Assembly: GCA_028598975.1 (NCBI GenBank)
Contig: JAQRMU010000050.1
Span: forward strand, 1-44,651
From: Gammaproteobacteria bacterium
Lineage (GTDB): Bacteria > Pseudomonadota > Gammaproteobacteria > Nitrosococcales > Methylophagaceae
Direction of reading: 5' to 3'
Length of the DNA: 44,651 nucleotides
The notes below the pieces were generated by a model. The model did no database searches, was not told where the DNA came from, and saw only the letters and a list, made by a program, of their open reading frames with translations. Both the position numbers and the translations under genes were made by a program. Numbering within the stretch: position 1 is the first letter of the stretch; each line of letters opens with the position of its first letter. This document shows positions 1 through 44,651 of this stretch, piece by piece.

Positions 1-303
1 TACAAAACCAGATCCTAGAGAATGAGCTTCATAAGGTTGTGGAGGCTGTCCTCCTGGCTGTTTAAAGAAATGTTTGAACAGCTCATCAAAAGGTGTACCT
101 TCCGGCATCTGTAAGCCATTGGGTAATTCTGACATTGCATGCTTATTTTTTTTCTTAATTGTCGTACTAATATTGACAACTGCTGCACCATGTTCAGCCA
201 CGAGTTCCGTAAACTCAGGTAAGGCTGTTGCATGTGTATTTACACTCAGTAAACACCAGAAAAATAGAAGGCTTAAACCTGTCCATACTTTATTATTTTT
301 CAT
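1..303 (-). CDS. DegP/MucD-type periplasmic serine endoprotease, N-terminal part (runs off the window)
   Basis: Reading the minus strand from the ATG at 301-303 gives 101 codons, open to the window edge. The protein starts with a signal peptide (MKNNK, then a hydrophobic stretch ending near THATA). A trypsin-like protease N-terminus follows: an LVAEHGAAVVNIST-like segment, a Pro/Gly-rich linker, and GSGFV at the cut, just where HtrA proteases begin their catalytic barrel. The catalytic triad lies outside the window. It follows rseC by 2 bases at the end of the sigma-E operon, the usual place of mucD/degP, and would degrade misfolded periplasmic proteins. DegP, DegQ and MucD cannot be told apart from this fragment. 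Confidence 0.85.
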   Translation of the reverse strand, partial: MKNNKVWTGLSLLFFWCLLSVNTHATALPEFTELVAEHGAAVVNISTTIKKKNKHAMSELPNGLQMPEGTPFDELFKHFFKQPGGQPPQPYEAHSLGSGFV

Positions 304-305
304 TT

Positions 306-725
306 CTAATCCTCAATTATTCTAGCTTGGAAACCATTTTTCTTATTTTTCAAACGTGTTCGCACTAAATAAAATCCTAATAACAAACCACTTATTCCGG
401 CAATGATTTCTACTACTTCATTCAACTGTAATAACTGTGCAAATGCAGAAAATGCAAAAAGTAAAAATAATGGCAGCATATACATTAATAATGCGCCATG
501 TAATAAAGCTTCTTCAGGAATGGCTACGTTAACTGTTTGACCTAAATTGACATCACCTGTCCGCTTAACCGCAATCTGCGAAAATCGTTTACCTACATGA
601 TTTTCTAACAGTCCTGTCCCACAGCCTTGTTTTAACTTACAAGCACTACATGTTGACTGTCGTTCGGCTTCAAGCCACACCGTTGAGTCATCACACTTAA
701 TCACTTTTGCTTGCTGCTTAATCAC
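306..725 (-). CDS. rseC: RseC/MucC, positive regulator of sigma-E activity
   Basis: This 139-residue inner-membrane protein has a cytoplasmic N-terminal part with a cysteine cluster (C26, C29, C35 in a CSACKLKQGCG context). Two transmembrane helices follow at about 75-97 and 105-122. This is the RseC/MucC architecture; family members modulate sigma-E, and some are linked to SoxR reduction. The start is a GTG (723-725) placed 2 bases after the rseB stop, with only a weak upstream purine stretch, so translation is probably coupled to rseB. It is the fourth gene of the rpoE operon and precedes the DegP-type protease gene. Confidence 0.9.
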   Translation of the reverse strand: MIKQQAKVIKCDDSTVWLEAERQSTCSACKLKQGCGTGLLENHVGKRFSQIAVKRTGDVNLGQTVNVAIPEEALLHGALLMYMLPLFLLFAFSAFAQLLQLNEVVEIIAGISGLLLGFYLVRTRLKNKKNGFQARIIED

Positions 726-727
726 GA

Positions 728-1708
728 CTATTTCGCACCACTGTAACGAATTGAATTACCTACTTTTTCAACGGTACGAGCGGGTACTTCACCGACAACC
801 GTTACGAAATGAGCATTAATAATAGTACCGAAGGCATTAACAGCGCCCATATTAGAACCACCATGCAAATGGCTATGCCGTGCTCTAATTTTTTCCATGA
901 ATATTGATATGGAACTCAGACCATCACTGTAAACTTGCTGTTCAATTAAGGCACCATTTCGTGCTTTAAATCGGTTTTGCTGCATGACGAGATCGAACCC
1001 TTGCGGTAGCCAAACAATATCCCACGCGGCCCCTTCTTTTTTAACCATTTTAACGGTTGCGATGTCATGTTCTTTTCGGTTCCATGACATTTCATTTCCC
1101 TGCATTTGAGGTTTAAGCGAATGTTCAGGAATAGCTTGCCCCATTTCTACGGATGAAAAAGAAAAGGTTTCTAATATATTTCCCTTATCATCAACCAAGT
1201 TAGATTGCAGTAATAAGTCATTCTCTTTATCTACCCATAAACGGTAACCATAACGATAGTGGTCTATAGGAGTCGCCACTAGCTCTTGTGTGTGGTGTGC
1301 TGCAACACGCTCTTGTTGTCCTAGACTAAATTGGTAGTGGTCTGCCGCTAAGCTGAGTCGTCTCAACAAATCAGTCGGAAAACCTCGACCTAATGGTCGG
1401 TGGTTTTCTTGTACGGGCTTTCCTTCTGGATAAATGCACGTCACCATATCATTAGTGCGGATAACTTCTCGCGCAACCCCATTTAATGATATTAATCGCT
1501 CAACTTCACCTTGCTGATCAGCGCGATGAATTATTCGAATCGACTGTAGTTTTTTTCCTGTTTGATAAGAAAAAACGCCATCATAGTTTAACTGCTTAGC
1601 GACTACACCCATTCGTTCTAACATTTGCATTGCTTCAGTGTCTGCATACGTTGTTAAACTAAATAACAATGCGCTAACACTAATGACAGTTTGGAACATT
1701 TTTTTCAT
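728..1708 (-). CDS. rseB: RseB/MucB, periplasmic sigma-E regulator
   Basis: This 326-residue protein has a signal peptide cleaved after about residue 22 (LTTYA). A LolA-like RseB N-terminal domain follows (about 25-205, with MLERM and NYDGVFSYQTG at its start), then the smaller C-terminal MucB/RseB domain (about 215-318). In the family, RseB binds the periplasmic part of RseA, shields it from DegS cleavage and senses mislocalised lipoproteins or LPS. It sits 3 bases after rseA and 2 bases before rseC in the sigma-E operon. Its length is normal and no defect is visible. Confidence 0.94.
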   Translation of the reverse strand: MKKMFQTVISVSALLFSLTTYADTEAMQMLERMGVVAKQLNYDGVFSYQTGKKLQSIRIIHRADQQGEVERLISLNGVAREVIRTNDMVTCIYPEGKPVQENHRPLGRGFPTDLLRRLSLAADHYQFSLGQQERVAAHHTQELVATPIDHYRYGYRLWVDKENDLLLQSNLVDDKGNILETFSFSSVEMGQAIPEHSLKPQMQGNEMSWNRKEHDIATVKMVKKEGAAWDIVWLPQGFDLVMQQNRFKARNGALIEQQVYSDGLSSISIFMEKIRARHSHLHGGSNMGAVNAFGTIINAHFVTVVGEVPARTVEKVGNSIRYSGAK

Positions 1709-1711
1709 TGG

Positions 1712-2278
1712 CTATCGCCCCATGTCATAGGAAACAACCCGTGCATAGGAGAAAACACCCGATGCCCCTGCATATTCATTGTGATCAACCAAATAACTAT
1801 TTAACCTTTCTTCTACTTCTTGTTCTTTTACAGTCCAGCGCTCTCCTGCCTGAGCCACAACCATAGGGGTCGTTTCAATTTCAACAGCTGCAACTTGATG
1901 ACTTGGAATGAGCTGGTTATTCGGTTGATTCATTACCCCAATAACTGCTAAGGCGCCAATAGAAGCCGCCACAGCTAAACTAGCCGCTTGCTTCCAAAAC
2001 GGTTTTGGAAAGGCGATGACTTGAGCTGATGCTTTATTTTTTGTAGCCGACGTGAATTCAGTTTCATTTTGCAATGCTGTTGATATTCGCGTTGTTAAAT
2101 CAATTGTTTGGTCGCCCAAGTTATGACCATGCAAAATATCACTTGCATGTTGATAGCGTTGCAACTGCATTCTTGCTTGCTCATCTACCTGAAGTAATTG
2201 CAGAGCATCGTCTAGCTCTTTACCTTGTAGCTCACCATCTACTAACGCAGACAATAATTCATTTTGATTGACTGTCAT
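1712..2278 (-). CDS. rseA: RseA/MucA, anti-sigma-E factor
   Basis: This 188-residue single-pass membrane protein has an N-terminal anti-sigma domain (residues 1-70, with LLSALVDGELQGKELD typical of RseA_N). A transmembrane helix lies at about 95-117 and a periplasmic tail of about 70 residues follows, where RseB would bind and DegS/RseP proteolysis would start. It directly follows rpoE with a 2-base gap. It would hold sigma-E at the membrane until envelope stress triggers its degradation. Confidence 0.92.
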   Translation of the reverse strand: MTVNQNELLSALVDGELQGKELDDALQLLQVDEQARMQLQRYQHASDILHGHNLGDQTIDLTTRISTALQNETEFTSATKNKASAQVIAFPKPFWKQAASLAVAASIGALAVIGVMNQPNNQLIPSHQVAAVEIETTPMVVAQAGERWTVKEQEVEERLNSYLVDHNEYAGASGVFSYARVVSYDMGR

Positions 2279-2280
2279 TG

Positions 2281-2856
2281 TTATTCCCCTTCACCCATTA
2301 TTTCTTGTATTTGTTTATCTATCGCATCGCGTGCTCGGAAAATTCTCGATCGCACGGTACCTATCGGGCATTCCATTACCTCTGCAATTTCTTCATAACT
2401 CATGCCTTCAAATTCTCGCAACTTAATGGCTGTTGCAGTATCTTCCGGTAAACCTTGAATTGCTTGATGAATTGCCTGTTGAAGCTCATCACTCATTAAA
2501 TTCGTTTCAGGTGTTTCAAATTCTTTCAACTCAGGTGCATCATAAAAGTTGGTTGCATCCATCGCATCAACATCTACTGCAGGTGGTCGTCTTGCTCTTG
2601 ATGTTAAATGGTTCTTCGATGTGTTAATCGCAATTCGATATAACCATGTATAGAATGCACTATCACCACGAAAATTAGGAATGGCGCGATAGGCTTTGAT
2701 AAAGGCTTCTTGTGCCACATCTAATGCTTCCACTGGATCATGCACAAAGCCAGTAATGACATGCACAATTCGTTGCTGATATTTCATAATCAACACATCA
2801 AATGCCTTTTTATCTCCTGCTTGCACACGTTGCACTAGCTCTAAGTCCACATTCAT
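2281..2856 (-). CDS. rpoE: RNA polymerase sigma factor RpoE (sigma-E/AlgU)
   Basis: This 191-residue ECF sigma factor has region 2 in the N-terminal half (KYQQRIVHVITGFV, then AFIKAYRAIPNFRGDSAFYT) and region 4 at the C-terminus (MSYEEIAEVMECPIGTVRSR helix-turn-helix). It matches RpoE/AlgU throughout and directs envelope-stress transcription. It leads the operon rpoE-rseA-rseB-rseC-degP. The ATG is at 2854-2856, with a GGAA ribosome-binding sequence about 8 bases upstream that can pair with an upstream segment (see leader hairpin). A sigma-E-like promoter is visible upstream, consistent with autoregulation. Confidence 0.97.
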   Translation of the reverse strand: MNVDLELVQRVQAGDKKAFDVLIMKYQQRIVHVITGFVHDPVEALDVAQEAFIKAYRAIPNFRGDSAFYTWLYRIAINTSKNHLTSRARRPPAVDVDAMDATNFYDAPELKEFETPETNLMSDELQQAIHQAIQGLPEDTATAIKLREFEGMSYEEIAEVMECPIGTVRSRIFRARDAIDKQIQEIMGEGE

Positions 2857-2863
2857 CCTATAT

Positions 2864-2887
2864 TCCGGCTAAGTCTGACATGCCGGA
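2864..2887 (-). promoter_or_regulatory. rpoE leader hairpin that can occlude the ribosome-binding site
   Basis: On the minus strand TCCGGC (2882-2887) and GCCGGA (2864-2869) are perfect complements separated by 12 bases. The 3' arm contains the GGA of the only Shine-Dalgarno-like sequence before the rpoE ATG. A six-pair GC-rich stem could therefore limit translation. Function is inferred from position only. Confidence 0.35.
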
Positions 2888-2909
2888 GCTTGTCACTAAT
2901 TGATAATTG

Positions 2910-2937
2910 ATTGACCATAATGATTTAACTTTGTTCC
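2910..2937 (-). promoter_or_regulatory. Candidate sigma-E-dependent promoter of rpoE
   Basis: On the minus strand GGAACAA (2931-2937) and TCAAT (2910-2914) are separated by exactly 16 bases. This resembles the sigma-E pattern GGAACTT-N15/16-TCnnA, with two mismatches in the -35 element. Transcription would start near 2903, leaving a leader of about 47 bases. RpoE autoregulation is well established in relatives; this particular site is an inference. Confidence 0.4.
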
Positions 2938-3078
2938 TGAAACCATGCAAAATAGCGTTAAATTTTATTTTACTTTGGTTTACATCCGTAAATATTGAAA
3001 TGACACATTTCCATCACACACGCTTTGCTACCAAGCCATTATGCACGCTAAAAAAATAGGTATGCTAATGATTATAGG

Positions 3079-3084
3079 TATAAT
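3079..3084 (+). promoter_or_regulatory. Consensus -10 box directly upstream of nadB
   Basis: A perfect TATAAT ends 6 bases before the nadB ATG. If used, transcription would start at or next to the ATG and give a leaderless message. No good -35 sequence is seen 17 bases upstream. An upstream TATGCT (3061-3066) is an alternative that would leave a short leader. Confidence 0.3.
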
Positions 3085-3090
3085 AACGTA

Positions 3091-4692
3091 ATGACTTCTT
3101 CATATCACTTTGATGTTTTAATTATTGGTAGCGGCGCGGCAGGTTTGACCCATGCTTTGCACTTAGCTGAACATGCTCAAGTAGCCGTGCTTTCTAAAGA
3201 TAAACTTGAAGAAGGTGCTTCTCTTTATGCACAAGGTGGAATCTCGGTTGTATTAGATCAAGCTGATTCTTTACACTCCCATATTGATGATACGCTTCGT
3301 GCTGGCGCTGGCTTATGTAATGAAGAAGCAGTTCGATTCACTGTTGAACAAGCACGTGAAAGTATTGAATGGTTAATTGACCAAGGCGTTTCATTTACTA
3401 AAGACGGCATCACATCAGAAACATATCATCTCACTCAAGAAGGTGGCCATAGTCACCGACGCATTATCCACTCTGCGGATGCAACCGGTCGTGAAGTTGA
3501 AACCACTCTCCTAGCCAAGGCGAAATCTCACCCAAATATCCATTTATTTCCCCATCACATTGGTATCGACCTTATCACTCGACGCAAGCAGTTTGGTGAA
3601 GAAGATGATCGCTGCCTAGGTAGTTATGCTTTAGATATTAAATCGGATACGCCCTGCACATTCACGGCACCTATTACGGTTCTAGCAACGGGCGGAGCGG
3701 GTAAAGTGTATCTTTATACCAGCAACCCTGATGTATCAACAGGTGATGGCATTGCTATGGGCTGGCGTGCTGGCTGTAATGTCGCCAATATGGAGTTTAT
3801 CCAATTTCATCCCACATGCTTATACCATCCTAAAGCCAAATCATTTTTAATTAGCGAATCCTTACGTGGCGAAGGTGGCAAACTATTATTAGCTGATGGT
3901 TCTCAGTTTATGGCTGACTTTCACCCTCAAGCTGAATTGGCCCCACGAGATATTGTTGCTCGTGCCATTGACCATGAAATGAAACGACTTGGTGATGACT
4001 GTGTTTACCTTGATATAAGTCATCAATCTAAAGAATTTATTGAAGAACACTTCCCCACCATTCATAAACGTTGCTTAAGTTTTGGCATTGATATGACCAA
4101 AGAACCTATCCCCGTTGTACCTGCAGCACATTACACGTGTGGTGGGTTAATAACTGACTTACATGGTCAAACGGATATCAAAGGCCTTTATGCCATTGGT
4201 GAAACAGCACATACTGGCTTACATGGTGCCAACCGAATGGCAAGTAACTCACTGTTGGAGTGTCTCGTCTTTGCCCGTAGTGCTGCACAGCATATTAAGC
4301 AACAATTAGAGAAAAACTCTATACCCCCTACGGTTCCGACATGGGATGCAAGCCGAGTTCGCCCTGCTAAAGAAGCCATATCAATCAGTCATAACTGGGA
4401 TGAGTTACGCCGTTTTATGTGGGATTATGTCGGTATCGTGCGTTCAAATGAACGACTCTATAAAGCACAACAACGTTTAAATTTATTACAGCAAGAAATC
4501 GATGATTATTACAGCCAACATCGTATTAGCAGTGATTTACTAGAATTACGTAACCTTGCTAATGTCGCTGAACTCATTATCAGCTCAGCATTACAACGAA
4601 AAGAAAGTCGCGGTCTGCACTATACATTAGACTATCCTGAAACAGCACCCGATCAGGATGCAAAAGATACGATTATTTCTGGAAAGTCTTAG
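3091..4692 (+). CDS. nadB: L-aspartate oxidase
   Basis: This 533-residue flavoprotein oxidises L-aspartate to iminoaspartate, the first step of de novo NAD synthesis; NadA (not in this window) uses the product. Visible motifs are the FAD-binding GSGAAGL near residue 13, the NadB signature ASLYAQGGISVV, the active-site segment RRIIHSADATGREVE, SLRGEGG, PAAHYTCGG, and the FAD-binding GLYAIGETAHTGLHGANR. Together these separate it from succinate dehydrogenase and fumarate reductase. It is divergent from rpoE, a common arrangement in gammaproteobacteria. No Shine-Dalgarno is seen before the ATG. Its 3' end overlaps convergent ygfX by 20 bases. Confidence 0.97.
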   Translation: MTSSYHFDVLIIGSGAAGLTHALHLAEHAQVAVLSKDKLEEGASLYAQGGISVVLDQADSLHSHIDDTLRAGAGLCNEEAVRFTVEQARESIEWLIDQGVSFTKDGITSETYHLTQEGGHSHRRIIHSADATGREVETTLLAKAKSHPNIHLFPHHIGIDLITRRKQFGEEDDRCLGSYALDIKSDTPCTFTAPITVLATGGAGKVYLYTSNPDVSTGDGIAMGWRAGCNVANMEFIQFHPTCLYHPKAKSFLISESLRGEGGKLLLADGSQFMADFHPQAELAPRDIVARAIDHEMKRLGDDCVYLDISHQSKEFIEEHFPTIHKRCLSFGIDMTKEPIPVVPAAHYTCGGLITDLHGQTDIKGLYAIGETAHTGLHGANRMASNSLLECLVFARSAAQHIKQQLEKNSIPPTVPTWDASRVRPAKEAISISHNWDELRRFMWDYVGIVRSNERLYKAQQRLNLLQQEIDDYYSQHRISSDLLELRNLANVAELIISSALQRKESRGLHYTLDYPETAPDQDAKDTIISGKS

Positions 4693-5113
4693 CGTCTCGG
4701 CAATAAACGCGCAACTGCCTCAAACGTTCAGCATCAACCGAATCACTCATAATCGTAATCGTATTCTTTTTCCAAATAGTTGGGCTAGCGAAATTCAGCA
4801 TGACACATTGTTGTGTGACGACACTGCTCATCAGCACTAAGTTAGATTGTTGAACACCATTCTGGTTACATAATATCCACTGTTCATTCGAGTCTCTTTC
4901 AATCTTAACAATGGCATTATAGCTACCGATCCACTGATATTTGTGACAATAATAAATCAGACTGAATACCATCATTAAACTGATTACTAATATCCAAATA
5001 GAGATTGCCAGCAGGCTTAATATAGTGATGAACATTATTGTATGAATAGCAATTAGATAAACTAATAGGTAGCGCGACTTAGCAATAGTCATTGAGAATA
5101 CAATCCTTGTCAT
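4673..5113 (-). CDS. ygfX: YgfX (CptA-type) membrane protein
   Basis: This small protein has two hydrophobic helices near the N-terminus, followed by a soluble domain with an LxxxSVVTQQCVMLNF-type core and a C-terminal SDSVDAERLRQLRVYCR segment. That layout and ending match the YgfX family. In E. coli YgfX (CptA) is described as a toxin-like inhibitor of FtsZ/MreB assembly neutralised by SdhE (YgfY/CptB). The gene lies between nadB and ygfZ as in many gammaproteobacteria, but the usual neighbour sdhE is absent. Three starts are possible: 5128, 5113 (a GGAG lies 9 bases upstream) and 5092 (closest to the usual family N-terminus). Divergence from ygfZ leaves under 100 bases for both promoters. 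Confidence 0.72.
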   Translation of the reverse strand: MTRIVFSMTIAKSRYLLVYLIAIHTIMFITILSLLAISIWILVISLMMVFSLIYYCHKYQWIGSYNAIVKIERDSNEQWILCNQNGVQQSNLVLMSSVVTQQCVMLNFASPTIWKKNTITIMSDSVDAERLRQLRVYCRDAKTFQK

Positions 5114-5181
5114 AAATACTCGCTCCATTCCTTGGTGACAGATACAATATACTAATAATTAACTACAATGAAACTGACATT

Positions 5182-6120
5182 ATGACCAATTCTTGGCAAG
5201 ATATTATCGCTCAACAAAATACCTTAACAACAGAGGGGGATTCAAGCTCTGTCGATTGTTTTATACCGTTACCACAGCTTGGGATTTTATCTGTCACTGG
5301 TGAAGATGCTAAAAACTTCTTACAAAACTTACTCACAAATGATGTTCATGCTTTAGCCATCAACCAAAGTCAGCTGAGTGGTTTTTGTAATGCTAAAGGC
5401 CGTTTATTTGCAATATTTCAACTTATCCGCCGAGAAGATGGCTATCAACTCATTCTACCCAAAACAATGTGTACGACACTTATGCAGCGCCTTAGCATGT
5501 ATGTTTTACGCGCTAAAGTGACTATCACTGACAATTCAGACATAACGGCCATCATTGGCTTTAATGCTTCAAATAAAAAGACTATCAGTGAGCTAGATCT
5601 TGCTAATAACGTGCTTGTTCACGGTGGGCAACAAAGTCATTCTTTATACACTTTTCCAACCGAGCAAGCCGAAGAGTTCTTAAACAAACTAGATCAGAAG
5701 CAGTGGAAACTGGGCACTAGCCAAATGTGGGAAAGGCTTGAAATTGAAGCAGGACTTGCCACCATCTATCCAGAAACAAAAGAAAAATTCACACCACAAC
5801 AAGTCAATCTCGATTTAGTGAATGGCGTTAACTTTAATAAAGGCTGTTACCCCGGTCAGGAAGTCGTTGCTAGATTACATTACCTTGGCAAACCAAGCCG
5901 AAGAATGTTTACTGCCCAAATAAATACCGATGAGTCAGCAATGGCAGGTGATGAGATTATGACTGAGGCAGGCGATATTGCAGGTCATATTGTTCGAGCT
6001 CAACTAAAAGATGACAACACACTTCTACTATTACTTAGCTTAAAGCTCTCTGAACAAGGCAATCCGATTTTTATTAAAAAAACATATCCAGTCACCATAG
6101 TCTCAGGTCGGTTTGATTAA
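5182..6120 (+). CDS. ygfZ: YgfZ/GcvT-family folate-binding protein
   Basis: This 312-residue protein has a GcvT-like fold and carries the diagnostic KGCYPGQE motif (residues 220-227, with Cys222). YgfZ proteins bind tetrahydrofolate and help assemble or repair certain iron-sulfur enzymes such as MiaB and succinate dehydrogenase. The N-terminal part (GILSVTGEDAKNFLQNLLTND) and the mid-region (WERLEIEAGLATIYPET) are also typical. It is divergent from ygfX, in the classical nadB/ygfX/ygfZ neighbourhood. Length and motif are intact. Confidence 0.93.
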   Translation: MTNSWQDIIAQQNTLTTEGDSSSVDCFIPLPQLGILSVTGEDAKNFLQNLLTNDVHALAINQSQLSGFCNAKGRLFAIFQLIRREDGYQLILPKTMCTTLMQRLSMYVLRAKVTITDNSDITAIIGFNASNKKTISELDLANNVLVHGGQQSHSLYTFPTEQAEEFLNKLDQKQWKLGTSQMWERLEIEAGLATIYPETKEKFTPQQVNLDLVNGVNFNKGCYPGQEVVARLHYLGKPSRRMFTAQINTDESAMAGDEIMTEAGDIAGHIVRAQLKDDNTLLLLLSLKLSEQGNPIFIKKTYPVTIVSGRFD

Positions 6121-6211
6121 CAAAAAAAGAAGCCACTCCAACAGACAATAATGACAATAGCTAGTACTTTGTAATCATGACTCCAAATTATTTAACCCAG
6201 TGTAATGAATT

Positions 6212-6640
6212 ATGAAACTTAATAACCGCCTAAAATATTGCCATCTACTTTATATTGATGACCAGTCAAGCGTGCGATCTGATATTTACGCATTATTGGC
6301 ACCGAGCTTTAAGTCCATTCACCTTGCTGAAGATGTCACTGCAGCAAGGCGACTGTATCAAGAGCAAGAGATAGATATCATCATTACTGATATTGAAATG
6401 CCTGGTGAAAGTGGCCTTGATTTTGTTGAAGAAGTTAGACACAAAAATCATACTTTACCCATTATTGTACTGACTGCTTTTACAGATACATCCTATTTAT
6501 TGCATGCGGCCAATCTGCAAATTGATGGTTATATAACGAAGCCCCTTACATTTGACAAGTTGGGCAGTGCCTTAGAATCCGCAGTAAAAAAACTATCCCA
6601 TAAATATTCAATCATCAAATTAGCCAACGCAATCAGCTAA
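6212..6640 (+). CDS. Stand-alone response-regulator receiver protein (CheY-like)
   Basis: This 142-residue protein is a single receiver domain. It has the acidic pair D16/D17, phosphoacceptor D60 (IIITDIEMPG), switch T88 (VLTAF) and K110 (YITKPL). About 20 extra residues follow the last receiver helix and no output domain is present, so it probably acts through protein contacts or phosphotransfer. It faces the pilR-pilS two-component genes, which makes a link to type IV pili possible, but its kinase is unknown. The ribosome-binding site is weak. Its last 21 bases overlap the small truncated ORF on the other strand. Confidence 0.85.
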   Translation: MKLNNRLKYCHLLYIDDQSSVRSDIYALLAPSFKSIHLAEDVTAARRLYQEQEIDIIITDIEMPGESGLDFVEEVRHKNHTLPIIVLTAFTDTSYLLHAANLQIDGYITKPLTFDKLGSALESAVKKLSHKYSIIKLANAIS

Positions 6641-6712
6641 ATTCATCATACGCACAGTTTCACGTACTTGGCTCCAGTCTAAATCTGGGTGTTGTGCAGT
6701 TGATGTTGTCAT
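6620..6712 (-). pseudogene. Short ORF, probable 3'-truncated remnant of a longer gene
   Basis: An ATG at 6710-6712, 11 bases after the pilR stop and behind a TTGGA ribosome-binding sequence, opens a 30-codon ORF. The N-terminus contains PDLDWSQVRETVRMMNLA, an amphipathic, protein-like run. It then changes to DCVG and stops inside the 3' end of the receiver gene. The run recalls the N-terminus of a conserved small-protein family in marine gammaproteobacteria, from memory and unverified. The abrupt end suggests that a rearrangement brought in the receiver gene and removed the rest. Confidence 0.4.
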
Positions 6713-6723
6713 ATATAATCCAA

Positions 6724-8142
6724 TTATTCTAAATTTAGTTTTTTAAGTTTATAACGTAAAGCTCGAAAGGTAATACCCAAGTTCTTAGCGGCAGCCGTTT
6801 TATTCCAACGTGTTGCTTCTAATGCTTGTGTAATTAGTTGACGTTCCTGCTCTTCAAGCTTCGTTTCTAGGTCTACAATCGTATTCGAACCTGTTTCAGG
6901 GACAGGCATTGATGCGGTAAGCTCATTATCTAAAACCGGTGGAGCTTCCACGCTTTGCTCTGCTTGCATAGAATGAGATAGCTGTTCAGGTAACATTAAA
7001 TCATCTGCAGAAATAGTGGTCGTATCAGCCCATGTTAGCGCGCGTTCAATAATATTTTCTAGCTCACGCACATTACCAGGGAAGTGATAAGCCCGAAGAG
7101 CCTCAAGCGCTCCTTTACTGAACGTAAACACAGCTTCATTTTGACCATTTTTGGCTGTTAATTTGGTTAGTATATTGCCTGCTAACAGGGATACATCCGC
7201 TTGCCTTTCTCGTAAAGGAGGTACGTTGAGTTCAATAACATGAAGACGATAAAAAAGGTCTTCTCGGAAACGGCCCTGCTTTACACATTCAGCAAGATTT
7301 TTATGTGTGGCTGATAAGATTCTTACATCAATATTTAACTCTTCATTGCCACCTACAGGCCGTATTGCTTTCTCTTGAATCGCACGTAATAACTTAACCT
7401 GCATCATTAAGGGTAAATCAGCCACTTCGTCGAGGAATAGAGTTCCGCCCTGAGCGGCTTCAAACAGCCCTACTTTATCCGCAATCGCTCCCGTGAAAGC
7501 ACCTTTTTTATAACCAAAGAACTCGCTTTCTACTAATTCACTTGGAATGGCACCGCAGTTAATGGGGACAAATTCGCCATCTGAACGTGCTCCAAGATTA
7601 TGAATTAAGCGTGCGACCAACTCTTTACCTGTACCAGACTCCCCACTGATATAAACAGGTGCTTGGCTACGGGCTAGTTTGGTGATTTTCCCCCGTAATG
7701 CTTTAATAGTGTCTGTTTCACCTAATAGTTGATCTCGAGTACGGCGCTCTTTTCTACGAGGTTGTTCCTCAGAAGAAGGGGATAGTTTGAGTGCTGTTGC
7801 AACTAAGTCTCTTAACACTCTAATTTTCAAGGGCTTAGATACAAAATCAAATGCACCTAGTTTTAAGGCTTGAACTGCTAAATCCATATTGCCATGAGCA
7901 GTAATAACCGCCACAGGAAGTTCGGGGTATTCTTGTTGCAATATTTTCACGAAATCCAATCCATTTCCATCTGGTAGCCGCATATCAGTTAGGCATAGAT
8001 CAAAGTGGTGTTGATTCAGAGCTTGCTTCGCTTGTTCAAGATTCTCGGCAGTAACACAATCAATTGACATACCAGACAAGGTCATTGTCAGGAGTTCAAG
8101 AATGTCAGGCTCATCATCGATAATTAAAGCGTGTGAATTCAT
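6724..8142 (-). CDS. pilR: Sigma-54-dependent response regulator PilR
   Basis: This 472-residue NtrC-class activator has a receiver domain at 1-120 (D9/D10, phosphoacceptor D53, T81, K103). A sigma-54 interaction AAA+ domain follows with GESGTGKE (Walker A), GAFTGA (the sigma-54 contact loop) and GGTLFLDEVADLP (Walker B). A Fis-type helix-turn-helix lies at the end (RWNKTAAAKNLGITFRALRY). The C-terminal sequence is characteristic of PilR, which activates pilin (pilA) transcription for type IV pili. The ATG overlaps the pilS stop by four bases (ATGA), so the two are translationally coupled. Confidence 0.92.
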   Translation of the reverse strand: MNSHALIIDDEPDILELLTMTLSGMSIDCVTAENLEQAKQALNQHHFDLCLTDMRLPDGNGLDFVKILQQEYPELPVAVITAHGNMDLAVQALKLGAFDFVSKPLKIRVLRDLVATALKLSPSSEEQPRRKERRTRDQLLGETDTIKALRGKITKLARSQAPVYISGESGTGKELVARLIHNLGARSDGEFVPINCGAIPSELVESEFFGYKKGAFTGAIADKVGLFEAAQGGTLFLDEVADLPLMMQVKLLRAIQEKAIRPVGGNEELNIDVRILSATHKNLAECVKQGRFREDLFYRLHVIELNVPPLRERQADVSLLAGNILTKLTAKNGQNEAVFTFSKGALEALRAYHFPGNVRELENIIERALTWADTTTISADDLMLPEQLSHSMQAEQSVEAPPVLDNELTASMPVPETGSNTIVDLETKLEEQERQLITQALEATRWNKTAAAKNLGITFRALRYKLKKLNLE

Positions 8143-9734
8143 TGTAGGTTCTCTTGCCTCTCGACAGGAAAAGTCACTCTAAAACAATGCTCAGAATCAC
8201 CTGATATATAACTTAGGTGCGCACCATTTGCCTGACAAAGTTCTCGTGCTAAATACAAGCCCAAACCTGTTCCATCCTGTCTATTTGAATTGAAGGGCTC
8301 AAATAAGTTCTCTTTCATTGATTCTGACACGCCCTCACCATTATCACAAACATCAATTATTACTTCATTATCCCGACTAAAGAGTTTGACTTCAACACGC
8401 TGTAATGGATTTTCAGGGATCGAGTACTCCCATGCATTTTCAAGCAAGTTCCACATCACTTGATGTAGTTGTTCAGCATCCATGCTTACTTTTGCCAGTG
8501 ATGTAGATACATTCAAGGCGAGGTCTGTCTTCTTTATCGTTTTTATCTCACAAAATTCATCAATAAATTTTTCCAACCACAGTGCTAAAATGACAACTTT
8601 TGGTTCAATAGCTTTTCGTCGACTCATATGCAATATTGTTTCAATAATGCCATTAACTCGAGCGCTATGACGCTGAATAATATCAGTAAGCTTCACAGTC
8701 ATCGTATCATTATGATTTTCAGCTAATAACTCCCCAGCATGGCTAATAGCACCTAATGGATTACGAATTTCATGTGCGATACTCGCAGTCAGTCGACCTA
8801 GAGAGGCTAATTTTAATTGTTGGGCCTGTTGGGCCAGTTCCGATGTGTCATCAAGATAAATTAAGGCTTCGCCGGTATTTAGAGCAGTAAACCTAGCTAG
8901 TACCTCAGGTAAGTCTTCACGAGGACGAAAAGGATCGAATCGTGGTACTCGCTCATGTTTCCAACGCGACAATTGCTCAACTAGCGGAATGGAAAATGCT
9001 TTCAATCCATAATTAGTTTGCTCATGAGTTAGGCCTAATAATTTTCGTGCTGATTGATTACTTTGCGTTACCCTGCCTTTAATATCGACAACTAAAATAC
9101 CTGTCTGCATACTACTAATAATATGTTCATTCAGCACGGCAAGATTAGTAACATCTTTAGCTCTCTGCTCCGCAACACGCTGTGATGCCATCATTTTCTG
9201 TGACAGTATTTGAGATAGTAAAGCCGTAGCAAAAAAAGTCGCTCCCAACATGCCCGCATGGCTATATTTAGTGGTGCCATCACCCACTACCTGAGAATAA
9301 CCCACCTCCAAAAGTACCGATAATGTTGCAATAGCAGCAATAAAGGCAGACAGTCTTCCAGGGATTAATGTTCCACCAGCGACAACGACAACAACTAATA
9401 GTAGGCCCAAGCCAGTTTGCAAGCCACCACTAGTATTAATAATCAGGGTAATAAAAATAACGTCAAGGACTAACTGAATTCTTGCCGAAGACTCAAACCT
9501 ACCTAGCTTCTTTAAGGTAACTGCAATGAACAAAATCGCAGTAAGCAAATACAATAAACTAATGCGACCATAAAAATCAGGGTCTATCTGACCTAAAAAT
9601 TCTGGGGGTAGTTTAAAATAAAAGGCCGAAAACAGTATTGCTGATAGAAACAAACGATAGAGAGAAAATACCGCCAATTCTCGCCATAATGCTGTTGAAG
9701 AGCTTGGGACAATCCCAATATTAAATAACTTCAT
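8139..9734 (-). CDS. pilS: Sensor histidine kinase PilS
   Basis: This 531-residue kinase has about six N-terminal transmembrane helices (residues 22-180). A PAS domain follows (about 200-300, TGILVVDIKGRVTQSN). The HisKA domain has its phosphorylated His in ASIAHEIRNPL (H321). The HATPase_c domain shows an N box (QVMWNLLENAWEYS), G1 (DNGEGV) and G2 (GTGLGLYLAREL). This layout and the overlap with pilR identify PilS, which in Pseudomonas senses pilin in the membrane. It lies 6 bases after the PP0621-like gene. Confidence 0.92.
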   Translation of the reverse strand: MKLFNIGIVPSSSTALWRELAVFSLYRLFLSAILFSAFYFKLPPEFLGQIDPDFYGRISLLYLLTAILFIAVTLKKLGRFESSARIQLVLDVIFITLIINTSGGLQTGLGLLLVVVVVAGGTLIPGRLSAFIAAIATLSVLLEVGYSQVVGDGTTKYSHAGMLGATFFATALLSQILSQKMMASQRVAEQRAKDVTNLAVLNEHIISSMQTGILVVDIKGRVTQSNQSARKLLGLTHEQTNYGLKAFSIPLVEQLSRWKHERVPRFDPFRPREDLPEVLARFTALNTGEALIYLDDTSELAQQAQQLKLASLGRLTASIAHEIRNPLGAISHAGELLAENHNDTMTVKLTDIIQRHSARVNGIIETILHMSRRKAIEPKVVILALWLEKFIDEFCEIKTIKKTDLALNVSTSLAKVSMDAEQLHQVMWNLLENAWEYSIPENPLQRVEVKLFSRDNEVIIDVCDNGEGVSESMKENLFEPFNSNRQDGTGLGLYLARELCQANGAHLSYISGDSEHCFRVTFPVERQENLQ

Positions 9735-9740
9735 TCTGAG

Positions 9741-9950
9741 CTATTTATCAGCGTCCACGTGTTCTTGAGAACAATAGTAGTTACTTCCACTGTGAATAGC
9801 TTCATGTTCTAAAACATGGAGTCCACAATGATGACATTGCACCATTTTTTCGGAGATTTCTTTTGGTGATGACGGACGACTCTTACGTAATAAATTACCA
9901 ATAATTACATACAATAAAAGACCAATGGCAATTAAAACCAGAATTCGCAT
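9741..9950 (-). CDS. PP0621-family small membrane-anchored zinc-ribbon-like protein
   Basis: This 69-residue protein has one N-terminal transmembrane helix (about 2-20) and a cytoplasmic domain with CHHCGLHVLEHEAI and YYCSQEHVD. The three cysteines and several histidines could bind a metal. The same small gene precedes pilS in other gammaproteobacteria and is annotated as PP0621 family, with no known function. It is probably the first gene of the PP0621-pilS-pilR transcript. The typA terminator lies immediately upstream. Confidence 0.8.
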   Translation of the reverse strand: MRILVLIAIGLLLYVIIGNLLRKSRPSSPKEISEKMVQCHHCGLHVLEHEAIHSGSNYYCSQEHVDADK

Positions 9951-9969
9951 TTTTGAACCTCATCAAATA

Positions 9970-10002
9970 AAAAAGGGTATTCTTAATAGAATACCCTTTT
10001 TT
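9970..10002 (-). terminator. Intrinsic terminator downstream of typA
   Basis: A perfect hairpin with arms GGGTATTC and GAATACCC and a six-base loop is flanked by A and T tracts. On the minus strand it is followed by a run of T. It lies between typA and the PP0621-pilSR genes. Confidence 0.85.
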
Positions 10003-10025
10003 GTTACTACATGCTTAAACCTAAA

Positions 10026-11858
10026 TTAGCTTTTTGGTTTGCGAGAAGCACTCTTACGTTCATGTTCAAGTAGTAATTTCTTACGTACTCGAATTGATTT
10101 TGGTGTTACTTCTAACAACTCATCTTCACCAATGAACTCAAGCGCTTGCTCAAGGCTCATTCTAATAGGCGGTGTTAAGTTGATTGCTTCATCTGTACCT
10201 GATGCACGTACGTTTGTTAATTGCTTACCTTTTAATGGGTTAACAACTAAATCGTTATCACGTGAATGGATACCGATAACCATACCTTCGTATACATCAT
10301 CATTATGACCGATAAACATACGACCACGATCTTGCAAGTTGAAGATTGAGAAGGCTACTGCTTGCCCCATACCGTTAGCAATCATGACACCATTACTGCG
10401 TTTACCGAAGTCACCCTCTTTTACAGGTGCATAATGATCAAATACACTAAAGATTAAACCTGTACCTTGGGTTGCTGTTAGGAATTCTGTGCGGAAGCCA
10501 ATCAGTCCTCGTGAAGGGATAATGAAGTCTAAACGTACACGACCTTTACCATCAGGTGCCATATCTTGTAATTGAGCACCACGCTCACCCAATTTTTCCA
10601 TGATCGTACCTTGATGCTCTGCTTCTACATCAGCAGTTACCGCTTCATAAGGTTCTTCACGAACACCATCTACATCACGAATGATTACTTCTGGACGAGA
10701 TACGCCCATTTCGAAACCTTCACGACGCATATTTTCGATCAATACTGATAAATGTAATTCACCACGGCCAGATACTTTAAACTTATCTGGGTCAGTGATT
10801 ACTTGTTCAACACGTAATGCCACGTTATGAATCAATTCACGTTCAAGACGTTCCTTAATTTGACGTGTTGTTACAAACTTACCTTCTTTACCCGCCATTG
10901 GAGAGTTATTAACTTGGAAAGTCATTGTTACAGTTGGTTCATCAACAGAGAGTGGTGGCAATGCTTCAACAGCAGTTGGGTCACATAATGTATCAGAAAT
11001 ATTAAGAGGGTCGAGACCCGTAAAGGCGATAATGTCGCCCGCCTCAGCTGTTTCAACTTCTTCACGTTGCAAGCCCATAAAGCCCATAACGGTTAAGACT
11101 CGGCCATTACGTGTTTTACCTTCAGTGTCAACAATTGTTACTGGCGTATTTGTTTTCACTTTACCACGTTCAATACGACCAACACCGATAACACCCACAT
11201 AGCTGTTGTAATCTAGTGATGATACTTGCATGCGGAACGGACCTTCAGTATCAACATCTGGTGCATCAACTTTATCCACGATTAATTGGAATAAGTCTTC
11301 CATATCGCCTTCACGCACATCTTCTTCCAAACCAGCAAAACCGTTCAAACCTGATGCATATACAACATCAAAATCTAATTGTTCATCAGTTGCATCAAGG
11401 TTGGCGAATAAATCAAATGTTTGGTCAAGCACCCAGCTAGGACGAGCACTTGGTTTATCAATCTTATTGATAACAACAATTGGTTTTAAACCAAGAGCCA
11501 ATGCTTTTTGTGTTACAAAACGTGTTTGAGGCATTGGACCTTCAGCTGAATCAACCAAAAGTAATACAGAATCAACCATAGATAAAACCCGTTCCACCTC
11601 ACCACCAAAATCGGCATGGCCCGGTGTATCTACGATATTAATATGGTAATCATTCCATTTCACTGCCGTATTTTTAGATAGGATTGTGATACCACGTTCT
11701 TTTTCAAGATCGTTTGAGTCCATCACACGCTCTTGCAATTCTTCATGATCACTAAAGGTGCCCGATTGACGTAATAATTGATCAACCAACGTTGTTTTAC
11801 CGTGATCGACATGAGCAATAATTGCAATATTGCGTAGTTTTCTAGTAGTAATTGTCAT
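10026..11858 (-). CDS. typA: Ribosome-associated GTPase TypA/BipA
   Basis: This 610-residue translational GTPase has G1 AHVDHGKTT at the N-terminus, the switch ERGITI, G3 DTPGHADF and G4 NKID, followed by EF-G-like domains and the TypA C-terminal domain. BipA binds 70S ribosomes or 30S subunits and supports 50S assembly and stress or cold adaptation. Length and motifs are standard. It appears to be monocistronic: suhB upstream is separated by 52 bases and a clear terminator follows. Confidence 0.97.
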
Positions 11859-11910
11859 TATTTAAGTTCTGTATGTGTGAATGCTATTTGCATATAAAAA
11901 TGTAAAAAGA

Positions 11911-12708
11911 TTATTTTTTCAACTCATCGCTTAGATGAGGTTTGATGCTATCTAATATTTGTTTTTGAATTCGTAAATTACCAACAGCCAAATTGCCACT
12001 ATTGAAGTAATCATCGCCACCTGTAAAATCACTTACCACACCACCTGCTTCTTCAATCAATAGTGCGCCTGCGGCCAAGTCCCATTTTTCAAGACCAATT
12101 TCCCAGTAGCCATCTAGTCGGCCTGCTGCGACATAAGCCAAATCAAGTGCTGCGGATCCTGTTCTGCGAATATCAGCTACTTGTGGAAATACTGCGCCAA
12201 ATGTCGCCATATAGCTTGTTAAATGTTGTGGGTATTTAAATGGGAAAGCAGTTGCTAATAATGCACCAGCTAGTTCTTTACGTTTTGTTACACGCAAACG
12301 ACGATCATTAAGTTTGGCACCATCACCACGACTAGCAGAAAATAATTCATCGCGTAGAGGATCATAGATTACTGCATGTTCAATTCGTCCTCGCACCATA
12401 ATCGCAATTGACACACAGTAATGAGGGAAACCGTGTAAAAAGTTTTTGGTGCCATCAAGAGGGTCTATCACCCAGACAGTTTCATTATCACCTTGAAGGC
12501 CTGACTCTTCAGCCATAATGGCGTGTTCAGGATATGCTTTTTGAATAGCATTAATAATTTCTTGTTCAGCTAAACGATCAACATCGGTTACAAAATCATT
12601 TAAACCTTTTGTTGTTATTTCAAGATGATCAACATGTTGCAGAGAACGAATAATGAGGTTACCCGCACTACGCGCTGCCCGAACAGCGATATTCAGCATA
12701 GGATGCAT
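11911..12708 (-). CDS. suhB: Inositol-1-monophosphatase family protein SuhB
   Basis: This 265-residue phosphatase contains the Mg-binding motifs of the family: EESG (residues 67-70), IDPLDGTKNF (81-90, with D82 and D85), and WDLAAGALLIEEAGG near the C-terminus. It hydrolyses inositol monophosphates; in E. coli SuhB also joins the rRNA antitermination complex with NusA/NusG. Normal length. It lies upstream of typA on the same strand and may be cotranscribed with it. Confidence 0.94.
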   Translation of the reverse strand: MHPMLNIAVRAARSAGNLIIRSLQHVDHLEITTKGLNDFVTDVDRLAEQEIINAIQKAYPEHAIMAEESGLQGDNETVWVIDPLDGTKNFLHGFPHYCVSIAIMVRGRIEHAVIYDPLRDELFSASRGDGAKLNDRRLRVTKRKELAGALLATAFPFKYPQHLTSYMATFGAVFPQVADIRRTGSAALDLAYVAAGRLDGYWEIGLEKWDLAAGALLIEEAGGVVSDFTGGDDYFNSGNLAVGNLRIQKQILDSIKPHLSDELKK

Positions 12709-12941
12709 AGACTAATTTTTCCAGAGCAAATAAATCGATTATAAAAACCGAAATGAATGTGGCATTTTCAACCACACAGTAATAATTAAAGGCGTGATTA
12801 TACCAAAGAAATAGACTATTTATAAGCTTATGTTCATAGACGTTGGACAGCCCTATTAATTCCTGGTAGCCTCACACTGTATATTGCCTTATAGCAATGT
12901 CGCTATACCTACGAATTCTATTCAAAAATACGGAGAGTCAA

Positions 12942-13241
12942 ATGAAATCTTTAACTAAATTAGGTGCAGTTATCCTACCTTTAACACTGTTAACTGCATG
13001 TGCTAACACTGTAGAAATGGATGCTTTAAAAGCATCTGTTGAAGCTGCCCAAGCAACTGCTGATGAAGCATTATTTGTAGCTCGCAATGCACAAAGCACT
13101 GCTGATACAGCAACTCGTACGGCTAACGATGCTGAAACAGCGGCTCGTAATGCACAAGATTCTGCTGATGCGGCACAAAACTCAGTTGATGAATGTTGCG
13201 CAAAAATTGATCGTATGTTTGAAAAAGCAATGAGCAAATAA
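12942..13241 (+). CDS. Murein lipoprotein (Lpp/OprI-like), alanine-rich coiled coil
   Basis: The chosen start (ATG 12942, GGAG about 6 bases upstream) gives a 99-residue precursor with a lipoprotein signal (lipobox LTAC, lipidated Cys20). The mature helix of about 80 residues is Ala-rich, with repeating ATADEA/NAQSTAD units typical of the Lpp/OprI alanine zipper. It ends DRMFEKAMSK; the C-terminal Lys is the residue that L,D-transpeptidases link to peptidoglycan. Two adjacent cysteines near the end (DECCAK) are unusual. A longer in-frame start at 12897 would spoil the signal peptide. A 6-bp inverted repeat (TATAGC/GCTATA, 12890-12907) lies in the leader. The product would tether the outer membrane to the cell wall. 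Confidence 0.85.
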   Translation: MKSLTKLGAVILPLTLLTACANTVEMDALKASVEAAQATADEALFVARNAQSTADTATRTANDAETAARNAQDSADAAQNSVDECCAKIDRMFEKAMSK

Positions 13242-13257
13242 GTTTTATTGTTTTGAG

Positions 13258-13288
13258 AAAAACCGGGGCTTGACTCCGGTTTTTTTAT
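13258..13288 (+). terminator. Intrinsic terminator after the lipoprotein gene
   Basis: A nine-pair stem AAACCGGGG / CTCCGGTTT (one G-U pair) with a five-base loop is followed by a T tract. It lies 16 bases after the lipoprotein stop codon, typical of a strongly expressed lpp gene. Confidence 0.9.
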
Positions 13289-13328
13289 GTCTAAAATTTA
13301 TACTTTTTATAATCAAGAAAGTCTCGTT

Positions 13329-14489
13329 TTACAGAGCATCTCCAGCCAGTAATGCAGTCCAAACGGAAACATTAGTTAACTGACTCACTTCAAGCGCCAT
13401 ATTAGTTGCCTCTTCTTGGCTATCAAATGGCCCAATTAATAACTCCCCTTCTGCTGCACCCTGCATCGGCCAAAAAGAATCATTTAAATTTAAGCTAGTA
13501 GATGCTTGAGATAATTTGTTTTTAACATCATGTGCAAGGCCTGCATGAATAAACCAGACATCATCGATTACTTCTATTTCAGACTTATTTACTTGTTTAA
13601 CAATTCCTTGATGCTTACGAACCAATTCTTCTGCATAAGGCCAATGCTCATCAGCCAGAATTTTATCTTGGGCCTTTAATATCGCTGATACCATTGGTGT
13701 CATATTATTACCATCACGAACATCAATATCATCCTGAGTCTCATGCGCCTCTATATAAAGCACTTCTCCATCTAATGCAGCCTTATAGGGTTGATAAAGG
13801 ATCTCAACAGGCGTATTCACAGAAACGATGCCGAAGAGATGTTCAATATCTTCAGGGAATAAGCGTATGCAGCCATGGCTAACTCGCATGCCCACACCAA
13901 AAGGTCGGTTAGTCCCATGTAATAAATAGCCAGGCATTGCTAAACGCATTGCATAGGCACCTAATGGGTTATCTGGCCCCGCAGGAACGACCCTAGGTAA
14001 AGGGTCCCCTTTTTCAAGATGTTCTGCAAGAATTGATGCCGGTGGCGTCCAAGTTGGATCTTTTTTCTTTTGTATTATCCGTGTTTTTCCTAAAGGAGTT
14101 GTCCAACCTTCACGACCGACACCAATAGGATGTGTAATTACTTGTTGTAATTGACCTTTCTTTTTTATTGGATAGTAATACAGTCTCATTTCAGCCAAAT
14201 TAATGACAATTCCCTTATGAGGTGCATCAGGCAGAATAAATCGATTTGGAACCAGAACACGTTGTCCAGCGCCCGGAAGCCATGGATCCAGCTCCGGGTT
14301 CGCGGTAACAATTTCGTTATAACCAATATCAAAACGACGAGCGATATCTAGTAATGTATCTTCCTCGTGACTCAAGACAATTAAATTATGGCCAACAATG
14401 CGGGTTTCATCATTGGCTAAAGTAAAGGTGGTCGCATTTAGGGGAGAAATTACCAATCCCACGACAAGACTAATGAATAGTTTGAACAT
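13329..14489 (-). CDS. L,D-transpeptidase (YkuD family) with LysM domain
   Basis: The longest reading has 390 residues from a TTG at 14501. The ATG at 14489, with a GAGA 7 bases upstream, is the better start. The protein has a signal peptide, a LysM-like peptidoglycan-binding segment (about 37-86, in the longer numbering) and a YkuD catalytic domain (about 97-236) with HGTN (H195) and the active-site SHGCIRL (H209, C211). A C-terminal SPOR-like region follows at about 315-390. Domain order resembles E. coli ErfK/YbiS/YcfS, which attach Braun lipoprotein to the wall. It converges on the Lpp-like gene 88 bases away, suggesting enzyme and substrate. Confidence 0.9.
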   Translation of the reverse strand: MFKLFISLVVGLVISPLNATTFTLANDETRIVGHNLIVLSHEEDTLLDIARRFDIGYNEIVTANPELDPWLPGAGQRVLVPNRFILPDAPHKGIVINLAEMRLYYYPIKKKGQLQQVITHPIGVGREGWTTPLGKTRIIQKKKDPTWTPPASILAEHLEKGDPLPRVVPAGPDNPLGAYAMRLAMPGYLLHGTNRPFGVGMRVSHGCIRLFPEDIEHLFGIVSVNTPVEILYQPYKAALDGEVLYIEAHETQDDIDVRDGNNMTPMVSAILKAQDKILADEHWPYAEELVRKHQGIVKQVNKSEIEVIDDVWFIHAGLAHDVKNKLSQASTSLNLNDSFWPMQGAAEGELLIGPFDSQEEATNMALEVSQLTNVSVWTALLAGDAL

Positions 14490-14618
14490 TACGTTTCTCA
14501 ATCATATAAATATTTTACCCATATTGTACATGGATCTTTTTCTGTCACTCTACACTACGAAGTAGTAAATCTTTAAATCCACTTTGCCTTCATTACTCTG
14601 CTAGCGTAATCTACCCAC

Positions 14619-15398
14619 ATGAAAAAATATTACTTACCCTTGATTTTAACCCTTCTCTCCACATCGGGCTGTTCTTACTTCGCTAAGGATGAAGTCGTTG
14701 CAAAGGATAGTTGGACTGTAGAACGTGTATATTCTGAAGCAAAAGCGGCACTCAATGCGGAAGATTACCACACCGCATTACAATTTTATGCCCAATTAGA
14801 GGCACGCTTTCCTTTTGGGGAATATGCACAACAATCTCTACTCGAATCTGCTTACGCATACTATAAATCAGACGAACCAGAACAAGCGTTAGCAACACTT
14901 GACCGTTTCATGCGAGTTTACCCATTAAACCCAAGTATGGACTATGCAATTTATTTACGCGGTTTAGTTAACTTTACCCGTGATATTGGTTTATTTGAAA
15001 AATACATCCCGCGTGATGAATCCCAACGTGACCCTGGCTCAGCTCGCTTTGCACTGAAAGATTTTAAAACGCTTGTTAATCGCTACCCTAAGAGTAATTA
15101 TAGTGAAGATGCCGCACAGCGTATTGTTTACTTACGTAATCGCCTAGCGCAACATGAAGTGAATGTTGCGCACTACTACATGCGTAGAGGTGCTTATGTA
15201 GCAGCTGCGAACCGAGGAAAATATGTAGTAGAAAATTACCCTCGTACTCCTGCAATGCCAGAAGCATTATTGATGATGGCTAAAGCATATAAAGTACTGG
15301 GATTAAATGAGTTATCTGAGGATTCTTTACGAGTGTTGAAATTGAACTTCCCGGGTCACCCAGGGGTAGCAGCAGTTCATCAAACAGAATTACAGTAA
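14619..15398 (+). CDS. bamD: Outer-membrane assembly lipoprotein BamD
   Basis: This 259-residue lipoprotein (signal with SGC lipobox, Cys18) consists of TPR-like repeats (AEDYHTALQFYAQLEARFPFG, EQALATLDRFMRVYPLNP, and similar repeats to the end). This is BamD/YfiO/ComL, the essential lipoprotein of the BAM complex that inserts beta-barrel proteins into the outer membrane. It is monocistronic, divergent from the L,D-transpeptidase gene and ended by a hairpin shared with glnB. No clear Shine-Dalgarno is seen. Confidence 0.95.
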   Translation: MKKYYLPLILTLLSTSGCSYFAKDEVVAKDSWTVERVYSEAKAALNAEDYHTALQFYAQLEARFPFGEYAQQSLLESAYAYYKSDEPEQALATLDRFMRVYPLNPSMDYAIYLRGLVNFTRDIGLFEKYIPRDESQRDPGSARFALKDFKTLVNRYPKSNYSEDAAQRIVYLRNRLAQHEVNVAHYYMRRGAYVAAANRGKYVVENYPRTPAMPEALLMMAKAYKVLGLNELSEDSLRVLKLNFPGHPGVAAVHQTELQ

Positions 15399-15401
15399 AA
15401 T

Positions 15402-15436
15402 TAAGGTTCCCAGTCATAGTAACACTGAGAACCTTA
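15402..15436. terminator. Bidirectional terminator between bamD and glnB
   Basis: TAAGGTTC and GAACCTTA pair, with CAGT/ACTG extending the stem past one mismatch; the loop is nine bases. The hairpin has T-rich sequence on the plus side and A-rich sequence on the other side. It sits between two convergent genes. Confidence 0.8.
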
Positions 15437-15444
15437 TTTATTTT

Positions 15445-15792
<348 letters not shown>

Positions 15793-17436
15793 CTACTCTA
15801 TTGTTGAATTTACAGAATAACCCGATGTTATCGGATAACGTCGGTCTCGTCCAAAAGCTCGGCTCGTAATACGAATACCAGGTGGCGATTGACGCCTTTT
15901 ATACTCGTTACGATCTACCATTTTTATCACTCTTGCAACCATGTCTATATCACCACCGGCAGCAACTAGCTCTTCAAAACACCAATCCTCAGCAATATAA
16001 CGCTCTAAAAGCTGATCAAGAATATCGTAAGGAGGAAGACTATCTTGATCAAGCTGATCAGGTGCTAATTCCGCGGAAGGTGGTCGAGTAATAATCCGCT
16101 CAGGAATTACCGGAGATAGGCTATTTCTATACTCAGATAGGCGATATACTAAAGTTTTATAAACATCTTTTAGTGGAGAATAACCTCCCGCCATATCCCC
16201 GTATAAGGTTGAATAGCCCACAGCCATTTCACTCTTATTACCTGTTGATAATACCATTGCACCTGTTTTATTGGAGATAGCCATCAACAGCGTGCCACGA
16301 ACACGGGCCTGAATATTCTCTTCAGTTGTATCGACAGGCTTTCTTTTAAACTGGTCTGATAGACTAGTTAAAAATTGCTCAAATAGTGAATCAATAGCAA
16401 TTACACTATGTTGAACATTTAGACCTACAGCCATTTCTTGCGCATCATCGAGGCTCATCTGAGCGGTATATTGAGAAGGCATCATCACTGTACTTACCCT
16501 TTCAGAGCCGATTGCATCAACAGCTAAGGCAAGTGTTAATGCCGAATCTATGCCTCCAGATAAGCCTATAACAACGGATGAGAAGTGGTTCTTCTCAACA
16601 TAATCACGTAAACCTATTACGAGTGCCTGATAAATCATGGTAAGTTCTGTTTCTTTTTCAGCCAACTCACCACTAACAACTAGGTGTTGATTTTCATCGT
16701 GACTTAAAGTAACTGGGAATAAACCTTTTTTCCAAGCCGGTGCTCGAACAACTTTATCGCCATTTGATGCTAAGACAAAAGAGCAACCATCAAAAACAAG
16801 TTCATCTTGTCCACCCACCTGATTAACATAGACAATAGGTAAGTGTGTTTCTAAAACACGTTGTTTAACTTCGGCTTCGCGTAGTTGCCACTTTCCTTGT
16901 CTAAAAGGTGAAGCATTCAAGTTTAATATAATCTCAGCGCCAGCATCTTTTGCTTGTGATGTTGGCCCTACAAACCAAATATCTTCACAAATGGTAATGC
17001 CAAACTTAATACCTCGGTACTCAACAACACAGGCTTCTTTACCTTCCACAAAATAGCGTTTTTCATCAAATACACTGTAGTTAGGTAAGTGTTGCTTGTA
17101 ATACGTGCCTAGACACTCACCATCTGCAATTAATGATGCCGCATTGTATAACTCTTCTCGTGCAACACCTTCTGGGTGCCCAACTAAAACAGCAACACCT
17201 TTGAGTTTTTTCTTTAACTTACGTAAACCTTTATCAACCCGTTTCTGCAATCCTGGCCTAAGTAATAAATCTTCTGGTGGATAACCCGTTAAGGTTAGTT
17301 CAGGAAAAATGACTAAATCTGCATTTAATGAATCTCGGGCCTTTTTCGCTGCCTTTATAATTTTCTTAACATTTCCTGACACATCCCCAACTACAGGGTT
17401 GATTTGCCCCATCACCAAGCAGAAATCCATAGACAT
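15793..17436 (-). CDS. nadE: Glutamine-dependent NAD+ synthetase
   Basis: This 547-residue two-domain enzyme starts with a nitrilase-type glutaminase (about 1-260) with catalytic Glu46 (FPELTLTGYP), Lys114 (YYKQHLPNY) and Cys150 (GITICEDIW). The C-terminal NAD synthetase domain has the PP-loop SGGIDSALT. Ammonia released from glutamine is channelled to convert nicotinate adenine dinucleotide to NAD. It is the last step of the pathway that nadB begins elsewhere in the window. It follows sucD by 3 bases and precedes glnB by 9, so a sucC-sucD-nadE-glnB transcript is likely. Confidence 0.95.
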   Translation of the reverse strand: MSMDFCLVMGQINPVVGDVSGNVKKIIKAAKKARDSLNADLVIFPELTLTGYPPEDLLLRPGLQKRVDKGLRKLKKKLKGVAVLVGHPEGVAREELYNAASLIADGECLGTYYKQHLPNYSVFDEKRYFVEGKEACVVEYRGIKFGITICEDIWFVGPTSQAKDAGAEIILNLNASPFRQGKWQLREAEVKQRVLETHLPIVYVNQVGGQDELVFDGCSFVLASNGDKVVRAPAWKKGLFPVTLSHDENQHLVVSGELAEKETELTMIYQALVIGLRDYVEKNHFSSVVIGLSGGIDSALTLALAVDAIGSERVSTVMMPSQYTAQMSLDDAQEMAVGLNVQHSVIAIDSLFEQFLTSLSDQFKRKPVDTTEENIQARVRGTLLMAISNKTGAMVLSTGNKSEMAVGYSTLYGDMAGGYSPLKDVYKTLVYRLSEYRNSLSPVIPERIITRPPSAELAPDQLDQDSLPPYDILDQLLERYIAEDWCFEELVAAGGDIDMVARVIKMVDRNEYKRRQSPPGIRITSRAFGRDRRYPITSGYSVNSTIE

Positions 17437-17439
17437 TAA

Positions 17440-18312
17440 TTACTGGCCTAATGCTTCTAACATACGCTCGCCCATTTCTGCAGGGGATCGTGCAATATGA
17501 ACACCTGCACTTTCTAAGGCTTCTAATTTCGCCTCTGCAGTACCTTGCCCACCACTGATAATTGCACCAGCATGTCCCATACGTTTACCTTCTGGCGCAG
17601 TTAAACCGGCAATATAAGCAACCACAGGTTTAGTAACATGATCACGAATATAGTCTGCCGCATCTTCTTCAGCCTGCCCACCAATTTCACCAACCATCAC
17701 AATACCTTGTGTTTGCGGATCAGCTTCAAAGAGTGCCAAGCACTCAATAAAGTTCATTCCATGAATAGGGTCGCCACCGATGCCAACACAGGTACTTTGC
17801 CCCAGTCCATTTAATGTTGTTTGGTGCACGGCCTCATAGGTCAACGTACCTGAACGTGACACAATACCAATTTTCCCTGGCAAATGAATCGAGCCTGGCA
17901 TAATGCCAATTTTACACTCTCCTGGTGTAATTAAGCCCGGACAATTAGGACCAATAAGGTGAGCATTAGAGTTTTTTAGTGCATGTTTAACACGCAACAT
18001 ATCTTGAACAGGAATGCCTTCTGTTATACAAGCAATAATCTTAATTCCTGCATCCGCCGCTTCTAAAATAGCATCTGCAGCAAAGGCCGCAGGCACATAG
18101 ATCATTGTTGCAGTAGCTCCAGTTGCTTCAACTGCTTCAGATACCGTATTAAAGACAGGACGATCTAAATGTATTTGGCCACCTTTTCCGGGGGTAACAC
18201 CGCCTACAAACTGTGTGCCGTATGCAATTGCTTGTTCTGAATGAAAGGTTCCTTGTTTTCCAGTAAAGCCTTGGCAAATAACACGGGTATCTTTATTTAT
18301 TAAAATACTCAT
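17440..18312 (-). CDS. sucD: Succinyl-CoA synthetase, alpha subunit
   Basis: This 290-residue subunit has the CoA-binding Rossmann region ([16 protein letters not shown]), the mid-domain [20 protein letters not shown] and the phosphohistidine loop ([18 protein letters not shown]). It interconverts succinyl-CoA and succinate with nucleotide phosphorylation in the TCA cycle. Its ATG overlaps the sucC stop by four bases. Length is standard. Confidence 0.97.
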
Positions 18313-19481
18313 GCTGACACCTCCTTAGCTGATGACACTGCTTGTCGAGCCGCATCGGTTAAGTCTTGTGCAACACGAATATTCATACCGCTTGAGGCTA
18401 ATAATTCACGCCCCTGTTCAGCATTTGTACCTTCAAGTCGAACAATAACCGGTAAAGACAGTTCCACATCTTTCGCAGCTTGAATAATGCCTTCTGCAAT
18501 CAAATCACAACGTACAATTCCACCAAAGATATTCACTAATATTGATTTCACTTTTTTATCTGACAAAATCAACTTAAATGCCTCTGCAACACGATCAGCA
18601 GTTGTACCACCGCCGACATCAAGGAAATTAGCAGGTTGCCCCCCTTCTTTTTGAATGAGATCCATTGTTGCCATTGCTAAGCCCGCTCCATTCACCATAC
18701 AAGCTACCTCACCATCAAGTGAGATATAGTTCAAACCAAATTGCTGTGCCACAACTTCTGCTTCATCCTCTTGGGTAGCATCAAACATTGCCGCCAATTC
18801 AGTATGTCTAAACAGCGCGTTATCATCTAGGTTTAACTTGGCATCAACGGCGAGTAATTCTTCATCACCCGTTACAACTAGGGGGTTAATTTCAACTAAA
18901 TTGACATCATTTTCTGTAAACAACCCGTACAGACCTTGCATAACAGTTTGCAGTTGTTTGAATGTATTGCCTTTTAATCCCAAGAAAAATCCTGCTTGGC
19001 GACATTGGTATGATTGTAAACCTACAACAGGATCAACAAATAAGTTCAAGATAGCCTCGGGAGAGGCTTCAGCAACGGCTTCAATATCCATTCCACCTTG
19101 GGCTGAAATCATGAACACAACCCGCTGGGTAACCCGATCAACCAATACAGCTAAATAAAGTTCACGTTGAATATCAGAAGGCTTCTCAACTAAAACTTGG
19201 TTAACTGGTAAACCGTGTTCTGTTGTTTGATGCGTCACTAACTGTCGTCCCAACATATCGTAGGCTGCATCTGCAACACCATCTAAGGTATCAATAACCT
19301 TCACACCGCCCGCTTTACCTCGGCCACCCGCATGAACTTGTGCTTTAACGACCCAACGATCGCCTCCAAGTTGTTCCGCTGCTTGTCGAGCTTGTGAACC
19401 ACTTGATACCGCCTGACCTTGAGGAGTCTGGATACCATAGCGGCTAAATAATTGTTTGGCCTGAAATTCATGCAGGTTCAT
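18309..19481 (-). CDS. sucC: Succinyl-CoA synthetase, beta subunit
   Basis: This 390-residue subunit starts with [17 protein letters not shown], followed by an ATP-grasp domain ([37 protein letters not shown]) and a C-terminal CoA-ligase domain ([29 protein letters not shown]). It pairs with SucD in the TCA cycle. It is the first gene of the sucCD-nadE-glnB run. The sucAB genes are not adjacent. The 150-base region upstream is shared with the divergent pip gene, and no clear ribosome-binding site was found. Confidence 0.97.
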
Positions 19482-19601
19482 TGAGTGTATGCCTTCATTA
19501 ACTTTTGGATATGTAACAGTAAGTGTTCTGTCATCTCTAACCGCATATTCTCTCGCAATAGCGTAATAATTACCATTACTTCATTATGATCTAAGCTCGC
19601 G

Positions 19602-19610
19602 TGGTATAGT
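19602..19610 (+). promoter_or_regulatory. Candidate extended -10 promoter of pip
   Basis: TGGTATAGT combines a TGn extension with a five-of-six match to TATAAT. Transcription would start near 19617, about 27 bases before the chosen pip ATG. No strong -35 box was found. Confidence 0.35.
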
Positions 19611-19643
19611 TCTGCGCAACATCGTCGACATTTGAGAACAGTC

Positions 19644-20633
19644 ATGATCCCGCTTTATCCAGAAATTGAACCTTATGCCACCCACTCGATTGAGATGGAA
19701 CCCCTTAGTAATGGCTTGCACCATCAAGTGTATGTCGAAGAATGTGGAAACCCAGAAGGTATTCCTATTGTCTTCCTACATGGCGGCCCTGGTTCTGGCT
19801 GTCGACCACAACATCGTTGTTATTTTGATCCCGAACTTTACCGTATTATTCTCTTTGACCAGCGTGGTTGCGGGCGTTCTGCACCACATGGTGAATTAGA
19901 AAACAATACAACCTCATACCTTATTGCTGATATGGAAACGATTCGCCAACAACTTAATGTTCATAGTTGGATTATTTTTGGTGGCTCTTGGGGAGCAACA
20001 TTAGGCTTATGTTATTCACAACAACACCCAGAAAAAGTCTTAGCCATGGTGCTTCGCGGTGTTTTTCTTGGTCGCCAACAAGATATCGACTGGGTTTATG
20101 CTGAAGGTGGCGCCTCTAAATTATTTCCAGATGCTTGGCACAACCTCGTTAAACATCTACCTCTTACAGAGCATAAACAGCCATTAAAAGCCTATTATCA
20201 ACAACTCACCCACACCGATGAAGTGCACCAAATGGCGGCAGCAAAAACGCTGCAAGTCTGGGAGTCAACCATCGTCACCTTACGTGATTCTGAATATCAA
20301 CATGATCATACAAAAGATCCTAGTCCTCTTGCTCACTCGCGCATTCAGCTTCACTTTGCATTAAATCAGTGTTTTATTTCGGACGGTGCCATTTTAGATC
20401 ATATTGACTCCATCAGAGATATTCCAACGATCATTATTCATGGTCGTTATGATATTGTCTGTCCAATTCAGCAATCATGGGAACTGCATCACGCTTGGCC
20501 AGAAACGAAGCTTTCCATTATTCCCATGGCAGGCCATGCGGCAGGTGAACCGGCATTAATTGATGCTCTCGTTACGGCAACACGTAATATTGCCAAACAA
20601 ATTCAGCCTCATATGAATAAACCTCCAGCATGA
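19644..20633 (+). CDS. pip: Proline iminopeptidase
   Basis: This alpha/beta-hydrolase of 329 residues (from ATG 19644) releases N-terminal proline from peptides. Visible are the oxyanion HGGPGSGC (46-53), DQRGCGRS, the nucleophile elbow GGSWG (Ser115), a late Asp in GRYDIVCP and a late His in MAGHAAGE. The N-terminus LYPEIEPY is typical of Pip. An in-frame TTG at 19632 is possible but less likely, since the family normally starts a few residues before LYPEIEPY. The stop overlaps the dtd start by four bases. Confidence 0.93.
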
Positions 20634-21070
20634 TAGCCTTATTACAACGCGTTCAATCATCACGTGTCAGAGTTGATGGGCAAGACATTGCACACATAGA
20701 AAAGGGGCTCTTAGTTTTTATTGGTGTAGAACGTGGTGATACACAAAGCCAAGCGGATAAATTACTCGCAAAATTATTGGCCTACCGAGTGTTTGCAGAT
20801 GAGAATGATAAGATGAACTTGTCATTACATGATATTAAAGGTGGCTTATTACTCGTTCCTCAATTTACATTGGCAGCAGATACATCCAAAGGCTTACGTC
20901 CAAGTTTTACGCCTGCGGCACCATCGAGTGACGGTAAACTATTATTTGATTATTTCTGCATTCAAGCGAAGCAACAACACCATAGTGTAGAAACAGGGCA
21001 GTTTGGTGCCGACATGCAAGTGTCACTCACTAATGATGGTCCTGTCACATTCTGGTTACATGTTCGGTAA
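20630..21070 (+). CDS. dtd: D-aminoacyl-tRNA deacylase
   Basis: This 146-residue enzyme hydrolyses D-aminoacyl-tRNAs and protects translation from D-amino acids. The family core is clear: MIALLQRV at the start, [16 protein letters not shown] at about 78-93 and [12 protein letters not shown] near the end, including the Gly-Pro pair of the chiral-proofreading pocket. The residue before QFTL is Pro77, where E. coli Dtd has Ser77 (SQFTL). That Ser is not universally conserved, so activity is still expected. It overlaps pip by four bases, an arrangement seen in other proteobacteria. Confidence 0.95.
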
Positions 21071-21189
21071 AGACTTGATAGTCTAACAACTCAAGAATTC
21101 ACTCTCTGTCCATTACGCCTTGCTCTGATGTTCATGCTAAACTCTGTCACCTTTCCCCTTCCGTCACTAGGCTATATAGGCTGCTCCAT

Positions 21190-21810
21190 ATGCGAATCTT
21201 ACGACATTTCTTAATTGGTTTATTTTTAACTATTGCTGGTATTGCCGCTCTAATGTTAATTCCTTCCAAGCAAGCAGTAGCGCCCATGCCATGGGAAGTC
21301 ACGGTTATGCCTGATGGGAATAGTAAGGTATTTGGCATTCATATTGGCACAACAACATACCGCCAAGCACAGGAGAAACTCCGTATCTATGGTAAAACCG
21401 CCATATTCACTCAAGAAGGAGTGCCACATACTGCTGAGGCTTTTTTTAATAGTATTAACCTTGGCGGCTTATCTGCAAAGCTTGTTCTTAATTTAGAGGT
21501 ACCTGCATCCCATATTGACGGCATGGTTTCAAGAGCAATGGAGTCGAGATTACAACCCAGTGGTGCTCATCGCTATGAGCTGAATAATGATGATAATGCC
21601 AGTTTGCTCAATGCACCTATTACAGCTATTACCTATATCCCATCGGTTAGACTAGATGCTGAAATGGTTCGTTACCGTTTTGGTAATGCAGATACAGTTG
21701 AACTGGATAGTGAGAATCCAGCCACAGAAATCTGGCTTTATAATGAGTTAGGACTAGCCATTAGAATGACTGAAGGTGAAAAGACAATACTTGAATATCA
21801 ACTACACTGA
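21190..21810 (+). CDS. Unrecognised membrane-anchored or secreted protein
   Basis: This 206-residue protein was not assigned to a named family. It has one N-terminal hydrophobic helix (about 5-24) that could be a membrane anchor or signal. The rest (PWEVTVMPDGNSKVFGIHIG and onward) is a mixed alpha/beta domain with no cysteines and no obvious catalytic motif. Its coding sequence looks intact: long, well composed and behind a TAGG sequence 9 bases from the ATG. The stop region overlaps the convergent EAL remnant by 9 bases. It may be cotranscribed with pip-dtd. Related unnamed proteins with a WEVxVxPDGxSxVFGxxLG start probably exist in other gammaproteobacteria, from memory only. Confidence 0.75.
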   Translation: MRILRHFLIGLFLTIAGIAALMLIPSKQAVAPMPWEVTVMPDGNSKVFGIHIGTTTYRQAQEKLRIYGKTAIFTQEGVPHTAEAFFNSINLGGLSAKLVLNLEVPASHIDGMVSRAMESRLQPSGAHRYELNNDDNASLLNAPITAITYIPSVRLDAEMVRYRFGNADTVELDSENPATEIWLYNELGLAIRMTEGEKTILEYQLH

Positions 21811-22077
21811 GTATTGTTCACTAATGAGTGGTTTTATATTTGCTTGGTCAACAAAGTCACTGAACGAATCAAAGTCTAAAGGTTTACTAAAGTAATATCC
21901 TTGCACTTTTTCACAGCCATGTGTTTGTAAGAATTCTAACTGTTCTTTAGTCTCTACACCTTCTGCAACAACTCGTAATTGTAGGCGACGAGACATAGCT
22001 AGGATCGCATCAACAATCGCAGCATCATCCGCATCAATGGTTACATCTCGAACAAAAGACCGGTCAATTTTTAACAC
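21802..22077 (-). pseudogene. C-terminal remnant of an EAL (c-di-GMP phosphodiesterase) domain
   Basis: From the GTG at 22075-22077 the reading gives 91 residues that match only the last third of an EAL domain: VLKIDRSFVRD, then AAIVDAILAMSRRLQLRVVAEGVET, then GCEKVQGYYFSKPL. The EAL motif itself and most catalytic metal ligands are missing. In the adjacent +1 frame, the truncated HAMP receptor ends within a few bases. Both pieces therefore derive from one HAMP-GGDEF-EAL protein whose middle was deleted, with the frame lost at the junction. It is unlikely to be active. Confidence 0.85.
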
Positions 22078-23387
22078 ACCTGAAGCGAATCTTTTGCATC
22101 CGCTAAGTCATCCATCAAATTCTGGGTATTATCAGCAAATAAATTAAAATCCGTTGCCAGTACCGCAAACTCACTTTTACCTGATCTTATTTTAAGTCGA
22201 GTATCAAACTCTTCCGAAGACAACGCATGCATAGCACTGCGTAGCTCTGCCAAAGGTGTATTAATGCGTTGTGAGATTGAGAGAATAAAGCGAACCATTC
22301 CCAAAGTGATCAAAATACTTAATATGATAATGACCCACCACGCTCTTTCAGCAACAAGAACAGATTTGTTCACCGTCTGTAAACTTTGACCACTTACTAA
22401 ACTGGATAGCTGATTTAATTTTGCAGTGATGATTTTTAAAATAGAAATTGAATGTTGCTGCCCCAACATCAACAACTGATTGTTCTGTAGTTGTTTGAGT
22501 CTTAAATTATAAACAGCCGACTCACCTTCAACAACTATTCGCATCAACTCTAAAATATCGTGTTCTAAGACTTCAGTCATTGTGAATAATTCACTATCAA
22601 ACTGCAGCTTACCTTTTAGCTGAGTAATATCTGCGGCTAATATTGATTCATGCTGACGAATATCATTATCTCGAATACTTAATAAATTATCTGCATTATC
22701 AGACTGCAAAAGATTCTGTGTTAAGTAACTGATATTAAGAACATTTAACCGTACAGATTGACTCCGTTTTTGAATGGAATCTTGTTCACTGAAAATAGCA
22801 TTATCCATATGAGGATCAGAATTAGTTTTTGTAAGCGATAAACGTCTTGCTCGTTTACTTCGACTAACCTGGAGATTGATCCTGCCAGAAATAGCCTCTA
22901 CTTGATTCTGTATTTTTTGCTCTAATTTCTCCACAGTACCAGTTTGTAGTTGTAGCTGGCTTCGCAATCTATGTTGACCACGCATTAAATCTAATAATTG
23001 ACTATCCACGTCTAAAAAACGTAGGTAATTATCTTGTAGAGAATTAACAATATCAGTGCCTTGCTCACTCTCACCGACTGTTCCCAACATATTATTCCAC
23101 TGCTGAGAAAACTCATCTTCTAAATATGTTCTAGGAGTTATTGCATTAATTTCTTCCAGTGAATTTGATGCGATTATTTGTTTTTGTCGAGTGATAAATG
23201 AAAAAGAAATCGCATTAATTTGCCGACTTGCATCTTCCATTGGAAGCACATTATCCGTTAAATTATTCTGCGTATCTGAAAAAACATTATTGGTATAGAT
23301 CGCTACAGAAGCAATAACAATAATTGCAAAAATGGTTGCAAACGACCACAACTGAAGTAGATTCCTAATACTCCAACTCTTAAACAT
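22071..23387 (-). pseudogene. Truncated membrane receptor (periplasmic sensor plus HAMP) that lost its GGDEF-EAL output
   Basis: The ORF encodes 438 residues from ATG 23387 (442 from ATG 23399; 23387 has a TGGAA about 7 bases upstream). It has a transmembrane helix near residues 14-34, a long helical periplasmic region (about 35-345) with coiled-coil segments, a second transmembrane helix (WWVIIILSILITLGMVRFIL) and a HAMP domain (RINTPLAELRSAM, then SEFAVLATDFN). It stops at DAKDSLQVC, right where a GGDEF domain should begin. The EAL tail continues in another frame. It lies 14 bases after the substrate-binding-protein gene, suggesting that the pair once sensed a periplasmic ligand and tuned c-di-GMP. 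A receptor stub may still be made. Confidence 0.8.
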
Positions 23388-23401
23388 GAAACATTCCATT
23401 C

Positions 23402-24602
23402 TTATTCATGTTTTTTTCCTTTCATATTTTCATCAGGCATCATTTTCCAATTAAAATCTTCAAATAAACCTGAGTTTAATTTTGTTAACCACAACTTATG
23501 TATTGCTTGATGCTCTGATTTATTGAAGTAAATATCTAAGCCTAAACCAATGTCAATTCCATTTAATGATTCAATCCCATCAATGATACTTTCCTTAGTA
23601 ATGTCACCTTTTACTTGAAGTAAACCTTGATGGAAAATCTTGGCAATAATAAAGCCCTCTAGAGAGACGGTGTTTGCCTCTAGAGATGAATCAAACTCGC
23701 CCAATGCAGAAAGATACTCATTTACAATAGGTAGTGACGACGTCATGTTAGGTACAACTTGCATCACAATAACATTTTCAATTTCCTTAGAGAGCGCGTT
23801 CAGTAAAGAGTGCCCCCCCCACAAACGAAACATTAAGAAACCAAATATTTGGCAGTTCTTGATTTAGCAGCTCAATAAACTTAGCGGATGGCGCATAACC
23901 TCCAGCCATAATCACAGCTTTAGGAGTAACCGGCGCATCTAAAAATGCTGCAACAGCATCTTCAACATTAAGGGTATTACGTGTATAACGACCATGCACT
24001 AATAAATCTACATCTTTAAAACCATGACTATCTAACGCATTAATCGCACCATAATAAGCGCCATCACCATAGCCATCTCGTTGCGTAAAGAATGCAATTT
24101 CTTCAGGTTTAATCCCTGACAAGATCAGTCCATTAATCATTTCTGCCGTTTCTTCAGCATAGCTGGGGCGATAATTAATAATATAACGATTAACAGGTTC
24201 GGCTCTTAATACCCCACCACCTGAAAAGGCTCCAAATAATAGCGTCTTTTTTTCTTGTGCAATGGGTACAGTCACAATTGCCGTTGGAGTACCCACATTC
24301 CCCAAGATAGCGAGCACCTTCGTATCATCGATCAATTTACGCATATTCTGCGCTGCGCGCTCAGGCTCATAACCATCATCATGAACTATAAACTCAAGTG
24401 TGCGCCCTTGCACTCCACCTTGCTTATTTACTAAACGGAAATAACTTTCAATACCCGCTCGCATGTCATTACCTAGTGTAGCTGCAGGTCCTGTTAATAC
24501 CGCTGTCATACCTAGTTTTATTGGCTCAGCAGCATAACCTAACGATAAGTTCAATAATAAGGCGACTGAGACAATCCATTGTTTAAGATTTAGCGTTATC
24601 AT
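23402..24602 (-). pseudogene. Periplasmic substrate-binding protein (Peripla_BP_6/LivJ-like), frameshifted in a G8 tract
   Basis: The first part (ATG 24602 to the stop at 23787) has a signal peptide (to LGYAAEP) and a type I periplasmic-binding fold of the branched-chain amino-acid class: IKLGMTAVLTGPAATLGNDM, VHDDGYEPERAAQNMRKLI and FFTQRDGYGDGAYYGA. The second part (to 23402) continues the same fold in another frame (IENVIVMQVVPN and onward). The frames part at eight consecutive G (plus strand 23813-23820). Seven would restore one ORF of about 399 residues, a normal family length. No permease or ATPase genes are adjacent, so a sensing partner of the receptor downstream is likelier than transport. 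The start overlaps ccoS by 20 bases. Confidence 0.88.
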
Positions 24603-24780
24603 TCTCTTCCGTTTTGTTTGAATTGTTTGTTTTAGAAACAGGCTTATCATCCATTAAAATTCGATTTGCAGCACCATCCATATCATCATATTGACCACTT
24701 TTCACAGCCCAGAAAAAAATAGCAACACCAATAATTCCTAGCAATAACATGCCTGGCAACAGACCGTAGATAACTTCCAC
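24583..24780 (-). CDS. ccoS: cbb3 oxidase maturation protein CcoS
   Basis: The GTG at 24778-24780, with AGAGG 7 bases upstream and 4 bases after the ccoI stop, gives a 65-residue protein. It has one transmembrane helix (GLLPGMLLLGIIGVAIFFWAV) followed by KSGQYDDMDGAANRILMDD, the CcoS signature. Longer in-frame readings start inside ccoI and are less likely. CcoS is needed to insert heme or copper into CcoN. The Ser/Asn/Lys-rich tail (about 20 residues) is longer than minimal. It ends the ccoGHIS operon, and its 3' end overlaps the binding-protein gene. Confidence 0.9.
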   Translation of the reverse strand: MEVIYGLLPGMLLLGIIGVAIFFWAVKSGQYDDMDGAANRILMDDKPVSKTNNSNKTEENDNAKS

Positions 24781-24784
24781 TTTA

Positions 24785-27217
24785 TTACCTCTTAAAAAAA
24801 CGTTTAATTCTTGCCGCATTGCCTATAACTAATAAAGAGCTAATAGGCATTGTTAGAGCAGCAACAAGTGGGCTGACTAAAGACATCATAGCTAGGGGAA
24901 CCATAACGATATTATAACTAATAGACAAGCTAATATTTTGTTTGATTGTTCGCAAGGTTCGCCGTGCTAGCTCTCTTGCATCAGCGACCTTATGCAATTC
25001 ATTATGTGACAGTACAATATCAGCACTTTCTATGGAGACATCGGTCCCTGATGATAAGGCAATCCCCACATCAGCTTGAATCAAAGCGGGGGAATCATTA
25101 ATACCATCACCTACCATAGCGACAATTTCACCTCGCTGTTGCAAGCTTCGCACTACATCAGCCTTATCCTTTGGTAGGACCTCTGCTTGCCGTTCAATAT
25201 CTCCTAGTGTTGCCGTAACAGCCTCTACAACTGATTGTTTATCGCCACTTAATACCGTGACAGTAACCCCCTGACTTTTCAAAGAAGAAATCATTTCCTT
25301 AGCATCATCTTTCAACTGATCAGCCAAGCCTATTATTCCCTCTACTACGCCATTAATAGCAATAAAAATACAACTAATGCCTTGCTGTTCTAATTCCTTT
25401 ATCCGATTTTCCTTAGTCTCTAAGCCATTTATTCCTAACCGTTCTAACCACGCACGCGTTCCAACTGACACTTGTTTATTATCAACCACTGCTTGCACCC
25501 CTTGGCCCGGCGAGGATGTAAAGTTAGATATGTCAGATAATAATAATTTTTTTTCTAATGCCGTAGCCATTACCGCCTTAGCAATACCATGTTCTGAATG
25601 CTGCTCTACGGATGCTGCTGATAGTAATAAGGCATCCGCTGTCATATCAGTAAAGGTTTCAATCGTAACAACCTTTAACTCACCTTCCGTTAACGTCCCC
25701 GTTTTATCAAATACAAAATGTGTCACCTTTGATAAAAACTCTAATGCAGCTCCTTGCTTAATTAAAATACCTTCATTCGCACCAACTCCTGTTGCAACAG
25801 CAACCGACATTGGTGTTGCTAAACCAAAGGCACAAGGGCAGGTGATAATTAATACTGACGTTGCTGCCAATAAAGCCTGTTCAAAGTCAAATTGATACCA
25901 ATATAGGAAGGTAAAAACAGACAATGAAAGTGTTATTACAACAAACCATGGCACAATTCTATCTGCTGTACACTGAATAGGTGCTTTTGATGCTTGGGCA
26001 TCTTCCATTAAAGACACTATTTTAGACAACGCTGTGTTGCGTAACACGTGCTCAGCTTTTACAGTGAATGCACCTTCACCATTAATACTGCCTGCAACCA
26101 CCTGATCTTCCAACGTTTTAACAATAGGGAGTGACTCCCCCGTTAACATCGATTCATCAACCGCACTTTGGCCATCAACGATTACACCGTCAACTGGTAT
26201 TTTCTCTCCTGGTTTCACCAGAATAGAATCACCAATTTTTACAGCTCTAATTGGTACAATCTTAGCTACTCCATCAGTAATAACAGTTGCAAGTTTAGGT
26301 TGTAATTCTAATAAACGTGATGTCGCAGATAATGCCTGCCGCTTAGAAATAGCTTCTAAATAACGGCCAACTAAAATAACAAATAAAAAGTTAACAACCG
26401 TATCAAAATAAACATCACCTCTTGTCGATCCTGTGACTGTTATATAAGTTGAATAAGCATACGTTGCTGTAGCACCAATCGCGATAGGAAGATCCATCGT
26501 TAGATAGCGCCTACGTAAACCTATTATTGCATTACGTAAAAAAGGATAACCAGCATAGAGTAATGTTGGGGTTGCAATTAGAAAACCGATCCAATGAAAC
26601 CAATTCTTGAACTCACCTTCATCTGCTCCACTATATAGAGCAATAGAAATCCACATCAGGTTCATCATTGCAAAACCAGCAAAGGCCATGCGGTAGAGCA
26701 ATGATCTATGTCGATTTGCTAGCGCGCCTTCGGCCGTATCTGGGTCAAATGGAACGGCGGCATAACCGATCTTTCCTAGCGCTTTTAAGACTGTTGATAG
26801 CGTTGTCGAATTATTATTCCACTTCAAGCGTAAGCGTTTGGAAGTTAAATTAACTTCTGCTGAAACAACACCTAGCTGTCTAGAAAGTGAATGTTCAATA
26901 AGCCACACACAGGCCGCACAGTGAATTCCTTCAACAAGAAGATTTATCGTTCGAAGTTCACCATCCGTATCAACATAATCAGATTGAACCTCATCAAGAT
27001 CATACGCTGCAACTTCAGAAGATAATTCAGGTGGAGGAGACAGAGTCTCACCCTCAGGTGTTTTTTGGTAGAAACTCTCAAGACCAGCATCATAAATAGT
27101 CTGACAGACTGTTTGACAAGCAAAGCAACAAAACTCATGTTGTTTGCTAGCAATATCAGCAGTAAAAACCCCTTCTTCTACTACCGGCAAACTACAGTGA
27201 TAACAATGTATAGACAA
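24785..27217 (-). CDS. ccoI: CcoI/FixI copper-transporting P1B-type ATPase
   Basis: This 810-residue ATPase supplies copper for the CcoN binuclear centre. It has an N-terminal cysteine-rich metal-binding domain (C5/C8, C30/C31/C34), an HMA domain with GIHCAAC (C100, C103) and about eight transmembrane helices with the ion-channel CPC at 460-462. The actuator domain has TGES and the phosphorylation site is DKTGTLT (D504); [10 protein letters not shown] marks the nucleotide hinge. This domain set is the CcoI/FixI (CopA2) subtype. The start is a TTG with no evident Shine-Dalgarno: the frame is closed upstream by TGA and no ATG fits the expected N-terminus, so translation may be low. Confidence 0.95.
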
Positions 27218-27286
27218 GATTTCTGTTCACGTTGGAAAACAAGGCAATACCTTACCACATGGGCATGATTTCCGTACTAAATATCA

Positions 27287-27790
27287 TTATGGTGCGATAG
27301 TAATTCGCTTATGCATGACAAACTCTTTTCCACCCTCTACAGCTTCGACAACTAAATCCCACGTGCCAGGCAAGTTGAAACTTAACTCAGTTTCATACAT
27401 TCCTGGTTTAGAGTTTGTCATAGAAGCTGAAAAGTCTGCTTTTGCATCCGATGGACGGTATGCTTTGATCATCACTGAATCTAAAGCTAAAGAAGTTGAA
27501 TTTTTTCCTTGAAGCAATACTTCGTATTTCTGAGTTTGGTTAACACGTGTTTTAGTAGGTATAAAAAACGCACCACTCCAACCTAGTGCTTTTTGTTGCT
27601 TAATTTTTTTCTGAATTTGTTCATAGTTTTCACCATTTTCATAAAAGTTTTTATCTACCAAACTTGGTGGTGACTGAAATGCTAAATAAATGAACACAGC
27701 ATTCATTGACACAAATGTGAGTACAAATAGTATTATTGCAAGTACCCATGGGTTCTTCAGGGCTTCTTTATTACTCTGTGATATATTCAT
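27287..27790 (-). CDS. ccoH: CcoH/FixH, cbb3 oxidase assembly protein
   Basis: This 167-residue protein has a single N-terminal transmembrane helix (about 14-34) preceded by KNPWVLAI. The FixH periplasmic domain (DKNFYENGENYEQ, then MYETELSFNLPGTWDLVVEA) follows. FixH/CcoH associates with assembling cbb3 oxidase and with the CcoI copper ATPase. It lies between ccoG and ccoI in the usual order. Confidence 0.92.
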   Translation of the reverse strand: MNISQSNKEALKNPWVLAIILFVLTFVSMNAVFIYLAFQSPPSLVDKNFYENGENYEQIQKKIKQQKALGWSGAFFIPTKTRVNQTQKYEVLLQGKNSTSLALDSVMIKAYRPSDAKADFSASMTNSKPGMYETELSFNLPGTWDLVVEAVEGGKEFVMHKRITIAP

Positions 27791-27811
27791 ATTTTATCTA
27801 ATTTAATCTCT

Positions 27812-29230
27812 TTACTTTGGAGCCATAAACATACTTTTATATTTTAAAGTAATGTTTGAATCGGATAATACTTCACCTGTAAATATAAGCGATGTTACAC
27901 CTTCTTTCAGCTTATCTTCTGACACACGCACTAATGCAGTTACAGGAACAACTTTTCCAGGTTCAACAGTCATTAATTTTAAACCATGCAATGTCGCACC
28001 ATCTAAACCCTTAATATCAAACCTAATCTCTAGCGTTTCTTTTGTTTTATTTAATAACTTGATTGTATATTTATTCTGAACTGAACCATCACTTAAACGA
28101 ACAAATAAGGGTTGTCTCTCATGCACAACCTTAAACTCTGTCGGTGATAAATTCATAAATCCGTAAATAATACCTGACATCGCACCCAATAATATTAGTG
28201 CGTATATAATTACTCTGAAACGCTTATACAAGGGTATTGCTTTTGCATTGTGATGCAATTCTTTATACGATGCGTAACGAATTAAACCTCTTGGCTGTTT
28301 AACCTTATCCATAATACTGTCACAGGCATCAATACACATTCCACATGTAATACAGCCATCTTGTTGGCCTTTGCGAATATCAATACCAGTTGGACAAACG
28401 GCCACACACACATTACAGTCCACACAACTGCCCTTAGCAGAATTGTCTTGCCCTTTTTTAATCCGACCGCGAGGTTCACCACGTTCAGCATCATAGGATG
28501 GCAAGATAGTATCCTGATCATACATAACACCTTGTAAACGAGCATATGGGCATAACCAGAAACAGACTTGCTCCCGCATAAAACCAGCAAATGTATATGT
28601 ACCAAATGTAAACGCGGCAATAATGACTGCAGCTGTTACCGAAACCTGGAGGCTAAATAAGTTATTCCATAAGTTAAATGCATCCGTAAACCAAGCTACA
28701 AACGAAATTCCTGTTAATAAACCAATCGATAACCATAGTGTATGTTTAAATGCTTTTCGACTAACTTTATTCACTGTCCAAGCTGCATTATTGAACTTCA
28801 TCGCCTTTTGTGGCGTGTTCCCTTCAAGCTTACCCTCTAGCCATGTGAAAATATCCGTCCAGACTGTTTGAAAGCAAAAATACCCACAAAACACTCGCCC
28901 CGCAATACTGGTAACAGCAGCAAGTAAAATAGCAAAAAAAAGTAACGTCAATGAGAGCATCCAGATATCCTGTGGATAAATGGTAATATCAAAAATATTA
29001 AATTGACGGTTCGGAAGATCAAATAAAATTGCTTGTGAATCGTTCCAACGTAGGTATGGGCCTAAAAAAAGTACTGACCAAATTGACATACCAAGCCACT
29101 TTAAAGTACGGAACCGCCCAGCCAACCGCTTTGCAACGATTTTGATACCACCAGTATTAATATGCCACTCAGACACTTCTTCATAGAGTTCATCTACACT
29201 TGTTGTCTGTTTCTTTGATTCTTCACTCAC
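27812..29230 (-). CDS. ccoG: CcoG/FixG/RdxA, membrane-bound 2x[4Fe-4S] protein
   Basis: This 472-residue protein has about five transmembrane segments, a CGYFC pair in the membrane (C115/C119), and a ferredoxin-type segment with CVDCNVCVAVCPTGID and CITCGMCIDACD. A periplasmic Ig-like C-terminal domain follows. CcoG is a copper reductase that hands Cu(I) to the cbb3 assembly path. The start is GTG (29228-29230) with TTAGGAG 7 bases upstream. It begins the ccoGHIS operon behind its own extended -10 promoter. Confidence 0.95.
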   Translation of the reverse strand: MSEESKKQTTSVDELYEEVSEWHINTGGIKIVAKRLAGRFRTLKWLGMSIWSVLFLGPYLRWNDSQAILFDLPNRQFNIFDITIYPQDIWMLSLTLLFFAILLAAVTSIAGRVFCGYFCFQTVWTDIFTWLEGKLEGNTPQKAMKFNNAAWTVNKVSRKAFKHTLWLSIGLLTGISFVAWFTDAFNLWNNLFSLQVSVTAAVIIAAFTFGTYTFAGFMREQVCFWLCPYARLQGVMYDQDTILPSYDAERGEPRGRIKKGQDNSAKGSCVDCNVCVAVCPTGIDIRKGQQDGCITCGMCIDACDSIMDKVKQPRGLIRYASYKELHHNAKAIPLYKRFRVIIYALILLGAMSGIIYGFMNLSPTEFKVVHERQPLFVRLSDGSVQNKYTIKLLNKTKETLEIRFDIKGLDGATLHGLKLMTVEPGKVVPVTALVRVSEDKLKEGVTSLIFTGEVLSDSNITLKYKSMFMAPK

Positions 29231-29260
29231 AAGATTCTCCTAACTGTTCATTTGTAAGAA

Positions 29261-29269
29261 ATTATAGCA
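29261..29269 (-). promoter_or_regulatory. Extended -10 promoter of ccoG
   Basis: On the minus strand TGCTATAAT is a perfect TGn-TATAAT element. Transcription would start near 29254, giving a 24-base leader with a good Shine-Dalgarno. No consensus -35 is seen; a palindrome occupies that place. It lies just after the ccoNOQP terminator. Confidence 0.65.
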
Positions 29270-29282
29270 TATTCGCAGGAAT

Positions 29283-29298
29283 ATAAGCATTTGCTTAT
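29283..29298. promoter_or_regulatory. Perfect 7-2-7 palindrome over the ccoG -35 region
   Basis: ATAAGCA-TT-TGCTTAT is a perfect inverted repeat centred near -36 from the predicted ccoG start. This is where an activator replacing a missing -35 box would bind, or where a repressor could block polymerase. It does not match the FNR box. The binding protein is unknown. Confidence 0.4.
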
Positions 29299-29324
29299 CT
29301 TGGTTTTAGCAATCTATTTTCAAT

Positions 29325-29351
29325 AAAAAAAGCCGGCATAAAGCCGGCTTT
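29325..29351 (-). terminator. Strong intrinsic terminator of the ccoNOQP transcript
   Basis: A nine-pair perfect stem AAAGCCGGC / GCCGGCTTT with a five-base loop is followed on the minus strand by seven T. It lies 20 bases after the 39-residue ORF and separates ccoNOQP from ccoGHIS. Confidence 0.93.
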
Positions 29352-29370
29352 AAATTGATTAATTTAACTG

Positions 29371-29490
29371 TTAATCGTCAGATTTATCTTCATTAATATG
29401 CTTCAATGCATAATGTACAAAGTAAGCAAGCCCGGCAATCATTGCAACAACACTTGCAATTACGGATATGGAAACCCAATCTACATTCAT
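29371..29490 (-). CDS. 39-residue single-helix membrane protein at the end of the ccoNOQP transcript
   Basis: The ATG at 29488-29490, with GGAG 7 bases upstream, opens a 39-residue ORF. It starts MNVDWVS, has one transmembrane helix (about 7-29, ending GLAYFVHYAL), and ends with a charged tail (KHINEDKSDD). It lies 47 bases after ccoP and before the operon terminator, so it is transcribed with the oxidase subunits. Position, size and topology recall small accessory subunits of cbb3 oxidases such as CcoM of Pseudomonas stutzeri; I cannot confirm homology. The ribosome-binding site, protein-like composition and operon position support a real gene. Confidence 0.65.
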   Translation of the reverse strand: MNVDWVSISVIASVVAMIAGLAYFVHYALKHINEDKSDD

Positions 29491-29537
29491 AATAACTCTC
29501 CAATTTCTATAGAAATAATAAATCTCTACAAGTTATA

Positions 29538-30497
29538 TTATTGACCACCACCGAACTGGTGTACATAAACAGTTAACTTCTTAATATCTGTTTCTGTTAA
29601 ACGTTCAGCTTCATCGCCTTCCAGCTCATCAGACCAATCAATGTCGTTAGGATCTTCATCATCGGCAATGGCATCAGCTCGAACTTGTAACATGATCGCA
29701 AGTTTTTCACTCCACTGAGGCATAACAGCAATACGTGTTTTAGGGTCAGAAGCATCATTCACACCATGTAAAATAGTATGACGAATTTGCTCTTCATCGC
29801 CAGAAAAACGCCAGATTTTATCGGTTAAGTTTGCAGACCCCATCGCTTTGATACCCTTGGCATCAGCCCCATGACATGCAAAACAACCTTTAGCATTAAA
29901 CAATGCAAGACCAGCCTCATTTGCCGTACCATTTGCGCTATCAACAACAAACTTCACTAATTGATCAACTTCTGCTTCAGTAAGTAAGTCTTTATGCGCC
30001 ATCATCGTACCTGCACGACCATTAGCAATACTCATTTGGATATCATTAAGTGAACCACCAAATAACCAGTCATCATCAGTAAGGTTAGGATAACCAGCAC
30101 CTTCTGCTGGAGCTCCGCCTGTACCATGACATGCAGCACAGTTATCACCGTAAAGTACCTTGCTTGAACCAATGGCATAATTTAGCATTTCTGCATCTGC
30201 AAGAATCTCTTCTACACTCATTGCAGCTAAACGCGTTTCAGATGGTGCTCGAATCGCTTCTACCTTGGCAAGGTCTTCTTTATACTCTTTAATCTGCGTC
30301 CAACCAAGCAAACCTTTAGTACTATCATTAACTAATGGTAATGATGGGTAAAGAATAAAGTAAACAATAACCATTATCCCACTTAACCAAAGTGAATTTA
30401 GCCACCAACGTGGACATGGATTATTTAGTTCTCTAATCCCATCCCATACATGGCCAGTATCTTCCACTTGAGCAGGGTTACTCTTTTTATCTGCCAT
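29538..30497 (-). CDS. ccoP: cbb3-type cytochrome c oxidase subunit III (diheme CcoP)
   Basis: This 319-residue subunit has a CcoP N-terminal region with one transmembrane helix (about 33-55) after DGIRELNNPCPRWW. Two cytochrome c domains follow, with CAACH (C120-H124) and CFACH (C205-H209). Met ligands are expected in the MAHKD and MPQWS regions. It passes electrons to CcoO and CcoN. It lies one base after ccoQ in the ccoNOQP operon. Confidence 0.97.
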   Translation of the reverse strand: MADKKSNPAQVEDTGHVWDGIRELNNPCPRWWLNSLWLSGIMVIVYFILYPSLPLVNDSTKGLLGWTQIKEYKEDLAKVEAIRAPSETRLAAMSVEEILADAEMLNYAIGSSKVLYGDNCAACHGTGGAPAEGAGYPNLTDDDWLFGGSLNDIQMSIANGRAGTMMAHKDLLTEAEVDQLVKFVVDSANGTANEAGLALFNAKGCFACHGADAKGIKAMGSANLTDKIWRFSGDEEQIRHTILHGVNDASDPKTRIAVMPQWSEKLAIMLQVRADAIADDEDPNDIDWSDELEGDEAERLTETDIKKLTVYVHQFGGGQ

Positions 30498-30498
30498 C

Positions 30499-30720
30499 TT
30501 ATTTCTCCGATTCTATATCGTTTTCATCTAAAAGCATGGTGCGATGTGATTCGATCTCTTCTTTATTTTTAGGATTCAAGACCCAAACATAGGCAACAAA
30601 AATCACTAAAAATACAACCACAGTCAACACAAGCCCAAACCAGTCTGTACCTGTCATTGCACTCCATTCAGTATGGAAATACTCTTGAAGTTTAGTCACG
30701 GTAATCTCTACCTGGTTCAA
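30499..30720 (-). CDS. ccoQ: cbb3 oxidase subunit CcoQ
   Basis: This 73-residue protein has one transmembrane helix ([21 protein letters not shown]) and a charged C-terminus starting [12 protein letters not shown], the CcoQ pattern. It stabilises the CcoP interaction. The ATG at 30720 lies 29 bases inside ccoO; an internal ATG at 30657 with GGAG 4 bases upstream would give a shorter product. The segment before the helix ([13 protein letters not shown]) resembles longer CcoQ forms, so the longer start is kept. Confidence 0.85.
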
Positions 30721-31390
30721 ATTTAATCATGGTACCTAATACTTGAAGGTAAGCAACCATTGCATCCATTTCAGTTTTACCTTCAACTGAAGCTGCTGCA
30801 CCCTTGATATCTTCATCAGTATAAGGTACACCCAAAACTCTCATCGCTTTTACACGTTTTTCGATGCCGACACCATCAATAGTAGCGTCATCTAACCACG
30901 GGTAATTTGGCATTATTGATTCAGGTACTACACTACGTGGAGCACGTAGATGTTGTCTATGCCATTCGTCAGAGTATTTACCACCTAAACGAGCGATATC
31001 TGGACCAGTACGTTTAGAGCCCCATTGGAATGGGTGATCATACTTAGATTCAACAGCTAATGAGTAATGACCGTAACGATCTTTCTCATCACGGAAAGGA
31101 CGAATCATTTGTGAATGACACAAGTAACAACCTTCACGTTGATAGACATCACGTCCAGCCAATTCTAAAGCTGTATATGGACGCACACCTTCTAACTCTT
31201 TGTACAGAGGATTTCCATCTTCATCCACATGTGCTGTGTCTTCAAACGTTGAATCTAAATAGAATAAAGGAACGATTTCTACGATCCCACCAACTGACAC
31301 AATCATAGCGGTTGCTAAGACAAGTGCCCATACGTTTTTTTCCAGTTTCTCTTGAAAGGATACTGGTTTATTTGAGTTATGTTCAGACAT
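30692..31390 (-). CDS. ccoO: cbb3-type cytochrome c oxidase subunit II (monoheme CcoO)
   Basis: This 232-residue membrane-anchored cytochrome c has a transmembrane helix at about 20-43, then heme-binding CYLCH (C88, C91, H92) followed by SQMIRPF, and a late Met-containing region (SIMPNYPWL) for axial ligation. It transfers electrons to the CcoN active site. It follows ccoN by 11 bases and overlaps ccoQ. Confidence 0.97.
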
Positions 31391-31401
31391 TCCAGTCTCC
31401 T

Positions 31402-32829
31402 TTAAATAACAGCGTTAGCTGTAGCTGCAGACTTCGCAGATGAATCAGCAATAGCTTTACGAATAGTGACAGTAACATTAAATAACATCACGCATGCACC
31501 TAGGAAGAAGATTAATCCACCTGCAGCACGCATCGCATAATATGGATGCATTTGGGCAACTGATTCAACGAATGTGTAAGCCAAGTTACCGTAATCATCA
31601 TATGCACGCCACATTAGACCTTGCATGATTCCAGATACCCACATCGCAGTGATGTAAACAACCGTACCAATTGTTGCCATCCAGAAGTGTAAGTTAACTA
31701 ACTTAACAGACCAGATAGTTGTACCCCATAGGCGTTCAACCATATGGTAAATAGCACCAATAGATACCATTGCAACCCAACCTAATGCACCAGCATGTAC
31801 ATGACCGATAGTCCAGTCAGTGTAATGAGATAAAGCATTGACTGTTTTAGCCGCCATAACAGGGCCTTCGAATGTAGACATTGCATAGAATGCTAATGAT
31901 ACGATTAGGAAACGTAAGATGTAATCTGTACGTAATTTATCCCAAGCACCACTTAATGTGAACATACCATTAATCGCACCACCCCAAGATGGGATGATCA
32001 TCGCTAATGAGATAGCGGCACCTAATGAACCGGTCCAATCTGGTAATGCAGTGTATTGAAGGTGATGAGCACCTAACCATACATAACCAAATGTTAAAGC
32101 CCAGAAATGGATAACTGATAAACGGTAAGAATAAATAGGACGATTAGCTTGTTTAGGAACGAAGTAATACATAATCCCTAAGAAACCAGCAGTTAGGAAG
32201 AAACCTACCGCATTATGTCCCCACCACCACTGAATCATAGCATCTTGTACACCAGAATAAATTGAGTAAGATTTAAACAATTCAACTGGGATAGATAAGC
32301 TATTCACGACATGTAAGTACGTGATCATAATCATCATCGCTAAGAAGAACCAGTTTGCTACGTAGATATGAGATACCTTTCGAGTAGCTAACGTCATGAT
32401 GAAGTTAAAGCTATATGCTAACCAAACGACAGCAATTAAAATATCAATTGGCCATTCTAATTCTGCATACTCTTTAGATTGTGTAATACCTAAAGGAAGC
32501 GTAATTACGGCACTGACAATCACAAGATTCCAGCCCCAGAATGTAAACCAAGCCAGCTTATCACTCCACAACCGTACACCTGATGTACGTTGCACAATGT
32601 AATAAGCTGTTGCCATTAACGTTGAACCACCAAATGCAAAAATTACTGCATTAGTATGTAACGGACGTAAACGACCAAAACTAATATACGGATTATCGAA
32701 GTTAAGAACTGGCCATGCCAATTCAGAGGCGATATACACACCTATTCCCGTACCAACTACTAAGTAAACGACTGCCATGTAGGCAAACCATTTCACTATT
32801 TGAAAACTATATTGCTGTTCCGCTTGCAT
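31402..32829 (-). CDS. ccoN: cbb3-type cytochrome c oxidase catalytic subunit I (CcoN)
   Basis: This heme-copper oxidase of 475 residues (from ATG 32829) has about twelve transmembrane helices. Histidine ligands are visible in RPLHTN (H58, low-spin heme), [11 protein letters not shown] (CuB), GAHHLQYT (CuB pair) and [10 protein letters not shown] (hemes). It reduces oxygen to water with high affinity. The open frame extends to 32862, but [10 protein letters not shown] is the usual beginning and an AAGGG lies 10-12 bases upstream. It heads ccoNOQP with an FNR-type box upstream. Confidence 0.97.
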
Positions 32830-32968
32830 AGCGACCACACCCTTTCTATCAATGAAAAACACTAACTCAACCCTTCATAATATAAAGGTGTTGACCCATT
32901 CCATCACGCTTATCTATAAAGCACGCTGCATTTTACAGCACTTTTTCTATCACACTGTCATCCATTAC

Positions 32969-32982
32969 ATGATCTAGATCAA
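32969..32982 (-). promoter_or_regulatory. FNR/ANR-type oxygen-regulator box upstream of ccoN
   Basis: On the minus strand TTGATCTAGATCAT matches the FNR consensus TTGAT-N4-ATCAA at nine of ten defined positions. It is centred about 146 bases before the ccoN ATG. FNR/ANR control of cbb3 operons is well established. Spacing to the best -10 (TAAAAT, 32930-32935) would put the site near -52, which is atypical, so the start site is unsure. Confidence 0.75.
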
Positions 32983-33101
32983 GTAACGGGTAAAAAGCCA
33001 TATCAGAAGATTATTTGCCTTATTAATACTCGTAGGAACGATTGTCCATCCTTCACTGTCTAAGGTCAAGCCTTTAACTAAAGGTGTATTTCAACACGGT
33101 C

Positions 33102-33206
33102 ATGAAAATCACGGTAAATCATTACTTTATGTGGAATGCCTATTGGACAATAGGTTTAGCTATACACGTAGAAGTGGTACGGATTTTTTATGCTTGCGTC
33201 AATTAA
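33102..33206 (+). pseudogene. Possible remnant of a small 2TM-domain protein
   Basis: A 34-residue reading contains YFMWNAYWTIGLAIHVEVV, which recalls the second helix of 2TM-domain proteins (a W-x-x-GIGLAIH pattern). The first helix is not visible in the same frame and there is no Shine-Dalgarno. It ends 9 bases from the convergent Mth938-like gene. This is a weak similarity judged by eye; chance is quite possible. Confidence 0.2.
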
Positions 33207-33214
33207 CACTAAGC

Positions 33215-33595
33215 TTAATCAAACTTTACAACTAAAACGACATGTCGTCCTTCCGCTGCTAATAAATTATATGTTCGACAAGCAGCACCTATCAGCATAG
33301 ATTCGACACCAATCGCTTGCTGAGAAAGTGTCACTAAAACGTGGGGGGAAAGCTGTTGTTCAGCTACTTTGCTTAGAATTAGAACTTCGGGCTCTAAGGC
33401 CTTTAAATAATCTAACTCATTGGGTTCAACAACATCAGATATTGTTTTATTCGGAACAACTAAGGTGGGAGTGAGGATAAAGTTTTCCTCTAAACGTAAT
33501 AAATCCAGGCTATTACGCGATCTTATGACGACATGATTATCGTCATAAGAAGTAATTTCATTAATGTCTGAGTGAGACTCCAGACTCAATTTCAT
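33215..33595 (-). CDS. Mth938-like (DUF498) domain protein
   Basis: This 126-residue protein ends with GVESMLIGAACRTYNLLAAEGRHVVLVV, typical of the Mth938/DUF498/NDUFAF3-like family. No biochemical role is firmly established for bacterial members; the mitochondrial relative NDUFAF3 helps assemble complex I. It lies 9 bases after ihfB and probably ends the rpsA-ihfB gene series. Length is standard. Confidence 0.85.
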   Translation of the reverse strand: MKLSLESHSDINEITSYDDNHVVIRSRNSLDLLRLEENFILTPTLVVPNKTISDVVEPNELDYLKALEPEVLILSKVAEQQLSPHVLVTLSQQAIGVESMLIGAACRTYNLLAAEGRHVVLVVKFD

Positions 33596-33604
33596 ACCTG
33601 AGGT

Positions 33605-33895
33605 TTAAAAACCAGCGGCATCATTAACACGATCACGTAATTCTTTACCAGGCTTGAAATGAGGCACATATTTTTCACTCAATTCAACTGACTCACCACT
33701 TTTAGGGTTACGACCAACTCTAGGTGGACGGTGGTGCAAAGTGAAACTTCCAAAGCCACGAATCTCAATCCGTTCGCCACTTGATAAGTTATCACTCATT
33801 TGTTCAAGTATTAATCTTACTGCTAACTCAACATCACGATAGTTTAATAGTGATTGTTTTTCAGATAATATTTCAATCAAATCTGATTTTGTCAT
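33605..33895 (-). CDS. ihfB: Integration host factor, beta subunit
   Basis: This 96-residue DNA-bending protein of the HU/IHF family has the beta-arm [10 protein letters not shown]...[13 protein letters not shown] and a C-terminal [14 protein letters not shown]. The RPPRxGRNPK arm, location after rpsA and sequence fit IHF-beta over HU or IHF-alpha. It pairs with IHF-alpha in recombination, replication and sigma-54 promoter looping; PilR targets need such bending in relatives. A terminator separates it from rpsA, so it probably has its own promoter. Confidence 0.95.
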
Positions 33896-33968
33896 ATTTA
33901 TTAATTTCCTTAGAATAATCCCGAAGGCTTACTCTATGCCACAAAATGTTTATAACTAATGTACTAAT

Positions 33969-34002
33969 AAAAAAATAAGCACCCAAACTAATGTCTGGGT
34001 GC
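33969..34002 (-). terminator. Intrinsic terminator after rpsA
   Basis: A seven-pair GC-rich stem GCACCCA / TGGGTGC with a ten-base loop is followed on the minus strand by TTA and seven T. It lies 22 bases after the rpsA stop and before ihfB. Confidence 0.85.
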
Positions 34003-34023
34003 CTATTATTTATTCAAGAAATC

Positions 34024-35700
34024 TTAACTATCGTCTTGATCCATTTGCGCTTTCAACAAATCACCTAATGTTGTAGCACCATCGCTAGACACATTAGAGT
34101 ATTCTTTCAACGCTTCTGACTCTTCTTCAGAATCTTTCGCTTTGATTGATAGCGTTAGAGTACGATCTTTACGAGACGTGCCTGTAAATTTAGCTTCAAC
34201 TTCATCGCCGACTGATAATACTTTACTTGCATCTTCAGTACGTTCACGTGAGATATCAGCAACACGGATGTAACCTTCGATACCTTCAGCTAGTGTTACT
34301 GTTGCACCACGTGCATCAACTTCACTTACTGTACCAGTAACAACGCTACCACGTGGGTTCTCAGACATGTATTCAGAGAACGGATCAGATTGCATTTGCT
34401 TAACGCCTAATGAAATGCGCTCACGCTCAGGATCAATCGCCAATACAACAGCTTCTAAATCATCACCTTTCTTATAGTCACGAATTAAGTCTTCGTTTTC
34501 TTCATCCCAAGAAAGATCAGATAAGTGAATAAGTCCATCAATACCACCATCAAGACCGATGAATACACCAAAGTCTGTGATTGATTTGATTGAACCAGAT
34601 ACTTTATCGCCCTTGTTATGAGTCATTGCAAACTCTTCCCAAGGATTTGGTTTGCACTGTTTCATACCTAAAGAGATACGACGACGTTCAGCATCAATAT
34701 CTAAGACCATAACGCTAACTTCATCACCTAATTGAACAACTTTAGATGGATGTACATTTTTGTTAGTCCAGTCCATTTCAGACATGTGAACCAAACCTTC
34801 AACACCATCTTCAATCTCAACAAAGCAACCGTAGTCAGCAATATTTGTAACTTTACCTTGTAGGCGGCTAGTGTTCGGGTAGCGGTTAGCAATATCTTGC
34901 CAAGGATCGCTGCCCATTTGTTTCAAGCCTAGAGATACACGTTCACGCTCTTTATCAAACTTAAGAACTTGACATTCGATCTCATCACCAATAGTAACAA
35001 CTTCAGATGGGTGTTTAACACGCTTCCAAGCCATATCTGTGATATGTAGAAGACCATCAATACCACCAAGGTCAACGAATGCACCGTAGTCAGTAAGGTT
35101 TTTAACCACACCTTTAACGATTTTATCTTCTTCTAATGTTTCTAATAACGCTTCACGTTCAACACTGTTTTCTGCTTCCATGATTGCACGGCGAGAAACA
35201 ACGATGTTGTTACGTGGACGATCAAGTTTGATTAACTTGAACTCAAGCTCTTTGCCTTCTAGGTGAGACGTATCACGAAGTGGACGAACATCAACTAATG
35301 AACCAGGTAGGAAAGCACGGATGTTTTCAAGTTCAACAGTGAAACCACCTTTTACTTTACCAGTCATCACACCAGTAACAGTTTCGTTGCCTTCAAATGC
35401 ATGTTCTAGTTTGATCCATGCTTCAGCAGCTTTGGCTTTTTCACGAGATAGTTGAGTTGCACCAAAACCATCTTCTAATGTTTCTAAAGAAACATCTACC
35501 AAATCACCAACTTCAACAGTGATTTCACCTTTTTCGTTATAAAATTCTTCTACAGGAATGGCGCCTTCTGATTTCAAACCAGCATTAACCATTACAACAT
35601 CAGAACCAACACTTACAACCATACCAGATACGATCTTACCTGGTTGCATAGGTGTTAAATTTAAACTCTCTTCAAAGAGATCAGCAAAGCTTTCGCTCAT
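34024..35700 (-). CDS. rpsA: 30S ribosomal protein S1
   Basis: This 558-residue protein consists of six S1 RNA-binding repeats. Repeats 3-6 are recognisable by GxxxxDYGxFVxxxGxxGLxHxS motifs (for example [21 protein letters not shown]). S1 unfolds mRNA at the 30S platform and is essential for most leadered mRNAs. Length equals the E. coli protein (557). The ATG has an AAGGAT upstream and a structured leader that may mediate S1 autoregulation. It is flanked by cmk and ihfB as in most gammaproteobacteria. Confidence 0.98.
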
Positions 35701-35714
35701 TATTATTTATCCTT

Positions 35715-35741
35715 GGTTTTGACTAACAAACTCACAAAACC
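35715..35741 (-). promoter_or_regulatory. rpsA leader hairpin next to the ribosome-binding site
   Basis: On the minus strand GGTTTTG and CAAAACC form a perfect seven-pair stem with a 13-base loop. The AAGGA Shine-Dalgarno follows immediately. A second small hairpin (CCTGC/GCAGG, 35754-35767) lies upstream. Stem-loops before the rpsA start are the basis of S1 autoregulation in E. coli; here the parallel is an inference. Confidence 0.4.
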
Positions 35742-35772
35742 GCTTTATAAATGCCTGCTAAAGCAGGACGTT

Positions 35773-35810
35773 AAAAAAACTTATCGATAATATTATTTCT
35801 TATTGATAAG
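35773..35810 (-). terminator. Terminator between cmk and rpsA
   Basis: On the minus strand CTTATCAATAA and TTATCGATAAG form an eleven-position stem with one mismatch and a nine-base loop, followed by seven T. It starts 6 bases after the cmk stop. The A/T-rich stem may allow partial read-through into rpsA. Confidence 0.7.
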
Positions 35811-35816
35811 ACTCAA

Positions 35817-36485
35817 TTACACATCAGCACACAATGTGCTCACATGTTCAAATACTGCTTCAATTCCCATACTCGTAGAATCCAGTTCAACTGCATCAAT
35901 AGCAGGCCTTAATGGCGCTACATCTCGTTGGCTGTCTCTGTCATCTCGTTCAGAAATTTCAGCTTCAAGAGCGGAAATATTACTCTCAATTCCTTTCTCT
36001 TTCAACTGCTTATATCGTCTTTCTGCTCGTACCCGAGCGCTAGCAGTCAAATATACTTTATGTTTTGCATCGGGAAAAACAACTGTTCCCATATCTCGAC
36101 CATCAGTCACCAAGCCCGGTAACTGACGAAAATCATGTTGACGATTTAATAATGCAGCACGAACTAAAGGTAAAGCTGCAACCTTAGATGCCGCGTTACC
36201 CGCTTGTTCACTACGTATAAGAAGACTCACATCTTCACCTTCAAGTAAAACGATTAGTGATTCACCATTCAGTGAAAAAACTAAATCTAGGCTCTCAGCC
36301 ATGTCAGAAAGTTTTTCTTCATCTGCCAAATCAACGTTATGTTTGATTGCTGCCTGAGCCAATACTCGATAGATCGCACCACTATCTAAATAGTGCCAAC
36401 CTAGCTTTTTGGCCATAAGTTGCGCAACGGTGCCTTTGCCTGAACCACTGGGCCCATCAATGGTTAATACGGGAATATCAGTCAT
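35817..36485 (-). CDS. cmk: Cytidylate kinase
   Basis: This 222-residue kinase has the P-loop [10 protein letters not shown] near the N-terminus, then the CMP-binding segments YLDSGAIYR and [14 protein letters not shown], and the lid region RAERRYKQL. It phosphorylates CMP and dCMP. Its start overlaps the aroA stop by eight bases, so the two are coupled. The aroA-cmk-rpsA order is the classical gammaproteobacterial arrangement. Confidence 0.97.
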
Positions 36486-37797
36486 CTACTTCTTCCAGCT
36501 CTAAGCCAGCTTCATTCGCCAAGCTAACAAAGTTAGGGAATGAGGTGGCTACATTTGCACAATCATTAACTACGATTGTGCCACCCGCTTGTAGACCTGC
36601 AATCGCAAATGACATCGCAATACGGTGATCATCATGGCTTTCAACTTCACCACTTCCAATCACGCCACCATTAATAATGATGCCATCTTCTGTTGATTGG
36701 GCATCGATACCTAAGATTTGTAGACCATCAGCCATTGCTTGAATACGATCACTTTCTTTAACTCTTAACTCTTCGGCCCCCGTCAACACAGTTTGACCTT
36801 CTGCACAGGCTGCGGCCACAAATAATGCTGGGAATTCATCAATCGCTAATGGCACCTGATCTTCAGGGATCTTAATCCCTTTTAATGGTGCATATTTAAT
36901 TCGAATATCAGCAACAGGTTCACCACCCGTTAGACCTTCATTCGATAATTCAATATCAGCGCCCATTAAACGTAAGATGTTGATCACACCAATACGTGTT
37001 GGGTTAATGCCGACATGAGTCAGTGTAAGGTCTGACCCTTCAGAAATAGCGGCTCCCACCATAAAGAAGGTTGCAGATGATATATCTGCTGGCACATCGA
37101 TATTGGTGGCTGTTAATTTACCACCACCTTGAAGCGAAACAGTATCCCCTTGTACATCAACTTCATACCCCATTCCTGTAAGCATACGTTCAGTATGGTC
37201 ACGTGTTGGAGCAGGTTCTGTCACGGTTGTTGTACCTTCAGCATACATTCCCGCTAATAAAACACATGATTTAACTTGAGCACTCGCCATAGGCAATGTG
37301 TAAGTAATTCCAGATAGTTTGTTACCCGCCTTAATCGTTAAAGGTGGTTTGCCATCATGACTATCAATCGTAGCGCCCATTTGAGCTAGTGGATCGGTAA
37401 CACGACGCATTGGGCGACCTGACAGTGATTTATCACCCGTCAGTGTGCTTTCAAAGTTCTGACCTGAAAGTAAGCCGCTTAATAGTCGAATAGAGGTCCC
37501 AGAATTACCTAAGTAAACATCATCTTCTGGGGCTTTTAAACCGTGCATACCCACACCATGAACAGTGACTTTGCCATCTTTCGGTCCATCAATCTGCACA
37601 CCCATAGCACGAAACGAGGCTAATGTTGCTAATGCATCTTCACCTTCTAAAAAGCCTGACACCTCAGTCACACCTTCGGCTAAAGAACCCAACATAATAG
37701 AACGGTGTGAAATTGACTTGTCTCCAGGCACACGTATTTCACCTTGGAACTTTCCACCCGGTTGTACTACATAGTTCTTTTTCTGTTCACTACTCAC
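36478..37797 (-). CDS. aroA: 3-phosphoshikimate 1-carboxyvinyltransferase (EPSP synthase)
   Basis: This 439-residue enzyme joins shikimate-3-phosphate and PEP. It has GDKSISHRS (25-33), [10 protein letters not shown] and the late motifs [15 protein letters not shown] and KESDRIQAM. The segment [10 protein letters not shown] resembles class II EPSP synthases (CP4-type) more than the class I pattern of enteric enzymes, although the GNSGT loop keeps a glycine. It is separate from tyrA here (37-base gap), whereas pseudomonads fuse the two. It feeds the aromatic pathway with hisC and tyrA upstream. Confidence 0.96.
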
Positions 37798-37833
37798 TGC
37801 TACTCAACTCCACTTCTCAAGCTTAGATCAAGC

Positions 37834-38697
37834 TTATTTAAATCGTGTATCACGTGCTTGTTTAGCGCGTTCAAATACTGTTTTTAATGTATCACCATCT
37901 TGGTTTTTAATTGCATTCTCAAGTGCTGTCAAACCTTGCTGATATTGTTGTATTAATCCTAAAATCGCTTCACTATTACTTAGGCAGATATCTCGCCACA
38001 TCACTGAATCACTTGATGCAATGCGTGAAAAATCTTTAAAGCCACCAGCGGCATAACGTAACACCTCATCGCAATCATCACGCTCTGCCAGCATTCCAAC
38101 TAAATTAAAGGCTAATACATGAGGTAAATGACTGGTTGCGGCTAACACTACATCATGATGTTTCACGTCCATATCAAAGACTTCGGCACCTGTTTGTTGC
38201 CACATCTTGCGTACAGCCTCTAGCGCTTCACTATTTGTTTCTGCTACGGGAGTTAATACCACTCGGTGATCTTGATAAAGTGTTGCAAACGCAGCACTAG
38301 GACCACTTTTTTCTGTTCCTGCAATCGGGTGACCCGGAACAAATTGGCTAAATTGTTCACCTAAAACATCTCTGGCAATATCAACCAATTGACCTTTAGC
38401 ACTACCACCATCAGTAATAATGGCATCACCTTTTATATGCTCTGCAAGCTCAGTTAATACGCTTCCCATTGCCGCCATTGGGACTGCAAGAAAAATCATA
38501 TCTGCATCTTTAACTGCATCACTAATACTTGATGCGGCAATATCAATCACACCAAGTGCTAATGCTTCCTCACGAACACTTTTTGTACGTGAATAACCTA
38601 CAACTTCAGTAACAGCACCCGATTTTTTCAATGCTAGCGACAGTGAACCACCAATCAAACCAACACCAATAACAGCAAGACGATTAATCATACGCAT
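37834..38697 (-). CDS. tyrA: Prephenate (or arogenate) dehydrogenase
   Basis: This 287-residue dehydrogenase has the Rossmann motif GVGLIGGSL (11-19), the active-site segment VPGHPIAGTEKSG and a C-terminal helical domain (ATSHLPHVLAFNLVGML, FKDFSRIASSD). It converts prephenate to 4-hydroxyphenylpyruvate, or arogenate to tyrosine; specificity cannot be read from the sequence. There is no fused chorismate mutase or ACT domain. The ATG lies within the last 10 bases of hisC. Confidence 0.93.
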   Translation of the reverse strand: MRMINRLAVIGVGLIGGSLSLALKKSGAVTEVVGYSRTKSVREEALALGVIDIAASSISDAVKDADMIFLAVPMAAMGSVLTELAEHIKGDAIITDGGSAKGQLVDIARDVLGEQFSQFVPGHPIAGTEKSGPSAAFATLYQDHRVVLTPVAETNSEALEAVRKMWQQTGAEVFDMDVKHHDVVLAATSHLPHVLAFNLVGMLAERDDCDEVLRYAAGGFKDFSRIASSDSVMWRDICLSNSEAILGLIQQYQQGLTALENAIKNQDGDTLKTVFERAKQARDTRFK

Positions 38698-39773
38698 TGT
38701 CCCAAGGCATCTAGAAGTCGTTGATTTTCACTTTCCAAACCAATACTGACACGAATATGTTTCGGCAAGCCATAGTTTGAAACGGGGCGCACAATAACAC
38801 CTAGACGTAATAAGTCAGCAAAGACTTCTTCCCCACTTCGTTTCACATCAACGGTAATAAAATTGCCTTTTGATGGGATAGTGCTTAAACCAAGAGTATC
38901 AAAACCCGCGGTTAATTGCTTCATTCCTGCATCATTGTGGTGCTTCGTTTTTTCGATATAGGCATCATCACTTAACGCAACAGTTGCTGCAACCAACGCC
39001 AAACTATTTACATTAAATGGCTGGCGAATACGGTTTAATATATCAGCAATCTTAGGATCTGATAAAGCATAACCTACTCGCAAACCAGCTAAACCATAGG
39101 CTTTTGAAAAAGTACGTGTAATGATTAAATTTGGATACTTTGCTAACAAGCTAATGCTATTCGTATCCTGATCACCATATTCAACATAGGCTTCATCCAA
39201 AACAATTAATGTTTTGTCTGATACTTGTGCAATAAAAGCCTCTAACTCATCAGCAGGAAGGTGCGTCCCTGTTGGATTATTGGGGTTAGCGATAAAAATT
39301 AGTTTCGTTTTATCACTAATCAATGTGCTCATTGCGTGTAGGTCATGACCATAGTCACGAGCAGCGGCAATCACTGCCTTAGCACCAATTGCTTGTGTGA
39401 CTAATGGATAAACAGCAAATGCATATTGTGAAAACATGACTTCTTCATCGGGTGAGACAAATGCACGAGCAATCAATTCTAGAACGTCGTTTGAACCATT
39501 ACCGAGTGTAATCTGTTCAATACTGAGTTGATACTTCTCGGCTAATGCTGATTTTAATGTGAAGCCATTGCCATCGGGGTAACGTGTTATTTCTTTACTT
39601 GCTTCAGCAATAGCTGACAATACCTTATCTGATGGGCCCAATGGGTTTTCATTAGAGGCGAGTTTGACGATATTCGTAATGCCTAACTCACGTTCCAATT
39701 CTTCAATCGGCTTACCCGGTACATAAGGCTGCAACTTAGTCACGCAGTCTAATGCTAAATCACAGAAACTCAT
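38688..39773 (-). CDS. hisC: Histidinol-phosphate aminotransferase (possibly also acting on aromatic amino acids)
   Basis: This 361-residue fold-type I PLP enzyme has NPNNPTGT, VLDEAYVEYG and the PLP lysine K224 in TRTFSKAYGLAGLRVGY. The start ELERELGITNIVKLASNENP is typical of the HisC copy found beside tyrA and aroA in gammaproteobacteria. It may act on prephenate or phenylpyruvate as well as imidazole acetol phosphate. The ATG overlaps the lspA stop by four bases, and no pheA or serC precedes it. Confidence 0.92.
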   Translation of the reverse strand: MSFCDLALDCVTKLQPYVPGKPIEELERELGITNIVKLASNENPLGPSDKVLSAIAEASKEITRYPDGNGFTLKSALAEKYQLSIEQITLGNGSNDVLELIARAFVSPDEEVMFSQYAFAVYPLVTQAIGAKAVIAAARDYGHDLHAMSTLISDKTKLIFIANPNNPTGTHLPADELEAFIAQVSDKTLIVLDEAYVEYGDQDTNSISLLAKYPNLIITRTFSKAYGLAGLRVGYALSDPKIADILNRIRQPFNVNSLALVAATVALSDDAYIEKTKHHNDAGMKQLTAGFDTLGLSTIPSKGNFITVDVKRSGEEVFADLLRLGVIVRPVSNYGLPKHIRVSIGLESENQRLLDALGQCV

Positions 39774-40252
39774 GTTGACTCCTGTTCCTTGTCAGACTCT
39801 GGCTCAGCCCTAAAACTATCAACAATCAATAAGGCGGCACCCACAACAATTGCCGAATCTGCAATATTAAAAGCAGGCCAATGGTATGTGCCGTAATACA
39901 CATCTAAAAAGTCGATAACATAACCAAAGTAAAGTCGGTCAATCACATTGCCAATAGCACCACCCAGAATCAAACTAATCGATATAGCCTCTAACCTAGT
40001 TTTAGCTAGCTTATGTAACCAAATAAACAAGCCAATACTAATCACCACTGCCAAGCCAACAAAAAACCAGCGTTGCCAACCGCCAGCACCTGCTAAAAAG
40101 CTAAATGCTGCACCTGTATTATGAGCCATTGTTAAATTGAAATATGGAATAACAGCCACAGTTTCATACAATGATAACCATGACACCATCACCCACTTTG
40201 ATACTTGGTCTAAAACAATAATCAGACCTGATAGCCATAAATATTTCAACAT
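39770..40252 (-). CDS. lspA: Lipoprotein signal peptidase (signal peptidase II)
   Basis: This 160-residue aspartyl protease has four transmembrane helices. It shows DQVSKW, NTGAAFSF, GNVIDRL, and the catalytic aspartates in YVIDFLDVY (D114) and FNIADSAI (D132). It cleaves prolipoprotein signals and would process the Lpp-like protein and BamD encoded in this window. It follows ileS by 15 bases, as in most proteobacteria, but its stop overlaps hisC rather than leading to fkpB/ispH. Confidence 0.96.
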   Translation of the reverse strand: MLKYLWLSGLIIVLDQVSKWVMVSWLSLYETVAVIPYFNLTMAHNTGAAFSFLAGAGGWQRWFFVGLAVVISIGLFIWLHKLAKTRLEAISISLILGGAIGNVIDRLYFGYVIDFLDVYYGTYHWPAFNIADSAIVVGAALLIVDSFRAEPESDKEQEST

Positions 40253-40267
40253 ATGAACACTATAGAC

Positions 40268-43066
40268 CTATACGTAAAGGCGCTGTTCGCCTTCTCCATC
40301 TACATTATCAATGCAACGATCACATAATTCAGGATGTGTTTCATTGCTACCGACTTCAGGTGTTTGATGCCAGCAACGATCACAGCGATCATGTTCTGAC
40401 GGTGCTAATACCAATGACAAACCTGACACTGAACTTTCAATCGCATCGGCTGGTTTGTCACTTGCAGCTAATAAACTAGCACGTGATGTAATCAAAACAA
40501 ATTTCAGCTCATCACCTAGTGTGTTCAAGGCTTTAAATAAGGCAGGTTCAGCATAAAGTGATACTTCTGCTGTTAAGCCGCCCTTAATCTTGCCATCGGC
40601 ACGCAATGTTTCAAGTTCTTTTGAAACTGCATCACGAACAGTGAAAATCTGTTCCCAAAATGCTAAATCAAATTTAGTATCACTCGCTAAAGGTGCAAGA
40701 TCTTCATACCATGTATTTAGTAGTGTAGATTCATTGCGTTCACCAGGAATATAATCCCATAACTCATCCGCTGTGAAACTCAAAATTGGTGCCATCCAGC
40801 GGGTTAAAGCTTCGATAATATGATACATCGCCGTTTGACTTGAGCGACGACCTTCACTGTCAGCTTTCATCGTATATTGACGATCTTTGGTGATATCTAA
40901 GTATAGGCTACCCATTTCCTGTGCACAGAAATTATGGATCTTCTGATAAATTACATGGAAATTATACGTTTCATACGCTGCTAAAATATCCTGTTGGCAT
41001 TGATATGCACGATCAACAGCCCAACGATCTAAAGGCAATAAATCATCTATAGCAACACGATCTGTCGCAGGACTGAAATCAGACAAGTTCGATAATAAAT
41101 AACGAGATGTATTACGAATACGGCGGTATGAATCAGCAGTACGTTTTAAGATTTCGTCCGACACACTCATCTCAGCACTGTAGTCTGAAGAAGCAGCCCA
41201 CAAACGAATAATATCAGCACCTAGATTGTTAACTACTTTCTGTGGGGCTACAACATTACCTAATGATTTCGACATTTTCTTGCCGTCAGCATCCACTACA
41301 AAACCATGTGTTAATACTGATTTATAAGGAGCGGCCCCTGTTGAACCAATTGACGTAATTAATGAAGATTGGAACCAACCTCGATGTTGATCACTCCCTT
41401 CTAAATACAAATCAGCAGGACGATTTAAATAATCACGGCGTGCTAACACACAGGCATGTGATACACCTGAATCAAACCATACATCTAAGGTGTCAGATAC
41501 TTTGTCATAATTATCGGCATCACTTAACCAATCACTTGATTCAGACTCAAACCACGCATCGATACCTTTCTCATCAACTTTTTGAGCAACCTGTTCCATA
41601 ATAGCTTGTGTATCAGGGTGTAGATCACCTGTTTCCTTATGAACAAATAATGGAATTGGCACACCCCAAGTACGTTGACGAGATACACACCAATCTGGGC
41701 GACCTTCAACCATACCTTCAATACGTTTTTGACCCCATTCAGGCATCCAGTTTGTTTCAGTGATAGCTTGCATCGCTGCATCACGCAAACCATTTTGATC
41801 CATACTGACAAACCATTGTGGTGTTGCACGGAAAATGATTGGACTCTTATGACGCCAGCAATGAGGGTAACTATGCTGAATATCAACATGGTTAAGTAAA
41901 GCACCCTTCTCGACCAATAGTTCAATAACATTAGGGTTAGCTTTAAATACTGACTGACCTGCAAAAATTTCAGTATCAGGCAAAAAGACACCATTTGAAC
42001 CAACCGGATTATAAACTTCTAAGTCATATTTCAAACCAACTGTGAAATCATCTTGACCATGACCTGGCGCAGTATGAACAGCACCTGTACCTGCTTCAGC
42101 AGTAACATGATCACCTAAGATAATCGGCACTTGTTTATCATAGAAGGGATGTTGTAATAATAAACCTTCAACATCGTCACCTTTGATACGAGCGATGACT
42201 TTACCTGTCATGCCGTAACGCTCTAATGCTGATTCATGCAATGCGTCAGCTAATAACAAACGTTCATCACCGGCTTGCACAACAACATAATCATAGGCTG
42301 GGTTTAATGAAACTGCTTGGTTAGCCGGTAATGTCCACGGTGTTGTTGTCCAGATTGGTACACTGATTTGTCCTGTACCGGAAGACTTAGTAGCTGCATC
42401 AAAAGCCGCGTTATCAACCACTGTAAAACGTACATCAATCGCAGGAGACTTTTTGTCTTCATATTCAACTTCAGCTTCAGCCAAGGCGCTACCACAATCA
42501 ACACACCAATGAACCGGCTTCACACCTTTGTGCAAATGACCTTGTTTAACAATCTCATTCAAAGTGCGAATAATATCTGCTTCAAAACTGAAATCCATCG
42601 TCAGGTATGGATTATCCCACTCAGCCAAAATACCTAGGCGTTTAAAATCTTCTCGCTGACCATCCACTTGTTTTTGAGCATAAACACGACATGCAGCTCT
42701 AAACTCAGCAGCAGTGACTTTCTTACCCGGCTTACCAATTTTCTTCTCAACATTAAGTTCAATAGGTAGACCATGGCAATCCCAACCCGGCACATAAGGT
42801 GTATCAAAACCACTTAATGTTTTTGATTTTAGAATAATATCTTTAAGAATTTTGTTAACCGCGTGGCCAATATGGATATTACCATTAGCATACGGAGGGC
42901 CATCATGCAGAATGAACTTCGGCCGACCTTCAGCATTATCACGCATTTTCTGATACAGGTTATTTTCCTGCCAACGCTTTAACATCAACGGTTCACGGTT
43001 AGGCAAGCCAGCCTTCATCGGGAATTTCGTTGCAGGCAAGTTTAAGGTATGTTTGTAATCAGCCAC
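40268..43066 (-). CDS. ileS: Isoleucyl-tRNA synthetase
   Basis: This 932-residue class I synthetase has HIGH (residues 65-68, in GNIHIGHAV), the CP1 editing domain ([27 protein letters not shown]), KMSKS near residue 600 ([11 protein letters not shown]) and a C-terminal zinc finger (CDRCWHQ, CDRC). This is the bacterial IleS1 type, expected to be mupirocin-sensitive by class. It is cotranscribed with lspA. The gene upstream is a symporter rather than the usual ribF. Confidence 0.98.
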
Positions 43067-43162
43067 TCGGTCACTCTTAATTTATAGTCAAATAATCGGC
43101 CAATTATACGGGGTTTATCCCTGTCTATAAATAGGCTGTAGTGCTTTAATTACTTTGACTAT

Positions 43163-43193
43163 TTTGAAAAAACAATTGCCTCCTTTTTTCAAA
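43163..43193 (-). terminator. Weak A/T-rich hairpin after the symporter gene
   Basis: TTTGAAAAAA and TTTTTTCAAA are perfect ten-base inverted repeats with an eleven-base loop, beginning 4 bases after the symporter stop. The stem is A/T-rich and lacks a separate T tail on the minus strand, so termination may be inefficient. Confidence 0.45.
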
Positions 43194-43197
43194 CTAT

Positions 43198-44550
43198 TTA
43201 AGACCGATTCTGGGTGTTTATAATCGCTTCCGCTAGCTCCTGTTCAACACCCTGATCGACATGTAAATCATCGTTGGTCACAATGCCCGCATCAAGGTCA
43301 CTATAAACATCCACATCAAACTTACCTTCACTCTTAGCAACAATCGTCGATACCACGGCATCACCTGATACATTAACAGCCGTTCTGATCATGTCCATCA
43401 AGCGATCTACACCCAATATCAAACCAATACCCTCAATAGGTAGCCCCACTTGCGCAAAGACCATTGATAGCATAATTAAGCCTACGCCAGGTACGCCCGC
43501 TGTGCCTATTGAAGCTAAAACAGACATTAAAATAACCGTGATATATTCAGCGGTTCCCAAATCTGCACTGTAAATATTGGCGATAAATACCGTCGCCACA
43601 CCTTGCATTATCGCCGTGCCATCCATATTGATTGTTGCACCAAAGGGGACGGTAAATGATGCCACCGAGTTATTCACTCCCATTCGCTCAGTGACGGCTC
43701 TTAACGTTACTGGGATAGTGGCATTAGAGCTTGCAGTACTAAAGGCAAAAACTTGAGCACTTCTAATTTTTTTAAGAAATAACCTTGGGCTTAAGCCAGA
43801 GAACATTTTTAGTATCAGCATCAGTGTCACAAATAAATGAACAAAAAGTGCGCCAACAAGTACCAGCACATAGCCCACTAACTGACCTAATAACTCCAGC
43901 CCCAAATTTGCCATTGATTTAGCAATTAGAGCAAATACAGCATACGGTGCAGCCGCCATAATGATATTGACCATCTTCATCATGATCTCGTTGGCAATCT
44001 CAGCACCCTCGATAAAGCCTTTGGCCTTCTTGCCAACCATTAACATGCTGATACCAATTAAAATCGAGAAGAAGATGAGTGGCAACATATCGCCATTTGC
44101 CATCGATTTGACTGGATTTGAAGGGATAATATTAATAAAGACATCTGTTAGTGGTGGTGCCTCCTTAGCAGTAAAATTTGCTGTACCCGCCAAGTTCATA
44201 CCTTCACCAATGCCAGTAGTAAGGGCAATCGTCATCGCAATAGTAATGGCTATCGCAGTCGTTAACATATACAAGGCGAAAGACTTTGAACCAACCCGCC
44301 CTAATGTGTTCAGGTTACCAATCCCACACACACCACAAATTAATGAAAATAATACTAATGGTACAACCAACATTTTCAGTGCATTAACAAACATCTTACC
44401 AATAACGTGAAAGACACCGTCTACGATATAGGTATTAACGAAGCTACCATCCGCATTAAGGCCAGATAGGTTAAAAAACAATCCTAATACGATACCTAAG
44501 CCCATACCAATCACAACCTTCATAGTGAGGCTCATCTTCTTATTGTCCAT
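43198..44550 (-). CDS. Dicarboxylate/amino acid:cation symporter (DAACS/SLC1 family)
   Basis: This 450-residue membrane protein of the GltP/GltT/DctA family has about eight helices plus two hairpin loops. Motifs are the serine-rich hairpin AFSTASSNATIPVTL, GATINMDGTAIMQG (the NMDGT substrate and sodium site) and a DRLMDMIRTAVNVSGD region. It imports glutamate, aspartate or C4-dicarboxylates with sodium or protons; the substrate cannot be fixed from sequence. The acidic C-terminal tail (about 40 residues) is longer than minimal. It lies 131 bases upstream of ileS and probably has its own transcript. Confidence 0.92.
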   Translation of the reverse strand: MDNKKMSLTMKVVIGMGLGIVLGLFFNLSGLNADGSFVNTYIVDGVFHVIGKMFVNALKMLVVPLVLFSLICGVCGIGNLNTLGRVGSKSFALYMLTTAIAITIAMTIALTTGIGEGMNLAGTANFTAKEAPPLTDVFINIIPSNPVKSMANGDMLPLIFFSILIGISMLMVGKKAKGFIEGAEIANEIMMKMVNIIMAAAPYAVFALIAKSMANLGLELLGQLVGYVLVLVGALFVHLFVTLMLILKMFSGLSPRLFLKKIRSAQVFAFSTASSNATIPVTLRAVTERMGVNNSVASFTVPFGATINMDGTAIMQGVATVFIANIYSADLGTAEYITVILMSVLASIGTAGVPGVGLIMLSMVFAQVGLPIEGIGLILGVDRLMDMIRTAVNVSGDAVVSTIVAKSEGKFDVDVYSDLDAGIVTNDDLHVDQGVEQELAEAIINTQNRS

Positions 44551-44651
44551 TATTTCGGCTTACCTTTTTTATTGTCTAAAATACTTAGGCCCTGACTATA
44601 GCCTTATTTTAACAAGCGTGCAAGCTAAGCTCATGCCTCTTCAGGGCAAGA

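Follow-up and report, generated by a model that had tools for sequence, protein, structure and literature searches.

A small one-helix protein encoded beside ccoP, conserved in Gammaproteobacteria and apparently tied to one branch of cbb3 oxidases

The cbb3 oxidases serve respiration at very low oxygen, and few of their lineages have solved structures. In the window (the whole stretch of DNA analysed here, 44,651 nucleotides of a Methylophagaceae genome), the structural genes of such an oxidase are followed by a 39-codon reading frame that lies ahead of a terminator. Does this short frame encode a further small component of the oxidase, and if so, how does that component relate to the known one-helix proteins of terminal oxidases?

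A short reading frame at the end of the ccoNOQP operon

The ATG-started ORF occupies positions 29371..29490 on the minus strand in the ORF list and encodes a 39-aa protein, MNVDWVSISVIASVVAMIAGLAYFVHYALKHINEDKSDD. It lies downstream of ccoP (29538..30497, minus strand; TIGR00782 ccoP, 252 bits) and ahead of an intrinsic terminator (29329..29351, minus strand), whose stem-loop at 29351-29329, AAAGCCGGC-loop-GCCGGCTTT, is followed by a T run and has similar hairpins in relatives. The ccoP stop and the ORF are 47 nt apart, the ORF stop and the terminator 19 nt, and a Shine-Dalgarno sequence, TTGGAGAG, ends 5 nt before the ATG (29496..29503, minus strand). A sequence-only reading had placed a small ORF with a ribosome-binding site between ccoP and the terminator, and this placement holds. 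Upstream of the ORF, the gene order is ccoN (31402..32862; COX1, 391 bits), ccoO (30692..31390; FixO, 272.6 bits), ccoQ (30499..30720; position and a sub-threshold FixQ match, E 0.001) and ccoP; past the terminator come ccoG (27812..29230), ccoH, ccoI and ccoS (24583-24819; FixS match, PF03597 / TIGR00847). The genes ccoN, ccoO, ccoQ and ccoG are likewise on the minus strand. The neighbours ccoP, ccoO, ccoN, ccoG, ccoH and ccoS were confirmed, and ccoI was assigned by its position and a reading of its sequence. The FixQ score of the operon's ccoQ is 19.3 against a cut-off of 29 bits, and the Pfam model covers the ccoQ of this oxidase lineage poorly. An FNR/ANR-like palindrome with one mismatch, ATGATCTAGATCAA (32969..32982, unstranded), stands upstream of ccoN, but a window-wide count puts it within chance, such matches being common by chance. 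We claim no internal promoter, because a promoter scan gave fewer sites than shuffles did.

Selection was analysed in 18 Methylophagaceae sequences, namely that of the window, 16 from other members of its genus and one from a second genus of the family, with the 17 relatives' copies showing 56-97% identity. Pooled pS was 0.57 and pN 0.16, giving a pN/pS of 0.27 and a JC dN/dS of 0.16. The ORF frame is free of stops in all 18 sequences, whereas the other two forward frames carry stops in 18/18 and have a pN/pS of about 1. Mismatch rates at codon positions 1, 2 and 3 were 0.21, 0.13 and 0.39, respectively, and nearly all of the sequences retain the GGAG motif, the start and a hairpin downstream of the ORF. 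The earlier reading had named a frame not conserved in relatives of equal ccoP-ccoG spacing as a refutation and dN/dS as a check, and on these points it is borne out. These data indicate that the ORF is a genuine protein-coding gene. Moreover, AlphaFold2 with a 21-sequence alignment predicted one helix spanning residues 5-36 (mean pLDDT 88.6), in agreement with the single hydrophobic helix proposed before. Single-sequence searches of Pfam, NCBIfam and PDB gave no match above any curated cut-off, and the highest-ranking of the weak Pfam matches (DUF7248, DUF997, Syndecan and Glycophorin) were rejected as the usual single-helix noise.

Distribution of the family and lineage of its oxidases

Within Methylophagaceae, a homologue beginning M-x-[IF]-D-A-V-V-I-G occupies the same location in a second branch, and MDAV[AV][IL]G forms occupy it in more distant MAGs (L058-L063). 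Methylophaga aminisulfidivorans and M. sulfidovorans belong to this second branch; at their ccoP loci (L051 and L052) the encoded proteins are MHIDAVVIGAIASVVLTIVVIGVIGYRIMKNLDDK and a version of it with one residue changed. The homologue lies within 80 nt after ccoP in the readable Methylophagaceae ccoP loci, four genomes excepted, in which the ccoP-ccoG gap is down to 7-153 nt. These gene-less loci (L233-L236, in G027, G021, G015 and G017) amount to a natural loss experiment; in G027 there is an additional, divergent ccoP (L238).

Two family profiles, A1 and the wider A2, were searched over 369 Gammaproteobacteria genomes. A1 matched 39 of these genomes at E<=0.01, and among the 29 A1 loci that were read (L111-L139), 27 matches lie immediately downstream of ccoP, the exceptions being a short contig (L114) and an unlinked copy (L120). 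With A2 at E<=1e-6, 36 of the 369 genomes, from 21 families, were matched, and ccoP is present in 35 of these 36 carriers versus 201/369 genomes overall; a weaker A2 match (E 5e-4) directly after ccoP makes G113 a further carrier by synteny. D4 is invariant across the A2 alignment and V6 and V14 are nearly so. Of 68 loci, 54 have a terminator-like hairpin no more than 90 nt past the ORF, so the cco transcription unit usually ends with this gene; this, with its place before the terminator in the window, agrees with the sequence-only reading in assigning it to the ccoNOQP unit. Unlinked family copies (DATAI...RITRLMKxCNS) were seen at L220 (G180 C1:166807-166917), L222 (G192 C7:702677-702787) and L224 (G400 C11:16329-16439). 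These three genomes, whose unlinked copies are remote from any cco gene, also keep a ccoP-linked one, so such a gene may be able to move. One member (L133; G088 C10:13721-13816) is extended at its C-terminus to 96 aa, with many Lys, Arg, Ala and Ser residues in the extension. A tblastn search of plasmids with the family consensus found none.

We then compared the oxidases themselves by means of CcoN. A careful tree of 66 rows gathered 27/27 carriers and four Methylophagaceae non-carriers in one group (support 100/100), apart from the oxidases of Pseudomonas, the DUF3149-adjacent oxidases and the others. Because the first non-carriers had been drawn from the highest-scoring ccoP genes, genomes with divergent CcoP, mostly non-carriers, were added. 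In the 97-row tree, a rapid reconstruction whose branches are long and whose deeper order is not trustworthy, 31/31 carriers fell inside one 39-row clade (SH-aLRT 100), and 0 of the 58 rows outside it were carriers. Seven further rows of the clade are non-carriers, and the last is a contig end (L356; G265 C91:1-240) whose status is undecidable: its sequence after ccoP differs from that in the sister carrier G142, perhaps through an insertion or a repeat break. Among the non-carriers within the clade, the ccoP-ccoG gap is shortened in Methylophagaceae (7-153 nt) and in L389 (about 150 nt); in L368 the gene next to ccoP is ccoH, and in L384 unrelated sequence stands there. Such absences read as repeated loss. 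With seven oxidases of the same clade having no such gene beside ccoP, the gene is therefore dispensable or replaceable. These comparisons suggest that the small protein is conserved in some 20 Gammaproteobacteria families and tied to one branch of cbb3 oxidases, its gene being an inherited part of that lineage that was apparently lost several times.

Relation to CcoM and other one-helix proteins

Judged by sequence, the closest known protein to the window protein appears to be CcoM of Pseudomonas stutzeri (PDB 5djq chain N, NF041600), for which Kohlstaedt et al. (2016) is reportedly the key paper. The two proteins are similar in length (36 aa for CcoM, 39 aa in the window), have one helix and likely the same topology, share an N-terminal M-x-[IVM]-D and occur with a cbb3 oxidase. 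The marks of the CcoM type, namely a single helix of ~36 aa, an N-terminal D4 and genomes with cbb3, are all found in the present family, and D4 is invariant both in this family (A2) and in CcoM (A3). According to PMC8267372, CcoM is a single-helix subunit needed for stability and not for activity; further details come through the citing papers PMC10433244 and PMC9264385.

In hhalign, A2 and Pseudomonas CcoM aligned over their full length and without gaps from M1 (94%, E 1.5e-7, score 32.8), and when the helix columns were permuted the null was 14.8 +- 3.3, with 0/300 profiles reaching the observed score. Against PDB, A2 ranked 5djq_N first (E 0.36), a chain whose sequence is that of P. stutzeri CcoM, and NF041600 was the commonest NCBIfam match among family members. 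Its curated cut-off (40 bits) was not reached, however: the window protein had no match, the best relative had E 1.4e-4, and the NF041600 search of the class genomes gave no match in the window genome (G000). In a control, DUF3149 against A2 scored 92.6%, and CcoQ against DUF3149, two presumably unrelated proteins, also beat its own permuted null. We place less trust in the CcoM match because DUF3149 is nearly equal and the CcoQ-DUF3149 pair passes the same null; a one-helix profile comparison is weakly specific and cannot settle ancestry.

We give even odds to the protein being a CcoM orthologue that was kept beside ccoP while Pseudomonas relocated its ccoM, an explanation compatible with a subunit role. 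The gapless match from M1, the shared D4, the hhalign result and the top PDB rank all speak for it, as does the arrangement in Pseudomonas, in which ccoP-ccoG gaps of about 110-250 nt (where both genes were found) hold no such ORF and ccoM lies elsewhere, the surrounding 1.5 kb or so being free of cco genes; unlinked copies exist in the present family too. Set against these points are the score under the curated CcoM cut-off, the insufficient specificity of one-helix profiles and the position of Pseudomonas CcoN, which groups outside the carrier clade with many non-carriers. CcoM also differs in its C-terminal tail, which is basic (HKKS) and not acidic as in the window protein (EDKSDD). Thus, working like CcoM is likely and orthology is unproven; "CcoM-like" is a fair name, but identity with CcoM itself is not established. 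The earlier proposal of an oxidase subunit or assembly factor like CcoM stands as the best explanation and in naming the closest protein, while the likeness is weakened by the missed cut-off, the remoteness of Pseudomonas ccoM from cco genes and the different CcoN clade of the carriers' oxidases.

It is also conceivable, though we think it rather doubtful, that the protein represents a separate, previously undescribed family of cbb3 subunits that arose with one oxidase lineage, each major lineage having its own one-helix partner. If this were true, the partners would be CcoM in Pseudomonas, the window protein's family, DUF3149 in other Gammaproteobacteria and CcoX/CcoY in Campylobacter, and a small transmembrane helix would be a general yet repeatedly replaced part of C-type oxidases. 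DUF3149 (PF11346) is about 40 aa long, has one helix and lies directly between ccoP and ccoG in three genomes (L287 / G179 C1:329657-329761; L285 / G202 C41:9557-9673; L279 / G189 C14:3805-3915). It differs from the window family in carrying LLFGxxxGLLS at its N-terminus, where that family has the D4 motif, and is mostly not beside ccoP, and the window protein scored 11.9 bits against it, below the gathering cut-off of 23.2 bits. DUF3149 occurs in 22/185 class genomes, 22/22 of which have ccoP and none of which is a confident carrier of the window protein's family, and it may be a candidate for the counterpart of this helix in other cbb3 lineages. A search of the open-access literature returned no paper naming DUF3149.

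In C. jejuni, the small one-helix proteins CcoY/CcoX (Cj1485, Cj1486/DUF4006) are encoded downstream of ccoP, as here; CcoY, with 33 aa and one helix, is needed for full Cco activity and CcoX for any Cco activity (PMC8267372). These proteins belong to another bacterial phylum and are likened to the window protein by gene position and size only, and DUF4006 is absent among the Pfam matches listed for the window protein's family. CcoQ (FixQ, PF05545) is a small one-helix cbb3 subunit of the same operon, but a separate ccoQ is present at its usual place, the window family reached just 30% against the CcoQ profile, and the window protein has no FixQ match and is encoded after ccoP, not between ccoO and ccoP. 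Nor is it CcoS, as it has no FixS match (PF03597 / TIGR00847) and a separate ccoS is present.

Putative role at the oxidase

We consider it probable (roughly 0.78) that the window protein is a one-helix accessory subunit, encoded by the last ccoNOQP cistron, which packs on the cbb3 oxidase and stabilises or assembles it. This reading builds on protein-level selection, synteny, co-inheritance with one CcoN clade and a predicted helix. The ORF would be co-expressed as the last cistron of the ccoNOQP message, and its product would be a one-helix inner-membrane protein, probably with the N-terminus out and the short charged C-terminus in, because the N-terminus is acidic and Lys/Arg follow the helix. 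The single helix may then pack against the membrane face of the oxidase, where it would stabilise the complex or aid its assembly in the manner of Pseudomonas stutzeri CcoM. Conservation along the helix shows no significant helical moment (p 0.09), so we do not propose a conserved packing face.

Less probable, at about one chance in five, is a transient assembly or copper/haem maturation factor, comparable to CcoS or CcoH, in place of a stoichiometric subunit. The ORF does stand between the structural genes and ccoG-ccoH-ccoI-ccoS, and sequence and synteny are compatible with either role, so that a structural and an assembly function cannot be separated by them; yet the family has no conserved Cys or His motif suggesting metal handling, the terminator divides the ORF from ccoG and groups it with the structural genes, and the closest match, CcoM, is a structural subunit. 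A role as leader peptide or attenuator, in which translation of the ORF would govern the terminator ahead of ccoG, is very unlikely: the terminator does start shortly after the stop codon, but the amino acids are conserved over some 20 families with the low Methylophagaceae dN/dS, a full membrane helix is predicted and family copies exist away from the cco operon. Short ORFs are frequent (102 ORFs of at least 25 aa overlap 10 kb), but a chance ORF in a non-coding 3' region is refuted by the codon-level analysis of the 18 Methylophagaceae sequences, with its dN/dS and stops absent from one frame only, and is contradicted by the conserved start, Shine-Dalgarno sequence, location and family-wide profile.

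The accessory-subunit reading gives a concrete prediction for the carrier CcoN lineage and a route to asking what makes so small an additional helix necessary in C-type oxidases. The family, whose member in the window stays below every Pfam and NCBIfam cut-off, is easily overlooked in annotation and in preparations. The general features of small accessory subunits of terminal oxidases are found here, the protein being conserved, one-helix, operon-linked and co-inherited with its oxidase. CydX and CioY of the bd-type oxidases are likewise very small subunits with one helix, and their genes close a terminal oxidase operon (for CioY, PMC11955535), although they belong to another oxidase superfamily and serve as an analogy that claims no sequence relation.
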